Below, one piece after another: positions 1 through 64,000 of a DNA stretch of 64,000 nt. Under the pieces are notes generated by a model. It worked only from the letters and a program-made list of their open reading frames with translations, was not told where the DNA came from and did no database searches. The translations under genes and the position numbers were made by a program. This DNA comes from Alcanivorax sp. (GTDB lineage: Bacteria; Pseudomonadota; Gammaproteobacteria; Pseudomonadales; Alcanivoracaceae): contig JAKUPL010000007.1 of NCBI GenBank assembly GCA_022449455.1, forward strand, positions 62,001 through 126,000, given 5' to 3'. How positions within the stretch are numbered: the stretch's first letter is position 1; every line of letters starts with the position of its first letter.

Positions 1-2
1 TC

Positions 3-803
3 TACTGCTCGATCAGCGGCTTCGGCCAGGATGGCCCCGCCGCCGGCCGACCGGCCTACGACACCGTGGCCCAGGCCGCCAGCGGCTTCCTGGGGCTGCT
101 GATCAACCCGGAGAATCCGCGGGTGGTGGGTCCGGCCATGGCTGATTCGCTGACCGGTTTCTACGCCGCCTACGGCATTCTCGGGGCGCTCCATGAGCGT
201 CATCGTACCGGTCGGGGCCGGGCGGTGGATGTGTCCATGCTGGAAGCCATGTGCCATTTCAACCTGGATGCCTTTACCCACTACTTCGCCGAGGGCGAGG
301 TGATGACGCCCTACAGCCGCCCCAGCGTGTCCCAGTCCTATGTGCTGGAGTGCGCGGACGGTAAGTGGATCGCGCTGCACATGTCCTCGCCGGAAAAATT
401 CTGGCAGGGCCTGGCCAACGCCATCGACCAGCCGGACCTGCTGCGCGATGAACGCTTCAGCAGCCGGGAGAAGCGCATCGAGCATCAGGAGCAGTTGATC
501 GAGCTGTTGGGGGAGCGCTTCAAGCAACGGGACCGGGCCACCTGGTGCCAGCGGTTGGAACAGGAGGATGTGCCCCACGCGCCCATGTACGACAGCAGCG
601 AGGCGCTACGCGACCCCCAGGCCCGCCACCTGCAGCTGGAGATCAACGCGCCTCACCCGGCCGGCGGCGAATGGCGCACGGTGCGCTCGCCGGTGAGCTT
701 CGACCACCAGCCGCCGCTCACCGTGACCGCGCCGCCGGAGCTGGGCGATTACGACGAGGCGCTGCGCTCGGCGGCCCGGTCGCGGCTGGTGAAGGAGGGC
801 TGA
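3..803 (+). CDS. CaiB/BaiF (class III) CoA-transferase, C-terminal part
   Basis: The reading frame is open from the first bases of the window, so the true start lies upstream. The first visible residues, around SISGFGQDGPAAGRPAYD, are the conserved segment of family III CoA-transferases (formyl-CoA, carnitine or mesaconyl-CoA type), followed by the expected QAASGF and DVSMLEAM stretches. The enzyme moves CoA between carboxylic acids in the cytoplasm; its substrate cannot be told from this fragment. About 266 residues are present of a family length near 400. An internal GTG at 66 is not the start because the conserved sequence continues in front of it. The next gene follows after 52 bases on the same strand. 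Confidence 0.9.
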   Translation, partial: YCSISGFGQDGPAAGRPAYDTVAQAASGFLGLLINPENPRVVGPAMADSLTGFYAAYGILGALHERHRTGRGRAVDVSMLEAMCHFNLDAFTHYFAEGEVMTPYSRPSVSQSYVLECADGKWIALHMSSPEKFWQGLANAIDQPDLLRDERFSSREKRIEHQEQLIELLGERFKQRDRATWCQRLEQEDVPHAPMYDSSEALRDPQARHLQLEINAPHPAGGEWRTVRSPVSFDHQPPLTVTAPPELGDYDEALRSAARSRLVKEG

Positions 804-855
804 TCCGGCCCGTCGCCACTTGCATCGATGGCCGGGAACCGGGAAGCTTGCCGGC

Positions 856-1281
856 ATGAAACGCCCCTTCCGATTCCTGGCCATCGTCGGCCTGTTGATC
901 CTGTCCCTGGTCGCCGCCTGGCGCGGCGGCCTGCTGCCCGGCGTGCCGGCCCCCTGGCACGACGACCTGCGTATCCTGCATGAAGACCGGGACGGCACCC
1001 GGGTGATGGTGATCGAGCTGCGCAACACCGACACCCGCACCCGCTGGCACAGCGAGGGCGAGGACCATCGCATCGACATTCGCCGTCGAGGTCCCACGCT
1101 GTACGAGCTGGACATTACCTTGTTAGAGAATCGGATCGACCCGCCCATACGGCGCAATATGCATACACGGTTGCAGCTGGAAGCCGGCCGCACCGAGATC
1201 GGAGGTTTCCGCTTCACCGAGCCGGGCAAGCCGGTGCGGCGTCAGTTGGTGGAACTGGTGCTGCCATCGAGTGCCGGGTAA
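856..1281 (+). CDS. Small membrane-anchored protein of unknown function
   Basis: This 141-residue protein starts at ATG 856, where one hydrophobic segment (about residues 6-22, FLAIVGLLILSLVAAW) follows a short basic N-terminus. That suggests a signal anchor or uncleaved signal with the rest in the periplasm. An in-frame TTG at 820 would only add a hydrophilic leader and was not chosen. The soluble part is rich in Arg, Asp and Glu and has the look of a small beta-rich domain (RVMVIELRNTDTRTRW). I recognise no family. It ends just upstream of the promoter region of the two-component system and may belong to the CoA-transferase transcript. Confidence 0.6.
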   Translation: MKRPFRFLAIVGLLILSLVAAWRGGLLPGVPAPWHDDLRILHEDRDGTRVMVIELRNTDTRTRWHSEGEDHRIDIRRRGPTLYELDITLLENRIDPPIRRNMHTRLQLEAGRTEIGGFRFTEPGKPVRRQLVELVLPSSAG

Positions 1282-1310
1282 TGTTCACGGCTCGTGTGCC
1301 CGCTTTCCCA

Positions 1311-1362
1311 ACTTTACACGGTAAAGTGGAGCTTGCAGGCACGTTGTGTCCCAATGGGACAC
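1311..1362. promoter_or_regulatory. Two palindromes upstream of the response regulator gene
   Basis: ACTTTAC-acg-GTAAAGT (1311-1327) is a perfect inverted repeat with 7-base arms. GTGTCCCA-a-TGGGACAC (1346-1362) is a perfect 17-base palindrome ending 32 bases before the response-regulator ATG at 1395. The position fits operator sites, for example for autoregulation; the binding protein is unknown. Confidence 0.5.
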
Positions 1363-1394
1363 TGCTGGAAAGAAAGCGCTGGGGGAGGAGAGGC

Positions 1395-2039
1395 ATGAAG
1401 GCCGCGATCATCGTGGAAGATCATGACGATACCAGGGAATGGATGACGACCCTTCTGGGCGATGCCTTTCCGAATATCAGCGTGACCACCGCCAGTACGG
1501 TCGCTGGCGGGCTGGCTGCCTTGCAAAAGGACACCTTCAGCCTTGCCTTGTTGGACATCAGCCTTCCGGATGGCAATGGCGTGACTCTGGTTGAGTGGTT
1601 GCGCCATCGCGCCCCTGATACTTATATCGTGATGGCCACGATCTTCGACGACGACGATCATCTGTTTACCGCCTTGCGCGCCGGTGCCCATGGTTACCTT
1701 CTCAAGGACCAGCCCCGGGAAAGGCTGATCGAGCAGTTGTGCGGGATTCTGCGTGGTGAGCCGCCGCTCTCCGCCAGCATTGCCCGTCGCATGATGCGGC
1801 ATTTTCGCCAGAGTCATGAGCCCGAACGCGACGATACGTTGCTCACCGAGCGGGAGCGTGAAGTGCTTGGATTGCTGGCGCGGGGTTTCACTCGCACGGA
1901 TATTTCCGCCGCCCTGGGTATCGCCGCCAATACCGTCGCCACCTATACCAAGAGTATCTACCGAAAGCTGGGGGTGTCCGGCCGGGCCGAGGCGGCGCTG
2001 GAGGCCGTGCGTTTGGGGGTGGTAAGACGGGATGGCTGA
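1395..2039 (+). CDS. NarL/FixJ-type response regulator (REC + LuxR HTH)
   Basis: This 214-residue protein has an N-terminal receiver domain (about 1-120) with the acidic pocket at E8/D9 and the phosphorylatable Asp at D54 in LLDISLPDGNG. The C-terminal LuxR helix-turn-helix (about 148-210) contains LTEREREVLGLLARG and NTVATYTKSIYRKLGV. It should bind DNA when phosphorylated by the kinase encoded 18 bases downstream. ATG 1395 was chosen because the REC domain begins there and GGAGAGG lies just upstream; the frame is open back to 1281 without domain content. Likely targets, by position only, are its own promoter and the lipoprotein operon at 4371. Confidence 0.9.
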   Translation: MKAAIIVEDHDDTREWMTTLLGDAFPNISVTTASTVAGGLAALQKDTFSLALLDISLPDGNGVTLVEWLRHRAPDTYIVMATIFDDDDHLFTALRAGAHGYLLKDQPRERLIEQLCGILRGEPPLSASIARRMMRHFRQSHEPERDDTLLTEREREVLGLLARGFTRTDISAALGIAANTVATYTKSIYRKLGVSGRAEAALEAVRLGVVRRDG

Positions 2040-2057
2040 CCCGGGGAATCATCAGTA

Positions 2058-4229
2058 ATGGTTCGGCTGGGACCGGTTGCGCCACAACAACGTTTGCTTT
2101 TCGTGACCCTGATCGCGCTGTTCGTTACTGCTTTGGCGGCGGGGTACGTGATCAGTGTCCCGCAGCTTGGCGTCAACTGGCAGCCCGACGCGGCGCGCGA
2201 TCAGTTGGTGGTCGAAAGCGTCTCCGAGGAGGGGCCCAACAGTGGCAAGCTGATTCCCGGCGAGGGCGTGGTGGCTGTCCAGCGGGAGGGGGGCGGTCTC
2301 ACTCCGCTGTCGGCGGAGACCGTCCACGAAGATCCGGATTTGCTCTCCTATCAGGCCTATAACGCGCTCCTGGAGCAACAGAGCCGGATAGTCGAGGAGC
2401 TTGAGAAGGGTGAAATCACCTTCATCACATCGCAAGACAGGGTCGTAACGCTTACCGCCGCCACCCTGGTTGACTCCGACGCCCTTGGCTACTTCCTAAT
2501 GAAAGCCGGTTACGGGTGGGTGGCGCTTTTGGTGGCGGTGGGCATCTGGGCTTACAGCCCGGGAAGAATCGAGACACGGCTGTTCTGTTTGTCAGGCATC
2601 AGCATTTTTCTCACCACCCTGACGCTGGGCACCTACGGCGGGCGTGAAATCGCCATTGATGGCGATGTGTTCGCCTTCCTGATGTCGATCAACCACCTTT
2701 CGGTGTTACAGGTCTGTGCCTCGCTGTCGGCTTTGTTCTGGGTCTATCCGATCCGCCAAGGCCGTTTCCCTCTGCATTATGTGATTCTTGGGGCGGGGGG
2801 GCTGGCCTGGCTCAGTGATCAACTGCAACTGACCGCGGGATCCCGCTATACGGTCTATTCCGTGATCGTGGCCGGCTTTATTTTCGGTGTGTTGGTGCTG
2901 GGGCGACAATGGTGGCTTACCCGCAATTCTCCGCTGGAGAGAGCGTCCCTGAAGTGGTGCGCATTGTCCGTTTTTTCCGGCTGCCTGTTACTGACTTCCT
3001 TGATTATGCTGCCGCCCGCACTCGGGGCCAATCGGGGTATCCCCTTATCGCTCAGCCTGATTTCCGTGCTGGTGCTGTATCTGGGGATGGCGGCCGGCCT
3101 GACCCGCTATCGGCTGTTCGACCTGGAGAGGTGGTGGTTCAAGACCTGGATATGGTTTTTCGGTGGTGTCCTGGTCGTGCTGCTGGACCTGGCGCTGATC
3201 TTTGGTCTCGGGCTGGCGGGGGAGATGGCCCTGGCTCTGTCCCTGGCCTTGGCAGGCTGGCTGTATTTCCCGCTGAGGCAGGCGCTGATGCGCCGACTGG
3301 GGCGAAACCGTGACAACAACTTTGATCTGGCACTGAAAAATCTGGTCGATAATCTTTTCTCAGCCAACAGCGCCGGGCGCATTCTCGCCGCCTGGCCGGA
3401 TCTGCTGGCGCAGACCTTCGCGCCGCTTTCCATCACGGAGACCAGCCAGGGGACCGGCGGAAAGCCGGTGGCGGTTTCCAGGGACGGCGTACAACTCACC
3501 ATCAGTGCCCTGGAGGCTGGCCAGGCGGTGCTGAAGCTGGAGTTCGCGGATGGCGGGCGGCGTCTCTTCAGCCCCGAGGATTTGCGTATCGCCACTCTGC
3601 TCAGGGCGATCAGCAAGCAGGCTCTGTTCACCGTAAGAGCACGCGAAGACGGCGCCGAAGCGGAGCGCCGGCGTATTATGCGCGATCTGCACGACGATGT
3701 GGGAGGCCGGCTCCTGAGCGTGCTTCACAATGCCGGCGATGAACGCCAAGTCTCTCTGGCCCGAAATGCGCTGCAATCGCTGCGGGACGCACTACAAGCC
3801 CTCGATCTGGACTCCTCGAGCTGGCTGGCCGATTGCATTCAGGATTGGCATGAACTCTGTTCCCAGCGCTGTCATGAAATGGGGGCACAGTTACAGTGGT
3901 TCTTCACCGGAGACATCGACCAGGATCAGGCAATCACCGTGCGCCAGCGCATCAATGTCAGCCGCATTATCCATGAAGCGCTGACCAACGCCTTCAAGCA
4001 CGCTCGCCCGGACTACATCAAGGTCCATTTGACGGTTGATAGCTCAATGCTCCGTATGAATGTCACCAATGACGGTGTCGCTGGTAACCCTTCCTTGACG
4101 GAAAGTATCGCCCGGCGTGGCCTCAATAACATGCGAACCCGCTGCGAAGAATTGGGCGGCCGATTCGCGTTCGATATCCGTGGCAAGGCGGCCACCGTCG
4201 ATGCCGTGATTCGCTTGGACGGCGACTGA
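2058..4229 (+). CDS. Multi-pass sensor histidine kinase with PDZ-like sensor region (HisKA_3)
   Basis: This 723-residue kinase has one membrane segment near residues 12-33 and then an extracytoplasmic stretch (about 35-140). That stretch contains a PDZ-like pattern (VVESVSEEGPNSGKLIPGE). Six to eight further hydrophobic segments follow to about residue 410, then a cytoplasmic kinase core. The phosphoacceptor is H545 in RRRIMRDLHDDVGG, the HisKA_3 type that partners with LuxR regulators. The ATPase N-box EALTNAFKHA lies near 640-650 and GLNNMRTRCEELGG near the end. PDZ plus many membrane passes recalls ComP-like kinases; the ligand is unknown. It is co-transcribed with the response regulator (18-base gap). 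Confidence 0.88.
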   Translation: MVRLGPVAPQQRLLFVTLIALFVTALAAGYVISVPQLGVNWQPDAARDQLVVESVSEEGPNSGKLIPGEGVVAVQREGGGLTPLSAETVHEDPDLLSYQAYNALLEQQSRIVEELEKGEITFITSQDRVVTLTAATLVDSDALGYFLMKAGYGWVALLVAVGIWAYSPGRIETRLFCLSGISIFLTTLTLGTYGGREIAIDGDVFAFLMSINHLSVLQVCASLSALFWVYPIRQGRFPLHYVILGAGGLAWLSDQLQLTAGSRYTVYSVIVAGFIFGVLVLGRQWWLTRNSPLERASLKWCALSVFSGCLLLTSLIMLPPALGANRGIPLSLSLISVLVLYLGMAAGLTRYRLFDLERWWFKTWIWFFGGVLVVLLDLALIFGLGLAGEMALALSLALAGWLYFPLRQALMRRLGRNRDNNFDLALKNLVDNLFSANSAGRILAAWPDLLAQTFAPLSITETSQGTGGKPVAVSRDGVQLTISALEAGQAVLKLEFADGGRRLFSPEDLRIATLLRAISKQALFTVRAREDGAEAERRRIMRDLHDDVGGRLLSVLHNAGDERQVSLARNALQSLRDALQALDLDSSSWLADCIQDWHELCSQRCHEMGAQLQWFFTGDIDQDQAITVRQRINVSRIIHEALTNAFKHARPDYIKVHLTVDSSMLRMNVTNDGVAGNPSLTESIARRGLNNMRTRCEELGGRFAFDIRGKAATVDAVIRLDGD

Positions 4230-4370
4230 GTCCTTCCTGCCCGCCAGTCCCTGAGACCGAGTGACCCCGTTTGGGGGATGGGGCGGCTGCTCCCCTCCGC
4301 CTATGCTGACTCCGCTTGCCCTGGTCCACAGGGCTCCATGGAACGACGCAGCGGATAATAGGGGAACAAC
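4230..4370 (+). other. Intergenic region before the lipoprotein operon
   Basis: This 141-base gap separates the kinase gene from the lipoprotein operon. It holds a G/C-rich stretch (CCCCGTTTGGGGGATGGGG, 4264-4282) and a TATGCT hexamer at about 4301 that could be a -10 element without an obvious -35, which would fit activator-dependent transcription. No terminator with a U-tract is visible. The promoter reading is inference. Confidence 0.3.
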
Positions 4371-6137
4371 ATGAAAACCCGTAACCAATTCTCGGGGGCA
4401 CGCGCGGGCGTGCTGGCGGTGGCACTCGGCGCTTTGCTGGCCGGTTGCGGTGGAGACAGCAGCTCCAGCAAGGGCTCGGCGGCAGGCCCGTCCGACCCCG
4501 GCGGCGGGGGTGGCGGCGTTGAGCCCACCGAGCTGCCAGCCCTGGCCGGGCTGGAAGGCGACGCCGACAACCAGGACCTGCTGTATTTCACCCAGCCCGA
4601 AGGCGCCGATCCGGGGTTGTACGCGGTGGACCCGGCGGCGCCGGAGACTTCTATCCTGGTGGATGATCGGGTGCTACTGGATGAAAACGCCTTTTCGCTT
4701 TCCTACGATCGCAGCTTCCTGCCGATCCACGAAGCCACCCTCAACGAGGACGGTTCGCTGTCCGATTTCCGCGTCGATCGGGTGCTCTACTTCGACAATC
4801 GCTCCCTGCTGGACACTAACGGCTTTCATACCGCGGTCACCGATGCCGCTGACCCGCAGCCCGATCCGGTGTCCTCCGAGGACCTGATTCTGCTGACCAA
4901 CGCCATCATCCAGTACGCCCTGGACGACGCGGACCACACCTCGGTGCTCTATGAACTCAGCGACCAGGGCTGGTACCAGTTCCTGCTCAGCGACGATGAA
5001 AACACCGACCCGTTGCAACTGGCGGAGCGCTTTACGCCGGTGGCGCCGGTGCTCGACCCGGACCTGACGCGGGGCGCCGGCTATCTGGTGATCGACAGCG
5101 ACGACGACAACCGCATTAAACGGGTCGGCATGGACCTGCAACTGGAGCCCGGCCAGGTCACCATCGAAGGGGTGGCGCCCGCCGAGACCGCCCGGGTGTT
5201 GCCGTTGGGCGGCCCGCTCAACGACGGCGCTCAGTATCTGGTGATCAGCGGCGAGGACAGCCCCGGTACCGGCGGGTTGTTCCTGTACCACCCGGGTCAG
5301 GGCGACGTGGGCACGCTCGAGCAGGTGGTCGACGGGGAGGGTGACCCGCTTATTTTCAACGAATCCCTGTTCCCGCCGCCGACCCCGGCGCTGCCGGCGC
5401 CGCGGCATCTTACGCGTAGCGGTGAAGTTCTGTTTTTCGCCATGCAGGGCAACGTGCTCGGCGTTGGGGATTTCGATCTGGTGCGCGTGGAAAGCGCGGA
5501 ATGGCGTCTGGTGGCCACGGAAACCGGCCTGGGTGAGTTCGTCATCGCCAGCGGCGACCGAGTGGCGGTGCACAGTGAAGATCAGGTGCTCAGCTTCGCG
5601 CTGGACGGTTCCGACCGACGCGTGATCGACAGCGACGATTCCATGTTCGGCCAGGACATCTCCACGCCGGTGTTGGGCGCGCGCAACGGCTGGATTTTCT
5701 ATAACCGCGACACCGGCATCGGCGGCGCCGACCGCTTCGCGGTGGCCAACCGGCTGGACGGCAGCGACCAGGTGGTGATCGCCGACGCCTCCTGGGTGGG
5801 CGCCTCGTCTACCGGCACCGCGCCTTCCAGCACCCAGCTCGACGCCATGGAAGTGTCGGAAGTCTTCATGCTGCGCGGCGGCTCCGAGCTGGCGGCCGTG
5901 AATGCCGCCAACCCGGACGTCGGGGCGGTACGTCTGGGTCAGCTGCCTGGAGCCGCGGACGAAGTGCGGATGTACGGCCTGGCCCCCGGCCCCCACCGTC
6001 TGTTGCAGGCGGTCAGCTCCGGCGCGCCGGAAACCCTTGACGTGCTGTACGTGAACACCCGCGAAGAGGATTCGCTGCGGGTGATCAGCGAGCAGTCCAG
6101 CGGCGACGCCGACCAACGTCCGGTGAAGGGCTTCTGA
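4371..6137 (+). CDS. Large lipoprotein of unknown function (propeller-like)
   Basis: This 588-residue protein has a lipoprotein signal with lipobox LLAG-C26, then a Ser/Gly/Pro-rich linker (about 27-50). Gly at +2 predicts outer-membrane sorting. The body is acidic and contains many repeated short beta-type segments such as YLVISGEDSPGTGGLFLY and LDGSDRRVIDSDDS. They alternate with Asp-rich turns and resemble TolB/WD-like propeller blades; this fold is inferred. The next gene starts in the stop codon (TGATG), so the two are translationally coupled. Both carry nearly the same post-lipobox motif GCGGDSSSS. It may be under control of the adjacent two-component system. No enzymatic motif was seen. 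Confidence 0.7.
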   Translation: MKTRNQFSGARAGVLAVALGALLAGCGGDSSSSKGSAAGPSDPGGGGGGVEPTELPALAGLEGDADNQDLLYFTQPEGADPGLYAVDPAAPETSILVDDRVLLDENAFSLSYDRSFLPIHEATLNEDGSLSDFRVDRVLYFDNRSLLDTNGFHTAVTDAADPQPDPVSSEDLILLTNAIIQYALDDADHTSVLYELSDQGWYQFLLSDDENTDPLQLAERFTPVAPVLDPDLTRGAGYLVIDSDDDNRIKRVGMDLQLEPGQVTIEGVAPAETARVLPLGGPLNDGAQYLVISGEDSPGTGGLFLYHPGQGDVGTLEQVVDGEGDPLIFNESLFPPPTPALPAPRHLTRSGEVLFFAMQGNVLGVGDFDLVRVESAEWRLVATETGLGEFVIASGDRVAVHSEDQVLSFALDGSDRRVIDSDDSMFGQDISTPVLGARNGWIFYNRDTGIGGADRFAVANRLDGSDQVVIADASWVGASSTGTAPSSTQLDAMEVSEVFMLRGGSELAAVNAANPDVGAVRLGQLPGAADEVRMYGLAPGPHRLLQAVSSGAPETLDVLYVNTREEDSLRVISEQSSGDADQRPVKGF

Positions 6138-7855
6138 TGAAAAACTCGACTCTCGTTCTGTTCTCTCTGCTGGCCGTGCTTGCCGGCTGCGGCGGCGACT
6201 CTTCCTCCTCCGGCGGCACCACCGCCGCCGGACCGGCGGCCGAACAACCGGGGCCGGAACAGCCCGGCCCCGGCACCCCCGAGGGCGGCGGCGCGCTGAG
6301 TGGCGCGGCGCAGAAAGGCCCGTTCCAGGCCGGCGCCACCGCGCGGCTGCAAAGGCTGGTGAACGGCGCCGTGGACAGCGACACCGCGGCGCTGGAAACC
6401 ACCGTGGACGAACGCGGCCGCTATGCGTTCCCGGAAACCGGCTTCGTCGGGCCGGCGTTGCTGACGGTTAGCGGGTTCTGGTTCGACGAGGGCGAGGGCC
6501 AGTTCAGCGGTGAACCGGTGACCTTGAGCGCGGTGGTCTTCCTTGAAGAGGGCGAACCGGCCGCCGACGCCAACGTCAATGTGCTCTCCGACCTGATCAG
6601 TGAGCGGCTGATGGCGGAACTGGCGGATCACAACGACGACTATGCCGCCGCCCTGGCGTCGCTGATGCCGGACTACCGGGAACTCACCGGCCTGCGCCGG
6701 ACGCCGGGTCAGCTGGACATGCTGGCCGGCTTTATCCCCGGCGAGACGCTGGACGTGGGTTTCTACCAGGAGGTGCGGGTGCTACCGCTGCTCAGCGCGG
6801 CGGTGGCGGAAAACGGGCTGCCCGCCCTGGAAGCGGGGCGCGCCGGCTTTGCCCGGGGCGGCGCCGATGACGAGGATGCCGTGGCGTTCTGGGACGCGAT
6901 GAAAACCGGCTATGGCACCCTGCTGGCCGAATACCCGGATGAAGAATCCCTGGTGGCCGACATCCAGCAAAACCTGTCGGGCCAGTACCCGCTCAATGAA
7001 GGTGAAGGGTTTCCGCCGGCGTCCCTGGGGGCGCTCTCGGAAGCAGTGGGGTTCGCGCCCGCCTGTTCCCAGGGCCCCGACGGCGGCGAGGAAGGCTACC
7101 GGCGCGTCTGCGTGGACGCCGGGCCGCAAACCACCAGCCTCGCTTCCGGCGCCGCCAACGCCCGGGACTTTTACCTGGAGGCACCCTATGGCGGCTCCTT
7201 CACCGTGCGCCTCAGCCACGACGGCCAGGCGCCGGACTCCGACACCATCTTCCAGTACCGCCGCGCCGGCAGCAGTGGCCCGGGCACCCTGCTGGAAGAG
7301 TGCAGTACCCGCAGCGCCTGCACGGTGGCGTCCATGTCACTGCGCAAGGGCGAACGGGTGTATCTGCGCGCCATCGCCAACAGTGGCAGTGAGCGTTCCG
7401 TGTCGGTGGAAGCGATACCGCTCAGCGACGGCCACTGGCTGGAGCCGGTAATCATTGAGCCCTTCCTGGCACCGCACCAGGGCCAGGTGGGCAGCCGCGA
7501 CGGCAGCCTGGCGCCCTCCGATTACGCGGCGGAAACCGCCAACAGCCACGCCCATTACTTCCTGTACCTGGGCAAAACCGCCGGACGCACCCTGGTGGTG
7601 GACCAGTTTCTCTGCGGCGACGCCATCCTGCCGCCGGGCCACAGCACCCGGATACTGCTGGTCAAGCTGTTGGGCAGGGACACCGAAGTGGTCAGCGAAC
7701 GTTCGGTGCGCCGCTGTGAGGGCTTCCGCCATGACTTCGAAGCTGGCCAGGCGGGCCTCTACTACCTGCGTGTGCACGCCGATTACCAGCGCGTGTCGGG
7801 TCTGAGCCCGTCATCCGCGCCATACCGATTCCGTATTCGGGGGACTCAACCATGA
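6137..7855 (+). CDS. Lipoprotein of unknown function
   Basis: This 572-residue protein has lipobox VLAG-C18 followed by GGDSSSSGG and a Pro/Gly linker to about residue 50. Residues about 55-135 (SGAAQKGPFQAGATARLQ to LTVSGFWFDEGEGQFSGE) look like a carboxypeptidase-regulatory or Ig-like beta domain. Similar modules occur in surface lipoproteins of marine gammaproteobacteria. The middle is helical. The C-terminal third (about 320-572) contains two beta domains with Cys pairs. Its ATG overlaps the preceding stop and its TGA overlaps the next ATG (ATGA), so it is the middle gene of a coupled three-gene unit. Function unknown; an envelope or adhesion role is a guess. Confidence 0.7.
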   Translation: MKNSTLVLFSLLAVLAGCGGDSSSSGGTTAAGPAAEQPGPEQPGPGTPEGGGALSGAAQKGPFQAGATARLQRLVNGAVDSDTAALETTVDERGRYAFPETGFVGPALLTVSGFWFDEGEGQFSGEPVTLSAVVFLEEGEPAADANVNVLSDLISERLMAELADHNDDYAAALASLMPDYRELTGLRRTPGQLDMLAGFIPGETLDVGFYQEVRVLPLLSAAVAENGLPALEAGRAGFARGGADDEDAVAFWDAMKTGYGTLLAEYPDEESLVADIQQNLSGQYPLNEGEGFPPASLGALSEAVGFAPACSQGPDGGEEGYRRVCVDAGPQTTSLASGAANARDFYLEAPYGGSFTVRLSHDGQAPDSDTIFQYRRAGSSGPGTLLEECSTRSACTVASMSLRKGERVYLRAIANSGSERSVSVEAIPLSDGHWLEPVIIEPFLAPHQGQVGSRDGSLAPSDYAAETANSHAHYFLYLGKTAGRTLVVDQFLCGDAILPPGHSTRILLVKLLGRDTEVVSERSVRRCEGFRHDFEAGQAGLYYLRVHADYQRVSGLSPSSAPYRFRIRGTQP

Positions 7856-8373
7856 ACGCACAGCGTATCCCCATTCTGCCCCGCCCGCTGCTGGCGGCGC
7901 TGATGCTCGGCTCGCTGGTCCTGGTCGGCGGCGCCCGAGCCGACCAACTGGCAGGCACCTTGGGGGGCGAACCCCAGCGCTGGTACGTACTGTCCGGCGA
8001 GGATGGCGCGCAGGGCACTGCCACCTTCGCCGTGCTCGGGCCTGGTATGGTGCGTTACAGCCTGCAGGGGCACCTCGAAAGAACGTTCGCCACGCGTGGC
8101 TCGCTGAGCCTCGCCTTCACGGTAATGAACGGGCAACTGCTGGGAGCGCCCGAAGTGTCCTATTTTCCCAGCGACAAACTGTTCCCGGTGTACAGCAATG
8201 AAGGTGCCGGCGACCTGACCATCAAGGCGTTGGATAACCATGGCAACCAAACGCAACTGAGGGGCCGTTACCAGGGCATGCTGGTGCGCCTGGAAGGGGT
8301 CGGGCAGGCGCCCAACGGCAGCGATACGCTGACGCTGGATATCGAATTTGATGTGGGTATGACTAGTCGGTAG
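7852..8373 (+). CDS. Small secreted protein of unknown function
   Basis: This 173-residue protein has a Sec signal peptide (hydrophobic segment LLAALMLGSLVLVGG, predicted cleavage after the ARA near residue 31). The mature part is a small beta-rich domain (WYVLSGEDGAQGTATFAVLG, VRLEGVGQAPNGSDTLTLD) without recognised motifs. Its ATG overlaps the stop of the preceding lipoprotein gene, so it is the last member of the operon starting at 4371. A 153-base gap separates it from the TonB receptor gene. Confidence 0.65.
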   Translation: MNAQRIPILPRPLLAALMLGSLVLVGGARADQLAGTLGGEPQRWYVLSGEDGAQGTATFAVLGPGMVRYSLQGHLERTFATRGSLSLAFTVMNGQLLGAPEVSYFPSDKLFPVYSNEGAGDLTIKALDNHGNQTQLRGRYQGMLVRLEGVGQAPNGSDTLTLDIEFDVGMTSR

Positions 8374-8526
8374 CCACCGGCCCGGGAGCCCGCGACGGGA
8401 GGGGCATGAGCGAGATAGGCCTTTGGGCGTTCGATGCCGCCGATCAGGATGTGCGACAAAACGCCGCATTCCCTTTCCCGGCCGGATCGCTAGGCTGGCG
8501 CGCGATCTTTCCATCCGGAGTACACC

Positions 8527-10683
8527 GTGTTGCGCCTGCCCGCCCGCGCCGATCGAGTCGGCCCGCTGTTCGCCCTGTCCCTGTTGATGCCCGCCGCCTG
8601 GGCGCAAACGCCCACGCACCGCCTGGAGGCGGTGGAAGTGGCCGACCCGGTGGACCAACCCGCCACGCCCACCACCACCGACGGTCGCCTGGGCCTGAGC
8701 GAGCGGGAGACACCGGCCACGATGAACACCGTGGACCGCCAGGACATCGAGCAGCTGGGCCTGCGCAATCTGATCGAGCTGTACCGCAGCGCCCCCGGGG
8801 TGGCCGCCGGCAACATTCCCGGCTCGCCGGCGTCGGTGTCCATGCGCGGCCTCACCGATGTGGGCTACCTGTTCGACGGGGTGCGCGTGGCGGACCCGTC
8901 CATGGTGTCGCGCAACCTGGATACCTGGAATCTGGAGAAGGTGGAGATTCTCAAGGGGCCGGCGTCGGTATTGCACGGTAGCGGCGCCCTGGGCGGCACT
9001 ATTAATCTGGTGACCCGCAAGCCCGACCTGAGTGGCGACCGCAACGACGGCCGGATCGAGTACGGCAGCCACGACAGCCTGCGTCTGGGCGTCGGCGCCA
9101 ACCGGGTGGTCAATCCGAACGTGGCGGTGCGCGCCGACCTGAGCCACGGCCGGAGCAGCGGCTATGTGGACGACACCGACTCGGAAACCACCGCGCTGAC
9201 CACCGGCATTCTGGTCCAGGCCACTGACCGGTTGACCCTGAGCGCCGCCGTGGATCTGTACAGCGACCGCTACGCCACCCCCTACCAGGGTACGCCGCTG
9301 GTGCCGGCCAGCGTGGCCCGCGACCCCAGCGACGTGGTGTCCGGTGGCGGGCTGGTGCTGGATGAATCGATGCGGGACAACAACTACAACGTGCGCGACG
9401 GCAAGATGACCGCCGACAGCCAGTGGTTGCGCACCAAGGCGGATTACCAGCTCAGCGAGCGGTGGCGGCTGGTCAACGAACTGAGCCTCTACAACGCCAA
9501 CCGGGACTGGGCTAATTCCGAGGACTTCACCTACAACGACGTCACCGGCGAACTGGATCGCGGCACCACGCGCATCAACCACCATCACCGGTTCGCCACC
9601 GATCGCTTCTACGGGGTCTACGACGGCCAGCTCGGCGAGCGCCGCCACCGCCTGGCGGTGGGCGCGGAATACCAGTACACCGACTTCGACAGCCGTCGCC
9701 GATTCGGCACCACCACCTCGGTGGACCCGTTCGATCCGGACCGCGGCTACCTGCCGCCCAACAGCCCGGCCAATTATGGCTCCCGGGCGGATTACGACAG
9801 CCGGGTTTCCGGTGGCGCGTTGTTCGTGGAAGACGCGCTCAACCTGACGCCCAACTGGGTGGTGGTCAGCGGCCTGCGCTACGAATACCTGGATCTGGAT
9901 CGCGGCATCGACGACCTGGCCGCCGGCACCCGTGAGACCTTCGGGCAGACCTACGAGGATCTGTCCTGGCGGCTGGGCACGGTCCATGACCTGAACAACC
10001 AGGTGCAGGTGTTCGCCCAATACAACCGGGCGGCGGCGCCGGTGAGCGGCCTGCTGCTGAGCCGGGCCAGCAACGCGGAGTTTGATCTGAGCAAGGGGCG
10101 GGCCGTGGAAGTGGGCAGCCGCGCGGCCTTGCTGGATGACCGAGCTACCCTGACGGTATCGCTGTATCGCCTGGATCAGGACGACATTCTTACTCGCGAC
10201 CCGGCCAATCCGGCCTTGTCCGTGCAGGGCGGCAGCCTGCGCGCCGAGGGTGTGGAAGTGGACCTGACCCTGCGGCCCCACGAGCGCTGGTGGGTGAATC
10301 TCAACGGCGCCTACAACGACGCGGAATACGACGAGCTGCTGGGCGCCGGCGGCGTGGATCTGTCCGGCAACCGGCTCACCAATGTGCCGGAGAAAACCGC
10401 CAACCTGAGCAGCGCCTATACGCTGGCGGCCCTGCCGCTGACCCTGGGCGGCGCGGTGCGTTACACCGGCGACTTCTTTACCGGCACCGCCAATGAATAC
10501 CGGATCGACGAGCGCACCTTGGTGGACGCCTGGATCAGTTACCCGGTGGCCGACGGCACCCTGACCCTGCGCGGCCGCAATCTCACCGACGAGTTCTACG
10601 CGGACTGGTCCGGCTACAGCGCCACCCAGGTCTACATTGGCGAGCCGCGCACCGTTGAGATCGGCTGGACCGGGCGCTTCTGA
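8527..10683 (+). CDS. TonB-dependent outer-membrane receptor (siderophore/metal type)
   Basis: This 718-residue protein has a signal peptide ending near AWAQ (residue about 23), a plug domain (about 45-190) and a 22-strand barrel. Plug markers are ERETPATMNTVDRQDIEQL, SMRGLTDVGYLFDGVRV and VEILKGPASVLHGSGALGG. The barrel ends in the typical aromatic C-terminus (IGWTGRF). The gene starts with GTG at 8527. It imports a ligand by TonB energy, and its stop overlaps the ATG of a PepSY gene, as in iron-uptake pairs. No Fur-box-like sequence is visible in the 153 bases upstream, so the ligand may not be a ferric siderophore. It has no N-terminal signalling domain, unlike the receptor at 34868. Confidence 0.9.
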   Translation: MLRLPARADRVGPLFALSLLMPAAWAQTPTHRLEAVEVADPVDQPATPTTTDGRLGLSERETPATMNTVDRQDIEQLGLRNLIELYRSAPGVAAGNIPGSPASVSMRGLTDVGYLFDGVRVADPSMVSRNLDTWNLEKVEILKGPASVLHGSGALGGTINLVTRKPDLSGDRNDGRIEYGSHDSLRLGVGANRVVNPNVAVRADLSHGRSSGYVDDTDSETTALTTGILVQATDRLTLSAAVDLYSDRYATPYQGTPLVPASVARDPSDVVSGGGLVLDESMRDNNYNVRDGKMTADSQWLRTKADYQLSERWRLVNELSLYNANRDWANSEDFTYNDVTGELDRGTTRINHHHRFATDRFYGVYDGQLGERRHRLAVGAEYQYTDFDSRRRFGTTTSVDPFDPDRGYLPPNSPANYGSRADYDSRVSGGALFVEDALNLTPNWVVVSGLRYEYLDLDRGIDDLAAGTRETFGQTYEDLSWRLGTVHDLNNQVQVFAQYNRAAAPVSGLLLSRASNAEFDLSKGRAVEVGSRAALLDDRATLTVSLYRLDQDDILTRDPANPALSVQGGSLRAEGVEVDLTLRPHERWWVNLNGAYNDAEYDELLGAGGVDLSGNRLTNVPEKTANLSSAYTLAALPLTLGGAVRYTGDFFTGTANEYRIDERTLVDAWISYPVADGTLTLRGRNLTDEFYADWSGYSATQVYIGEPRTVEIGWTGRF

Positions 10684-12029
10684 TGGCGGCCAATGGCTAC
10701 GCCACGGCGTGGCGCTGGCATTTCCATGCGGGGCTGTTCACGGCCCCGTTCCTGCTGATCCTTTCGGTCACCGGCGCCATCTACCTGTTCAATGATGAAC
10801 TGAACGACTGGCTCTACCCGCAACTGCGTTTCGCGCCCGGCGGCACCCTGATTCAGCCCGCCGGGAATCTGGTGGCGGCGGTGCGTGCCCGCTACCCGGA
10901 CGCCACCGTTACCCGCATCGACATGCCGGTGCAACCGGGCCGCAGCGCCGAGCTGTTCGTAACCCCGAAGCAAGGCGAGCCGCTGCGCGTGTTCGTGGAC
11001 CCCTCCGACGGTGCCGTGCTGGGCGACTACGTGTACAGCCATACCCTGGTGGGCTTCGCCGACCGGATGCACGGCTCGTTGCTGCTGGCGAAGGGCGGCG
11101 ATGCCCTGGTGGAGCTGGCCGCCAGCTGGGCGCTGATTCTGGTGGTGACCGGCCTGTATCTCTGGTGGCCGCGCGGTCGTGGCGGCGGGTTCCGCTTTCG
11201 CCGCCGCCGGGGCCGGGCCCGGTGGCGGGAGGTGCACCGCCTCACCGGCGTGTACGCCGCGTTGCTGATCGTGTTCCTGATCGTCACCGGGCTGCCCTGG
11301 GCCGGTTTCTGGGGCGACCGTGTGCTGACACCGGTGAGCAATGCCCTGGGGATGGGGTACCCGCCACAACTGCGGCATCACGACGGTGGCAGTGGCAAGA
11401 CGCTGCTGGATACGCTGGGGGAAGCGCCCTGGGCGCTTCTGCAGGCGCCGCTGCCGGCGGTGCCCGAGCCCGCCCACGATCATCATCATCACACCCTGGG
11501 CGCGGCGCCGGACACCTCCGTGGCGACCATCAACCGGGTGCACCGGGCTCTGGCCGAACAGGGTTTGCCGCTGGCCTACCGGTTGTCCATTCCCGCCGAG
11601 GCCGGCGAACCCTATAGCGCCTACACCTACCCGGCGCGTCCCCAGGGGCAGCGCACCCTGCACCTGGACAGCGAGGGGAGGGTGCTGGTGGATACCGGCT
11701 TCGCGGAATACGGCGCCATCGCCAAGGCGGTGGAATACGGCGTCGCCCTGCACATGGGCAATTACTTCGGGCGCGCCAACCAGGTCGTCATGCTGCTGGC
11801 GTGCGTGGCCATCGTCGCCCTGGTGATCACCGGGTTGGTGATGTGGTGGCGGCGGCGCCCGGCGGGCGGTTTCGGCGCCCCCGACGCGCCGCCGGTGCGC
11901 GCCCGTACCCTGGTGCCGCTGCTGGTGGTGGTGCTCGCGCTGCTGCCGTTGGCGGGGCTCAGCCTGTTGCTGGTGCTGATCGTGGACCGCTGTCTGGCGG
12001 CGGTGGCGGCCCGGTCCGGGGCGCGTTAG
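10683..12029 (+). CDS. PepSY-associated transmembrane protein with His-rich loop
   Basis: This 448-residue inner-membrane protein belongs to the PepSY_TM family found next to TonB receptors, thought to help release or reduce imported metal complexes. Membrane helices lie near residues 15-35 (FTAPFLLILSVTGAIYLF), 135-160, 195-220, 360-385 and 410-440. A periplasmic loop contains an H-D-H-H-H-H run at 265-270, which looks like a metal-binding site and is not a constant feature of the family. The ATG at 10683 overlaps the receptor stop. Its TAG (12027-12029) overlaps the stop codon of the convergent gene in the shared sequence TTAG. Confidence 0.85.
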   Translation: MAANGYATAWRWHFHAGLFTAPFLLILSVTGAIYLFNDELNDWLYPQLRFAPGGTLIQPAGNLVAAVRARYPDATVTRIDMPVQPGRSAELFVTPKQGEPLRVFVDPSDGAVLGDYVYSHTLVGFADRMHGSLLLAKGGDALVELAASWALILVVTGLYLWWPRGRGGGFRFRRRRGRARWREVHRLTGVYAALLIVFLIVTGLPWAGFWGDRVLTPVSNALGMGYPPQLRHHDGGSGKTLLDTLGEAPWALLQAPLPAVPEPAHDHHHHTLGAAPDTSVATINRVHRALAEQGLPLAYRLSIPAEAGEPYSAYTYPARPQGQRTLHLDSEGRVLVDTGFAEYGAIAKAVEYGVALHMGNYFGRANQVVMLLACVAIVALVITGLVMWWRRRPAGGFGAPDAPPVRARTLVPLLVVVLALLPLAGLSLLLVLIVDRCLAAVAARSGAR

Positions 12030-12937
12030 CGCGCCCGGGCCAGGGCCGGCTGCAGGTCCGGATACACCGCCGAGGTGGCCTTGATCACCTCGGCGAAGGT
12101 GGCGCTGTCGCCGTGTTCGCTGATCAGCCAGCGGGCCATGTCGTCCACCGAGCGGAACGACAGGTCCGAGGTGGCGCGGATGTAGTCCCAGCCGCCGGAG
12201 GCCTGGATGGCGGTGTCGCGACCGGTGCTTTTACCGATCTTGGAACCGGCGCTGCCGCCAAAGAAACTGCCCAGCAGACCACCACCGGGGACCTTTTCCA
12301 TCAGCTTGCGGCCGGCGTAGGCACCGGCGGCGGTGCCCAGGGCGGAACCGGTGGCGGCGCCCATGCGCGCGTTGATGGCCTTGTCCACCCATTCGGCGGC
12401 GACGCCGTCGCTGGTGTAGGGGCTCAGGTAGGCGCCGCCGTTACCGGTGATCACCAGGCTCGGCGTCGCCGGCACGGTCTGGCCGGCCACGGGCGGCGCG
12501 GGTTGGTCCTGTCGGGCCGGCGTGGCCCGGGCCGCCATCAGCGTCTCGGCGCTGGCGCGGCCCTGGTAGCCGCGAATCATCACCAGGTCGCGCACCGGGC
12601 CGTCGTTTCCACTCCGCACCCGCAGCCGCACCGGGGTGCCCGGCTGGCCACGAATAACGCTGGCCGCCTGGGTGGGCCCGTAGCCGTGCAAGGATACCGG
12701 TTCCGCCTCCGGCGGCGAGGCCACCGCCAGAATCCGGTCACCGGGTTTGAGTTCGCCGTTCTGTTCCGCCACCGAGCCGGAGAAAATCGCCGTGATGGTC
12801 GGGTAACCGTCCTGGGCATGGAGGCTGGCGCCGATGGCGCCCGGCGCCATCGGCGGGGTGGTGGCGCAACCGCTCAACTGGGCGAGCAGGAGGACAGCCG
12901 GCAGGCAATGGAGCAATCGGAAAAGGCGTGCGGTCAT
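12026..12937 (-). CDS. PDZ-domain lipoprotein with glycine-zipper C-terminal region
   Basis: This 303-residue protein has lipobox QLSG-C24. A PDZ-like domain follows (about 35-120; IFSGSVAEQNGELKPGDRIL carries the typical GDRI turn). A proline/alanine linker leads to a glycine-zipper segment (about 190-240: GAATGSALGTAAGAYAG and GGGLLGSFFGGSAGSKIG), which often inserts into or oligomerises at membranes. Residues 240-303 form a short helical tail. It is the last gene of the five-gene minus-strand envelope operon, 23 bases after its neighbour. The combination of PDZ and glycine zipper in a lipoprotein suggests a scaffold in the periplasm; the partner is unknown. Confidence 0.7.
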   Translation of the reverse strand: MTARLFRLLHCLPAVLLLAQLSGCATTPPMAPGAIGASLHAQDGYPTITAIFSGSVAEQNGELKPGDRILAVASPPEAEPVSLHGYGPTQAASVIRGQPGTPVRLRVRSGNDGPVRDLVMIRGYQGRASAETLMAARATPARQDQPAPPVAGQTVPATPSLVITGNGGAYLSPYTSDGVAAEWVDKAINARMGAATGSALGTAAGAYAGRKLMEKVPGGGLLGSFFGGSAGSKIGKSTGRDTAIQASGGWDYIRATSDLSFRSVDDMARWLISEHGDSATFAEVIKATSAVYPDLQPALARAR

Positions 12938-12960
12938 CTCGTCGTTCCTTGGTGGTTCAT

Positions 12961-13779
12961 TTATTTGTTCATTTTTTCCATGGTGCGCAGGGCCAGCTCC
13001 CGGCCCACTTCAGCCAGGGCCAGTGGCTTGTCCCGCTTCTGATACCCGTTGGCGGTGGCCACCCACTGGTAGTCGCGCCGTTCCTCCGGGGGCCGGCCAC
13101 TGGTCACGAAGGTGGCCAGTACCCGGGCGTCGTCGGTGGCCAGCACCCGCACCCGGTAGCTGGGCTGGTCCTCGAAGCGCGGGCCGGCGGTGAGTTCCAG
13201 CACGTAGTCGGCGTGCTCCGCCAGGGCGCGCATTTCCAGCCGCGCCCGGTCCGGCGACAGCCGCGAGAAGGTGCCGTCCTCCAGGGCGTTGTCGGTGAGG
13301 CGTTGGGCGAGGCTCTGATCGATCACCCGCGCGCCGCCTTCCTGGAAGGCGCTGATCAGGCCGTCCTGAAGTTCGAAGGCGGCGCCGGGGCCGGCGTCCG
13401 CCGGGCGCGGGCCACGGGTTTCCGCCTGGGCGCCGGCGCTGGCCCGGCCTTTCAGGTCCACGGTCCCGCCGTTGGCCTGGCCGCTGATCGAGGCGCTCTG
13501 GCCGAGGCTGGCGCGGTAGTGGCCGTACCAGTCACTGACCCGGTCCGGCAGGGCGCGATTCCACAGCACCGCGATGCGGGGCGCGTCGAAGCGCTGGCGA
13601 AAGGCGGCGAGGATGGCTTCGGGCTGCCCCTGGCGGCCTTCCGGCCCCTGGCCTTCGCGGTAGGCCTCTTCGGTGAGCGGTGCCTGGGCGGGGGCCATCA
13701 TGGGCGCGGCGTCATGGTCCGAAGCGGCGAGGGCGGGGCCACTGATCAGCACCAGGGCCAGCAGACCGGGCGCTTTCAT
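12961..13779 (-). CDS. Exported CsgG/LpoB-fold-like protein, function unknown
   Basis: This 272-residue protein has a Sec signal peptide (LLALVLISGPALA, cleavage near residue 19). ATG 13779 was chosen because it starts the signal peptide and overlaps the stop of the upstream YcfL gene (ATGA); the open frame upstream has no support. The mature part shows the order seen in CsgG/LpoB/FlgO-like proteins. RIAVLWNRALPD resembles the first strand, FQEGGARVIDQSLAQRL the next unit, and LAEHADYVLELTAG a central strand, followed by a beta hairpin (YRVRVLATDDARVLATF). This fold assignment is my inference from pattern; no motif proves it. It would be a second LpoB-like component in the operon. Confidence 0.6.
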   Translation of the reverse strand: MKAPGLLALVLISGPALAASDHDAAPMMAPAQAPLTEEAYREGQGPEGRQGQPEAILAAFRQRFDAPRIAVLWNRALPDRVSDWYGHYRASLGQSASISGQANGGTVDLKGRASAGAQAETRGPRPADAGPGAAFELQDGLISAFQEGGARVIDQSLAQRLTDNALEDGTFSRLSPDRARLEMRALAEHADYVLELTAGPRFEDQPSYRVRVLATDDARVLATFVTSGRPPEERRDYQWVATANGYQKRDKPLALAEVGRELALRTMEKMNK

Positions 13780-14243
13780 CGGGTCTGCCTCACTTCCACG
13801 ACGTATTGAAGCCGCTCGGTGCCGACGGATTTTTCCCGGTATACGGCGCTGCCGTTGGCGGGCACCGTCAGCCGCCGCCACACCGGCTCCGCGTCCGTGG
13901 GCATGCCGCCCTCGGTGTAGAACCGGGTGCGCGCTTCCACCCGGTAGTCGTAATCGGTGTGGTTACGCAGCTCCACCCATACCTGGGAGGTGCCGGTGTC
14001 GGTGCGCTGGATGCCGTGGCCGGTGCTGGTCAGGCGGATCACCTTGTTGGGGCCGATCAGGCCGTCCTTGAAGTTGCGGTTCAGGTCGTAGTCGGTGAAC
14101 AGCACGGTGTTGTAGCCGTGGTCCTCGGTGCGCTGCTGGTACTCCTTCTTGCTCATGCCCGGCTGGCAGCCGGCGACGAGAACGACGCCCATCAACAGGG
14201 CGGAGATCAGCAGGTCGGACATAGACAGGGGCTTCGCGGTCAT
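13776..14243 (-). CDS. YcfL-family lipoprotein (DUF1425)
   Basis: This 155-residue lipoprotein has lipobox LVAG-C26 and the YcfL/DUF1425 body: a beta-sandwich of the kind that carries VWVELRNHTDYDYRVEARTR and an exposed WRRLTVPANGSAVY segment. In E. coli ycfL sits beside lpoB (ycfM), and here an LpoB-like gene lies two genes upstream. The start at 14243 overlaps the preceding stop (ATGA) and has GGAGGAAGG just upstream, so it is preferred over the ATG at 14222. The molecular role of YcfL is not established. Confidence 0.8.
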   Translation of the reverse strand: MTAKPLSMSDLLISALLMGVVLVAGCQPGMSKKEYQQRTEDHGYNTVLFTDYDLNRNFKDGLIGPNKVIRLTSTGHGIQRTDTGTSQVWVELRNHTDYDYRVEARTRFYTEGGMPTDAEPVWRRLTVPANGSAVYREKSVGTERLQYVVEVRQTR

Positions 14244-15475
14244 GGCGCGGTTCCTTCCTCCGGGGGGCGATGGCTGGCGAAGGCCAGGCCGTTGCCGTGG
14301 TCATCGAAATGCACGGGAACTTCCTGGTCGGCGCCGGCCAGGGGCTGGGCCTGCTGGTCGAGGAAGCGTATCCGCAGCGGGCCGTCCGCCGGTGCATGGT
14401 GCACGGTGGCCAGGTGCAGGCCGTCCGGCAGGCGGTGCCAGTAACGGGTATCGGCGCGGGTGCGCGAACGGGCGGACAGCCCTTCCGCCGCCACGCCGAT
14501 GGCGGTGATGGTGTGGAAGCCGGCGGCCACCGCGCCGCCGGCGGCGGCGCTCAGGCCGGCCACGGCGCTGTTCTGGCTGGCGGCGGTGAGCACGTCGCCG
14601 GTGGCCTGGGTGTTTTTCTTGAAGCGCACCTGGCCCTCGATGATGCGGTCCACGGTGCGGCCGCCCCGGGTGGAGGCCTGGAAGAACACGTCCTCCGCCG
14701 GGAACAGCGGCTGGGCGTTGTCGCCGGCCAGGCGGGCGCCGTGGGCGCGAATGTTCTTGCCGCGCCGGTACACCAACTGGTAGTGGCCGACGCCGTCGGC
14801 CAGCTTGCGTGGGGCGCTGCCGGTTTCCACCACCACCAGCAGGTTGTCGCCGGCCTCCGGAATCGGCCCGTCCGGGCGGAACAACCGGTACTCCTGAAAA
14901 TGCTGTTCGGCCAGGGTCGGGTTACCGTCCAGCCGCGCCGCCCAGCCGGCCAGGAAGATCAGCGAGGCGAAATCCGTGGTGTGCTGTTCTTCCTCGGCGA
15001 AGGCGTCCTGCAGCAGCCCGCTCAGGAAGCTGGCCCGGGCGTTGCCGTAATCGCCGTCGCGCAGGAACAGCAGCCCCCGGTAATAGAACACCATGGCCCG
15101 TTCATAGGGCTCGCCCTTGAAGTCCTTCTCGCCTTCCTCGTACCACAGGCTGCGGGCACGCCGCGCCGCGTCGTTGTCGGCGTAGACGCTTTCGATATTG
15201 AGGATCGCCTCGTCCAGGGCGGCGCGGGCCAGATCGTAATGGCCGGTGCGCCAGGCGGCGGCGCCGATTTCCATCAGGTTGAGCACTTCGTTGCGGCGGC
15301 CTTCCTCGAACAGCTCCCGGTACAGGGGCTGGAGTTCGGCGGGCTTGTCCGCCACCAGGTCCCGCTGCCCGGCGGACAGGTCACGGGTCTGGTACTGGGT
15401 GGGGCCGGTGGCGCAGCCGCCCAGCAGCGAGGCCGCCACCAGTGCCGCCGCGCCCCGTTTAGCGATAGAGCACAT
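14240..15475 (-). CDS. COG3014-type TPR lipoprotein
   Basis: This 411-residue protein has lipobox LLGG-C21. The N-terminal half is helical and TPR-like (NEVLNLMEIGAAAWRTGHYD, DLARAALDEAILNIESVY, YERAMVFYYRGLLFLRDGD). The C-terminal half is beta-rich and contains a hydrophobic glycine/alanine stretch (about 290-320, VAGLSAAAGGAVAAGFHT) that may contact a membrane. COG3014 proteins are commonly encoded beside LpoB-like and YcfL-like genes, as here, and their function is unknown. The gene overlaps the end of the LpoB-like gene by 17 bases and is coupled to ycfL by ATGA. Confidence 0.75.
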   Translation of the reverse strand: MCSIAKRGAAALVAASLLGGCATGPTQYQTRDLSAGQRDLVADKPAELQPLYRELFEEGRRNEVLNLMEIGAAAWRTGHYDLARAALDEAILNIESVYADNDAARRARSLWYEEGEKDFKGEPYERAMVFYYRGLLFLRDGDYGNARASFLSGLLQDAFAEEEQHTTDFASLIFLAGWAARLDGNPTLAEQHFQEYRLFRPDGPIPEAGDNLLVVVETGSAPRKLADGVGHYQLVYRRGKNIRAHGARLAGDNAQPLFPAEDVFFQASTRGGRTVDRIIEGQVRFKKNTQATGDVLTAASQNSAVAGLSAAAGGAVAAGFHTITAIGVAAEGLSARSRTRADTRYWHRLPDGLHLATVHHAPADGPLRIRFLDQQAQPLAGADQEVPVHFDDHGNGLAFASHRPPEEGTAP

Positions 15476-16091
15476 TGTCCTGGGCCGCCTTGCGCATTTC
15501 GTAGGCGCCGCTCCAGACGATGGTGCCGAGCTCCAGATCCACCATCTCGAAGGTCACCTGGTGGTAGCGGGAGCGGGTCTGGGTGTTCCGGTCGATGGCG
15601 TCCAGGGAGGCGATGCGTCCGCCCAGCCGGTAATCGCCGCCGGCGGTGGCCTGGGTCTTGCGGATGGTGCCGCCGTCCACGGCGCCGTCACGCTTGAGCT
15701 GGCGTTCCTTCTCCACCATGTCCGCGTAGTGGCGGCCCACGAACACCATGCGGCCGTTGGCGGCCCGGTTCAGCTCTACCCGCAGCCGGTCGGTAAGCAG
15801 GTTGGTGTTGATGATCGAGCTGCTCTCGTTGCGGAAGTATTCATTGTCGATGATGATGCGCGGCGGCGTGGCGCGGGCCGCCAGAATCCGGTTGGCGAGC
15901 ATGTCGCGCATCATCTCGTCGGTCATCGCCACCACGTCCTGGGATTCGATGCCCACGCCTTGCACCCGGCCGGTGGACTGCGGGTCCTCGTACACCGTGG
16001 CCTGGCCACGTACATTGTCCACCTGGCTGGGCGCGCAGCCCGCCAGCAGGGCCACGGCCACCGCCGCCGCGCTCAGGGTCCGGATCGTCAT
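15459..16091 (-). CDS. LpoB-like penicillin-binding-protein activator lipoprotein
   Basis: This 210-residue lipoprotein has lipobox LLAG-C19 and the LpoB/CsgG-like fold. [15 protein letters not shown] is the first helix, [17 protein letters not shown] the first strand, and [32 protein letters not shown] and [20 protein letters not shown] complete it. In E. coli LpoB reaches through the peptidoglycan and stimulates PBP1b. Whether this homologue does so is inferred. The linker between lipid anchor and fold is shorter than in enteric LpoB. It is the first gene of the five-gene minus-strand operon; the 179 bases to the divergent ybiT gene hold its promoter. Confidence 0.78.
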
Positions 16092-16270
16092 GCTCCGCCT
16101 CTCGTCGTCTTCGTGTTGGGGGAAGGGTCAGGCGGAATGCTAGACAGGCCGCGCATCGCCGGCATGCCCCATATGGGGTATACGGCCCGACCGGTGTGAC
16201 CCGGGGCGGCCGCTGTGCCATACTCCGCCGGCTTTTCGACCCCCATTCCTTACTTGGCTGGACTCCAACC

Positions 16271-17863
16271 TTGCTCACCACCGCCAACATCACCATGCAG
16301 TTCGGCGCCAAGCCGTTGTTCGAGAACGTGTCCGTGAAATTCGGGGACGGCAACCGTTACGGCCTGATCGGCGCCAACGGCTGCGGCAAATCCACCTTCA
16401 TGAAGATTCTCGGCCGCGATCTGGAACCGTCCGCCGGCAACGTGTCCAAGGAAGCCAACGAGCGCATCGGCAAGCTGCGCCAGGACCAGTTCGCCTACGA
16501 GCAGTATTCGGTGGTGGACACCGTGATCATGGGCCATGAAGAACTGTGGGCGGTGAAGGAAGAGCGCGACGCCATCTACGCCAAGGCGGAGATGAGCGAG
16601 GAGGACGGCATCCGCGCCGGCGAGCTGGAAGCGGAATTCGCCGAGCTGGACGGCTACACCGCCGAGTCCCGCGCCGGCGATCTGCTGCTCGGCGTGGGCA
16701 TTCCCGTGGAGCAGCATTTCGGGCCGATGAGCGAAGTGGCGCCGGGCTGGAAACTGCGCGTGCTGCTGGCCCAGGTGCTGTTCTCGGACCCGGACATCAT
16801 GTTGCTGGACGAGCCCACCAACAACCTGGACATCAACACCATCCGCTGGCTGGAAGACGTGCTCAACCAGCGCCAGTGCACCATGATCATCATTTCCCAC
16901 GACCGCCACTTCCTGAACAGCGTGTGCACGCACATGGCGGATCTGGACTACGGCGAGCTGCGCGTCTATCCGGGCAACTACGACGAGTACATGACCGCCG
17001 CCACCCAGGCCCTGGAGCGCAAGCGCGCCGACAACGCCAAGAAGAAGGCGCAGATCGCCGACCTGCAGCAGTTCGTCAGCCGCTTCTCCGCCAATGCGTC
17101 GAAATCCAAGCAGGCCACGTCCCGCGCCAAGCAGATCGACAAGATCAAGCTGGAAGAGATCAAACCCTCCAGCCGCCAGAACCCCTACATCGTGTTCGAG
17201 CAGGACAAGAAGCTGTTCCGCAACGCCCTGGAAGTGAAGAGCCTGGCCAAATCCTTCGACGAAGAAGAGCTGTTCTCCGGCCTGGACCTGCGCGTGGAAG
17301 TGGGCGAGCGCATCGCCATCATCGGCCCCAACGGCGTCGGCAAATCCACCCTTCTGCGCTGCCTGGTGGGTGACCTGGATCCCAGCGCCGGCGAGGTCAA
17401 ATGGTCCGAGAACGCCACCCTCGGCTACTACGCCCAGGACCACGCCGCGGATTTCGAGAAGAAGCTGAACCTGTTCGACTGGATGAGCCAATGGGGCAAA
17501 CCCAGCGACGACGAGCAGGTGATTCGCGGCACCCTGGGCCGCCTGCTGTTCTCCTCCACGGAGATCAACAAAACCGTCAACGTGATCTCCGGGGGCGAGC
17601 AGGGCCGCATGCTGTTCGGCAAGATCATGCTGCAGCGCCCCAACATCATGCTGCTGGACGAGCCCACCAACCACCTGGACATGGAGTCCATCGAGTCGCT
17701 CAACCTGGCCCTGGAAAATTACCCCGGCACGCTGCTGTTCGTCAGCCACGACCGGGAGTTCGTATCGTCCCTGGCCACCCGCATCATCGAGCTGACCCCC
17801 ACCGGCATCGTCGATTTCCACGGCAGCTACGAGGACTACCTGAAGAGCCAGGGCGTGGCGTAA
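16271..17863 (+). CDS. ybiT: ABC-F family ATPase YbiT
   Basis: This 530-residue cytoplasmic ABC-F protein has two ATPase domains and no membrane part. Walker A motifs are GANGCGKST (about 38-46) and GPNGVGKST (second domain). Signature-type helices and Walker B motifs [10 protein letters not shown] and [10 protein letters not shown] are present. Between them lies the charged linker (about 240-300, [18 protein letters not shown]) that in ABC-F proteins reaches the ribosomal peptidyl-transferase centre. Sequence and length match E. coli YbiT closely. I place the start at TTG 16271 because the family begins exactly there ([20 protein letters not shown]); the frame upstream is unsupported. These proteins tune translation rather than transport. 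Confidence 0.92.
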
Positions 17864-17885
17864 GCGGCTGGAAAGCGTTTGATAG

Positions 17886-18015
17886 GCAATTCATGAATTG
17901 CTTTCGGCGATTCTTGCCTCTCTGCTTTTTGGAAAGCAACAAGTAAATTGCTTGATATGTAATAAGAAATCTATATATTTCTTATTAAGCAGAAAGCAAC
18001 TCAGGAGATGCTTTC
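17886..18015 (+). promoter_or_regulatory. hipBA promoter/operator region with repeated half-sites
   Basis: This AT-rich leader holds several inverted repeats. GCAATTCATGAATTGC (17886-17901) is a perfect palindrome. AATAAGAAAT and ATTTCTTATT (17961-17986) form a 10-base-arm repeat around ctatat. GAAAGCA and TGCTTTC (17992-18015) surround the ribosome binding site AGGAG (18003-18007). The words TTGCTTTC/GAAAGCAA recur at 17898, 17932 and 17992, with shorter forms at 17948 and 18008. HipB antitoxins repress their own operon, so these are probable HipB sites. The sequence differs from the E. coli HipB operator. Confidence 0.6.
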
Positions 18016-18342
18016 ATGGCTTCTCTTCGTCAGCAGATCAAACAGCGCCGTAAGGCGCTCGGCTTGCGCCAGGAGGACATGGGCCAACGGATTGGCATGC
18101 TCCGGCAGCAATATCAGTACCTGGAAGCCAAGGGTAACCCCCGCCTGGACACCCTGGAGCTGGTGGCCAAAGGGTTGGACAGCGAAGTGATGCTTATTCC
18201 CAGGGAAAAACTCCTTGAGGTGCGGGCGTTGCTGGACGGCAAGGGGCGGTTGACCCAAAGCGAGGCGTACGGCCAAGTCGGCAAGCCCACCCCGTCCATC
18301 GTCGAGGACCCGTGGGCCGGGCTTCTGGACGACGACCCATGA
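18016..18342 (+). CDS. hipB: HipB-like antitoxin, XRE-family repressor
   Basis: This 108-residue protein has an XRE helix-turn-helix at about 4-60 (QIKQRRKALGLRQEDMGQRI, MLRQQYQYLEAKGNPRLDTL). Its C-terminal tail is rich in Pro, Asp and Trp and probably wraps on HipA. It starts at ATG 18016 with AGGAG eight bases upstream. The next gene begins in its stop codon (ATGA). HipB neutralises HipA kinase and represses the operon by binding the repeats just upstream. It is about 20 residues longer than E. coli HipB. Confidence 0.88.
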   Translation: MASLRQQIKQRRKALGLRQEDMGQRIGMLRQQYQYLEAKGNPRLDTLELVAKGLDSEVMLIPREKLLEVRALLDGKGRLTQSEAYGQVGKPTPSIVEDPWAGLLDDDP

Positions 18343-19589
18343 ACGAGGCCCGGGTTCTCGCGCTTTCGTTGCACGGTCACCTGGTGGGTTATCTGGTGGG
18401 GGCCAGGGACGGTCGCAATATCCTGGCCTTCGATGCCGGCTTCCGGGACGATCCGCTTCGCCCGACCCTTAGCTTGATCACCAGCCCTGTCTTCCCAAAC
18501 TCGCAGCCATTACTGTCCACACCCTGGGTGACCCGGCAGAGGCTTCACCCGGTGTTGTCCAACCTGCTCCCGGAAGGGGCGTTGCGGGCGTTTATCGCGC
18601 AATCGCTCAAGATTCACGAGAACAATGAATTCGAGATGATGGCTTATCTCGGCGGTGATCTGCCCGGCGCCCTTGTCGCCCAACCGGTGGATCCGGATGA
18701 TCTGCCGCCGGGTCTGAAAGCGGAGTTGGGCAAGGTCGTTCCTTTGACGCTGGTGCCGGGGAAGGGCGAAAAGAAATTCTCGCTGGCCGGCGTGCAAATG
18801 AAATTTTCCATGAGGGAGCGGGATGGCCGCTTCAACGTGGCGGTCGGCGATGAACTGGGTGATTGGATTATCAAGACACCCTCGACCGCCCATCGTCGGG
18901 TTCCCGAGAATGAATACAGCGCCATGATGCTGGCCGCGATGGTTGGCGTGGAGATTCCGGACATTCGACTGGTGTCGCTGGATAAACTGGACAACCTTCC
19001 CGATATCAACCTGCCCGACGAAGAACTGGCGTTCGCCATCCGCCGTTTCGACCGCGACGGCGCGGAGCGAATCCACATGGAGGACTTCGCCCAGGTTCTG
19101 GTCAAGTACGCCCACGAAAAACACGGATCCGCCAACTACGAACAGATTGGTCGTATCGTGTATCAGTATTCCGGGCAGGCGCTGACGGATGTTCAACAGC
19201 TGGCCCGGCGCTTGTTAAGCAATGCGCTTCTGGCAAATGGTGATGCCCACCTGAAGAACTGGAGCCTGTTGTACCAGGACCGGCTGACCCCCACTCTGGC
19301 CCCTGCCTATGACATCGTCGCCACCCGTGCCTATATCGCCAACGAGCGAGAGTTCGCCTTGAACCTGGGCAAGACCAAATCCTGGTATGAGCTGACGCTG
19401 GTGCATTTTCAGGCCTGGGCATTGAGAGCCGGTGTGCCCTGGCGCGCGATCCGGCCGGTCTTGCTGGACGTTATGGAGAAGGCGCGAACTCTCTGGCCGG
19501 CGGCGCTGGATGACCTGCCCATGGACCAGGGACACAAGCAGATGCTGCGGGCCCATTGGCGCGCGCTCCACAAGGACTTCCGTCTTTGA
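18339..19589 (+). CDS. hipA: HipA toxin, Ser/Thr kinase
   Basis: This 416-residue protein has the N-terminal HipA_N/couple_HipA subdomain (about 1-110) and the kinase fold. Landmarks are SLAGVQMKFSM (about 150-160), the catalytic Asp D302 in NGDAHLKNWSLL, and the metal-binding Asp in APAYDIVATRAY. In E. coli HipA phosphorylates glutamyl-tRNA synthetase and induces growth arrest; other families hit other synthetases, so the target here is open. ATG 18339 overlaps the hipB stop, which decides the start. All key residues are present, so the toxin should be active. Confidence 0.9.
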   Translation: MNEARVLALSLHGHLVGYLVGARDGRNILAFDAGFRDDPLRPTLSLITSPVFPNSQPLLSTPWVTRQRLHPVLSNLLPEGALRAFIAQSLKIHENNEFEMMAYLGGDLPGALVAQPVDPDDLPPGLKAELGKVVPLTLVPGKGEKKFSLAGVQMKFSMRERDGRFNVAVGDELGDWIIKTPSTAHRRVPENEYSAMMLAAMVGVEIPDIRLVSLDKLDNLPDINLPDEELAFAIRRFDRDGAERIHMEDFAQVLVKYAHEKHGSANYEQIGRIVYQYSGQALTDVQQLARRLLSNALLANGDAHLKNWSLLYQDRLTPTLAPAYDIVATRAYIANEREFALNLGKTKSWYELTLVHFQAWALRAGVPWRAIRPVLLDVMEKARTLWPAALDDLPMDQGHKQMLRAHWRALHKDFRL

Positions 19590-19649
19590 TAGCGCATGGA
19601 ACCCGATAGCGTTGCCGTGCAGCGCTCCCGGCGGACACTTGTGGTATGG

Positions 19650-19687
19650 TCCCTGAAACAAAGGTTTCACGCCCACCGTTTCAGGGA
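19650..19687 (+). promoter_or_regulatory. RpiR-type operator array upstream of the regulator gene
   Basis: TCCCTGAAAC (19650-19659) and GTTTCAGGGA (19678-19687) form a perfect 10-base-arm inverted repeat. Inside it TGAAAC-aaag-GTTTCA (19654-19669) is a second perfect repeat, so the region carries three TGAAAC/GTTTCA half-sites. The last one ends five bases before the rpiR ATG. This matches the TGAAA/TTTCA type site bound by several RpiR regulators and suggests autorepression. Confidence 0.6.
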
Positions 19688-19692
19688 ACCCG

Positions 19693-20538
19693 ATGCAATC
19701 ACTGGATGAGCGTCTGCGCGCCCGCTACCCGGAGCTGTCCCCCCAGGAACGGCGGGTGGCGGACTTTATCCTCGACCACTACGACGACCTGATCAGCTAC
19801 AACAGCGCCGAGCTGGCGCGGCTGAGCGGGGCGTCCAAGCCCACCGTCAGCCGCCTGTTCAAGCGGCTCGGCTACAGCGGCTACAAAGCCCTGCGCGACG
19901 AGCTGCGCGCCCTGCGCCAGAGCGGTGTGCCGCTGGCGGACGCCCGCACCCTGGCGGACGGCGACACCCTGCCGGCCCGCCATTTTCAGCAGGAGCTGGC
20001 CAACCTGAACCGCTGCCTGGCCGGGCTGGACGCCACTCGCTTGGGGGAGGCGGCGGCGGCCCTGGCCACCGCCGGCCAGGTGCTGATCGTCGGCCAGCGC
20101 AACGCTTATCCGGTGGCGCTGCACCTACGCCAGCAGCTGATTCAGGCCCGCGGGCGGGTGCGCTTGGCGCCGCAGCCGGGGCAGACCCTGGCGGAAGAAC
20201 TGGCGGACCTGACCCCGGACGACGTGGTGGTGGTGGCGGCGTTCCGCCGCCGGCCCCGGCTGACCGCGCCGCTGCTGAAAAGCCTGAAGCAGCGGCAGGT
20301 TCCGGTGCTGCTGCTGTGCGAGCCGGAAGCCCGGGAGCTCACGGCCCTGGCCCGCTGGCCCTTCCCGGTGCCGCTGGACAGCCTGTCCGCCTTCGACAGC
20401 TACGCCGCCGCCATGAGCCTGGCCAGCCTGCTGGCCAACGCGGTGCTGCACCAGGCACTGGCCGCCGGTCGCCGGCGCATCCATGGCATCACCGACCTCT
20501 ACGGCGAACTCGACGAACTGGAAAAGCCCTCCCGCTAG
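19693..20538 (+). CDS. RpiR-family transcriptional regulator (HTH + SIS)
   Basis: This 281-residue protein has an N-terminal HTH_6 domain (about 1-77; LSPQERRVADFILDHYDDL, ELARLSGASKPTVSRLFKRL). It is followed by a SIS sugar-isomerase fold (about 120-255; GQVLIVGQRNAYPVALHLRQ, LTPDDVVVVAAFRRRPRL). The SIS domain senses a small ligand. The genes that follow encode ureide-breakdown enzymes, so a ureide or purine intermediate is a plausible effector; this is inference. The start ATG 19693 lies directly behind the operator-like repeats. Genes of this type next to pucG/allC are known in several proteobacteria. Confidence 0.88.
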   Translation: MQSLDERLRARYPELSPQERRVADFILDHYDDLISYNSAELARLSGASKPTVSRLFKRLGYSGYKALRDELRALRQSGVPLADARTLADGDTLPARHFQQELANLNRCLAGLDATRLGEAAAALATAGQVLIVGQRNAYPVALHLRQQLIQARGRVRLAPQPGQTLAEELADLTPDDVVVVAAFRRRPRLTAPLLKSLKQRQVPVLLLCEPEARELTALARWPFPVPLDSLSAFDSYAAAMSLASLLANAVLHQALAAGRRRIHGITDLYGELDELEKPSR

Positions 20539-20579
20539 CGGCGCCCCGGCGGCTCGATGACCTTCCTGTCACAGGCATT

Positions 20580-20621
20580 GGAACAATTGTTTCTTGTGTG
20601 TATTATTGAAACTATTGTTCC
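20580..20621 (+). promoter_or_regulatory. Operator-like inverted repeat upstream of pucG
   Basis: GGAACAATTGTTTC (20580-20593) and GAAACTATTGTTCC (20608-20621) are inverted copies with one mismatch, separated by 14 bases. Each half is itself nearly palindromic (GAACAATTGTTTC). The TTGTTTC/GAAAC core resembles the TGAAAC sites in front of the RpiR gene, so RpiR probably binds here too and controls the ureide genes. Confidence 0.55.
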
Positions 20622-20649
20622 TTAATCCAAGCCGTCCCCCCAACTTGCT

Positions 20650-20672
20650 GTAGGAGCGGCTTCAGCCGCGAT
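20650..20672. repeat. REP-like palindrome
   Basis: GTAGGAGCGGCTTCAGCCGCGAT is the Pseudomonas-type REP: a GTAGGAGC head and the hairpin GCGGCTtcAGCCGC. It lies between the operator and the pucG start. Related copies are at 23203, 24098 and 24155. Confidence 0.7.
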
Positions 20673-20696
20673 GCCGTTACCGCCACAGAGGACGCC

Positions 20697-21947
20697 ATGC
20701 TGGACATCAACCAGTTCGACCAGATCAACCCACCGGCCCGTCTGCTGATGGGGCCCGGCCCGATCAACGCGGACCCCCGGGTGCTGCGTGCCATGGCCGC
20801 CCAGCTGGTGGGCCAGTACGACCCGTCCATGACCGGCTACATGAACGAGGTGATGGCGCTCTACCGGGCCCTGTTCCGCACCGATAACCGCTGGACCATG
20901 CTGGTGGACGGCACCTCCCGGGCCGGCATCGAGGCGATTCTGGTGTCGGCGATCCGCCCCGGTGACCGGGTGCTGGTGCCGGTGTTCGGGCGCTTCGGCC
21001 ATCTGCTCTGCGAGATCGCCCGCCGCTGCCGGGCGGAGGTGCACAGCATCGAGGTGCCCTGGGGGGAGGTGTTTGAACCCCAGGCCATCGAGGACGCCAT
21101 CAGGCGCGTCAAACCCCGCCTGCTGCTCACCGTGCAGGGCGATACCTCCACCGGCCAGTTGCAACCGCTGGCGGAGCTGGGCGACATCTGCCGCCGCCAC
21201 GGCGTGCTGTTCTACACCGACGCCACCGCCTCCTTCGGCGGCAATACTCTGGAAACCGACGCCTGGGGCCTGGACGCGGTGTCCGCCGGCCTGCAGAAGT
21301 GCCTGGGCGGCCCGTCCGGCAGCGCCCCGGTTACCCTGGGCCCGAACATGGAAGAAGTGATCCGTCGTCGCCAGCACGTGGAGGAGGGTATTCGCACCGA
21401 GGCCCACCGGGACGGTGACGACGAGCGGGTCGCCTCCAACTATTTCGACCTGGGCATGGTGATGGACTACTGGGGCCCGGAACGCCTCAACCACCACACC
21501 GAGGCCACCAGCATGCTGTTCGCCGCCCGCGAATGCGCCCGGTTGATCCTTCAGGAAGGCCTGGACCAGACCATCGCCCGCCACGCTCTGCACGGCACCG
21601 CCTTGCTGCGGGGAATTCAGGGAATGGGCCTGGAGACCTTCGGCGACCTGGAACACAAGATGAACAACGTGCTGTGCGTCAGGATCCCCGACGGCATCCC
21701 CGGCGAGCCGGTGCGCGGCCTGCTGCTCAACGACTTCGGCATCGAAATCGGCACCTCCTTCGGCCCCTTGCAGGGCAAGATCTGGCGCATCGGCACCATG
21801 GGCTACAACGCCCGTAAGGACTGCGTGTTGCAGACGCTCACCGCCCTGGAAGCGGTGCTGCGGCGCCTTGGCTTCCGCACCGCCGACGGCGGCGGTGCCC
21901 AGGCCGCCTGGGACTACTACGACCAGCAAGCGGCGGACGCCTCATGA
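20697..21947 (+). CDS. pucG: PucG-like (S)-ureidoglycine-glyoxylate aminotransferase
   Basis: This 416-residue class V aminotransferase has the PLP lysine at K201 in SAGLQKCLGGPSGSAP. The N-terminal RLLMGPGPINADPRVL, the VDGTSRAGIEA segment and the YTDATASFGG metal/PLP-binding strand are also present. Sequence and length match PucG, which transfers the amino group of ureidoglycine to glyoxylate, giving oxalurate and glycine in purine nitrogen salvage. A general serine/alanine-glyoxylate aminotransferase is the alternative. The downstream allantoate amidohydrolase, coupled by ATGA at 21944-21947, makes the ureide role likely. The upstream RpiR site suggests induced expression. Confidence 0.85.
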   Translation: MLDINQFDQINPPARLLMGPGPINADPRVLRAMAAQLVGQYDPSMTGYMNEVMALYRALFRTDNRWTMLVDGTSRAGIEAILVSAIRPGDRVLVPVFGRFGHLLCEIARRCRAEVHSIEVPWGEVFEPQAIEDAIRRVKPRLLLTVQGDTSTGQLQPLAELGDICRRHGVLFYTDATASFGGNTLETDAWGLDAVSAGLQKCLGGPSGSAPVTLGPNMEEVIRRRQHVEEGIRTEAHRDGDDERVASNYFDLGMVMDYWGPERLNHHTEATSMLFAARECARLILQEGLDQTIARHALHGTALLRGIQGMGLETFGDLEHKMNNVLCVRIPDGIPGEPVRGLLLNDFGIEIGTSFGPLQGKIWRIGTMGYNARKDCVLQTLTALEAVLRRLGFRTADGGGAQAAWDYYDQQAADAS

Positions 21948-23206
21948 CCGCGGCCGCCATGACCCCGGACCAGGCCCGCGCCGCCGCCGAGAGGGTAATG
22001 GCCCGCTGTGACCAGCTGGCCGCCATCAGCGAAACCCCGGACGCGCTCACCCGCGTCTATCTGTCGCCGGAGCACAAGCGCGCCAACGCCCTCGCCGGGG
22101 ATTGGATGCGCCAGGCGGGCATGACCGTCCACCAGGACGGCGCCGGCAATATCTGCGGCCGCTATGAAGGCGCCACGGCGGGCGCACGGGCCCTGCTGCT
22201 GGGCTCGCACCTGGACTCGGTCCGCGACGCCGGCCGCTACGACGGCCCGCTCGGCGTGCTCACCGCCATTGAAACCGTGCACCACCTGCACCGGCAAAAT
22301 GTCCGCCTGCCGCTGGCCATCGAGGTGGTGGGGTTCGGCGACGAGGAGGGCGTCCGCTTCGGCATTACCCTGTTGGGCAGCCGGGCCCTGGCCGGCACCT
22401 GGCCGCAAGGCTGGCTGGACCAGGAGGACGGCCAGGGCATCCGCCTCGCCGACGCCCTGCGCGAGTTCGGCCTGGACCCGCACCGGGTGGCGGACGCCGC
22501 CCGCCCGGTGGACGACATCGCCGCCTACCTGGAACTGCACATCGAGCAGGGCCCCTGCCTGGAGCAGGCCGACCGGGCCCTGGGCGTGGTCACCGCCATC
22601 AACGGCGCGCGCCGGCTGAACTGCACGTTCACCGGGCAGGCCGGCCACGCCGGCACCGTGCCCATGGGCCAGCGCCGCGACGCCCTGGCCGGCGCCGCCG
22701 AATGGATGACGGAAATTGAACAGGTCACGCGCCAAGCCGGCCCGGACCTGGTGGCCACCGTGGGTGCGCTGCAATGCCGGCCGGGGGCGGTGAACGTGAT
22801 TCCCGGCCAGGCGCGTCTGACCCTGGACATTCGTGGCCCGGAGGAAGAGCCGCTGGAAACCCTGCTCGACGACCTGCTGGCCCGCGCCCGCGCCATCGCC
22901 GAACGCCGCCAGCTGACCTTCGACGCGGACGAGTTCTACCGCATCGCCGCCACCGCCTGCGACACCGGCCTGCAACACCACCTGGCCGAGGCCGTTTCGG
23001 CCGTGCAGGGCCACGCCCCGCACCTGCCCAGCGGCGCCGGCCACGACGCCATCGCCCTGGCCGACCACTGGCCGGTGGCCATGCTGTTCGTGCGCTGCAA
23101 GGGCGGGATCAGCCACCATCCTGGGGAATCGGTCACCACGGACGATGTGGCGTTGGCGGTTCAGGCCTACGCCCGGGCAGTGGCCGACATCGGTAATAAA
23201 CGGTAG
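21944..23206 (+). CDS. allC: Allantoate amidohydrolase (M20-type Zn/Mn carbamoylase)
   Basis: This 420-residue enzyme belongs to the hydantoinase/carbamoylase group of the M20 metallopeptidase fold. Metal ligands are visible at H89 in GSHLDSV, D100 in RYDGPLG, E134/E135 in GDEEGVRFG, the histidine of LHIEQGPCLE, and the late histidine pair in ISHHPGES. It should hydrolyse allantoate to ureidoglycine, ammonia and CO2, feeding the aminotransferase encoded just upstream. N-carbamoyl-amino-acid hydrolase is the alternative. The start overlaps the pucG stop (ATGA). A REP sequence begins at its stop codon. Confidence 0.87.
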   Translation: MTAAAMTPDQARAAAERVMARCDQLAAISETPDALTRVYLSPEHKRANALAGDWMRQAGMTVHQDGAGNICGRYEGATAGARALLLGSHLDSVRDAGRYDGPLGVLTAIETVHHLHRQNVRLPLAIEVVGFGDEEGVRFGITLLGSRALAGTWPQGWLDQEDGQGIRLADALREFGLDPHRVADAARPVDDIAAYLELHIEQGPCLEQADRALGVVTAINGARRLNCTFTGQAGHAGTVPMGQRRDALAGAAEWMTEIEQVTRQAGPDLVATVGALQCRPGAVNVIPGQARLTLDIRGPEEEPLETLLDDLLARARAIAERRQLTFDADEFYRIAATACDTGLQHHLAEAVSAVQGHAPHLPSGAGHDAIALADHWPVAMLFVRCKGGISHHPGESVTTDDVALAVQAYARAVADIGNKR

Positions 23207-23227
23207 GAGCGGCCCTCGGGCCGCGAT
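23203..23227. repeat. REP-like palindrome overlapping the allC stop
   Basis: GTAGGAGCGGCCCTCGGGCCGCGAT has the same head as the REP at 20650 and a longer GCGGCCC/GGGCCGC hairpin. The gene's TAG is part of the REP head (GTAG), so the repeat adjoins the coding end and could act in terminating or stabilising the mRNA. Confidence 0.65.
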
Positions 23228-23260
23228 GCAAAGATGGGTGGGGCATTGCGCCCCACCTGA

Positions 23261-23956
23261 TCAGGCCACGTCCACCAGCACCACTTCGCTATCGGCCTCG
23301 GCGCTGACCACCAGCGTGGTCTCATCCTCGATGGCCAGGCCATCACCGGCTTCGGCCAGCACACCGTTGACCCGCACGCGCCCCTTGGCCGGCACCAGAT
23401 AGGCCTTGCGGCCCGGCGCCAGCGCATAGGTGGCCTCCTGCCCGGCGCCCAGCGCCGCCGCCGCCACCCGGCCGTCCGCCTGGATCGGCAGGGCGTCGCC
23501 GTCGTCGTAGCCGCTGGCCAGTACCTTGAAGCCACCGTCCCGGCCCGCTTTAGGAAAAGGCCGGCTGCCCCAGGTGGGTGGCAACCCGGTGGCGTTGGGG
23601 ATAATCCAGATCTGGAAAATCCGCGTCGGCGTGTCCTCCCGGTTGTACTCGCTGTGCGTGATCCCGGTGCCCGCGGACATCACCTGCACATCGCCGGCCT
23701 CGGTACGGCCTTTATTACCCAGGTTGTCCTGGTGAGTGATCGCTCCCTCACGCACATAGGTGATGATCTCCATATCGCGATGGGAATGCGGCGCGAACCC
23801 GGTCTGCGGCGCGATGGTGTCATCGTTCCAGACTCGCAGATCGCCCCAATGCATTCGTTTCGCATCGTGGTAGCCGGCGAAGGAAAAGTGATGTTTGGTG
23901 TCCAGCCAGCCGTGGTTGGCACCGCCCAGTTGGTTGAATTGACGCAGCTCGATCAT
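23261..23956 (-). CDS. Pirin-family protein (quercetinase-like bicupin)
   Basis: This 231-residue protein is a YhhW-type pirin with two cupin folds. Metal ligands of the N-terminal cupin are in place: H57 and H59 in FAPHSHRDMEI, then H101 and E103 in GTGITHSEYN. Such proteins are cytoplasmic. Some show quercetin 2,3-dioxygenase activity and others regulate enzymes such as pyruvate dehydrogenase. No target is suggested by the neighbours: it faces away from the NERD-helicase gene and converges on the ureide operon. Confidence 0.9.
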   Translation of the reverse strand: MIELRQFNQLGGANHGWLDTKHHFSFAGYHDAKRMHWGDLRVWNDDTIAPQTGFAPHSHRDMEIITYVREGAITHQDNLGNKGRTEAGDVQVMSAGTGITHSEYNREDTPTRIFQIWIIPNATGLPPTWGSRPFPKAGRDGGFKVLASGYDDGDALPIQADGRVAAAALGAGQEATYALAPGRKAYLVPAKGRVRVNGVLAEAGDGLAIEDETTLVVSAEADSEVVLVDVA

Positions 23957-24097
23957 GGTTGCCTCCGTGGGCCGAACCCGAATGCCCGGCCATTGATGAG
24001 GTCTACTGTATAATCAGATCGAGAGATAAAAAACGGGCCTGATTGCCGAATAGCAATCGAATTCCCTGATGTTTTATCCGGGGCTGGCTGTGGGCGT

Positions 24098-24122
24098 GTG
24101 GGAGCGGACGTCCGGCCGCGAA
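24098..24122. repeat. REP-like palindrome (diverged)
   Basis: GTGGGAGCGGACGTCCGGCCGCGAA keeps the GGAGCGG head and CCGCGAA tail of the REP family with a changed centre. It lies in the same orientation as the copy at 24155, 57 bases away. Confidence 0.5.
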
Positions 24123-24154
24123 ATCGTTTGTCGAGCCCACCCCCAATCCTCCTT

Positions 24155-24177
24155 GTAGGAGCGGTTTCAACCGCGAA
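24155..24177. repeat. REP-like palindrome
   Basis: GTAGGAGCGGTTTCAACCGCGAA is a full REP with hairpin GCGGTTtcAACCGC, close to the copy at 20650. Confidence 0.65.
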
Positions 24178-24395
24178 TCGCTTCCTCACCTTTCCCTCAC
24201 GCTATTTATTCATGCCACCGTCTTGTGTAAATTCGGAATCAGATCACAAAAACAAGCCGCCAGTCTGAGCGGTATATCGCCGGAATGGGATTCTGGAGGG
24301 GAAGGGATGCTGGATGGTAAGAGCGCCTGCGCGTTTATTGTATTACTCGCCGCAAAGGGCGGCATGCCTGATTTTCCAGGGTGCGTGGGGCCATA

Positions 24396-26252
24396 ATGGC
24401 GACCATCATTCCCAGCCTCGGTACCCTTCGACGCATGACGCCTGGCGAACGCCGCCTGGGCCAGCGCCTGGAAACGCTGCTCGAAGACGACTACACCGTC
24501 TGGTACGACATCCCCCTCGGCCGCCAACGCCGCTACCCGGATTTTATCGTCCTGCACCCCGGGCGAGGTCTGCTGTTCCTGGAAGTAAAGGACTGGAAAC
24601 CGGATACGCTCCGGCGTCTTACTCCGACGCACGCGGACATTCACACCCCCACCGGCCTGAAAACCGTCAGCAACCCCCTGGAGCAGGCCCGCCAATACGG
24701 CTTGGTCGCGATCAACCGACTGCAGCGTGACGACCATCTCAAGCAAACCAGCGGCCCCTTCCAAGGCCGGCTCTGTTTCCCCTGGGGCTACGGCGTGGTG
24801 TTTCCCAATATCACCCGCAAGCAATGGAACGAAATGATCGGTGAAGCGGAGCAGGACCTGGTGCTGCCCCCACACCGCCTGATCTGCAAGGACGAAATGG
24901 TCGCCACCGTGGACCCGGAAGCCTTCCAGGAAAAACTCTGGGGCATGTTTGAATACGCCTTCGGCGACAAACTCACCCTCCCGCAAATCGACCGCATCCG
25001 CTGGCAGCTCTTTCCCGAGATTCGCATCAACGCCCCGCAGCAAACCCTGTTTGATGAACCAGACCAGGACGAAGACAGCACCGCGACAATCAACGAACCG
25101 GTTATCCCCGACATCGTCCGGGTCATGGACCTGCAGCAGGAGCAACTGGCCCGCAGCATGGGCGAAGGCCACCGCGTCATCCACGGCGTCGCCGGCTCCG
25201 GCAAAACCCTGATCCTCGGTTACCGCTGCCTGCACCTGGCCCAGGCCGTCACCAAACCGATCCTGGTGCTCTGCTTCAACATCACCCTGGCCGCGCGCCT
25301 GCACGGCTTTATCGCCGAGAAAGGCATCGAAGACAAAGTGCACGTCCACCACTTCCACGAATGGTGCGGCCAGCAACGCCGAACCTACAACGTGGACCTG
25401 ATAGACGGCGACGCCCCCTATTGGGAGCGGGAAGTGGAAAGCGTCATCCAGGCCGTGGACAAAAACCGGATTCCCCGCGCGCAATACAGCGCCGTGATGA
25501 TCGACGAAGGCCACGACTTTGAGCAGGAATGGCTCAAGCTTATCGTGCAGATGATCGACCCGGACACCAACTCGCTGCTGCTGCTCTACGACGATGCCCA
25601 GTCCATCTATAAAAAGCGTAGCCTGAAGTTTCCGCTGTCCAGTGTCGGTATTGAGGCGCGTGGGCGCACGACCATCCTTAAGCTGAATTACCGCAATACT
25701 CGGGAAATCCTCCGTTTTGCCTATGACTTCGCAAAGGATTTCCTGAAGGCTCAGGATGCGGACGATGATCACATTCCGTTGATCGCCCCGGAAATGGCCG
25801 GCACCAGCGGCCCTCTGCCACAGTTCCGTAAGTTTGAAAACTTTAACGACGAAGCCAACTACATCGCCCGGTGCGTCAGAAAATGGCAAGCCAATGGCCA
25901 GCCGCTCAACAATATCGCGGTCATTTACGGCCACCATTGGCAGGCCAGCACCCTTCAACGCGCACTGAGAGACGTCGGCGTACCTTGCGCTTGGCTGAAG
26001 AGCCCCGCCGACAAAAAACGCTATGACGCCAATGCAAACAGTGTCGCGCTACTCACCCGGCAAAGTAGTAAGGGGCTGGAGTTCGACACCGTGGTGCTGG
26101 CGGGACTGGGTGGTTTGCAGGATGACGAAGAGCAATTAGAGCACGAAGTCAGGCTGCTTTATGTGGGGATGACTCGAGCTCGGCAGCGATTGTTGCTGGC
26201 GGGAAGTGGAGAGAATTGGTTTTTGGGCCGCTTGGGTGTGGTCGGAGCATGA
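24396..26252 (+). CDS. NERD nuclease domain fused to UvrD-like SF1 helicase
   Basis: This 618-residue protein has an N-terminal NERD domain (about 15-130). Its PD-(D/E)xK core is visible as YPDFIVLHPGRGLLFLEVKD (Asp followed by E-V-K). A superfamily I helicase follows: Walker A HGVAGSGKT with K270, Walker B MIDEGHDF with D370/E371, LNYRNTREIL (motif IV region), QSSKGLEFDTVVLAG (motif V) and LLYVGMTRARQRL (motif VI). It probably cuts or remodels DNA; fused NERD-helicases occur as solitary accessory genes and in some defence loci. ATG 24396 begins the conserved region. The next gene, 70 bases on, is AT-rich and unrelated to its surroundings. Confidence 0.85.
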   Translation: MATIIPSLGTLRRMTPGERRLGQRLETLLEDDYTVWYDIPLGRQRRYPDFIVLHPGRGLLFLEVKDWKPDTLRRLTPTHADIHTPTGLKTVSNPLEQARQYGLVAINRLQRDDHLKQTSGPFQGRLCFPWGYGVVFPNITRKQWNEMIGEAEQDLVLPPHRLICKDEMVATVDPEAFQEKLWGMFEYAFGDKLTLPQIDRIRWQLFPEIRINAPQQTLFDEPDQDEDSTATINEPVIPDIVRVMDLQQEQLARSMGEGHRVIHGVAGSGKTLILGYRCLHLAQAVTKPILVLCFNITLAARLHGFIAEKGIEDKVHVHHFHEWCGQQRRTYNVDLIDGDAPYWEREVESVIQAVDKNRIPRAQYSAVMIDEGHDFEQEWLKLIVQMIDPDTNSLLLLYDDAQSIYKKRSLKFPLSSVGIEARGRTTILKLNYRNTREILRFAYDFAKDFLKAQDADDDHIPLIAPEMAGTSGPLPQFRKFENFNDEANYIARCVRKWQANGQPLNNIAVIYGHHWQASTLQRALRDVGVPCAWLKSPADKKRYDANANSVALLTRQSSKGLEFDTVVLAGLGGLQDDEEQLEHEVRLLYVGMTRARQRLLLAGSGENWFLGRLGVVGA

Positions 26253-26322
26253 GGTGACGGGTGCTGGCTTATTAAGGTGTGCTGCATGGCGATAATTCCG
26301 GCGGATATGAAGGAGAAGAATT

Positions 26323-26955
26323 ATGAATAATTTTAAAGGGTGGGTGTTGAGGTTGCTTCTGGTGGGGATTGCTTGTGGTGCGATGGCGGAGGAGCCAGAT
26401 TTAATCATAGAAGATGGTTATGTTCTGGAAATTTTTTCCGATGGTTCCGGGTCTCTTGGAAGGCAGTTTGATCCCAAGGCGACAATGAGCTGTAAATCAG
26501 CCTATTGTGAGTACAAAAGGAAAAATGCGGACTCTAGAACAACTTTTAGGGACACCTGGTCATTTCAAATAAAAAAAGACGCGATGAGTGATGAAAAAAC
26601 AATCACGCTTACGAGGAAGCCACATGAAATAAGCGAGGAATTTGGTGAAATAGAATTTAATAGCGATATCTATTTGTGGATTAATTTAAGAAGGGCGTCC
26701 AGGGAGATGTTGTGTGTTGCAGGGCATGACTATTCAGGCTTGACCGCGATGATAAGAGTGGATAGTGCAAAACCGATGAAGACCAATGAGAATGGATGTG
26801 TGTTGCTTTCATCTGCTTTGAATAAACAGTTAGTGTCTGGCTCAAAGCTCGTCATTCGGGGATCCCATTGGCCGTACCAATCCCCGGAAACGCAAAATAT
26901 AAGTCTTGATGGATATAAAAAAATCACGCAATTTTTGAGGGATAGGCGGACGTAG
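26323..26955 (+). CDS. Exported protein of unknown function, AT-rich gene
   Basis: This 210-residue protein has a Sec signal peptide (VLRLLLVGIACGAMA, cleavage near residue 22). The mature part is charged, has four cysteines (MSCKSAYCEY; REMLCVAGHD; ENGCVLL) that could form disulfides, and no motif I recognise. A good ribosome binding site (AAGGAGAAG) precedes ATG 26323. Three 60-base lines I counted had 32, 38 and 48 percent GC, far below the window. With A-rich codons such as AAA and ATA, this marks recent transfer. Whether it acts with the NERD-helicase gene 70 bases upstream is unknown. Confidence 0.7.
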   Translation: MNNFKGWVLRLLLVGIACGAMAEEPDLIIEDGYVLEIFSDGSGSLGRQFDPKATMSCKSAYCEYKRKNADSRTTFRDTWSFQIKKDAMSDEKTITLTRKPHEISEEFGEIEFNSDIYLWINLRRASREMLCVAGHDYSGLTAMIRVDSAKPMKTNENGCVLLSSALNKQLVSGSKLVIRGSHWPYQSPETQNISLDGYKKITQFLRDRRT

Positions 26956-27023
26956 AGGTCCATGATTTCCTCATGGATACGTGATCGAAAAAGGTCGTGA
27001 ATCCATGAAGCGGATCGAGTGAA

Positions 27024-28388
27024 TTATATTTTCCGCCGCGAGAGCATGCCGAGCGCGGAAAGCACATTCAGCAGAGCGAGCACCAGCAATCCCGCGAACG
27101 CCCACTGATAGCTGTCCCCTGTCTTTGTCAGCACGACTACCACGGTGATGGCGCCGAGCGCACCGCCGATGCGCTGGACGATGTTCACCAGGGTTGTGGC
27201 GTCGCCCATTTGCCGGGTAGAGACCACCATGTAGGCGCCGGTCATGGCGGGCATTTGCGCCAGGGCCAGGCCTGCGCCACGCAATATCAGAAGCACGGCG
27301 AGCGCGTTCGGCGGCAGGGTTCCGGTGGCCAGGAAGGGGAGTGTGGTCAAGGCCAGCAGAGCCACCCCGGCCAGGCTGACGGCGGCGGGGCCGTGGCGGT
27401 CGGTGAGGGCGCCGGCGATCGGCAGGATCAGGGCGCTGCCGAGGCCCAGGGCCAGCAGGAGCAGACCGGTGGTGGTGGCGTCGAAACCGGAGCCGGTTTG
27501 AAAGTACAGCGGTAACAGCAGAAGGCCGGCATACAGGTTGGCGCCGGTCAGTCCGCAGGTGGCGCTGGCGGCGCGGAAGCGCCGGATCGCCAGCAGACGC
27601 AGGTCGAGAATCGGCGGGCGTTGTTTGCGAGTGGCGGAGAGCGTGAAGACGAGGATCAGCGTCAGCCCGACAACCAGTGTGGTGATGGCTGGTGCGTCGA
27701 TCTTTTCGGTGCCGAGGCGGGTGGCTCCATACAGCGCGGCGGGCAGGCCGAGCATCAGCAGGATCAGGCCGGGCCAGTCCAGAGTTCGGCGCGGGTCTCG
27801 TTCGCCGGAGGGAATCAGGCGGCGGCCGGCCAGCAGCGCGAGCAAGCCCACCGGAACGTTAAGCCAGAACAGTCCGCGCCAGGAGGTCATTTCCAGAAGC
27901 GCGCCGCCGAGGCCCGGCCCCAACGCGGGGCCGAGGGCGATCACCAATCCTAGGGTACCCATCAGCCGACCGAGCTGGTGGCGCTTGGCAGTGGCGCCGA
28001 TCACCGCTTGCCCGGCGGGCACCATGATGCCGGCGGCCAGGCCCTGCAGAAAACGGGCGGCAATCAGGGAGCCCGGGTCCGGCGCCAGGGCGCAGACCAC
28101 TGAACCGCCCACGAACCCGGCCAGTGACCACCACCATACTCGTCCGTAGCCGAAGCGGTGGCCCAGCCAGGCCGCCAGCGGCAGGGACACCGCCAGGGCG
28201 ATCAGGTAGCCGGTGACTACCCATTGAATGGTGGCCAGTGGGCTGTTCAGGTCGTCACGAATGGCGTCCAGCGCCAGATTCGCGACGGTGGAATCCAGCA
28301 TCGCCATAAAGGCGCCGGCCCCGGCGACGGCGGCGATTTTCCAGATGCGTGGCGGGATCGGGGTGAGACTGGCCGCTGATTTGTTCAT
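27024..28388 (-). CDS. MFS drug-efflux transporter, DHA2 (EmrB/QacA) type
   Basis: This 454-residue inner-membrane protein has about 14 predicted hydrophobic segments. The DHA2 signature near the N-terminus is AMLDSTVANLALDAI, followed by motif A-like GHRFGYGRVWWW and a conserved ARFLQGLAAGIMVPAGQAV segment (motif C-like glycines). It probably exports hydrophobic toxic compounds with protons. No regulator gene adjoins it. The 163 bases upstream to the fadA end contain the fadBA terminator and presumably this gene's promoter. Confidence 0.87.
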   Translation of the reverse strand: MNKSAASLTPIPPRIWKIAAVAGAGAFMAMLDSTVANLALDAIRDDLNSPLATIQWVVTGYLIALAVSLPLAAWLGHRFGYGRVWWWSLAGFVGGSVVCALAPDPGSLIAARFLQGLAAGIMVPAGQAVIGATAKRHQLGRLMGTLGLVIALGPALGPGLGGALLEMTSWRGLFWLNVPVGLLALLAGRRLIPSGERDPRRTLDWPGLILLMLGLPAALYGATRLGTEKIDAPAITTLVVGLTLILVFTLSATRKQRPPILDLRLLAIRRFRAASATCGLTGANLYAGLLLLPLYFQTGSGFDATTTGLLLLALGLGSALILPIAGALTDRHGPAAVSLAGVALLALTTLPFLATGTLPPNALAVLLILRGAGLALAQMPAMTGAYMVVSTRQMGDATTLVNIVQRIGGALGAITVVVVLTKTGDSYQWAFAGLLVLALLNVLSALGMLSRRKI

Positions 28389-28485
28389 GGCGAAAGGTTG
28401 TCGTTGCCATGCGGACGAGTCAACGAAGCAGACCCCAAAACAGATTCACGTCGGCGCCGGTTTGCTCCGGCGCGCTGAATCCATG

Positions 28486-28521
28486 AAAAAGCCCCGGCGG
28501 GCGAACCCGCCGGGGCTTTTC
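28486..28521 (-). terminator. Rho-independent terminator of fadBA (UUCG loop)
   Basis: On the minus strand GCCCCGGCGGG pairs with CCCGCCGGGGC around a UUCG tetraloop (stem 28491-28501/28506-28516), followed by five T. On the plus strand four T also follow, so it may work in both directions. It lies 31 bases past the fadA stop. Confidence 0.88.
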
Positions 28522-28551
28522 AGCTCTCGGCAACGGTGAAGAGAAGGGTGG

Positions 28552-31899
<3,348 letters not shown>

Positions 31900-31958
31900 A
31901 ACGATTGCTCTCCAGTCCCAAAGTACGCGGAGGGGCCGCGGGCGTGACCCGCCGTTTC

Positions 31959-31978
31959 ATGTGAGTGTTTGCTCACAT
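31959..31978 (-). promoter_or_regulatory. Operator-like palindrome upstream of fadBA
   Basis: ATGTGAG-tgtttg-CTCACAT is a perfect inverted repeat with 7-base arms, 60 bases before the fadB start and inside the fadB/recJ divergent region. It is a plausible site for the fatty-acid regulator. It resembles a CRP box (TGTGA/TCACA) but the core spacing is 8 rather than 6. Confidence 0.5.
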
Positions 31979-32124
31979 TTCCGGTCGAGCCCGCTCAGGG
32001 TCGCCAAGTATAAGAAGCACGGGCGCTTGATGTTAGCCCCCCTGTGTGACTTATGGGTCGTTTCCCTTGACGCAAGGGGTGGATACCCGGACGCTTGCCG
32101 CGATTGCCCCCACTGACGGATGTC

Positions 32125-33828
32125 ATGACCGTAAGTTCGTACCCCCGTATTCGCCGCCGCCCGCCGGTGTCCGTGGACTGGCCGGGCGTGCCGCCGCTGC
32201 TGGCGCGCATTCTCGCCGGCCGCGGGCTCACCGCCGCGGATCAGTTGGAGCTGACCCTGGGGCGGCTGCCGCATCCGGACCACTTCCAGGGGCTGGCGGC
32301 GGCGGTGGCACTGCTGGTGACCGCCCGCGAGCAGCATTGGCGTATCTGCATCGTCGGTGATTATGACGCCGACGGCGCCACCGCCACCGCGCTGATGGTG
32401 CGCGGGCTGCAGGCACTGGGCTTCCCCCGTCCGGATTTTCTGGTGCCCAACCGGTTCGAGTACGGCTACGGCCTGTCGCCGGCCATCGTCGAGCTGGCAC
32501 GGGTGTCGTTCGAGCCGGACCTGATCATCACCGTGGACAACGGCATCGCCAGCGTGGACGGCGTGGCCGCCGCGCGGGCGGCCGGCATGCGCGTGCTGAT
32601 CACCGACCACCACTTGCCCGGCGAGCACCTGCCGGAGGCGGACGCCATCGCCAATCCACGGTTGGAGGGCGACGAATTCCCCGCCGCCAACCTGGCCGGC
32701 GTGGGCGTGGCCTTCTATCTGCTGATGGCGGTGCAGCGGCGGCTGGGCCTGAAAGGCGCGGTGGTGGATCTGCTCGACCTGGTGGCCTTGGGCACGGTGG
32801 CGGACGTGGTGCGCCTGGACGACGCCAACCGCATCCTGGTGGAGCAGGGGCTGCGGCGGCTGCGCGCCGGCAAGGGCAACCCGGGCATCCGTGCGCTGCT
32901 GCAGGTGGCCGGGCGCGACCCGTCGCGGGCGCTGGCGGCGGATCTGGGGTTCGCGGTGGGACCGCGGCTCAACGCCGCCGGGCGGCTGGCGGACATGTCC
33001 CATGGCATCGACTGCCTGTTGGCGGACAGCGTTTCCGAGGCGCGTCAGTACGCCGAGGAGCTGGACGGCATCAACCGGGAGCGGCGCGGCATCGAGCAGG
33101 GCATGCGCGACGCCGCCATGGCGGAGGTGGCGCGGCTGCGCGAGCAGACATTGCCGGCGGCGCTGTGCCTGCACGGCCGGGACTGGCACGAAGGGGTGGT
33201 GGGAATTCTGGCGTCGCGGGTCAAGGAAGCGGTGCATCGGCCGGTGATCGCCTTCGCCCCGGCCCAGGAGGCCGGGCTGCTGAAAGGCTCCGGGCGCTCG
33301 ATACCAGGGCTGCATTTGCGCGACGTGCTGGACGCGGTGGCCACCCGTCATCCAGAGATGCTGCACAAGTTCGGCGGCCATGCCATGGCCGCCGGCATGA
33401 CCCTGAAGGCGGCGGACCTGGAGGCGTTTCGCGAGGCCTTTCAGAAGGCGGTGAGCGAGGCGGCCAGCGATGATCTGTTCGACCCGGTGGTGGACAGCGA
33501 CGGCGGCCTGGACGATCGCGACATCTGCCTGGCCACCGCCGAGCTGCTGTCCCACCGGTTCCCCTGGGGGCAGGGCTTTCCGCCGCCCCGTTTCGACGGC
33601 GAATTCGAGGTGCTCAACCACCGGGTGGTGGGCGAACGCCACCTGAAGCTGACCCTGGGCCTGCCGGCGGTGAGCGGCGTGGTGGACGGCATCCTGTTCA
33701 ACGCCGACCCGGCCCTGCTGGGCGCCCGCCTCAAGCGCGTGGAGGGCGTCTACCGCCTGGAGGTCAACGAATTCCGCGGCCGCCGCGCCCCCCAAATGCT
33801 CTTCGAACACCTCCGCCCACTCCCCTGA
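32125..33828 (+). CDS. recJ: Single-stranded-DNA exonuclease RecJ
   Basis: This 567-residue cytoplasmic 5'-3' exonuclease acts in RecF-pathway recombination and mismatch repair. The DHH catalytic motifs are clear: VGDYDADGATATAL (about 75-90), TVDNGIAS, ITDHHLPGE, and the DHHA1 part with KFGGHAMAAGMTL (about 410-425). I chose ATG 32125 since it gives the usual N-terminus (RRRPPVSVDWPGVPPLL); an in-frame upstream start at 32095 would only add ten residues. The stop TGA (33826-33828) is immediately followed by the transposase element. Confidence 0.94.
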   Translation: MTVSSYPRIRRRPPVSVDWPGVPPLLARILAGRGLTAADQLELTLGRLPHPDHFQGLAAAVALLVTAREQHWRICIVGDYDADGATATALMVRGLQALGFPRPDFLVPNRFEYGYGLSPAIVELARVSFEPDLIITVDNGIASVDGVAAARAAGMRVLITDHHLPGEHLPEADAIANPRLEGDEFPAANLAGVGVAFYLLMAVQRRLGLKGAVVDLLDLVALGTVADVVRLDDANRILVEQGLRRLRAGKGNPGIRALLQVAGRDPSRALAADLGFAVGPRLNAAGRLADMSHGIDCLLADSVSEARQYAEELDGINRERRGIEQGMRDAAMAEVARLREQTLPAALCLHGRDWHEGVVGILASRVKEAVHRPVIAFAPAQEAGLLKGSGRSIPGLHLRDVLDAVATRHPEMLHKFGGHAMAAGMTLKAADLEAFREAFQKAVSEAASDDLFDPVVDSDGGLDDRDICLATAELLSHRFPWGQGFPPPRFDGEFEVLNHRVVGERHLKLTLGLPAVSGVVDGILFNADPALLGARLKRVEGVYRLEVNEFRGRRAPQMLFEHLRPLP

Positions 33829-34768
33829 CGGGGTCGGACCACCATAACCCCTTGTTTCTGCTATAAAAAACTATCCCGAAGAGCGCCATCAGGCGCTTGA
33901 AGGGCTCTTTTCGGTGGTCAAATAGGGCAGATAAGCCTCCGGCTCGTCGCGCAGATGGCAAGTCTGGCCGGCGGTTTCGATCGGCCGGTTCCTGGCAATC
34001 GGGCCCTGGGCGTCCCGAAACTGCTCCACGAAGTCCCGGCTGCCCACGGCCAGCGCTTCGGTCCAGGCCGGATCACGCCCGTGGTCGCCCCTTTCCAGGG
34101 CTTCCTCCACCCAGTCCCGGTGTGCTCGGCGCAGCACTCCCAGGTCGGAGATGCCGAGCACGTTCATCAGTGCCCCGGTGTTGATGATGCGGTAGCGGGA
34201 GCGCGGCAGCTGGATTTCCTTGTAGCCACAGGTATCCCATTCGCGAGGGTGTCGCACCCGGCCGGCGCGGACCATATTGAGGTCGATGTACACCAGGCAG
34301 CGGCGCAAATGTTCGCCGGTCTCCACGGCGGTGGCGTGGTAGCGACCCTCCCAGAACGCCCCGCGGCGACGCCGGCGGCCATTGAAATGCTGGGCGGTCC
34401 GTCCGGCCACCAGTTGAATGGAGCGCCGGATCTCGTCATCGCCCTGGTCGTGGACCAGAAGGTGCACATGATTGCTGGTGGCGATGTAATTGAGAATCCG
34501 CAGACCGTAGCGGTGCCGCGCTTCGTACAGCCAGCGCTCCCACAGGCGGCGGTCGTGTTTGAATTTGAGCAAAAAGGTCTGATCGTGGCAGCGATGGGTA
34601 ATGTGCCAGACATGACCCGACGTGTAATGACGGTTGGCGCGAGGCATCCGTTCCTCCTTTCTTTATGCTGATTTTTGACTAGTAAAAACCATGCACTAAG
34701 CGCGGACTGGGCCCTGTTTCACAAAAAAAGACATCCGATATCAGTGAGTTGCCGCGGTCCGACCCCGA
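33829..34768. mobile_element. REP-associated tyrosine transposase element with inverted ends
   Basis: The left end CGGGGTCGGACC (33829-33840) lies directly after the recJ stop. The right end GGTCCGACCCCG (34757-34768) is its exact inverse. The single gene inside (33889-34647, minus strand) is a Y1-type transposase. Beyond the 12-base ends, the left boundary continues as ACCATAACCCCTTGTTT, a sequence repeated almost exactly at 39550, where no transposase is present. The region 34648-34756 between the gene and the right end has no ORF. The boundaries are inferred from symmetry. Confidence 0.7.
33889..34647 (-). CDS. REP-associated tyrosine transposase (RAYT, Y1_Tnp)
   Basis: This 252-residue member of the TnpA_REP/IS200-like HUH family has its metal-binding HxH at H60/H62 in SNHVHLLV and the catalytic tyrosine at Y120 in RCLVYIDLNMVRAG. 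The N-terminal HITHRCHDQTFLLKF is typical. Such single-copy domesticated transposases bind and cut REP hairpins. AGGAGG precedes the ATG at 34647. A hairpin AGCGCC-atca-GGCGCT (33882-33897) spans its stop and may end the transcript. All catalytic residues are intact. Confidence 0.92.
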   Translation of the reverse strand: MPRANRHYTSGHVWHITHRCHDQTFLLKFKHDRRLWERWLYEARHRYGLRILNYIATSNHVHLLVHDQGDDEIRRSIQLVAGRTAQHFNGRRRRRGAFWEGRYHATAVETGEHLRRCLVYIDLNMVRAGRVRHPREWDTCGYKEIQLPRSRYRIINTGALMNVLGISDLGVLRRAHRDWVEEALERGDHGRDPAWTEALAVGSRDFVEQFRDAQGPIARNRPIETAGQTCHLRDEPEAYLPYLTTEKSPSSA

Positions 34769-34806
34769 GGGCGCGGTTGATGTAGGTCAAGAGAGAAGAT
34801 AGAATT

Positions 34807-34825
34807 ATGAATAATAATTATTTGC
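34807..34825 (+). promoter_or_regulatory. Fur-box-like site
   Basis: Around A34816 the sequence AATAAT-A-ATTATT (34810-34822) is a perfect palindrome. It matches the core of the 19-base Fur consensus at 11 of 13 positions. It lies 42 bases before the receptor start, so iron-dependent repression of the siderophore operon is likely. Confidence 0.6.
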
Positions 34826-34867
34826 AAATGCAATTGTGTCTTTTTCTCTTTGATCAAGGGTCGCGAC

Positions 34868-37366
34868 ATGTTTGTGAAGGGTGTTTTTACGGCGCTCCCC
34901 GGAGCGTTGTGTTTGTCGTTGCTTTGCCAGTTCGGGTTGGTGTCGGGTGCGTTGGCACAGACCGCCACCAGTTACAGCCATCAACATCAGCGCGTGCGTG
35001 TTGCGCTGCCGGCGCAAAGCCTGGGGCGGTCACTGGCCGCGTTGTCGAGGCAGACCGGTACCGCGATTCAGTATTCATCGTCGGTGGGGGAGCGTACCGG
35101 CAACGCGGTGAACGGCACCTTGCCGTTGGAACAGGTGCTCAGCACGCTGCTGGCCGGCACCGGTCTGAGTTATCGCTTCAATGCCGAGGGCGTGGAAATC
35201 GATGCCGCCGACGAAACCCACACCATTGAAGCGGTGCAGGTGAACGCCGGCACGGGCCTGGAAGAGTACGCCTGGGGCGCGGCCAGCCAGGGCTACATCG
35301 CCACGCACAGCGCGTCCGCCACCAAGACCGACGCGGCCGTGATCGAGGTGCCGCAATCCGTGTCGGTGGTGACCCGCCAGGAGATGGACGATCGCGGCGC
35401 CGATAGCGTGATGGACGCGGTGCGCTACACCGCCGGTGTCAGCACCGAGATGGAAGGCATCGACAGCCGTGTGGACGACATCTACATTCGCGGCTTCAGT
35501 GCCGGCAGCTGGTCCAACAACATGTACCTGGACGGCCTGCGCATGCCCAAGGGCGGGCAGTGGACCACGCCACAGGTTGACGCTTACGGGCTGGAGCGGG
35601 TGGAGATCGTCAAGGGGCCCGCGGCGGTGCTGTACGGCCAGGTGGCGCCCGGCGGGCTCGTCAACATGGTGGCCAAACGGCCGTCCTTCGACCATCGCAA
35701 TGAGGTGGTGCTGACCCGTGGCAGTTTTGATCAGACCGAAGGGGCTTTCGATCTGGGCGCACCGCTGGATGAAGCCGGCAATTGGCTCGGCCGGCTGGTC
35801 GGCAGCTATAACGACGGCGACTCCCAGGTGGACGAGACGGAACTGAGCCGCACCTATCTGGCGCCCAGTGTTACCTGGTTCCCCTCCGACAACACCGAGA
35901 TCACTTTCCTCAGCTATTACCAAAAGGACGACGGCGGTTCCACGTTCCAGTTTTTGCCCCTGAAGGGGCTGCTGTATCCGGCCCTGGGGGGCTACATCGA
36001 CCGCGATACGTTCCTCGGCGAACCGGATTGGAATGTCTACGAGCGGGAGCAATGGGCGCTCGGCTACGATCTCAATCACCGGTTCAATGACGTTTGGTCG
36101 TTCCGCCAGAACGCCAAATACAATCATGTGGACTCGTTATTCAAAACCGTGGTGTCCGCCACCTTCACCAACGGTGGGCTCAATGCGGATAACCGCACCA
36201 TCAACCGCCGGGGTGTGAAAGGCGAGGGCGATCTGGACAGCTATGCGCTGGACAACCAGTTCATCGCCGACTTCGATACCGGCGAGATTCGGCATAACAC
36301 CATCATCGGCGTGGACTACCTGCATACCGACTGGACCCACGCGCGATATGGCGTCACCGCCCCGATCACGCCCATCGACGTCTTCGACCCGGTGTATGGC
36401 GGCGCCGCCGGCTTCGGGGACAACATGGTCACGCAAAGTGATTACGATGTGTCCGAACGGCAGACCGGTCTTTATTTGCAGGATCTGATGTCCTGGGGCA
36501 ACTGGCACATCACCGCCGGCCTACGGCAGGATTTCTACGACAACACCAACCTGGAGCGTGCCTCCGGGGATAACGCCGACACCGACGATCACGCCCTGAC
36601 CTGGCGCCTGGGCGGTGTGTATGAATTCGCCAACGGGGTGGCCCCTTACGCCAGCTACGCCACCTCGTTCGAGCCGTTGAGCGGTTTCAACTCCACCGGC
36701 GGTGCGTTCGAGCCGTCCGAAGGCAAGCAATATGAACTGGGCGTGAAATATCAGCCGCCGCGCAGCAACACGCTGCTGACGCTGTCCGCGTTCGACCTGC
36801 GGCAGACCAATCTGGCGGCGCAGGATCTCAACCCGCCGAACGGCGCCACCTGCATCGACGACAGTACGCCGGGCCAGCCGGACATCAGCGCGTGCCAGCG
36901 TCAGACCGGTGAAACCCGTACCCGCGGCGTGGAGCTGGAAGCCAAAATGTGGCAACGCGAAGGCGCCAGCGTCACCGCCAGCTACACGCTGCTGGACACC
37001 GAGGTTGACGACACCAACGCCAGTGTCGACGGCAACGAAAAGCCCTATGCGCCGCGCAACATGGCCGCCCTCTGGGTGGACTACAAATGGCGTCAGGGAG
37101 TGCTGGCCGGTCTCGGGCTGGGCGTGGGTGCCCGTTACACCGACCGTGTTTACGGCGACGATGAGAATCAGTACGGCGTGGACAGCTACACGCTGTACGA
37201 CGCCTCGCTGCGTTACGACATGGGCGCGGTCGGCTGGCCCGGGCTGGAGCTGGCCCTGGTGGGCCGCAACCTGAAGGACGAGGAATTCCTGTCGTACTGC
37301 AATGCGTTCGGTTGCTCCTACGGTTCCGCCCGCAACGTGAGCGCCAGCGTTCAATACAGTTGGTGA
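34868..37366 (+). CDS. TonB-dependent siderophore receptor with N-terminal signalling (STN) domain
   Basis: This protein of about 832 residues has a signal peptide ending near GALAQ (about 32). A secretin/TonB short N-terminal domain follows (about 45-120, RVALPAQSLGRSLAALSRQT, VNGTLPLEQVLSTLLAGTGL), then the plug (about 140-290, VEVPQSVSVVTRQEMDDRG, YIRGFSAGS, VEIVKGPAAVLYGQVAPGG) and a barrel ending in YSW. It is of the FpvA/FoxA-like class that imports ferric hydroxamates or similar. The STN domain usually signals to an anti-sigma factor, but no FecI/FecR-like pair is in this window. Start ATG 34868 was chosen for its signal peptide. The Fur-like box lies just upstream. Confidence 0.92.
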   Translation: MFVKGVFTALPGALCLSLLCQFGLVSGALAQTATSYSHQHQRVRVALPAQSLGRSLAALSRQTGTAIQYSSSVGERTGNAVNGTLPLEQVLSTLLAGTGLSYRFNAEGVEIDAADETHTIEAVQVNAGTGLEEYAWGAASQGYIATHSASATKTDAAVIEVPQSVSVVTRQEMDDRGADSVMDAVRYTAGVSTEMEGIDSRVDDIYIRGFSAGSWSNNMYLDGLRMPKGGQWTTPQVDAYGLERVEIVKGPAAVLYGQVAPGGLVNMVAKRPSFDHRNEVVLTRGSFDQTEGAFDLGAPLDEAGNWLGRLVGSYNDGDSQVDETELSRTYLAPSVTWFPSDNTEITFLSYYQKDDGGSTFQFLPLKGLLYPALGGYIDRDTFLGEPDWNVYEREQWALGYDLNHRFNDVWSFRQNAKYNHVDSLFKTVVSATFTNGGLNADNRTINRRGVKGEGDLDSYALDNQFIADFDTGEIRHNTIIGVDYLHTDWTHARYGVTAPITPIDVFDPVYGGAAGFGDNMVTQSDYDVSERQTGLYLQDLMSWGNWHITAGLRQDFYDNTNLERASGDNADTDDHALTWRLGGVYEFANGVAPYASYATSFEPLSGFNSTGGAFEPSEGKQYELGVKYQPPRSNTLLTLSAFDLRQTNLAAQDLNPPNGATCIDDSTPGQPDISACQRQTGETRTRGVELEAKMWQREGASVTASYTLLDTEVDDTNASVDGNEKPYAPRNMAALWVDYKWRQGVLAGLGLGVGARYTDRVYGDDENQYGVDSYTLYDASLRYDMGAVGWPGLELALVGRNLKDEEFLSYCNAFGCSYGSARNVSASVQYSW

Positions 37367-37378
37367 ATGGAGAACACC

Positions 37379-37645
37379 ATGGCCATCGCAGCCTGTCTGC
37401 TGCTGAGCGTTATCGGCGTGATGTTGCTGTATCTGTGCTCGCCGAATCAGCGCTGGCGGCGCCTGCCTCTGCGCGGACGTGCCTGGCGCGTGGCGGCCTG
37501 GGCGCTGGTGGCACTGGCCTGGCCGGCCTGGATGGTCACCCTGGAGGCCAAGGCCGGTTTTTTTGCCGCGTTGACGTTGCTGATGCTGTTGGCCGGGCTG
37601 CTGCCGCTGGTATCACTGCTGAAGCTCACCCGGGCGGCGCGCTGA
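37379..37645 (+). CDS. Small membrane protein, DUF3325-like
   Basis: This 88-residue protein has three hydrophobic segments (about 3-18, 35-50, 55-78) separated by a basic loop (RWRRLPLRGRAWR). It is probably the DUF3325 protein often found in TonB receptor/PepSY operons. ATG 37379 is preferred over the ATG at 37367 because GGAG sits six bases before it. The next gene starts in its stop codon (TGATG). Role unknown, presumed to assist inner-membrane steps of iron uptake. Confidence 0.7.
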   Translation: MAIAACLLLSVIGVMLLYLCSPNQRWRRLPLRGRAWRVAAWALVALAWPAWMVTLEAKAGFFAALTLLMLLAGLLPLVSLLKLTRAAR

Positions 37646-37950
37646 TGGCCAAACCCAAACCCGCACCGATCCAACCGCACTGGTGGAGCAAGACCCTGGC
37701 CGGCGGCGTGCTCGGCTTTTCCCTGGCGATTGCGCTGTCCGGACTGTTCGCCTGGCTGGGGCCGGGTGGCATCGGCGCGCCGGACAAAGTGCAGTTCAAT
37801 ATGTGGCTGGTGCCGTTCATCTGGATGACGGTGTTTTCGCTGGTGTATCTGTTTCGTACCGGAATCCGGGCCTGGCTGTGGCTGGGGGCCGCCAACGGGC
37901 TCGCTTTTCTCGCGCTGATGCTGGCGCGCCGGGCTCTGGAAGGGGGCTGA
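37645..37950 (+). CDS. Small membrane protein, DUF3649-like
   Basis: This 101-residue protein has three hydrophobic helices (GVLGFSLAIALSGLFAWL; MWLVPFIWMTVFSLVYLF; WLGAANGLAFLALML) and an N-terminal HWW after a Lys/Pro-rich head. Position between a DUF3325-like and a PepSY gene and the length fit DUF3649 of siderophore operons. The ATG overlaps the upstream stop, and the PepSY gene begins two bases after its own stop. Confidence 0.7.
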   Translation: MAKPKPAPIQPHWWSKTLAGGVLGFSLAIALSGLFAWLGPGGIGAPDKVQFNMWLVPFIWMTVFSLVYLFRTGIRAWLWLGAANGLAFLALMLARRALEGG

Positions 37951-37951
37951 T

Positions 37952-39556
37952 GTGCGCAGCGATGTGATCCGGACCTATAAAACCCTGCATACCTGGACCG
38001 GCCTGTTGGCCGGCATGATGCTGTTCATCGGCTTTTATGCCGGTGCCCTGACCATGTTCAAGGGGCCCTTGGACCGCTGGGCGGCACCACCGCCCGCTCA
38101 GCAGGACCAAGCCTGGGTGGGGCCCGAGCGCTGGCCGGCGTTGATTGAAGCCGTGGTCCGCGCTCATCCGAGCGCGGCGGAGGGCTTCACCCTGCACCTG
38201 CGTCCGGATGAAAAAAATCCACTGCCACTGGTCTGGCAGCCGGGCGGGCGTGGCCGCGATCCCGGTGATGCCAGCTGGCGCGCCACGCTGGACGCCGAAG
38301 GCGGACTGCGTGCCGGGGCCTACCAGCCCTCGGGCATGGCGGAGCTGATCGACCTGTTGCACCAAACCGGAGGGATACCCGGTCGTGGTCATCACTATTT
38401 TGGTGTGTACGCCATGGGAGTGGTCTGTGTGCTGTATGTGCTGGCCCTGGTATCCGGTGTGATCGTGTTGCTGCCCACGCTGGTGAAGGACTTTTTCGCT
38501 CTGCGGCCCGGTAAAAATCGCAAGCGGTTCTGGCTGGATGCGCACAATGTGGTGGGCATCACCAGCCTGCCGTTCCACATCATTATTGGCGTTACGGTGA
38601 TCGTGTTCGCCTTTCACGACCAGATCTACGATAGCCTCGGCAAAGTGGTTTACGGCGACCGTCCGCTGTTTCAGGCGCCCCCCGCCGCCGGGCACGATCA
38701 GCCCCGGTCGCTGGACGGGCTGGTGCCGCCGGCCCGCTTGCTGGCAACGGTGCGTGATCACGATCCGGATTTCGAGCCCCGCGAACTGATCTATGCCGAT
38801 GTGCTCGGACCACGGGCCTCGGTGCGCATCGCCGGCGAAAAGCCGACCCACATGCTGCGCGGTGCGGACCGGGGGTTCGTGGCCGTGGATCCCTACACGG
38901 GCGCGATCACCAATACCGACTATATGCCCGGCCACGAAAACACCTGGGTGGATCTGATCACCACCTTCTTCGCGCTCCATTTCGGTAACTTCGGAGGCAC
39001 CTGGATGCGCTGGGTCTATGTGCTGCTGGGATTGGGCGGCGCGTTTCTGTTCTACAGTGGCAACCTGCTGTGGGTGGAAAGCCGCCGTCGCCGGCAACGC
39101 AAAGGCCAGGCCCCGGTCGCGCAGCGCCGCACCACCGAATGGATGGCGGCGGCCACCGTCGGAGTGTGCTGGGGCTGCGTGGCGGCGGTCTCCGCCGCCA
39201 TGGTGGCGGGCAAGTGGTTGAGTGGGTGGGTGGTGGACATCAATCCCGTCTACCTGGCGGTGTACTACACGGTGTTTCTGGGCTCCGTCGCCTGGGCCCT
39301 GTGGCGAGGCGCCGCCCGCGCGGTGGCCGGGTTGCTGAGGTTCGCGGCCCTGACCACCTTGATGATCCCGCTCACCGGCCTGTTGGCGCTGATCTGGACC
39401 ACCGGCCCGGTCTGGCTGCATACCTCGCCGGGTACCCTGGCGGTGGAAGGCAGCGCCCTGATCGGCGGCCTGCTGCTCGCCTGGACCGCCCACCGCACCG
39501 CCCGCCGCGTACACCAAGGCCCCAAAGACAGCGTCTGGGGGGTCGGACCACCGTAA
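37952..39556 (+). CDS. PepSY-domain inner-membrane protein, siderophore operon
   Basis: This 534-residue protein has helices near residues 16-37 (GLLAGMMLFIGFYAGALTMF), 150-175, 205-225, 350-370, 395-420, 435-450, 455-475 and 490-510. It carries two PepSY-type extracytoplasmic stretches (AEGFTLHLRPDEKNPLPLVW; DVLGPRASVRIAGEKPTHML). These proteins reduce or release iron from imported siderophores. Start GTG 37952; the ATG at 37950 is in another frame with no long ORF. The last codons (GVGPP) and the TAA stop are read from the left end of the GGGGTCGGACC element, so the original C-terminus was replaced. Confidence 0.85.
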   Translation: MRSDVIRTYKTLHTWTGLLAGMMLFIGFYAGALTMFKGPLDRWAAPPPAQQDQAWVGPERWPALIEAVVRAHPSAAEGFTLHLRPDEKNPLPLVWQPGGRGRDPGDASWRATLDAEGGLRAGAYQPSGMAELIDLLHQTGGIPGRGHHYFGVYAMGVVCVLYVLALVSGVIVLLPTLVKDFFALRPGKNRKRFWLDAHNVVGITSLPFHIIIGVTVIVFAFHDQIYDSLGKVVYGDRPLFQAPPAAGHDQPRSLDGLVPPARLLATVRDHDPDFEPRELIYADVLGPRASVRIAGEKPTHMLRGADRGFVAVDPYTGAITNTDYMPGHENTWVDLITTFFALHFGNFGGTWMRWVYVLLGLGGAFLFYSGNLLWVESRRRRQRKGQAPVAQRRTTEWMAAATVGVCWGCVAAVSAAMVAGKWLSGWVVDINPVYLAVYYTVFLGSVAWALWRGAARAVAGLLRFAALTTLMIPLTGLLALIWTTGPVWLHTSPGTLAVEGSALIGGLLLAWTAHRTARRVHQGPKDSVWGVGPP

Positions 39557-39820
39557 CCTCTTGTTCCGGTTAAAAAAACTTCTTCGAAACCCGTGTTTTG
39601 CGGGCTTAGGGTCGCCTTTTGGGGGGCAAAAAAGCCGGGATAAGAACCTGCTAAGCGCGAAGCGCCCGCGACCGGAGCCTTGTCCTTAACCGGTGTTTTG
39701 GTGGGTAAAAAGTGGGCGCTAACAGAATGTTGAGGACGTCTCAGTAAGTAAAGTTTTCTGTTTTCAGCGGGTTACGGCGGTCCGACCCCGATGTTGCACG
39801 GCGGTCCGACCCCGATGTTG
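39540..39820. repeat. Transposase-less relative of the RAYT element (MITE-like)
   Basis: The left end GGGGTCGGACCACCGTAACC (39540-39559) and the right end GGTTACGGCGGTCCGACCCC (39770-39789) are inverted copies with one mismatch in 20. The left boundary matches the RAYT element at 33830 over more than 30 bases. The right end occurs twice in tandem (39775-39796 and 39799-39820). Inside are possible hairpins (CCCG-tgttttg-CGGG near 39591) and no gene. The intervening sequence to 39920 also holds no gene. Confidence 0.65.
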
Positions 39821-39920
39821 TGACAAAACGTGGCGGGTGGGTGCGGGCGGGGCGTGGCGGCAGTACACTGGTGGCAGCCTGTTAAATGACGTATACACCC
39901 TATCCGGAAGGAGACCCGCC

Positions 39921-42215
39921 TTGGCCACCGACAGCCGCCGCGCTGCGCTCGATTACCACGAATTTCCCGTCCCCGGCAAAACCGCTATCGTCCCCACCAA
40001 ACCGCTGACCAACCAGAACGATCTGGCCCTGGCCTATTCGCCGGGGGTGGCGTGGGCCTGCGAGGAAATCGTCGACGATCCCAAGAACGCGGTGCGCTAC
40101 ACCGGCCGGGGCAATCTGGTGGCGGTGATCACCAACGGCAGCGCGGTGCTCGGTCTGGGCAACATCGGGGCGCTGGCGTCCAAGCCGGTGATGGAAGGCA
40201 AGGCGGTGCTGTTCAAGAAGTTCGCCGGGCTGGATGTGTTCGACATCGAGATCAACGAGAGCGATCCGGACAAGCTGGTGGACATCATCGCCGCCCTGGA
40301 GCCCACTTTCGGCGGCATCAATCTGGAAGACATCAAGGCGCCGGAGTGCTTCATCGTCGAGCGCAAGCTGCGCCAGCGCATGGGCATTCCGGTGTTCCAC
40401 GATGACCAGCACGGCACCGCGATCACCGTGTGCGCGGCCTTTATCAATGGTCTGCGGGTGGCCGGCAAGGAGCTCGATCAGGTCAAGGTGGTGGTGTCCG
40501 GCGCCGGCGCGGCGGCGCTGGCCTGCCTGGATCTGATGGTCGACCTGGGCCTGCCCCTGGAGAACATCTGGGTCACCGACATCGAAGGCGTGGTTTACGA
40601 GGGCCGCAAGGAACTGATGGACCCGGACAAGGAACGCTTCGCCCAGGCCACCGACGCCCGCACCCTGGGCGAGGTGATCGACGGCGCCGACGTGTTCCTG
40701 GGCCTGTCCGCCGGCGGCGTGCTCAAGCCGGACATGGTGCAGCGCATGGCCGCCCGGCCGCTGATTCTGGCCCTGGCCAACCCGCATCCGGAGATCCTGC
40801 CGGAGGAGGCCAAGGCGGTGCGCGACGATCTGCTGATCGCCACCGGCCGCTCCGATTACCCCAATCAGGTCAACAACGTGCTGTGCTTCCCGTACATCTT
40901 CCGGGGCGCCCTGGACGCCGGCGCCACCACCATCACCCGGGAGATGGAGAAGGCGGCGGTGTACGCCATCGCCGGCCTGGCCCAGGAGGAACAGAACGAG
41001 GTGGTGGCCGCGGCCTACGGCACCTACGACCTGAGCTTCGGCCCCGAATACCTGATTCCCAAGCCGTTTGATCCGCGCCTGATCGTGCGCATCGCGCCGG
41101 CGGTGGCGAAGGCGGCCATGGCCGACGGCGTGGCCACCCGGCCGATCGCCGACCTGGATGCCTACGCCGAGCAGCTCAAGCAGTTCGTGTACCACTCCGG
41201 CGCCTTTATGAAGCCGCTGTTCTCCGCCGCCAAGGCCCTGGTGCGCGACGGCGGCAAGGCCCGCATCGTGTTCACCGAGGGCGAGGAAGAGCGCGTGCTG
41301 CGCGCCGTCCAGGTGGTGGTGGACGAGGGGCTGGCGTTCCCGATTCTGGTCGGTCGTCCGGACGTGCTGGCCATGCGCATCGAGCGCTACGGCCTGCGCC
41401 TGAAGCTGGGCGAGGACGTGGAGGTCACCAATCCGGAGCAGGACGACCGCTTCCACCGCTACTGGAACGCCTACTGGGAGATGCGCGGTCGCCACGGCGT
41501 CACCAAGGAAGTGGCGCGCACGGAAATGCGCCGTCGCATGACCCTGATCGGCGCCATGATGGTCCACCTGGGCGAGGCGGACGGCATGGTGTGCGGCACC
41601 GTGGGCCGGTTCGCCGAGCACCTCAACTTCGTCGATCAGGTGATCGGCCTGCGCCCGGAGGCGCGCACCTACGCGGCCATGAACGTGCTGCTGCTGCCGG
41701 AGCGCACCCTGGCGGTGGTGGACACCCACGTTAACGAGGACCCCAGCGCCGAGCAGATCGCCGAGTTCACCATCGCCGCCGCCGAGGAAATGCGGCGGCT
41801 GAACCTGGAGCCCAAGGCGGCGCTGCTGTCGCGCTCCAATTTCGGCTCCGAGCGCTGCCAGGCCAGCGACAAGATGCGCCGCGCCCTGGCCCTGATCCGC
41901 GAGTGGGATCCGGAGCTGGAAGTGGACGGCGAGATGCACGGCGACGCCGCCCTGGAGGCCTCGATCCGCAAGGAAATCCTGCCGGATTCCACCTTGCAGG
42001 GCTCCGCCAACCTGCTGGTGTGCCCGAACGGCGACTCCGGCAACATCGCCTACAACCTGCTCAAAACCGCCGCCGGCAGCAATGTGGCCATCGGCCCCTT
42101 CCTGCTGGGCGCCGACGCCCCGGTGACCATCCTCACCGCCAGCGCCACGGTGCGGCGCATCGTCAACATGGCGGCCCTGACCGTACTGCGCGCCAACCTG
42201 GAGCGGCGCGCTTGA
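39921..42215 (+). CDS. maeB: NADP-dependent malic enzyme MaeB (malic domain + phosphotransacetylase-like domain)
   Basis: This 764-residue enzyme converts malate to pyruvate and CO2 with NADPH. The malic domain (about 1-420) shows [26 protein letters not shown] and the NADP fold [14 protein letters not shown]. The C-terminal half (about 430-764) is phosphotransacetylase-like ([33 protein letters not shown]) and is regulatory in related enzymes. I chose TTG 39921 because GGAAGGAG lies eight bases before it and the family starts there; an upstream in-frame start at 39837 falls in sequence next to the mobile element. E. coli MaeB has 759 residues. Confidence 0.93.
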
Positions 42216-42229
42216 GGCCGGCCTGACCG

Positions 42230-42255
42230 CCGGCACGCCCGCCGTGGCGTGCCGG
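42230..42255 (+). terminator. Stem-loop after maeB
   Basis: CCGGCACGCC (42230-42239) pairs with GGCGTGCCGG (42246-42255) around six bases, 15 bases after the maeB stop. There is no T-run, so it may be a weak or Rho-assisted terminator. Confidence 0.45.
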
Positions 42256-42411
42256 GCTGGTGCCAGCCCCCCGGGGACCTGATAGGATTGCGCCTTGCGC
42301 CGACTGGCGCGCATTACCCTTATCGCCATCCCCCGGCCCACAAGGCCGGGCCCCGGAATGCGCCGGTGGCTATCGCCGCCCGCGCCTGGTTACCCCTGAC
42401 GGAGGGACCGC

Positions 42412-42696
42412 ATGAAAACAATCCATAAACACCGGCTGGAAATCGGCACTGAGGTGCAGGAAATCCGTTTGCCGGAAGAGGGTGAAGTGCTTCGCGTGGA
42501 TTACATCCAGCAGGAGCGCCTGATTTATATGTGGGTGGAGGTGGACGCGGACACCGTCATCGACACCCCCAAGGAAGTGCGCCGCTTCAAGGTGTTCACC
42601 ACCGGCAGCGGCATTCCCGACAACGCCGTATACCTGGGGACCACCCTGGACGCCCTCAAACCCGAGGCGTTCCACGTGTACGAGCTGGTCGACTGA
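42412..42696 (+). CDS. DUF7352-like small protein
   Basis: This 94-residue protein has a good ribosome binding site (CGGAGGGACC) before ATG 42412. The pattern is IHKHRLEIGTEVQEIRLPEE, MWVEVDADT, RRFKVFTTGSGIP and YLGTTLDAL near the end. It follows the layout of DUF7352, a small beta-rich family common in phages and in bacterial chromosomes. Function unknown. It is isolated, 49 bases before prfB. Confidence 0.65.
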   Translation: MKTIHKHRLEIGTEVQEIRLPEEGEVLRVDYIQQERLIYMWVEVDADTVIDTPKEVRRFKVFTTGSGIPDNAVYLGTTLDALKPEAFHVYELVD

Positions 42697-42745
42697 GCAC
42701 AGTTCCCACTGAGCGTCATTTTTCACGAAGAGTCATAGAGTCATT

Positions 42746-43865
42746 ATGGAAGTAAACCCGCTGAGAACCCACCTCACCGACCTGGCCGAGCGCATCGAAG
42801 CGCTGAGGGGGTATCTTTGACTTCGATCAGAAGAGCGAACGCCTGGTCGAAGTAGAGCGCGAGCTGGCCCTGCCGGACGTGTGGAACGAGCCGGAACGGG
42901 CCCAGGCCCTGGGTAAGGAGCGCGCGCAACTGGAAGGGGTGGTGACCACCCTGCGCGACGCCGACCAGGGCGTCGGCGACACCCGGGATCTGCTGGAACT
43001 GGCGGTGGAAGAGGACGACGAAGCCACCGTCTCGGAAGTGGAAGCGGATCTGGAGCGCCTGGAACGCATGGTCGCGGATCTGGAATTCCGTCGCATGTTC
43101 TCCGGCGAGATGGACACCGCCAACGCCTACCTGGACATCCAGGCCGGCTCCGGCGGCACCGAGGCCCAGGACTGGGCCGAGATGCTGCTGCGCATGTACC
43201 TGCGCTGGGGCGAGGCCCACGGCTTCAAGACCGAACTGGTGGAAGCCTCCGACGGCGACGTGGCCGGCATCAAATCCGCCACCGTGCGCTTCGAGGGCGA
43301 CTACGCCTATGGCTGGCTGCGCACCGAGACCGGCGTGCACCGGCTGGTGCGCAAGAGCCCGTTCGATTCCGGTGGTCGCCGCCACACCTCGTTCAGCTCG
43401 GTGTTCGTGTCGCCGGAAGTGGACGACGACATTGACATCGAGATCGATCCCGGCAAGCTGCGCACCGACACCTACCGGGCCTCCGGCGCCGGCGGTCAGC
43501 ACGTTAACCGAACCGACTCGGCGGTGCGTCTGACCTACACCTTCACCGACCCGGACAACGGCCAGGAGCACATCGTGGTCACCCAGTGCCAGTCCGAGCG
43601 CAGCCAGCACCAGAACCGGGACAAGGCCACCAAGATGCTGCAGGCCAAGCTCTACGAACTGGAAATCCAGAAGCGCAACGCCGAGAAGCAGGCCCAGGAA
43701 AACGCCAAGGCCGACATCGGCTGGGGCAGCCAGATCCGCTCCTACGTGCTCGACGATGGCCGCATCAAGGATCTGCGCACCGGGGTGGAAAGCCACAACA
43801 CCCAGCAGGTGCTGGACGGCGACCTGGACCGATTCATCGAAGCCTCCCTGAAAAGTGGACTCTAA
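42746..43865 (+). CDS. prfB: Peptide chain release factor 2 (with programmed +1 frameshift)
   Basis: RF2 recognises UGA and UAA and triggers peptide release. The protein, about 372 residues, is read in two frames. ATG 42746 opens 24 codons ending at an in-frame TGA (42818-42820), then a +1 shift continues with GAC and the rest to TAA 43863-43865. The recognition motif is SPF in [10 protein letters not shown] (about 220) and the catalytic GGQ is in [12 protein letters not shown]. Without the shift only a 24-residue peptide is made, which forms an autoregulatory loop. It runs into lysS with a five-base gap, the usual gene order. Confidence 0.96.
42806..42821 (+). promoter_or_regulatory. RF2 programmed +1 frameshift signal
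   Basis: AGGGGG (internal Shine-Dalgarno-like), TAT, then CTT TGA C. The slippery CTT at 42815-42817 precedes the UGA stop, and low RF2 causes a shift to GAC at 42819. This is the standard bacterial RF2 autoregulation site. Confidence 0.95.
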
Positions 43866-43869
43866 GAGA

Positions 43870-45381
43870 ATGGCCGACGAACACAGCAAGCAACACGACG
43901 CCGCCGACGAAAACCGCCTGATCGCCGAACGCCGCGCCAAGCTGGCGGAATGGCGCGACGGCGGCGCGGCGTTTCCCAATCATTTCCGGCGTGACAGCCT
44001 GGCCGCCGGGCTGCAGGCGCAATACGGCGACCTGAGCAAGGAAGAGCTGGAAGAGAAAAACATCCAGGTGGCCGTGGCCGGTCGCCTGATGCTCGACCGC
44101 AAGGCCTTCAAGGTGCTGCAGGACATGTCCGGCCGCATTCAGGTGTACGCCAATAAAGACGTGCAGAAAGCGGTCAAGCACTGGGATCTGGGTGACGTGA
44201 TCGGCGTGCGCGGCAAGCTCTGCAAGTCCGGCAAGGGCGACCTCTACGTGATGATGGACGAGTACCTGCTGCTCACCAAGTCCCTGCGTCCGCTGCCGGA
44301 AAAGCACAAGGGCCTCACCGATACCGAGTCCCGCTACCGCCAGCGCTACGTGGACCTGATCGTCAACGAGGACAGCCGCGAGACCTTCAAAATCCGCTCG
44401 AGGATCGTTGCCGGCATCCGCAACTATCTGGTCGCCCACGACTTCATCGAAGCGGAAACGCCGATGCTGCAGGTGATCCCCGGTGGTGCCACCGCGCGGC
44501 CGTTCGTCACCCACCACAACAGCCTGGACCTGGACATGTACCTGCGCATCGCGCCGGAGCTGTACCTCAAGCGGCTGGTGGTGGGCGGCTTCGAGCGGGT
44601 CTTCGAGATCAACCGTAACTTCCGCAACGAGGGCCTGAGCACCCGGCACAATCCGGAATTCACCATGCTCGAGTTCTACCAGGCCTACGCGGACTATCAC
44701 GATCTGATGGACCTCACCGAGGACATGCTGCGCACCCTGGCCCGTGACGTGCTGGGCGATACCCTGGTGCGCAACACCGTGCCCGGCGCCGACGGCGACA
44801 CCGAGACCGTCACCTACGATTTCGGCAAGCCGTTCCGCCGGCTCACCGTGTTCGACGCGATTCTCGAATACAACCCGGACATCGACGCCGCCGAGCTGGC
44901 CGACGAGCAGGGCGCCCGGCGCATCGCCGAGGGCCTGGATATTCCGCTCAAGGACGGCTGGGGCCTGGGCAAGGTGCAGATCGAGATCTTCGAGAAAACC
45001 GCCGAGCACCGCCTGCAGGAACCGACCTTCATCACCGATTACCCCACCGAGGTGTCGCCCCTGGCGCGGCGCAAGGACGACGACCCGTTCGTCACCGAGC
45101 GCTTCGAGTTCTTCGTCGGCGGGCGCGAGATCGCCAACGGTTTCTCCGAGCTCAACGACGCCGAGGACCAGGCGGAGCGCTTCCGCGCGCAGGTGGCCGA
45201 GAAGGAAGCCGGCGACGACGAAGCCATGTTCTACGACGAGGACTACATCACCGCTCTGGAACACGGCCTGCCGCCCACCGCCGGCGAGGGCATCGGCATC
45301 GACCGTCTGGTGATGCTGTTCACCGATTCGCCCACCATCAAGGACGTGATCCTGTTCCCGCACATGCGTCCACGTACCTGA
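43870..45381 (+). CDS. lysS: Lysyl-tRNA synthetase (class II)
   Basis: This 503-residue enzyme charges tRNA-Lys. An N-terminal OB-fold anticodon domain (about 55-160, [17 protein letters not shown]) is followed by the class II core: motif 1 near 180-200 (RQRYVDLI), motif 2 [21 protein letters not shown] (first 20 residues seen at about 255-275), and motif 3 [13 protein letters not shown] near the end. ATG 43870 was chosen over an in-frame upstream ATG at 43855 inside prfB. It has a weak ribosome binding site and is probably translated by coupling to prfB. Confidence 0.95.
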
Positions 45382-45461
45382 CCCAACCGGCGCCGCCACT
45401 CCCGCCGGGTGGCGGTGCCTGTTAGGCTAGTGGCGACGCCATAAAAAAAGCAGACGGAGCC

Positions 45462-46115
45462 ATGACCGCAATCCGTTATCAGGGCCGCAAGGCTCGCCGC
45501 GCGGGCAGTGAACAACGCCGGCAGGCGATTCTCGACGCGGCGCTCAACATCATCGTCACCGACGGCATCCGCGCGGTGCGCCACCGGGCGGTGGCCCGCG
45601 AAGCGGATGTGCCGCTGTCCGCCACCACCTATTACTTCAAGGACATTTCCGATCTGATCGCGGACGCCTTCACGCTGTTCGCCGAACGGGCCCTGGACAC
45701 CGTGATCCGCCCGTTCCGCGACCAGGCGTTCGCGCTGATCGAGGAATTCCAGAAAGGCGGCGCCGACCGGGACCAGCTGATCGAGGCGCTGGCCTCGGCC
45801 ACCACCGCGTTCATCCTCGACGAACTGCACAACCGCCGCGAGCATCTGGTGGCGGAACAGGCGTTCCTGCAGGAAGCGATCCTGGACCCGCGTCTGCGCG
45901 GTCTGGCGGATCTCTACCTCAAGGAAATGGCGCTGCTGCTGGTGGGCGCCTGCCGGGCGCTCGGCTCGGCCACCCCGGAGATGGACGCGGAAGTGATCAA
46001 CGCCCGCATCATGGCCCTGGAAGTGCGCCTGCTCACCCACCCGGAGCTGGCCGACGAGGACACCGTGAAAACGCGCATGCGGCACCTGCTGGAGAAGCTG
46101 GTTCCCCATGAGTGA
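45462..46115 (+). CDS. TetR-family transcriptional regulator
   Basis: This 217-residue protein has an N-terminal TetR helix-turn-helix (about 18-65; [38 protein letters not shown]). The C-terminal helical ligand domain is without recognised signature. It overlaps the start of ung by eight bases (46108-46115), so they are co-transcribed, an arrangement not expected from known ung regulation. The 80 bases upstream contain a GC-rich hairpin (CCGCCAC/GTGGCGG, 45393-45415) and its promoter. Ligand unknown. Confidence 0.85.
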
Positions 46116-46806
46116 CGGCAGCGAATCGCAAACCGATGTGCAACTGGAAGCGGGCTGGAAGCGGGCGCTGGGCGGCGAGTTCGCGCAGCCCTATATGGGC
46201 CAGCTGAAGGATTTTCTGCGCCGCGAGAAACAGGCCGGCGAAACCCTCTACCCGCCGGGCCCGGACATCTTCCGCGCCTTCAACGAAACGCCCTTCGAGC
46301 AGGTCAAGGTGGTGATCCTGGGCCAGGACCCCTACCACGGGCCCAACCAGGCCCACGGGCTGAGCTTTTCGGTGCAGCCCGGGGTGCGGGTGCCGCCGTC
46401 CCTGGTCAATATTTTCAAGGAGATCGAGCGCGACCTGGGCATTCCGGCGCCGGACCACGGCAATCTGGACGCCTGGGCGAAGCAGGGTGTACTGCTGCTC
46501 AACGCCGTGCTCACCGTGCGCGCCGGCCAGGCCGCCTCCCACCAGGGGCAGGGCTGGGAACGCTTCACCGACCAGGCCATCGAGCACCTCAACCGGGAGC
46601 GCGAGGGCGTGGTGTTCATGCTGTGGGGCAGCTCGGCGCAGAAAAAGGGCAAGCTGATCGACCGCCAGCGCCACTGCGTGCTGACCGCGCCGCACCCGTC
46701 GCCGCTGTCCGCTTATCGCGGCTTCTTCGGCTGCGGGCATTTCTCCCGCGCCAATCAATACCTGCTTCAGCAGGGCAAGGACCCCATCGACTGGTCTCTG
46801 AACTGA
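46108..46806 (+). CDS. ung: Uracil-DNA glycosylase (family 1)
   Basis: This 232-residue enzyme removes uracil from DNA. The catalytic water-activating D74 sits in [15 protein letters not shown] and the catalytic H196 in [12 protein letters not shown]. Also seen are [17 protein letters not shown], the GWERFTDQ region and [10 protein letters not shown]. Full length compared with E. coli Ung (229). It starts inside the end of the TetR gene. Confidence 0.96.
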
Positions 46807-46827
46807 GCCCATAAGGATTTTTCCGGC

Positions 46828-47937
46828 ATGACCGACACCGTCCTGTTCGACGAAATCAACACCGAATGCGGCCGCCTGATCGGCCGCGCCACTCTCAACA
46901 GCCCCCGTTCCCTGAACGCCCTGAGCCTGGAGATGATCCAGGCCCTGGACGCCCGCGTGGCGGCCTGGCAGGCCCGCGACGAGGTGGTGGCGATCTGGCT
47001 GGAAGGCGCCGGCGGCAAGGCGTTCAGCGCCGGCGGCGACGTGGTGGCCCTGTACCGCTCCACCGTCAAGCTCGCCGGCCAGGCGGGTAACCCGGAGGCG
47101 GAGCAGTACTTCGCCGAGGAATACCGGCTGGACTACCGCCTGCACACCTCGCGCACCCCGGTGATCTGCTGGGCCGACGGTGTGGTGATGGGCGGCGGCA
47201 TGGGCCTGATGCAGGGCAGCCAGTTCCGGCTGGTGACGCCGCGCAGCCGGCTGGCCATGCCGGAGATCACCATCGGCCTGTTCCCGGATGTGGGCGCCAG
47301 CTGGTTTCTCAATCGTTTGCCCGGCCGCACCGGTCTGTTCCTGGGGCTCACCGGCGTGCATCTGAACGCCCGCGACGCGCTGGACCTGGGGCTGGCCGAT
47401 CGCTTCGTCGACGCCGACCCGGAGCAGGTGCTGCAGGCCCTGGCCGCGGGCCGCTATGACGACGACGGCGACGCCAACCGGGCGCTGCTGTACGGCCGGC
47501 TGCGCGAGCTGTCGGCGGCGCCCACCGACCTGGAGGCGCCGGTGAGCGCCCACCGGGAGACCATCGAACAGCTGTGCGACGGCGCCACGGTCGGCGAAGT
47601 GGTGGCGCGCATTCTCGACCACAAACAGTGCGACGGCTGGTTGGACAAGGCCCGCAAGACCCTGGCCGCCGGCTGTCCGCAAACCCTGCACCTGGTGTGG
47701 CAGCAACTGCACCGGGCCCGGCATCTGTCCCTGGCCGAGGTGTTCCGCATGGAATGGTGCGTGGCGGTGCAGTGCTGCCTGCATCCGGACTTCCGCGAGG
47801 GCGTGCGGGCCCTGCTGATCGACAAGGACGGCAGCCCGCGCTTCCGGCACCGCTCGGTGGACGAGGTGAGCGCCGACTATATCGAGGGCTTTTTCCGTAA
47901 TCCCGCCGATATCCACCCCCTCGCGGACCTGGGCTGA
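46828..47937 (+). CDS. Enoyl-CoA hydratase/isomerase family protein, 3-hydroxyisobutyryl-CoA hydrolase-like
   Basis: This 369-residue crotonase-fold protein begins with RATLNSPRSLNALSLEMI. The first oxyanion-hole segment is GKAFSAGGDVVALYRS (about 72-85) and the second is DGVVMGGGMGLMQGSQFR (about 118-135), with an acidic PEITIGLFPDVGASWFL around 150. The length above 350 and the GGDV motif fit the HIBCH-type group of valine catabolism. A simple enoyl-CoA hydratase is shorter, so the hydrolase reading is preferred. It is 21 bases after ung. Confidence 0.85.
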   Translation: MTDTVLFDEINTECGRLIGRATLNSPRSLNALSLEMIQALDARVAAWQARDEVVAIWLEGAGGKAFSAGGDVVALYRSTVKLAGQAGNPEAEQYFAEEYRLDYRLHTSRTPVICWADGVVMGGGMGLMQGSQFRLVTPRSRLAMPEITIGLFPDVGASWFLNRLPGRTGLFLGLTGVHLNARDALDLGLADRFVDADPEQVLQALAAGRYDDDGDANRALLYGRLRELSAAPTDLEAPVSAHRETIEQLCDGATVGEVVARILDHKQCDGWLDKARKTLAAGCPQTLHLVWQQLHRARHLSLAEVFRMEWCVAVQCCLHPDFREGVRALLIDKDGSPRFRHRSVDEVSADYIEGFFRNPADIHPLADLG

Positions 47938-47942
47938 GGCCC

Positions 47943-47977
47943 ATCGCGGCTGGGCGGCATCCCGCTTCAGCCGCGAT
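47943..47977. repeat. REP-derived stem-loop
   Basis: ATCGCGGCTG (47943-47952) and CAGCCGCGAT (47968-47977) form a 10-base stem with a 15-base loop. The arms carry the same AGCCGCGAT tail as the REPs near 20650. It starts five bases after the preceding stop and may terminate the transcript. Confidence 0.5.
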
Positions 47978-48083
47978 CCCCGCCCCCTCTATCCCCCCGG
48001 GTGATACCGAACATCACCGATCATCATTTCCCGTCATGAGCCGGGCTCCCTAGAATCCTTCCCAGGACTACAGGAGATTCGCC

Positions 48084-49091
48084 ATGCCCTTCCAGGACTT
48101 CACGCTGATTCAGGCCCCCATGGCCGGCGGCATCAATACCACCGAACTCACCGTGGGCGCCGCGCGAGCCGGGGCGCTGGCGTCCATCGGCGCCGGTTAC
48201 CTGAGCGGCCAGGCCATCGAGGAAGCGGCCCGGGCGGTGCGGGAGGGCGGCGCCGACGCCTTCGCCCTGAACCTGTTCATCCCCGCCGAACGGGGTGCCA
48301 GCGACCAGGAGTGGCGGCGCGCCCGGGAGGCCCTGGCGCCCTGTTATCGGAGCGCCGGCGTGGCGATGCCGGACCGCTTCGCTGAATTGCCGGCCTTCGA
48401 GGAACAGTTCGAGGCGGTGCTGGCGGCGCGGCCGGCGTTCTTCAGCTTCACCTTTGGCCGCCTGCCAAAGCCGCTGGCGGCGGCTTGCCGGGCCCGTGGC
48501 ATCGCCCTGATGGGCACCGCCACCACCCCGGAGGAGGCCCGGGCGCTGGCGGACGACGGCGTGGACGGCATCGTGCTGCAGGGCGAGGAAGCCGGCGGCC
48601 ATCGCGGCAGCGCCGACCCGCGCGGCCCGGGGCGGCCACTGGCGGACCTGCTGGGCGAGTGCGCCGCGTTGTCGGTGCCGGTGATCGCCGCCGGGGCGCT
48701 GATGGACGGCGCCGACATGGCCCGGGTGCTGGAGCAGGGTGCCGCCGCCGCCCAGCTTGGCACCGCCTTTCTGAGCTGCCCGGAGGCCGGCACCGCACCG
48801 GCCTGGCGGGAGGCCCTGGCCCAGGCCGGACCGGACCAGACCGCGGTGACCGCGGCGGTGTCCGGGCGCTTCGCCCGTGGGCTCGCCAATGCCTGGATGG
48901 ATGAACGGGCCCCCACCGAGCTGGCGCCCTACCCGGACCAGCACCGGCTCACCGCGCCGCTGCGCAAGGCCGCCGGAGTGGAATGGAAGAGTCTGTGGGC
49001 GGGTACCGGCGCGCACCGTTCCCGGGCGCTGCCGGTGGACGAATTGGTGACGGTGCTGGAAGAGGAGCGCCGGGTCGCTGAGGGCGGATAG
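48084..49091 (+). CDS. Nitronate monooxygenase (NAD(P)H-independent, FMN type)
   Basis: This 335-residue FMN enzyme belongs to the 2-nitropropane dioxygenase family: TIM-barrel starting with LIQAPMAGG (FMN-binding), ALMGTATTPEEARAL, and LQGEEAGGHRGS (GGH motif, usual catalytic His). VPVIAAGALMDGADM and GAAAAQLGTAFLSC follow. It oxidises alkyl nitronates, relieving propionate-3-nitronate toxicity in known examples. Ribosome binding site AGGAGA precedes ATG 48084. Confidence 0.87.
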   Translation: MPFQDFTLIQAPMAGGINTTELTVGAARAGALASIGAGYLSGQAIEEAARAVREGGADAFALNLFIPAERGASDQEWRRAREALAPCYRSAGVAMPDRFAELPAFEEQFEAVLAARPAFFSFTFGRLPKPLAAACRARGIALMGTATTPEEARALADDGVDGIVLQGEEAGGHRGSADPRGPGRPLADLLGECAALSVPVIAAGALMDGADMARVLEQGAAAAQLGTAFLSCPEAGTAPAWREALAQAGPDQTAVTAAVSGRFARGLANAWMDERAPTELAPYPDQHRLTAPLRKAAGVEWKSLWAGTGAHRSRALPVDELVTVLEEERRVAEGG

Positions 49092-49112
49092 GGGAGGGCG
49101 GCCCGGCCGCGA

Positions 49113-50078
49113 TCAAGCCTTCGGTTTCGGCAGGTCGTAGGGCAGGGCGATGGGCTCGACCTGGAGCGGCTGGTCGTCCAGAAACAGCTCCCCCTCATGG
49201 TCCAGCCGTACCACCGCCAGCAGGGCCGGCGCCGGCTCGCCGGGCGCCGCGTCCACCACCTCGGCTACCGCGCGGCCCTGCTCGTTGCGCAGGCTCTGGC
49301 CCGGCGACAGGGCCGGCCCCTGGTAATGGAACGCCGCCATGCGCTGCTTGAGCTTGCCCTTGAAGTGCATGCGGGCCACCACCTCCTGGCCGGTGTAGCA
49401 GCCTTTCTTGAAACTGACGGCGCCGAGTACGTCGTAGTTGAGCACCTGGGGCAGGAACAGGTCCTCGGCGCCGGCGCGGATCTGGCCTTCGCCGGCGAGG
49501 ACGTCCTGATAGCGGGCGCCGTCGCCGTCGGTGAGCGCCCGCTCCGCCGTCAGCGTTTGCCAGTGGGTGGCCAGCAGCGGCCCGGCGGCGACGATCAGGG
49601 CATGGTCGCTGTGCGCGTAGCGCAGCACCGACACGCCGTCGCGGTGTGCCGCCTGGCCCGGGCCCGGCGTCGGCAGGCCCGCCGCCGTCAGGGTGGCGTC
49701 CACGCCGCCGGCCAGCTGCGCCACGCGCACTTGCGGATCCGGGCTGAAGGTGACCTTGGCGCGCAGCCGGTATTTTTCCAGGCAGCGCACCGTGGCCTCG
49801 GTTTGCCCGGCGGGCACCAGCAGCAGATAGCCGCCGTCCTGGCGGGCGATGCGCAGGCTTACCAGCCCGCGCCCCTTGAGGGACAAATGCATGGCGGCGC
49901 GGTGGGCGCCTTCGTCCACCGCTTTCAGGTCCACGGTCAGCTGCCCCTGCAGATAATCGCCGGCCTCCTCGCCCTCGGCGTGGATCACCGCCAGGTGCTC
50001 GCCGGTGGCCAGCGTCGGGGCCGGGCGGCCTCCGTGCACCGGCGGTTGCGCGTCGATCAGGGATTGCCAGGCGTCCAT
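49113..50078 (-). CDS. ygfZ: YgfZ/GcvT-family folate-binding protein
   Basis: This 321-residue cytoplasmic protein helps assemble or repair [4Fe-4S] clusters in enzymes such as MiaB. The diagnostic motif FKKGCYTGQEVVARMH (with the functional Cys) lies near 225-240. The N-terminal AGDYLQGQLTVDLKAVDEG is also family-typical. ATG 50078 was chosen since the conserved part starts there; the frame upstream to 50135 overlaps the divergent promoter. It is divergent from sdhE, as in E. coli. Confidence 0.93.
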   Translation of the reverse strand: MDAWQSLIDAQPPVHGGRPAPTLATGEHLAVIHAEGEEAGDYLQGQLTVDLKAVDEGAHRAAMHLSLKGRGLVSLRIARQDGGYLLLVPAGQTEATVRCLEKYRLRAKVTFSPDPQVRVAQLAGGVDATLTAAGLPTPGPGQAAHRDGVSVLRYAHSDHALIVAAGPLLATHWQTLTAERALTDGDGARYQDVLAGEGQIRAGAEDLFLPQVLNYDVLGAVSFKKGCYTGQEVVARMHFKGKLKQRMAAFHYQGPALSPGQSLRNEQGRAVAEVVDAAPGEPAPALLAVVRLDHEGELFLDDQPLQVEPIALPYDLPKPKA

Positions 50079-50175
50079 ACAGTTCCTAGTGAGTCTGCGA
50101 GGGTGTGAGTGCGACCCATGATGATAGATAATCAACGGCCCCTGTGTCAGTCGATCAGCGAAAGAGATTCCGCCA

Positions 50176-50451
50176 ATGACGTCTTCCCCGTCCCCCGAAA
50201 CCGCCGATCTGAAACGCCGCTACCAATGGCAATGCCGGCGCGGCGCCTCCGAAGTGGAGGTGGTGCTGTACGCCTATCTGGAGCGCTTTTTCGACACCGA
50301 TACGCCACCGCAGCGCGCCGCCTTCGGCCGTCTGCTGGAGTGCGAGGACGTGGACATGCTGGACTGGTTCACCGGCCACGGCCAGCCCGAGGACCCGGAG
50401 CTGCGCGAGTTCGTGGCCGGGATGCTGCGCCGTGTGGCCGCGACGTCTTGA
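50176..50451 (+). CDS. sdhE: Succinate dehydrogenase assembly factor SdhE
   Basis: This 91-residue protein promotes covalent FAD attachment to the flavoprotein subunit of succinate dehydrogenase. The essential RRG motif is in WQCRRGASEVEVVL (about 20-30). Length and FDTDTPPQRAAFGRLLECED agree with the family. The downstream ygfX gene overlaps it by 20 bases, the conserved sdhE-ygfX pair. Confidence 0.93.
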   Translation: MTSSPSPETADLKRRYQWQCRRGASEVEVVLYAYLERFFDTDTPPQRAAFGRLLECEDVDMLDWFTGHGQPEDPELREFVAGMLRRVAATS

Positions 50452-50818
50452 ACTGAGCGCCTCGCGCTATCCGGCGCGCCTGCGGCTGGCCGCCGTGCTG
50501 ACGGCCTGGTGGGCGCTGGCGGCCAGCGCCTTGCCGCTGAGCGTCGCGGTGCTGCCCGGTCTGGCGGTGCTGATCGCCGCCCGCCGCTGGCGCCCGGCTT
50601 CGCCGGCCCGGGTGGCGGTGTCCCCGGAGGGCCTGCGCCTGTTGCTGCGTGATGGCCGCCGGGTGGCGGTGGCGGCGCCGTTCCGCACCGTCCTGCGGGC
50701 GCGCTGGCTGGCGGTGCATTGCCCCCGGGTGGGCTGGGTCTGGGTGTTCCCCGATCAGGTCGGCGCGGCGGCGGTGACGCCCCTGCGCCAGGTGCTGCTG
50801 CTGGGCCGCCGCCCATGA
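50432..50818 (+). CDS. ygfX: YgfX/CptA-like membrane protein
   Basis: This 128-residue protein begins at GTG 50432, inside sdhE. Two hydrophobic segments lie at about 20-50 (LRLAAVLTAWWALAASALPL and SVAVLPGLAVLIAA), then a beta-rich C-terminal domain (VAVSPEGLRLLLRDGRRVAV). It resembles YgfX, an inner-membrane protein encoded with SdhE and described as toxin CptA in E. coli. Sequence identity in this family is low, so position carries much of the assignment. Confidence 0.75.
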   Translation: MWPRRLELSASRYPARLRLAAVLTAWWALAASALPLSVAVLPGLAVLIAARRWRPASPARVAVSPEGLRLLLRDGRRVAVAAPFRTVLRARWLAVHCPRVGWVWVFPDQVGAAAVTPLRQVLLLGRRP

Positions 50819-50858
50819 CGCCCTTGTGTCCCCCCGCCACCGCCCCCAGAGAACCACG

Positions 50859-52319
50859 ATGAGCACTGATTACGGATTCCGCTTCGACAACCGCTACGCA
50901 CGCCTGCCGGATACGCTGTTCGCGCGCACCGACCCGCGGCCGGTGGCGGCACCGCGCCTGCTGCTCTGGAACCGGGCCCTGGCCGAGGATCTGGGCCTGG
51001 ACAGCGCCGCCCTGGACGGCGACGCCGGGGCCGCCCTGTTTGGCGGCAATGTGCTGCCGGACGGCGCCGAGCCCCTGGCCCAGGCCTATGCCGGTCATCA
51101 GTTCGGTAACCCGACCATGCTCGGCGACGGTCGCGCGGTGCTGCTCGGCGAACAGATCACGGCGGACGGCCGGCGCCGGGACATCCAGCTCAAGGGCGCC
51201 GGGCGCACCCCGTTCTCCCGGGGCGGCGATGGTCGCGCCGCCCTGGGGCCGATGCTGCGCGAATACATTGTCAGCGAAGCCATGCACGCCCTGGGCATCC
51301 CCACCACCCGCAGCCTGGCGGTGGTGGCCAATGGCGAGCCGGTGTTCCGGGACGGGCCCGAGCCCGGCGCGGTGCTCACCCGGGTGGCCGCCTCGCACCT
51401 GCGCGTGGGCACCTTCCAGTACGCCGCCGCCCGCCGCGATCCGGACCTGCTGCGCACCCTGTTCGAGTACACCCTGGAACGGCATTACGCGCCGCTCAAG
51501 GACGCGGACAATCCGGCCCTGGCCCTGCTGGAGGCGGCCATGGAGCGCCACATCGACCTGGTGGTGGCGTGGATGCGGGTGGGCTTCATCCACGGCGTGC
51601 TCAACACCGACAATGTGACCCTCTCCGGCGAGACCATCGACTACGGCCCCTGCGCCTTCATGGACGTTTACCACCCGGATACGGTATTCAGCTCCATCGA
51701 CCAGCGCGGCCGCTACGCCTACGGCAACCAGCCGGTGATCACCCAGTGGAACCTGGCGCGGCTGGCGGAAACCCTGGTGCCGCTGATCGACGACGACCCG
51801 GAAGACGCCGTGACCAGGGCGGAGGCCCTGCTGGGTGAATTCGGCGACCGCTACCAACAACGCTGGCGGGCGATGATGGCCGACAAGCTCGGCCTGCTCG
51901 GCGAGGAAGAGGGCGACCGCGCCCTGGTGGACGATCTGCTCGACTGGATGCGCCGGGAACGGGTCGATTACACCAACACCTTCCGCGGCCTGATCGGCCG
52001 GGCTCTGCCCGATGGCGAGGCGTTTTATCAGGATGAGTTCCTGGACTGGCACCGTCGCTGGCGCGACCGGCTGGGCCGCAACCCGGAATCGGATAACCAG
52101 GCCGAAGCGCGCATGCGCGCCGCCAACCCGGCGCTGATCCCCCGCAATCATCAGGTGGAAGCGGCCCTCAACGCCGCCGAACGCGACGACGACCTGGCCC
52201 CCACCCGGGCGCTCCTGGACGCCCTGGCGACCCCCTACCAGGACCGCGCCCTGGACGACCCCTACACCCGCCCGCCCACCGACGAACAACGGGTCCTGCG
52301 CACCTTCTGCGGCACCTGA
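50859..52319 (+). CDS. selO: SelO/YdiU-family protein adenylyltransferase
   Basis: This 486-residue pseudokinase-fold enzyme transfers AMP to Ser/Thr/Tyr of proteins and is linked to redox stress. Family motifs: AYAGHQFGNPTMLGDGRA (about 78-96), IQLKGAGRTPFSRGGDGRAA, REYIVSEAMHALGIPTTRSL, and NTDNVTLSGETIDYGPCAFM with the metal-binding Asn/Asp. The C-terminus is RTFCGT; the cysteine near the end sits where some eukaryotic homologues carry selenocysteine. ATG 50859 begins the conserved part. It runs toward nadB, with a large inverted repeat between the two. Confidence 0.94.
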   Translation: MSTDYGFRFDNRYARLPDTLFARTDPRPVAAPRLLLWNRALAEDLGLDSAALDGDAGAALFGGNVLPDGAEPLAQAYAGHQFGNPTMLGDGRAVLLGEQITADGRRRDIQLKGAGRTPFSRGGDGRAALGPMLREYIVSEAMHALGIPTTRSLAVVANGEPVFRDGPEPGAVLTRVAASHLRVGTFQYAAARRDPDLLRTLFEYTLERHYAPLKDADNPALALLEAAMERHIDLVVAWMRVGFIHGVLNTDNVTLSGETIDYGPCAFMDVYHPDTVFSSIDQRGRYAYGNQPVITQWNLARLAETLVPLIDDDPEDAVTRAEALLGEFGDRYQQRWRAMMADKLGLLGEEEGDRALVDDLLDWMRRERVDYTNTFRGLIGRALPDGEAFYQDEFLDWHRRWRDRLGRNPESDNQAEARMRAANPALIPRNHQVEAALNAAERDDDLAPTRALLDALATPYQDRALDDPYTRPPTDEQRVLRTFCGT

Positions 52320-52376
52320 CCTGCCCCGGTCGCTTCCACAACCCCCTCACCCAAAGGCGCGGACGGCTCCTCGGAG

Positions 52377-52485
52377 CTTCCGGGTCGGGCGCCACCGGGC
52401 CGGACCGTTGGAGGCAGGGATGCCGGAAACGAGCTACAGGGACGTACTTGCCGCGTGTCCGGCCCGGTGGCGCCCGACACGGAAG
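52377..52485. repeat. Large inverted repeat between selO and nadB
   Basis: Arms 52384-52405 and 52457-52478 are perfect 22-base inverses (GTCGGGCGCCACCGGGCCGG and its complement). With two mismatches they extend to 29 bases (52377-52405/52457-52485). The 51-base loop contains CGAGCTACAGGGACGTACTT, a phrase I associate with dispersed repeats in marine gammaproteobacteria (recollection, not checked). It lies between convergent genes, so a role in ending both transcripts is plausible. Confidence 0.7.
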
Positions 52486-52508
52486 CGGCCTCGATGGAGA
52501 AATGGACC

Positions 52509-54116
52509 TCAAGGCTCCAGAATCGTATCCCGCCCCACCTCCGAAGCTCCCGGAAACTCCCGCATGAAATGCAGCCCCCGGCTCTCCCGCCGCTGCAACG
52601 CCGAACGGATGATCAAATCCGCGATCACCACCAGATTGCGCAACTCCAGCAAATCATTGCTGATGTGGTAATTGCTGTAATACTCGGCGATCTCGCTCTT
52701 CAACAACTCCACCCGATGCTGGGCCCGCTCCAACCGTTTCACGGTGCGCACGATGCCCACGTAATCCCACATGAACCGCCGCAATTCGTCCCAGTTATGG
52801 CTGATCACCACATCCTCGTCGGAATCGGTGACCTGGCTGTCGTCCCACTCCGCCGCCTCCCGGGGCTGGGGCCACTCGGCCAAATGTGCGCCGATGTCAT
52901 CGGCCACCGCCTGCCCGTACACAAAGCACTCCAGCAGCGAATTGCTGGCCATGCGATTGGCGCCGTGCAGGCCGGTAAAGCTGGTTTCCCCCAGCGCATA
53001 GAGCCCGGGCACGTCGGTGCGGCCGTGCCGGTCGATGACCACGCCGCCGCAGGTGTAGTGGGCCGCCGGCACCACCGGAATCGGATCGCGGGTGATGTCC
53101 AGGCCCAGTTGCAGGCACTTGGCGTAGACGGTGGGGAAATGTTCGATGATGAAGTCCGCCGGCTTGTGGCTGATGTCCAGGTAGAGGCAGTCGGCGCCCA
53201 GACGCTTCATTTCGTGGTCGATGGCGCGGGCCACCACGTCCCGGGGCGCCAGTTCGGCGCGCTCGTCGAAGCGGGGCATGAAGCGCTCGCCATTGGGCAG
53301 CAGCAGTCGGCCGCCCTCGCCCCGGATCGCCTCGGTGATCAGAAAGCTCTTGGCCTTGGGGTGGTACAGGCAGGTGGGGTGGAACTGCATGAATTCCATG
53401 TTGCCCACCCGGCAGCCGGCCCGCCAGGCCATGGCGATGCCGTCGCCGGTGGCCACGTCCGGATTGGAGGTGTACAGGTAGACCTTGGAGGCGCCACCGG
53501 TGGCCAGCACCACCGAGCGGGCCAGGATCACGTCGGTCTCGCCGGTGCGGATATCGTGCACATAGGCGCCGCAGCAGCGTTTTTCGCGCCCGTTCGGGCC
53601 GTCGTGCTCCTGCAGGATCAGGTCCACCGCCACCCGATGCTCGAACAGATGCACGTTGTCCCGTTCGGTGACGCGCTGGATCAGGGTGCTGGAAATGGCC
53701 ACGCCGGTGGCGTCGGCGGCGTGGATGATGCGCCGGTGGCTGTGGCCGCCCTCGCGGGTCAGGTGGTAGGGCAGGGGATTGTCCTCGCTGCGCTCCATGC
53801 CGGCCAGGCGGGTGAAGTCCACGCCCTGGTCGATCAGCCAGCGGATCGCCGCCGGCCCGTTTTCCACGGTGTAGCGCACCGCGTCGTCGTGGCACAGGCC
53901 GCCGCCGGCGCGGTGCGTGTCCTGCACATGGCTTTCCAGGGAATCGTCGTCGTCGAGCACCGCCGCCACGCCGCCCTGGGCGTAGTAAGTACTCGCATGG
54001 GTCAGTTTGCCCTTGGACAGCAGCGCCGCCTGGACGCCGTCCGGCAGGCGCAGGGCGACGGTCAGGCCGGCGGCGCCGGAGCCGATGATCAGCACGTCAT
54101 AACGATAAGTGGCCAT
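52509..54116 (-). CDS. nadB: L-aspartate oxidase NadB
   Basis: This 535-residue FAD enzyme oxidises aspartate to iminoaspartate, the first step of NAD synthesis. The FAD-binding GxGxxG region is IIGSGAAGLTVALRLP (about 10-25). STYYAQGGVAAV follows, with the active-site EFMQFHPTC and HYTCGGVVID motifs and the C-terminal GANRMASNSLLECFVYGQA. ATG 54116 starts at the flavin fold. It is divergent from rpoE, as in Pseudomonas; AGTATA at 54178-54183 reads TATACT on the minus strand and may be its -10 box. Confidence 0.95.
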   Translation of the reverse strand: MATYRYDVLIIGSGAAGLTVALRLPDGVQAALLSKGKLTHASTYYAQGGVAAVLDDDDSLESHVQDTHRAGGGLCHDDAVRYTVENGPAAIRWLIDQGVDFTRLAGMERSEDNPLPYHLTREGGHSHRRIIHAADATGVAISSTLIQRVTERDNVHLFEHRVAVDLILQEHDGPNGREKRCCGAYVHDIRTGETDVILARSVVLATGGASKVYLYTSNPDVATGDGIAMAWRAGCRVGNMEFMQFHPTCLYHPKAKSFLITEAIRGEGGRLLLPNGERFMPRFDERAELAPRDVVARAIDHEMKRLGADCLYLDISHKPADFIIEHFPTVYAKCLQLGLDITRDPIPVVPAAHYTCGGVVIDRHGRTDVPGLYALGETSFTGLHGANRMASNSLLECFVYGQAVADDIGAHLAEWPQPREAAEWDDSQVTDSDEDVVISHNWDELRRFMWDYVGIVRTVKRLERAQHRVELLKSEIAEYYSNYHISNDLLELRNLVVIADLIIRSALQRRESRGLHFMREFPGASEVGRDTILEP

Positions 54117-54265
54117 GGAGTCTCGCAGCCCGGGTAAATGTTGAACCAATGTGAAAACCGCCAGGGACGGGGGCGCTAGTATAGCGGCCTGCGGAACACC
54201 TGTTACAATACCGCGCTTTACCCGCCGCCACGGGATAATAACGTCCTCCAGGGAGCCAGCACCGG
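54117..54265. promoter_or_regulatory. Divergent nadB/rpoE promoter region
   Basis: These 149 bases must carry both promoters. A possible nadB -10 (TATACT, minus strand, 54178-54183) is visible. For rpoE, GGAAC (54193-54197) followed by TTACAATA is suggestive but I could not fit a full sigma-E consensus. The rpoE ribosome binding site is CAGGGAG. Confidence 0.4.
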
Positions 54266-54853
54266 GTGTCTTCAGACGAACAATTGGTCAAAAAAGCCAA
54301 GACCGGCGATCAGCGAGCCTTCGAAGTGCTGGTGGTCAAGTACCAGCAGCGCATCTTCGCGCTGATCAGCCGCTATGTGCGCGACCATGACGAGGTGCAG
54401 GACGTGGCCCAGGAGGCCTTTATCAAGGCCTGGCGGGCGTTGCCCCGGTTCCGGGGCGACAGTGCCTTCTATACCTGGCTGTACCGCATCGCGGTGAACA
54501 CCGCCAAGAATCACCTGGTGGCCCTGGGTCGCCGCCCGCCGGGCTCCGACCTGGATGCCGCCGAAGCCGAGCAGTACAGCGGCGCGGAAATGCTGCACGA
54601 AATTGGAACCCCGGAGTCCCACGTGTTGTCCGAGGAACTGGAGGCAGTGATCCACAAGGCGATCGAGGACCTGCCCCAGGAGCTGAAAACCGCGGTCACC
54701 CTGCGTGAATTCGAGGGGCTCAGCTACGAGGATATCGCGGCGGTCATGGAATGCCCGGTGGGAACGGTCCGCTCCCGTATTTTCCGGGCCCGCGAAGCCA
54801 TCGACGAGGCGGTGCGCCCCCTGCTGGGGTCGCAGCGCGGAGACAAAGGGTGA
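54266..54853 (+). CDS. rpoE: Extracytoplasmic-stress sigma factor RpoE (AlgU)
   Basis: This 195-residue ECF sigma factor has region 2 (about 10-90, DVAQEAFIKAWRALPRFRGD, YTWLYRIAVNTAKNHL) and region 4 (about 130-185, LPQELKTAVTLREFEGLSYE, IAAVMECPVGTVRSRIFRAR). The sequence matches AlgU/RpoE, which controls envelope stress and, in Pseudomonas, alginate genes. Start GTG 54266 matches the family N-terminus. The anti-sigma gene follows after four bases. This is the first gene of the rpoE-mucA-mucB-degP cluster. Confidence 0.95.
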   Translation: MSSDEQLVKKAKTGDQRAFEVLVVKYQQRIFALISRYVRDHDEVQDVAQEAFIKAWRALPRFRGDSAFYTWLYRIAVNTAKNHLVALGRRPPGSDLDAAEAEQYSGAEMLHEIGTPESHVLSEELEAVIHKAIEDLPQELKTAVTLREFEGLSYEDIAAVMECPVGTVRSRIFRAREAIDEAVRPLLGSQRGDKG

Positions 54854-54857
54854 GGAC

Positions 54858-55481
54858 ATGAGCAGGAATTACGAAGCACTTTCCGCTTTCCTGGACGGTG
54901 AGACCACCGATTTCGAGACCCGGCGCGTGCTGCGCGACCTGGACCGGGACGATCTGGCGACCCTGGGCCGCTGGCAGAGCGTCAGCGACGCCCTGCACGG
55001 CCACGCCGCCATGAGCGTTCCGGAGGGCTTCAACGCCCGCCTGACCGAGGCGCTGGCCTCGGAATCGAAACCCGGCCGACGCGCCGGCGTGGTGCACGGC
55101 TTCGCCCGCGTCGCCGTGGCCGCCTCGGTGGCCGCCGTGACCGTGATCGGCTGGCAATACTGGAGCGTGCCCACCGACGCCGGCACCGCCGCGCCGGCGG
55201 TGGCCATGACCGGCGCCGCCAATGACGGCGCCACGGCCACCGAGGCGTCGCTGAGCGCGCCGGCCGCCGCCCAACGACTGACCCGCCCGTTTGGCGAGAC
55301 CTCGCTGGTGGCGCAGAGCGCCCAGCGTGCCGCCGAACCCCGTACCGTGGCCAGCGACCAGCAACCGCGTGTCAACGCCATGCTGCTGCGCCACAGTGAA
55401 TTCACCGCCCGCCATAGTGGCCAGGGCATGATGCCCTATGCCCGTCTGGTCAGCATGGACGCCCGCAACGGAGCGCGCTAA
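54858..55481 (+). CDS. mucA: Anti-sigma-E factor MucA/RseA
   Basis: This 207-residue protein has the RseA N-terminal sigma-binding domain (about 1-75, YEALSAFLDGETTDFETRRV, WQSVSDALHG). A single membrane span lies at about 84-102 (VAVAASVAAVTVIGWQYW), then an Ala/Thr-rich periplasmic tail. It holds RpoE inactive at the inner membrane until proteolysis. The C-terminus (MPYARLVSMDARNGAR) lacks the exact terminal signal of Pseudomonas MucA as I recall it. ATG 54858 follows TGAGGACATG. Confidence 0.9.
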   Translation: MSRNYEALSAFLDGETTDFETRRVLRDLDRDDLATLGRWQSVSDALHGHAAMSVPEGFNARLTEALASESKPGRRAGVVHGFARVAVAASVAAVTVIGWQYWSVPTDAGTAAPAVAMTGAANDGATATEASLSAPAAAQRLTRPFGETSLVAQSAQRAAEPRTVASDQQPRVNAMLLRHSEFTARHSGQGMMPYARLVSMDARNGAR

Positions 55482-55484
55482 CGC

Positions 55485-56447
55485 ATGATGCGGATCCTCG
55501 CCTTGGGGCTAACCCTGACCGCCGCCCCCCTCGCGATCGCCGACAGCCTTCCCGCCCAGAGTCTCCTGGAACGCATGACCGAAGCGACCCAGGAGCTCGA
55601 TTACCAGGGCCGCTTCCTCTACCAGCTCGGTGGGGAAGTGAGCACCATGGAAATTCGTCACGCCGTCATCGACGGCGAACAGTACCAGCGTTTCACCCAC
55701 CTGGACGGTCGTCTGGTGGAGGTGCTGCGCCTCGGTGACGAGTTGGTGTGCCTGCATCCCAACGGCACCCTGACCCGCATCGACGATCAGGACCAGGGCC
55801 TGCTGTCGTTCCGGCAGCGGCTCTCCTCGCAGATTCCCGACCAGTACAACGTGCTGGTGGACGGCGACGGCCGGGTGGCCGGCCGCGCCACCACGCGCAT
55901 GCGCGTAGCGCCGCTGGACAACCATCGTTACGGCTACCGCCTGTGGCTGGACAACGAGAGCCACCTGCTGCTCAAGTCGGAAATGGTGGACCCGGGCGGC
56001 CTGGCCCTGGAACGGGTGGAATTCGTCACCCTGGACCTGCAGCCGGGCCTGGACCGGAGCGATTTCGAACTGCCCAAGGTGATCGCCGAGCGCGCCCTGG
56101 AACCGGTGCCCGGCAGCCACGCGGATCGCGTTCACGTCAAGGCCGGCTGGCTGCCCGGCGGCTTCCGCGCCGCCGACAGCGACTGGCGGCGGGTCACCGC
56201 CGAGCGTCAACCGGTGGCCGCGCAGAGCTACAGCGACGGCTTGGCCACCTTCACCGTGTTCGTGGAAAACCTGGACAACGGGGTCGTGGAAGAGGGCGTG
56301 AGCCGCATCGGCCCGACGGTGGCGATCAGCCGTTCGATGGGCGTCGCCGACCGCCGTTATCTGCTCACCCTGGTGGGGGAGATTCCCCAGCCCACCGCCG
56401 AGCGCATCATGCAGGAGCTCGAGCTGGACGTGGCCGCGCGGCCGTGA
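55485..56447 (+). CDS. mucB: Periplasmic sigma-E regulator MucB/RseB
   Basis: This 320-residue exported protein has a signal peptide (MMRILALGLTLTAAPLAIA, cleavage near 19). The RseB N-terminal LolA-like domain (about 25-200, TQELDYQGRFLYQLGGEVST) is followed by a small C-terminal domain (about 220-315). It binds MucA in the periplasm, protects it from DegS-type cleavage and senses lipoprotein or LPS signals. It starts three bases after mucA. No mucC gene follows; degP is next. Confidence 0.93.
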   Translation: MMRILALGLTLTAAPLAIADSLPAQSLLERMTEATQELDYQGRFLYQLGGEVSTMEIRHAVIDGEQYQRFTHLDGRLVEVLRLGDELVCLHPNGTLTRIDDQDQGLLSFRQRLSSQIPDQYNVLVDGDGRVAGRATTRMRVAPLDNHRYGYRLWLDNESHLLLKSEMVDPGGLALERVEFVTLDLQPGLDRSDFELPKVIAERALEPVPGSHADRVHVKAGWLPGGFRAADSDWRRVTAERQPVAAQSYSDGLATFTVFVENLDNGVVEEGVSRIGPTVAISRSMGVADRRYLLTLVGEIPQPTAERIMQELELDVAARP

Positions 56448-56487
56448 TCGGGCTCCCATGAGGGAATAAAGTACTCGCAGCTCATCG

Positions 56488-56518
56488 CCGGCCCCGCCCG
56501 CCCCGGCGGCGGGGCCGG
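56488..56518 (+). terminator. GC-rich stem-loop between mucB and degP
   Basis: CCGGCCCCGCC (56488-56498) pairs with GGCGGGGCCGG (56508-56518) around a nine-base loop: an 11-pair, all-GC stem 36 bases before the degP ATG. There is no T-run. It may attenuate read-through or protect the upstream mRNA. Confidence 0.5.
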
Positions 56519-56553
56519 TGTTCCTCGAACAACCGGCAGAACGGAGCCTTTCC

Positions 56554-58065
56554 ATGGGGACCATACAAAAATGCCTGTTGCCGCTGCTGCTGGCCGGCCT
56601 GATCGCCGGCTGCGGGCAGGAGCAGGACGACCGGAACACCGAACAAAGCCGTGACCAGGGGGCCGCCAAGGCCACCGTCTCCGACGCCCGCGACAACAGC
56701 GCCGGCGGCGAGAAGCTGGTCACCGGCCTGCCCGACTTCACCGCCCTGGTGGAGAAGGAAGCGCCGGCGGTGGTCAACATTTCCACCGTCACCCACCGCG
56801 AGGCCGGCCAGGGGCCGGACACCAGCCAACTGCCGGAAATGCTGCGCCGTTTCTTCGACGAGTTCGGCGGCCCCGGTGGTCCCGGCCCGCAGGGCCCCGG
56901 CGGTGGCGGCCGCGAGGACGTGGAGTCGCTGGGCTCCGGCTTCATTATTTCCAGCGATGGCTATGTGCTCACCAACTACCATGTGGTGGGCGAGGCCGAC
57001 GAGATCGTGGTGCGTCTGCAGGACCGCCGCGAGCTGGACGCCGAGCTGATCGGCTCCGACCCGCAGAGCGATCTGGCCCTGATCAAGGTGGACGCCGCCG
57101 ATCTGCCGGTGGTGGACATCGGTTCCTCCGACGACCTGAAAGTGGGCGAGTGGGTGCTGGCCATTGGCGCGCCGTTCGGCTTCGACAGCTCGGTGACCGC
57201 CGGCATCGTCAGCGCCAAGGGCCGCAGCCTGCCCACCGACAACTATGTGCCCTTTATCCAGACCGACGTGGCCATCAACCCGGGCAACAGCGGCGGGCCG
57301 CTGTTCAACCTGAAAGGCCAGGTGGTGGGCATCAATTCGCAGATCGTCAGCCGCTCCGGTGGCTACATGGGTCTGAGTTTCGCCATTCCCATCGATCTGG
57401 CCATGGACGTGGCCGACCAGCTCAAGGAAAGCGGCCAGGTCAGCCGTGGCTGGCTGGGCGTGCTGATCCAGGAAGTGGACCGGGATCTGGCCGAGTCCTT
57501 CGGCCTGTCCAAGCCCATGGGCGCCCTGGTGGCTCAGGTGCAGCCCGGCTCTCCGGCCGCGGAAGCCGGCCTGCAGCCCGGCGATGTGATCACCCACTTC
57601 GACGGTCACGAAATCCAGCGTTCCGCCCAGTTGCCCAAGTGGGTCGGCGCCCTCAAGGCCGGCTCCGAGGCGGAAATGACGGTGGTGCGTAACGGCGACG
57701 AGAAAACCCTGGAAGTGACCGTGGGCGAGCTGCCCAGTGACCCGCAGCAGGCCATGAACCAGGGCGGCGAGCAGGCCGGCCCGGGCGCCGACCGGCTCGG
57801 CCTGACCGTGCGCGAGGCCAGCCCGGCGGAGCTGTCGCGGGTGGAGGCGGAAACCGGTGTCATGGTCACCGCCGTGAAGAAAGGCCCGGCGGCCACCGCC
57901 GGCCTGCGCCAGGGGGATCTGCTGGTGAGCCTCAACGGCGAGGATGTGAAGAGCCCGGACGACTACCGCCGCCTGGTCGGCGAGCTGCCCGAGAAGGGTT
58001 CGGTACCGGCGCTGATCAATCGCGGCGGCAACGCCCGCTTCCTGGCCCTCAAGCTGGGGGATTGA
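56554..58065 (+). CDS. degP: DegP/MucD-type serine protease, putative lipoprotein
   Basis: This 503-residue HtrA protease has catalytic triad H143 (TNYHVVGEAD), D173 (SDLALIKVD) and S246 (GNSGGPLFN). Two PDZ domains follow (about 280-370, MGALVAQVQPGSPAAEAGLQ; about 400-495, VMVTAVKKGPAATAGLRQGD). The N-terminus reads MGTIQKCLLPLLLAGLIAGC, an apparent lipobox with C20, then a polar linker (about 21-60) before the usual LPDFTALVEKEAPAVVNIS start. Family members normally have a cleaved signal. ATG 56554 was chosen for this leader; GTG 56518 is in the stem-loop and unlikely. Confidence 0.9.
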   Translation: MGTIQKCLLPLLLAGLIAGCGQEQDDRNTEQSRDQGAAKATVSDARDNSAGGEKLVTGLPDFTALVEKEAPAVVNISTVTHREAGQGPDTSQLPEMLRRFFDEFGGPGGPGPQGPGGGGREDVESLGSGFIISSDGYVLTNYHVVGEADEIVVRLQDRRELDAELIGSDPQSDLALIKVDAADLPVVDIGSSDDLKVGEWVLAIGAPFGFDSSVTAGIVSAKGRSLPTDNYVPFIQTDVAINPGNSGGPLFNLKGQVVGINSQIVSRSGGYMGLSFAIPIDLAMDVADQLKESGQVSRGWLGVLIQEVDRDLAESFGLSKPMGALVAQVQPGSPAAEAGLQPGDVITHFDGHEIQRSAQLPKWVGALKAGSEAEMTVVRNGDEKTLEVTVGELPSDPQQAMNQGGEQAGPGADRLGLTVREASPAELSRVEAETGVMVTAVKKGPAATAGLRQGDLLVSLNGEDVKSPDDYRRLVGELPEKGSVPALINRGGNARFLALKLGD

Positions 58066-58078
58066 GCCCGGCGGTCAG

Positions 58079-58110
58079 CCACCATCGCGGCCGCCCGGCC
58101 GTGATGGTGG
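58079..58110 (+). terminator. Long hairpin after degP
   Basis: CCACCATC-G-CGGCCG (58079-58093) pairs with CGGCCG-T-GATGGTGG (58096-58110), a 15-pair stem with one G-T wobble, 13 bases past the degP stop. No T-run follows. Its ATCGCGGCC core recalls the REP tail. It probably separates the stress operon from lepA. Confidence 0.55.
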
Positions 58111-58227
58111 TGCTCCGCGCCACGGATCGCCTCCGCCACCACGGGGGATTATCCAGCGGAGCCCTAATCCGATAGAATCGCCCACCATTGTGTCCTTCTT
58201 CATGTTTCCACCATTTGGCGGGTATCT

Positions 58228-60027
58228 GTGACCGACATTACGCACATTCGCAACTTCTCCATCATTGCTCATATCGATCACGGCAAATCCACCCTGGCGG
58301 ACCGGTTCATCCAGGTCTGCGGCGGTCTGTCCGACCGTGAGCTCAAGGAGCAGGTGCTGGATTCCATGGACCTGGAACGCGAGCGCGGCATCACCATCAA
58401 GGCGCAAAGCGTGACCCTGTATTACACCGCGCGCAACGGCGAGACCTACCAGCTCAACTTCATCGACACCCCGGGCCACGTGGACTTCTCCTACGAGGTG
58501 TCCCGCTCCCTGTCCGCCTGCGAGGGCGCGCTGCTGGTGGTGGACGCCGCCCAGGGCGTGGAAGCCCAGTCGGTGGCCAACTGCTACACCGCCATCGAGC
58601 AGGATCTGGAAGTGCTGCCGGTGCTCAACAAGGTGGACCTGCCGCAGGCGGAGCCGGACCGGGTGGCCGAGGAGATCGAGGAGATCATCGGCCTGGACGC
58701 GCTGGACGCCTGCCATGTGTCCGCCAAGACCGGGGTCGGCGTGCCGGACCTGCTGGAACAGCTGATCGAGCGTATTCCGGCGCCCCAGGGCGACCGGGAA
58801 GAGCGGCTGCAAGCGCTGATCATCGACTCCTGGTTCGACAACTACATGGGCGTGATCTCGCTGGTGCGGATCCGCTATGGTCGCCTCAAGAAAGGCGACA
58901 AAATCCACGTCAAATCCACCGGTCAGAACCATGTGGTGGACAGCCTCGGCATCTTCACCCCCAAGCGCAAGGAAACCAATGTGCTGGAGGCCGGCGAGGT
59001 GGGCTGGGTGAGCGCCACCATCAAGGACATCAAGGGCGCCCCGGTGGGCGATACCCTGACCCACGCCAATACCCCGGACGTGGCCATGCTGCCCGGCTTC
59101 AAGAAGGTCAAACCGCAGGTGTACGCGGGTATGTTCCCGGTCAACGCGGACGACTACGAGGACTTCCGCGACGCCCTCGGCAAGCTGGCCCTCAACGACG
59201 CCTCGCTGTTCTACGAGCCGGAGAATTCCGACGCCCTGGGCTTCGGCTTCCGGGTCGGCTTCCTGGGCATGCTGCACATGGAAATCATCCATGAGCGCCT
59301 GGAGCGGGAATACGACCTGGATCTGATCACCACCGCGCCCACGGTGGTCTACGAACTGCTGCTCAGCGACGGCGAGACGGTCTACGTGGACAACCCCTCG
59401 GAGCTGCCGGAAGGCAACAAGATCGAGGAGTTCCGCGAGCCCATCGCGCGCGTCAATATCCTTACGCCCCAGGAATACGTGGGCAACGTGATCACCCTGT
59501 GCACCGAGCGGCGCGGCGAGCAGATCAACCTGCAGTATCTGGGCAAGCAGATTTCGCTGACCTACGACATTCCCATGGCCGAGGTGGTGCTGGACTTCTT
59601 CGACCGGCTGAAATCCGCCAGCCGTGGCTATGCCTCGCTGGAGTACGCCTTCGAGCGCTTCCAGCCCAGCAAACTGGTCAAGGTGGACGTGCTGATCAAC
59701 GGCGACAAGGTCGACGCCCTGGCGATGATCTGTCACCTGGACCACTCCGCTCATCGCGGTCGCGCGCTCACCGAAAAGATGAAGGAACTGGTGCCCCGGC
59801 AGATGTTCGACGTGGCCATTCAGGCCGCCATCGGCAGCAAGATCATTGCCCGGCAGACGGTCAAGGCGTTGCGCAAGAACGTGACCGCCAAGTGTTACGG
59901 CGGCGACGTGTCGCGTAAGAAGAAACTGCTGCAGAAGCAGAAAGAAGGCAAGAAACGCATGAAGCAGGTGGGTAACGTGGAAATTCCGCAGGCCGCCTTC
60001 CTGGCCGTGCTCAAGGTGGATGACTAA
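58228..60027 (+). CDS. lepA: Elongation factor 4 (LepA) GTPase
   Basis: This 599-residue translational GTPase has G1 [16 protein letters not shown] (about 14-29), G3 DTPGHVDF, G4 NKVDLP, and the LepA-specific C-terminal end ([20 protein letters not shown]). It acts on the ribosome in initiation or back-translocation. The start is GTG 58228 with TGACCGAC context matching the family N-terminus ([16 protein letters not shown]). Its TAA overlaps the lepB ATG (TAATG). Confidence 0.96.
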
Positions 60028-60824
60028 TGGATATCGATGTGGGTTTCTGGCTGACGCTGGCGCTGCTGGTCACGGTATTGATCTGGCTGGCGGACCGCTT
60101 TCTCAAGCTGCGTCAGCGCAAGGGTATGATCGGCACCACCGTGGAAACGTCCAACTCGCTGATTTCGGTGCTGTTGATCGTGCTGGTGATCCGCTCCTTC
60201 ATTGTGGAGCCGTTCACCATTCCCTCCGGTTCCATGTTGCCGACCCTGCAGGTTCATGATTTTATTCTGGTCAACAAGTTCTCCTACGGCCTGCGTCTGC
60301 CGGTGACCAATACCAAGATCATTCCGGTGGGCGAGCCCGAGCGCGGTGACGTCATGGTGTTCAAGTTTCCGGAGGACACCAGCCAGAACTTCATCAAGCG
60401 CGTGGTCGGTTTGCCCGGCGACCGGGTGGCGGTGCGCGACAATGTGGTCTACATCAACGGCGAACCGGTGGACCGGGCGCTGGTGGAGCAGGGTCGCAAC
60501 GCGCGCATGTGGCGCCGCGAGTACATCGAGCATCTCGGCGAGGCGGAACATCTGATCTGGCAGGAAGGCGTGCTCAGCCCGTTCAACGGCGAGCCGCGCA
60601 TTCCCCAGGGCGGTACCCAGGGCGAATGGGAAGTGCCCGAGGGCAGTTATTTCGTGATGGGGGACAACCGGGACAACAGCAATGACAGCCGCTTCTGGGG
60701 CGTGGTGCCCGAGCGGCTGATCGTGGGGGAAGCCTTTCTGATCTGGATGCACTGGGACCCGATCTTCTCGCTGCCGAGCTTCTCCCGTAACGGGGCAATC
60801 GACAAAGTCGAAACCAGCGACTGA
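60027..60824 (+). CDS. lepB: Signal peptidase I
   Basis: This 265-residue inner-membrane peptidase has two N-terminal helices (about 4-22 and 45-62). The catalytic dyad is S69 in PSGSMLPTL and K124 in KRVVGLPGD. Box E GDNRDNSNDSRFWG lies near 212-225. It removes signal peptides from exported proteins. It is coupled to lepA and sits in the conserved lepA-lepB-DUF4845-rnc-era-recO order. Confidence 0.96.
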   Translation: MDIDVGFWLTLALLVTVLIWLADRFLKLRQRKGMIGTTVETSNSLISVLLIVLVIRSFIVEPFTIPSGSMLPTLQVHDFILVNKFSYGLRLPVTNTKIIPVGEPERGDVMVFKFPEDTSQNFIKRVVGLPGDRVAVRDNVVYINGEPVDRALVEQGRNARMWRREYIEHLGEAEHLIWQEGVLSPFNGEPRIPQGGTQGEWEVPEGSYFVMGDNRDNSNDSRFWGVVPERLIVGEAFLIWMHWDPIFSLPSFSRNGAIDKVETSD

Positions 60825-60847
60825 ACCAAGATGGAGACGGACCCACA

Positions 60848-61225
60848 ATGATAACCCGATCCCGTCAAAGGGGGCTTTCCCTGCTCGGCTGGGTGGTCGT
60901 GCTGATCGTGCTGGCGGTGTTCGGTACCGCCGCCTTCCGCATGGTGCCCGCCTACATGGAATACAACACCATCCGCAGCACCATCAACTCGGTGCTCGAC
61001 GACAACAAGACCGCCATGATGTCGGAGCACGAAGTGCGCGGCGCTCTGTCCAAACGGTTCACCATCAATCAGGTGGACGTGATCGGCGTCAACGATCTGG
61101 CGATCAGCAAGAACGGCGGCGACGTGACCGTGGGCGTCGATTACGAAGTGCGCCGGCCGTTGTTCTACAACGTCTCGGTGGTGATGCATTTCGAGGACAC
61201 CTTCAACAAGACCAGCGGGAACTGA
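60848..61225 (+). CDS. DUF4845 membrane protein
   Basis: This 125-residue protein has one helix near the N-terminus (about 11-32, LSLLGWVVVLIVLAVFGTAA) and a small periplasmic domain. Position between lepB and rnc and the pilin-like leader (RQRGLSLLGW) are typical of DUF4845. Function unknown. Its TGA overlaps the rnc ATG (TGATG). Confidence 0.85.
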   Translation: MITRSRQRGLSLLGWVVVLIVLAVFGTAAFRMVPAYMEYNTIRSTINSVLDDNKTAMMSEHEVRGALSKRFTINQVDVIGVNDLAISKNGGDVTVGVDYEVRRPLFYNVSVVMHFEDTFNKTSGN

Positions 61226-61905
61226 TGGACGATCTGGATCGCCTTGCCCGCCGTCTGGGCTACCGTTTTCAGGACCCGGCGCTGTTCGAGCTGGCGCTCA
61301 GCCACCGCAGTGTCAGCCGCCGGCGCAACAACGAACGGCTGGAGTTTCTCGGCGACGCCCTGCTCAGCCAGTTTATTTCCACGGAGTTGTTCCACCGTTT
61401 CCCGGACGCCGCCGAAGGGCAGCTGACGCGCATGCGTGCCTTTCTGGTGCGTGGCCAGACACTGGCGGAAGTGGCCCGGGAACTGGGCGTGGGGGAATAC
61501 CTGATTCTTGGCGGCGGCGAGCTGAAAAGCGGCGGCAACCGCCGGGACTCGATTCTGGCCGACGCCCTGGAGGCACTGATCGGTGCCATCGTCATTGATG
61601 GCGGTGAGGACACCTGCCGTCAAGTGGTGCTGGGCTGGTTCGCCGAGCGCCTGGAGCAGATCTCGCCGCAGTCCGTGCGCAAGGACGGCAAAACCCGCTT
61701 GCAGGAATGGCTGCAGGCGCGCAAGCATGAGCTTCCCGCCTACGAAGTGCTGTCGGTGACCGGCCAGGCGCCGCGCCAGACCTTCGAGGTGGAATGCACG
61801 CTGCCCGATCTCGATCGGCGCTTCGTGGCCGCCGGCGCCAGCCGCCGGCGCGCGGAGCAGCAGGCGGCGGAACAGGCACTGAGCTGGCTGGAGCAGTCCT
61901 CATGA
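61225..61905 (+). CDS. rnc: Ribonuclease III
   Basis: This 226-residue endonuclease has the catalytic domain (about 1-150) with signature NERLEFLGDALL (about 36-47). The second acidic cluster is DALEALIGAIVIDGG near 115-130, and the C-terminal dsRNA-binding domain spans about 155-225 (KTRLQEWLQARKHELPAYEV, AGASRRRAEQQAAEQAL). It processes rRNA and other double-stranded RNA. The era ATG overlaps its stop (ATGA). Confidence 0.96.
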   Translation: MDDLDRLARRLGYRFQDPALFELALSHRSVSRRRNNERLEFLGDALLSQFISTELFHRFPDAAEGQLTRMRAFLVRGQTLAEVARELGVGEYLILGGGELKSGGNRRDSILADALEALIGAIVIDGGEDTCRQVVLGWFAERLEQISPQSVRKDGKTRLQEWLQARKHELPAYEVLSVTGQAPRQTFEVECTLPDLDRRFVAAGASRRRAEQQAAEQALSWLEQSS

Positions 61906-62801
61906 GCAGTACCCGTTGCGGTCTGGTGGCCATTGTTGGACGGCCCAATGTGGGCAAGTCCACCCTGATGAACCATCTGATCGGCCAGAAGGTGAGCATT
62001 ACCTCGCGCAAGCCGCAGACCACCCGGCATCGTATTCACGGCATTCTCAGCCGCGACGATTATCAGATCGTGTTCGCCGACACCCCGGGCATCCACACCG
62101 GCGAGGGCAAGGCGCTCAACCGGGCCATGAACGAGGCGGCGATCTCGGCGCTCAGCGGCGTCGACGTGATCTGCTTCATGGTCGACGGCATGAAGTGGAC
62201 CGAGGGCGACGAGCACGTGCTCAAGCTGCTGCAGCGCGCCGGCGATACCCCGGTGCTTTTGCTGGTCAACAAGGTCGACAACCTGGACGACAAGAACAAG
62301 CTGCTGCCGCATCTGCAGGACCTGGCCGGGCGCTTTCCGTTCGCCGAGATCGTGCCGGTGTCGGCGCTGCGCGGCCATAACCTGGACGCGCTGGAACAGG
62401 CGCTGGCCACGCGCCTGCCGGAAGGGGACTTCTGGTTCGAGGACGACCAGCTCACCGACCGCAGCCTGCGCTTCATGGTCGCCGAGATCATCCGCGAAAA
62501 AGTGGTACGCCAGCTCGGTCAGGAAGTGCCGCACCAGATGGCCGTGGAAATCGATCTCTGGGAAGACGGTCCCAAACTCACCGACATCGCCGCCACCATT
62601 CTGGTGGAGCGGCGCGGCCAGAAAAAAATTCTGATCGGCGACCAGGGCGCGCGCATCAAGCAGATCGGCACCCAGGCCCGCCAGGACATCGAGCGCCTGA
62701 TCGAGCGCAAGGTGATGCTCAACCTGTGGGTCAAGATCAAGGCAGGCTGGTCCGACGACGAGCGCGCCCTGCGTTCCCTGGGCTATGACCGCGACCAATG
62801 A
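61902..62801 (+). CDS. era: GTPase Era
   Basis: This 299-residue protein has G1 GRPNVGKSTLMN (about 14-25), G2/G3 TTRHRIHG and DTPGIHTGEG, and G4 NKVDNLDD. The C-terminal KH domain (about 200-290) carries GDQGARIKQIGTQARQDIE. It matures the 30S subunit at the 16S rRNA 3' end. ATG 61902 overlaps the rnc stop. recO begins 17 bases before its end. Confidence 0.96.
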   Translation: MSSTRCGLVAIVGRPNVGKSTLMNHLIGQKVSITSRKPQTTRHRIHGILSRDDYQIVFADTPGIHTGEGKALNRAMNEAAISALSGVDVICFMVDGMKWTEGDEHVLKLLQRAGDTPVLLLVNKVDNLDDKNKLLPHLQDLAGRFPFAEIVPVSALRGHNLDALEQALATRLPEGDFWFEDDQLTDRSLRFMVAEIIREKVVRQLGQEVPHQMAVEIDLWEDGPKLTDIAATILVERRGQKKILIGDQGARIKQIGTQARQDIERLIERKVMLNLWVKIKAGWSDDERALRSLGYDRDQ

Positions 62802-63447
62802 TCTGGCGCCGGCCTGGCTGCTGCATCGCCGCCCCTTCCGCAATACCAGCCTGATCACCGATTTGTTTCTGCCCGGGCAGGGCCGCGTCGGCGCGGTGGC
62901 CCGGGGCGGGCGCCGCAATCCGGCGCTGGCGCCCTTCGTGCCCCTGTGGGTTAACCTGAAAGCCGGCGGTGAGCTGTTCACCCTGCGGGACAGCGAGCCG
63001 CGTGGCGCCGCGCTGTCGCTGGCCGGCCGCGCCCTGTTCTGCGGTTTCTATGTCAACGAACTGATGATGCGCCTGCTGCATCGGGATGATGCCCACCCGG
63101 ATCTGTGGCCGGTCTATGAGGGCACGCTCGCCGCGCTGGGCGGCGAGGTACCCCTGGACGTCACCCTGCGCCGCTTCGAGCGGATGCTGCTGGAGGAGGT
63201 GGGTTACGGTCTGACCCTGGAGTGGGACGCCGAGGGCCGGCCGCTGGAAGCGGGCGTGCACTACCGATGGGTGCCGGAGCAGGGCTTCGTGGCCAGCGCC
63301 GGCGGTTACCCCGGTGAACTGCTCATCGCCCTGGGCGAGGACCGCTGGAACGACGACGTGCGGCGGCTGGCCAAGGCGCTGCTGCGCGAGGCGCTGGCGC
63401 CGCATCTGGGTGACCGGCCCCTGCGCAGCCGGGAGTTGTTCCGGTAA
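62785..63447 (+). CDS. recO: DNA repair protein RecO
   Basis: This 220-residue protein of the RecFOR pathway has an N-terminal OB fold (about 8-80, LLHRRPFRNTSLITDLF, GRVGAVARGGRRN) and a helical C-terminal part (GRALFCGFYVNELMMRLLHR). It loads RecA on SSB-coated gaps. The four zinc cysteines found in some RecO proteins are absent, as in many gammaproteobacteria. It overlaps era by 17 bases. The next gene faces it from the other strand, with only four bases between stops. Confidence 0.93.
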   Translation: MTATNDLAPAWLLHRRPFRNTSLITDLFLPGQGRVGAVARGGRRNPALAPFVPLWVNLKAGGELFTLRDSEPRGAALSLAGRALFCGFYVNELMMRLLHRDDAHPDLWPVYEGTLAALGGEVPLDVTLRRFERMLLEEVGYGLTLEWDAEGRPLEAGVHYRWVPEQGFVASAGGYPGELLIALGEDRWNDDVRRLAKALLREALAPHLGDRPLRSRELFR

Positions 63448-63451
63448 CGTT

Positions 63452-64000
63452 TTATTGACGGGCGTCGCGGGCGGCCTCGTCGATCAGCACGCGCATGGCG
63501 CGCACCGCTTCGTCCAGGCCGGTGAGCACCGCCCGGGCGACGATGCCGTGGCCGATGTTCAGTTCGTTCATGCCGGGCAGGGCGGCGATCTCGCGGGTGT
63601 TGTGATAATGCAGGCCGTGGCCGGCGTTGACGATCAGGCCGGCGTCGCGGGCCAGCGCCACCGCGTCGCGGATGCGCCCGAGCTCGCGGTCGGCGGTGTC
63701 CGCGTCGCTGGCCTCGGCGTAATGACCGGTGTGGATCTCGATGGCCGGCGCCCGGCAGCGCACCGCCGCCTCGATCTGCGCCGGGTCCGCGTCGATGAAC
63801 AGCGACACCTGAATGCCGGCCTCGCTCAGCTCGCCGGTGCAGCGCTTGATCCATTCCTCGTTGCCGGCCACGTCCAGCCCGCCCTCGGTGGTCAGTTCCT
63901 CACGCTTTTCCGGCACCAGGCAGCTGTGCGGCGGGCGGATGCGCCGGGCGATGCCGACCATTTCCTTGGTGGCCGCCATTTCCAGATTCATGCGCGTTTG
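63452..64000 (-). CDS. pdxJ: Pyridoxine 5'-phosphate synthase PdxJ, C-terminal part
   Basis: About 183 codons of a normal 245 lie in the window; the frame is open past the edge ([15 protein letters not shown]). PdxJ condenses amino-acetone phosphate with deoxyxylulose 5-phosphate to pyridoxine phosphate in vitamin B6 synthesis. Family motifs: [49 protein letters not shown] and [12 protein letters not shown]. In many relatives pdxJ follows recO on the same strand; here it converges on recO. Confidence 0.93.

Follow-up and report, generated by a model that had tools for sequence, protein, structure and literature searches.

The window analysed here is a 64,000-nt stretch of an Alcanivorax sp. 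genome (assembly GCA_022449455.1, contig JAKUPL010000007.1; 4.22 Mb in 70 contigs, G000 below). Directly downstream of recJ it carries an ORF on the minus strand (33889..34647) for a 252-aa Y1/HUH transposase, which lies inside a 937-bp element (33830..34766) bounded by inverted GGGGTCGGACC tips. We read the two tips from the window sequence at 33830..33840 (plus strand) and 34756..34766 (minus strand). The first-pass annotation had placed the transposase gene between perfect 12-base inverted ends, and both of these, CGGGGTCGGACC and GGTCCGACCCCG, are present in the window. It had also begun the left end right after the recJ stop codon (33826-33828). This holds for the 12-base match, but the conserved 11-base tip begins one base later, so that one flank base (C) stands between the stop codon and the tip. 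Among 107 ends of this kind, defined below, base -1 outside the tip was C in 78% and T in 17%. The conserved tip is thus the inner 11 bases, GGGGTCGGACC, and the outer C/G of the 12-base ends is flank.

Each tip is accompanied on its inner side by a sequence resembling the IHF consensus: TAACCCCTTGTTT on the left (33845..33857, plus strand), with one mismatch to YAANNNNYTGATW, and CAACTCACTGATA on the right (34739..34751, minus strand), which matches YAANNNNYTGATW exactly. Tips and IHF-like sites are parts of two 106-bp arms with helically phased A/T content. The left arm (33830..33935, plus strand) has an AT power of 7.5 at 10.8 bp and the right arm (34661..34766, minus strand) one of 6.6, the latter with its end shifted by one base. 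The left-arm dyad extends into the transposase ORF at its 3′ end.

The transposase scored 34.8 bits against the Pfam family Y1_Tnp, above the cut-off, and 62.2 bits against REP_Tyr_transpos of NCBIfam, below the cut-off of 80; against NF033573 it scored 21.3 bits at a cut-off of 55. It contains the motifs NHVH (residues 59-62), WE (99-100) and, starting at Y120, YIDLNM, as well as a C-terminal helical region. Residues N59, H60, H62 and Y120 were invariant across 16 aligned transposase sequences, in which the tyrosine motif reads Y[IVM]D[LM]N[MT]. The structure predicted with this 16-sequence alignment had a mean pLDDT of 81.7. Its best structural match was the REP-associated transposase 4er8 (E-value 3.7e-7), and the IS608 and ISDra2 transposases came next. 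An extra helical region at residues 141-217 was confidently predicted, and Pfam names no HTH there.

The window element is a TIRtron with its TIRYT, a kind of element that is already known. De Nocera et al. 2013 (PMC3733652) gave such genes and elements these names, and the features they describe include a RAYT-like Y1 transposase between terminal inverted repeats and the absence of GTAG REPs, both of which apply here. The ends of the window element also belong to a genomic repeat family, as reported for some TIRtrons; TIR families are described there as moderately abundant in some microorganisms and often found as dimers. The tip GGGGTCGG is one letter off the GGGGWSAS motif of that paper, its seventh base being G, but the motif was published for some TIRs only, and it is therefore not obligatory for TIRtrons. 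In the classification of Quentin et al. 2018 (PMC6006769), 20 of 26 TIRYTs fall in subclass 2.1. The window protein has NHVH and WE as listed for that subclass, and its predicted C-terminal helical region may correspond to the HTH-like extension described for it. It differs from class 2 as given there in its tyrosine motif (YIDLNM rather than Y---NP).

A miniature relative of the element lies further along the window (39539..39789). This 251-bp element has the same tips and similar arms, and its longest closed ORF is 42 aa. Its IHF-like sites have two mismatches and one mismatch, and its AT power is 9.3 at 11.2 bp against 4.2 at 10.8 bp. Directly after it, flank and tip are repeated almost exactly in a 24-bp tandem copy (39790..39813, minus strand), which places a second tip at 39803-39813. 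In G000, about 4.8 kb (34767-39538) separate the TIRYT element from the miniature element, and this interval contains an ORF (34850-37366) that by eye is TonB-dependent receptor-like. The spacing between the two elements is 15 bp in a related genome, G004; in another, G003, the TIRYT element adjoins maeB.

The window also contains REPs of a different kind. GTAGGAGC REPs are found at 20650, 23203, 24155, 37314 and 43738, and none at the TIRYT element, which bears out the earlier view that the local REP family (20650-24177) is distinct from the element ends. Five genes in G000 matched Y1_Tnp, four of them above the cut-off. The RAYT-like gene at C23:307084 (C23:307084-307296, L053) lies just below it (21.8 bits) and is flanked on each side by GTAGGAGC REPs, oppositely oriented and inside a 22-bp inverted match. 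Two further Y1_Tnp genes on contig C28 and one on C70 had neither GTAGGAGC nor TIRYT tips in the 3.5-5.5 kb around them. The GTAGGAGC REPs thus probably have their own RAYT, the C23:307084 gene. Since that gene is flanked by GTAGGAGC, two enzyme/repeat systems coexist in this genome.

The tips of the TIRYT element recur across the genome. Exact GGGTCGGACC occurred 55 times in G000 compared with 18 times for the reversed pattern, and 13 inverted pairs of exact tips, not counting the transposase element, enclosed 215-258 bp. When counting was restricted to the window, the 10-mer, one mismatch allowed, was not over-represented (9 occurrences against 11.6 expected); the tip signal is therefore genome-wide. 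For statistics on the ends we used loci from G000, G003 and G004, and counted as real ends the 107 of 146 GGGTCGGACC occurrences that had a TTGATTT-like word, with at most two mismatches, behind the tip. Since the tip itself served to find the ends, these statistics contain too large a share of intact tips. A TTGATTT-like rule was likewise passed by 47 of 67 candidate pairs. Two of these, both from genome G007, were left out, and the remaining 45 paired elements (at most two mismatches per tip) come from G000, G003 and G004. The 251-bp element of the window fails the rule and is outside the 45, and its duplicated right end (39779/39803) likewise fails it and is outside the 22 duplicated ends reported below.

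Seven of the 45 elements were 170-181 bp long and 33 were 224-244 bp long. A quantisation of lengths in helical turns was best at 10.75-11 bp (R 0.51-0.55), but other periods reached 0.42 and orthologues are not independent, and the lengths carry no weight in the argument here. The longest closed ORF per element had a median length of 36 aa, never exceeded 64 aa and reached at least 50 aa in three elements. Between C23:220814 and 222403, the ORFs include an acyl-CoA dehydrogenase-like one (by eye), and no mobile cargo was found. The TIRYT element has both arms as in the gene-free elements, with the gene in between. Judged by sequence, the gene-free elements fit MITEs of the TIRYT element: they have the termini of a gene-bearing partner and no coding capacity.

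Enzyme and repeats occur together within the genus. The transposase is encoded in three of 13 Alloalcanivorax genomes, namely G000, G004 (92% identity) and G003 (78%), each of which has a single copy adjoining recJ. All remaining transposase matches in the genus reached at most 31% identity, save one 60-residue stretch at 35%. Named contigs identify the genus as Alloalcanivorax and the 92% and 77% relatives as A. marinus and A. gelatiniphagus. Exact GGGGTCGGACC was found 43 times in G000, 38 times in G004 and 46 times in G003, and 0-6 times in each of the other ten genomes, where the reversed tip as a control was found 6-11 times. A tip-blind profile of arm positions 13-108 (E-value 0.01, at most 150 candidates scored per genome) recovered 49 arms in G000, 45 in G004 and 37 in G003, counts that are partly by construction because the profile was trained on these three genomes. 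The same profile recovered three arms in G007 and none in the other nine genomes, a near-absence that is not by construction. We looked for the tips at 126 of 134 profile matches, one of which lay outside the fetched DNA; the eight left out were inner-only matches or lay in unfetched places. Of the 125 tips read, 105 were intact, 16 had one mismatch and four had two or three. Searching the genome and its relatives for tip-bounded segments thus yielded dozens of gene-free copies in enzyme-bearing genomes. This association across three enzyme-bearing and ten enzyme-free genomes supports the possibility, raised by the first-pass annotation, that the repeats form a family of their own served by this transposase.

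We also compared insertion sites among the genomes of the genus. The transposase is missing from G005 and G007, but their recJ-maeB spacer has diverged, and no clean empty site after recJ was found in the genus. In the neighbourhoods of recJ and of two elements (L043), flanks were diverged, deleted or rearranged, so that no exact target or target-site duplication is readable. At one orthologous site, enzyme-free G005 has an apparent remnant with a decayed tip and an intact TTGATTTATAAATG stretch. Directly downstream of recJ in G006 (L240) there is, by eye, a long tandem array with units of roughly 100 bp rich in CCCTCTCC/GGGAGAGG. Near-identical copies on contigs C5 and C52, with eight flank bases common to both, were considered as a case of recent transposition and rejected: each of the three genomes has such copies at these same two places, and they are therefore old paralogues. 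The pair lies near contig ends (the end of C5 and start of C52 in G000, the ends of C2 and C12 in G004, and the end of C41 and start of C45 in G003). Its members are alike within each genome, as if homogenised together with neighbouring DNA. Site preference at gene ends had also been suggested for the element. Of 86 element sides, 38 had a long ORF ending at most 57 nt away, and for six of these the distance was 2-3 nt; among 8000 random sides the number was 1041. Orthologous sites were counted separately. These counts weakly favour such a preference, but a bias towards intergenic DNA explains them too.

A transposase search of named genomes returned 55 loci, most of them deltaproteobacterial (Desulfobacterota) by title. 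Other hosts were Nitrospirota, Aminicenantes, unclassified Proteobacteria and single others. An order-wide search gave a match at E 1e-30 or better in three of 293 genomes, which indicates that the clade is patchy. We examined 30 of the 53 homologue loci outside Alloalcanivorax (L152-L204) by looking, within 400 bp, for the longest inverted repeat that matched exactly. In 16 of the 30, GGGTCGGACC formed an inverted repeat on both sides of the gene, and another four had tip variants, one of them GGGGTCTGACC and the other three GGGGACAGGCC. No such tip pair was seen in the other ten loci, six of which (L155, L166, L172, L174-L176) carry at least one GGGTCGGACC. Exact tips numbered 1-13 in each of twelve homologue genomes; in G305, G307, G308, G309 and G311, the exact tip was no or hardly commoner than the reversed control. 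Gene-free tip pairs with the same anatomy were found in G306, a Pseudomonadota MAG without finer classification, at about 171 bp, and twice in G310 (Syntrophaceae) at about 262 bp.

In the delta proteobacterium NaphS2 (G303:C721:9895-33126; L155, L249 and L250), eight GGGGTCGGACC in one orientation are spread over 23 kb, and most of these tips are followed by loosely similar sequence that is unlike the phased arm. Three homologues from Aminicenantes (L167, L168 and L169), about 50% identical, have GGGGACAGGCCACA tips, possibly a sister specificity.

Column statistics revealed one arm plan common to 70 Alloalcanivorax arms and 52 diverse arms from other bacteria. The latter were drawn from 82 arms, of which 63 were kept by their AA/TGA positions and then 52 by being below 80% identity. 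The tip occupies arm positions 1-11 and an IHF-consensus-like YAANNNNYTGAWW positions 16-28. These are followed by A/T blocks at about positions 38, 49, 60, 69, 80, 92 and 103, with a spacing of about 10.75 bp. A dyad with its symmetry centre at 86.5 is formed by CTTA(G) at 67, TTTT at 79-82, AAAA at 91-94 and TAAG near 103-106. The sequence between the blocks is hardly conserved, with a mean pairwise identity of 0.39 beyond position 30 (89 arms).

The published IHF consensus is TAAnnnnTTGATW, or WATCAAnnnnTTR (PMC10380432). It was matched exactly at 64 of 146 tip occurrences; within the 107 selected ends, 64 were exact and 106 had at most one mismatch, although the selection of these ends itself required the TTGATTT-like word that is part of the IHF-site region counted. 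Our scoring used Y at positions 16 and 23. Outside Alloalcanivorax the match was weaker, with nine of 52 arms exact and 33 of 52 within one mismatch. The genome has four HU/IHF-family genes.

On sequence grounds, this end anatomy is strongly supported by the copies in distant bacteria. Among the matches listed in searches of the open-access literature, we found no such ends for GGGGTCAGA, for MITE, phased or A-tract terms, or for Alcanivorax miniature elements, and no paper on transposons, by title, for GGGTCGGACC. The arm of about 106 bp with its phasing, the IHF-like site, the dyad and the tip duplications described below appear to be new, as we did not find them described in the available portions of De Nocera et al. 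2013 and Quentin et al. 2018.

The base composition of the elements is helically phased. AT power near 10.8 bp averaged 13.4 in the 45 elements and 12.8 without both end 30-mers, compared with 2.1 after shuffling and 1.86 in 2000 control 227-mers, and 43 of the 45 elements were above the control 99th percentile. Element 110-mers averaged 9.0 compared with 1.9 in 80 adjacent flanks, and 71 of 90 element stretches were above the flank 95th percentile. The phase relative to the tip was the same in the two sets of arms: coherence was R=0.93 in each, at 85 degrees for the 70 from Alloalcanivorax and at 81 degrees for the 52 others, and the shuffled maxima were 0.30 and 0.31.

Short duplications were found at the tips. 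At 22 of the 107 ends, about 7 nt of flank and about 4 nt of tip are present as an exact tandem copy with a period of at least 8. At the same periods, such copies were found at five of 5000 random positions, at 0-1 of 107 positions for each of five shifts from -60 to +60, at none of 25 GTAGGAGC starts and at one of 110 sides of 55 perfect hairpins. When about one mismatch was allowed, the counts were 30 of 107 ends and 12 of 2000 controls. With periods from 5, they were 23 of 107 ends, 73 of 5000 random positions, 21 of 950 GGGG controls, four of 110 hairpin sides and two of 24 REPs. The flank parts measured 5-11 nt (7 nt in 10 of 22) and the tip parts mostly 2-6 nt (4 nt in 10 of 22). By eye, no common sequence that would mark a nick site was seen at the start of the duplicated units.

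The duplications extend to other bacteria, where they were found at nine of 110 GGGTCGGACC occurrences. In Desulfoluna limicola (L209, G307; 1458-1500, minus strand), the tip, about 30 inner bases and flank stand in tandem, with a shorter flank-plus-tip copy in addition. Read from its sequence, this array would be the duplication phenomenon in Desulfobacterota. One orthologous site, inspected by eye, has copies on both sides in G004, on the left only in G003 and none in G000, so at least some gains or losses of duplications postdate insertion. HUH enzymes leave a 3′-OH that is able to prime synthesis or to rejoin (PMC8266576). By analogy, the duplications hint at nicking, extension and religation, or at slippage.

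We consider it likely (probability about 0.7) that the window holds a TIRtron whose single TIRYT serves miniature copies in trans, with the ends wrapped as duplex. The TIRYT beside recJ, present once per genome in three related species, would serve the ends of its own element as well as the gene-free copies. The ends would work as duplex DNA. IHF or a related protein would bend them just inside the tip, and TIRYT multimers, HU/IHF or gyrase may wrap the arm along one of its faces. Such wrapping would present both tips for nicking by the tyrosine. The duplications could then be the trace of a nick just outside the tip, followed by short 3′-OH extension and religation, or else of replication slippage at the complex. 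A broader version is a tentative proposal that we rate as less likely than not: HUH/Y1 ends would here be duplex signals of about 106 bp whose information lies in helical phase more than in sequence. IHF together with a partner would wrap them into a nucleoprotein particle, a nick would fall about 7 nt outside the tip, and this phase code would have been kept across phyla.

The enzymes related to the TIRYT act on single-stranded hairpins (PMC8266576), and the structure that the predicted fold matched best, 4er8, is a REP-associated transposase bound to a REP hairpin. The enzyme might therefore read folded hairpins, as in IS200/IS605 and REP systems, with the periodicity a by-product of hairpin composition. 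Some folding data agree with this. The interiors of 20 elements folded better than mononucleotide shuffles (mean z -2.3), and arms from other bacteria were slightly in excess both in folding against column-shuffled arms (z -4.5; -2.0 in Alloalcanivorax) and in pairing at the dyad (0.375 against 0.319 in the exact register, 52 arms, z 2.6). In 57 Alloalcanivorax arms, however, positions 71-78 paired with 95-102 no more than with shuffled partners, whichever of five registers was used (z -1.2 to 0.9). The two arms of one element were no more alike than arms taken from different elements, either at positions 30-66 (0.297 against 0.319, z -1.4; 27 elements) or at 30-106 (z -1.5), while the tips were more alike within than between these elements (z 2.9). 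An RNA-like consensus fold of the arms was essentially absent, and a common phase of 10.75 bp is most simply a duplex property. On this balance we regard recognition of hairpins as unlikely. Since Alloalcanivorax arms show no conserved hairpin and those of other bacteria a weak pairing excess, the phase code seems to be chiefly a signal for duplex wrapping, perhaps with a minor contribution from single-strand structure. Such a signal is unexpected in enzymes whose known substrates are single-stranded.

Phased A/T content and IHF-like sites at both ends would also suit elements that are mainly gyrase/IHF sites, resembling BIMEs and kept by host selection, with the TIRYT acting as their spreader only. 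The E. coli gyrase motif spans 130 bp, GC content in its two 47-bp arms oscillates with a period of 10.75 bp, and gyrase cuts are drawn to BIME-2 elements (PMC6379681); an element of about 171 bp could hold one such motif around the dyad. In the same study, though, gyrase cuts were slightly under-represented at IHF sites. A comparison of phase with one known strong gyrase site, that of Mu (L149), is only suggestive: the right-arm A/T offsets are about 3.7 and about 5.1 bp if the annotated cut is taken as the top-strand cut, and the left arm of Mu does not mirror this. The co-occurrence of tip and enzyme in the genus is not needed for a host function alone, and we think it improbable that host architecture is the main role of the elements. 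For the duplications, passive replication slippage at an obstacle, in place of enzyme action, is a serious contender at somewhat less than even odds. The lack of a visible motif at the start of the duplicated units fits slippage, but the tight length of the flank part, the 4-nt peak of the tip part, the near-absence of duplications at REP starts and perfect hairpins and their presence at tips in other bacteria do not. Finally, a gene that landed by chance between two unrelated repeats is already contradicted by tips and enzyme being found together both in distant bacteria and within the genus, and we give this explanation almost no weight.

The preferred reading, a TIRYT serving miniature copies through duplex ends, sets these elements beside several known systems. 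Like REPtrons and REPINs with their RAYT (TnpA-REP), they combine a low-copy Y1 enzyme with dispersed gene-free repeats and inverted pairing of ends, but they have no GT[AG]G foot, no conserved hairpin was found in their arms, and their ends are far longer. The predicted HUH/Tyr fold is shared with IS200/IS605 elements such as IS608 and ISDra2, which have subterminal hairpins and a multicopy, near-identical transposase, whereas the elements described here have terminal inverted repeats, a single transposase copy and many miniature copies. E. coli BIMEs include IHF-containing RIB and RIP elements. Both BIMEs and the present elements are intergenic repeats with IHF-like sites and a possible link to gyrase (for BIME-2, PMC6379681), but the elements here are not made of REPs, and their sites for gyrase and IHF are putative.

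How RAYT-like enzymes maintain repeat families in genomes is an open question, and here the presence and absence of enzyme and repeats line up in one genus. The flank-plus-tip duplications would provide a sequence record of events at the tips. Their helical phasing suggests that the ends are wrapped as duplex, although the work on this family cited here uses single-stranded hairpins.
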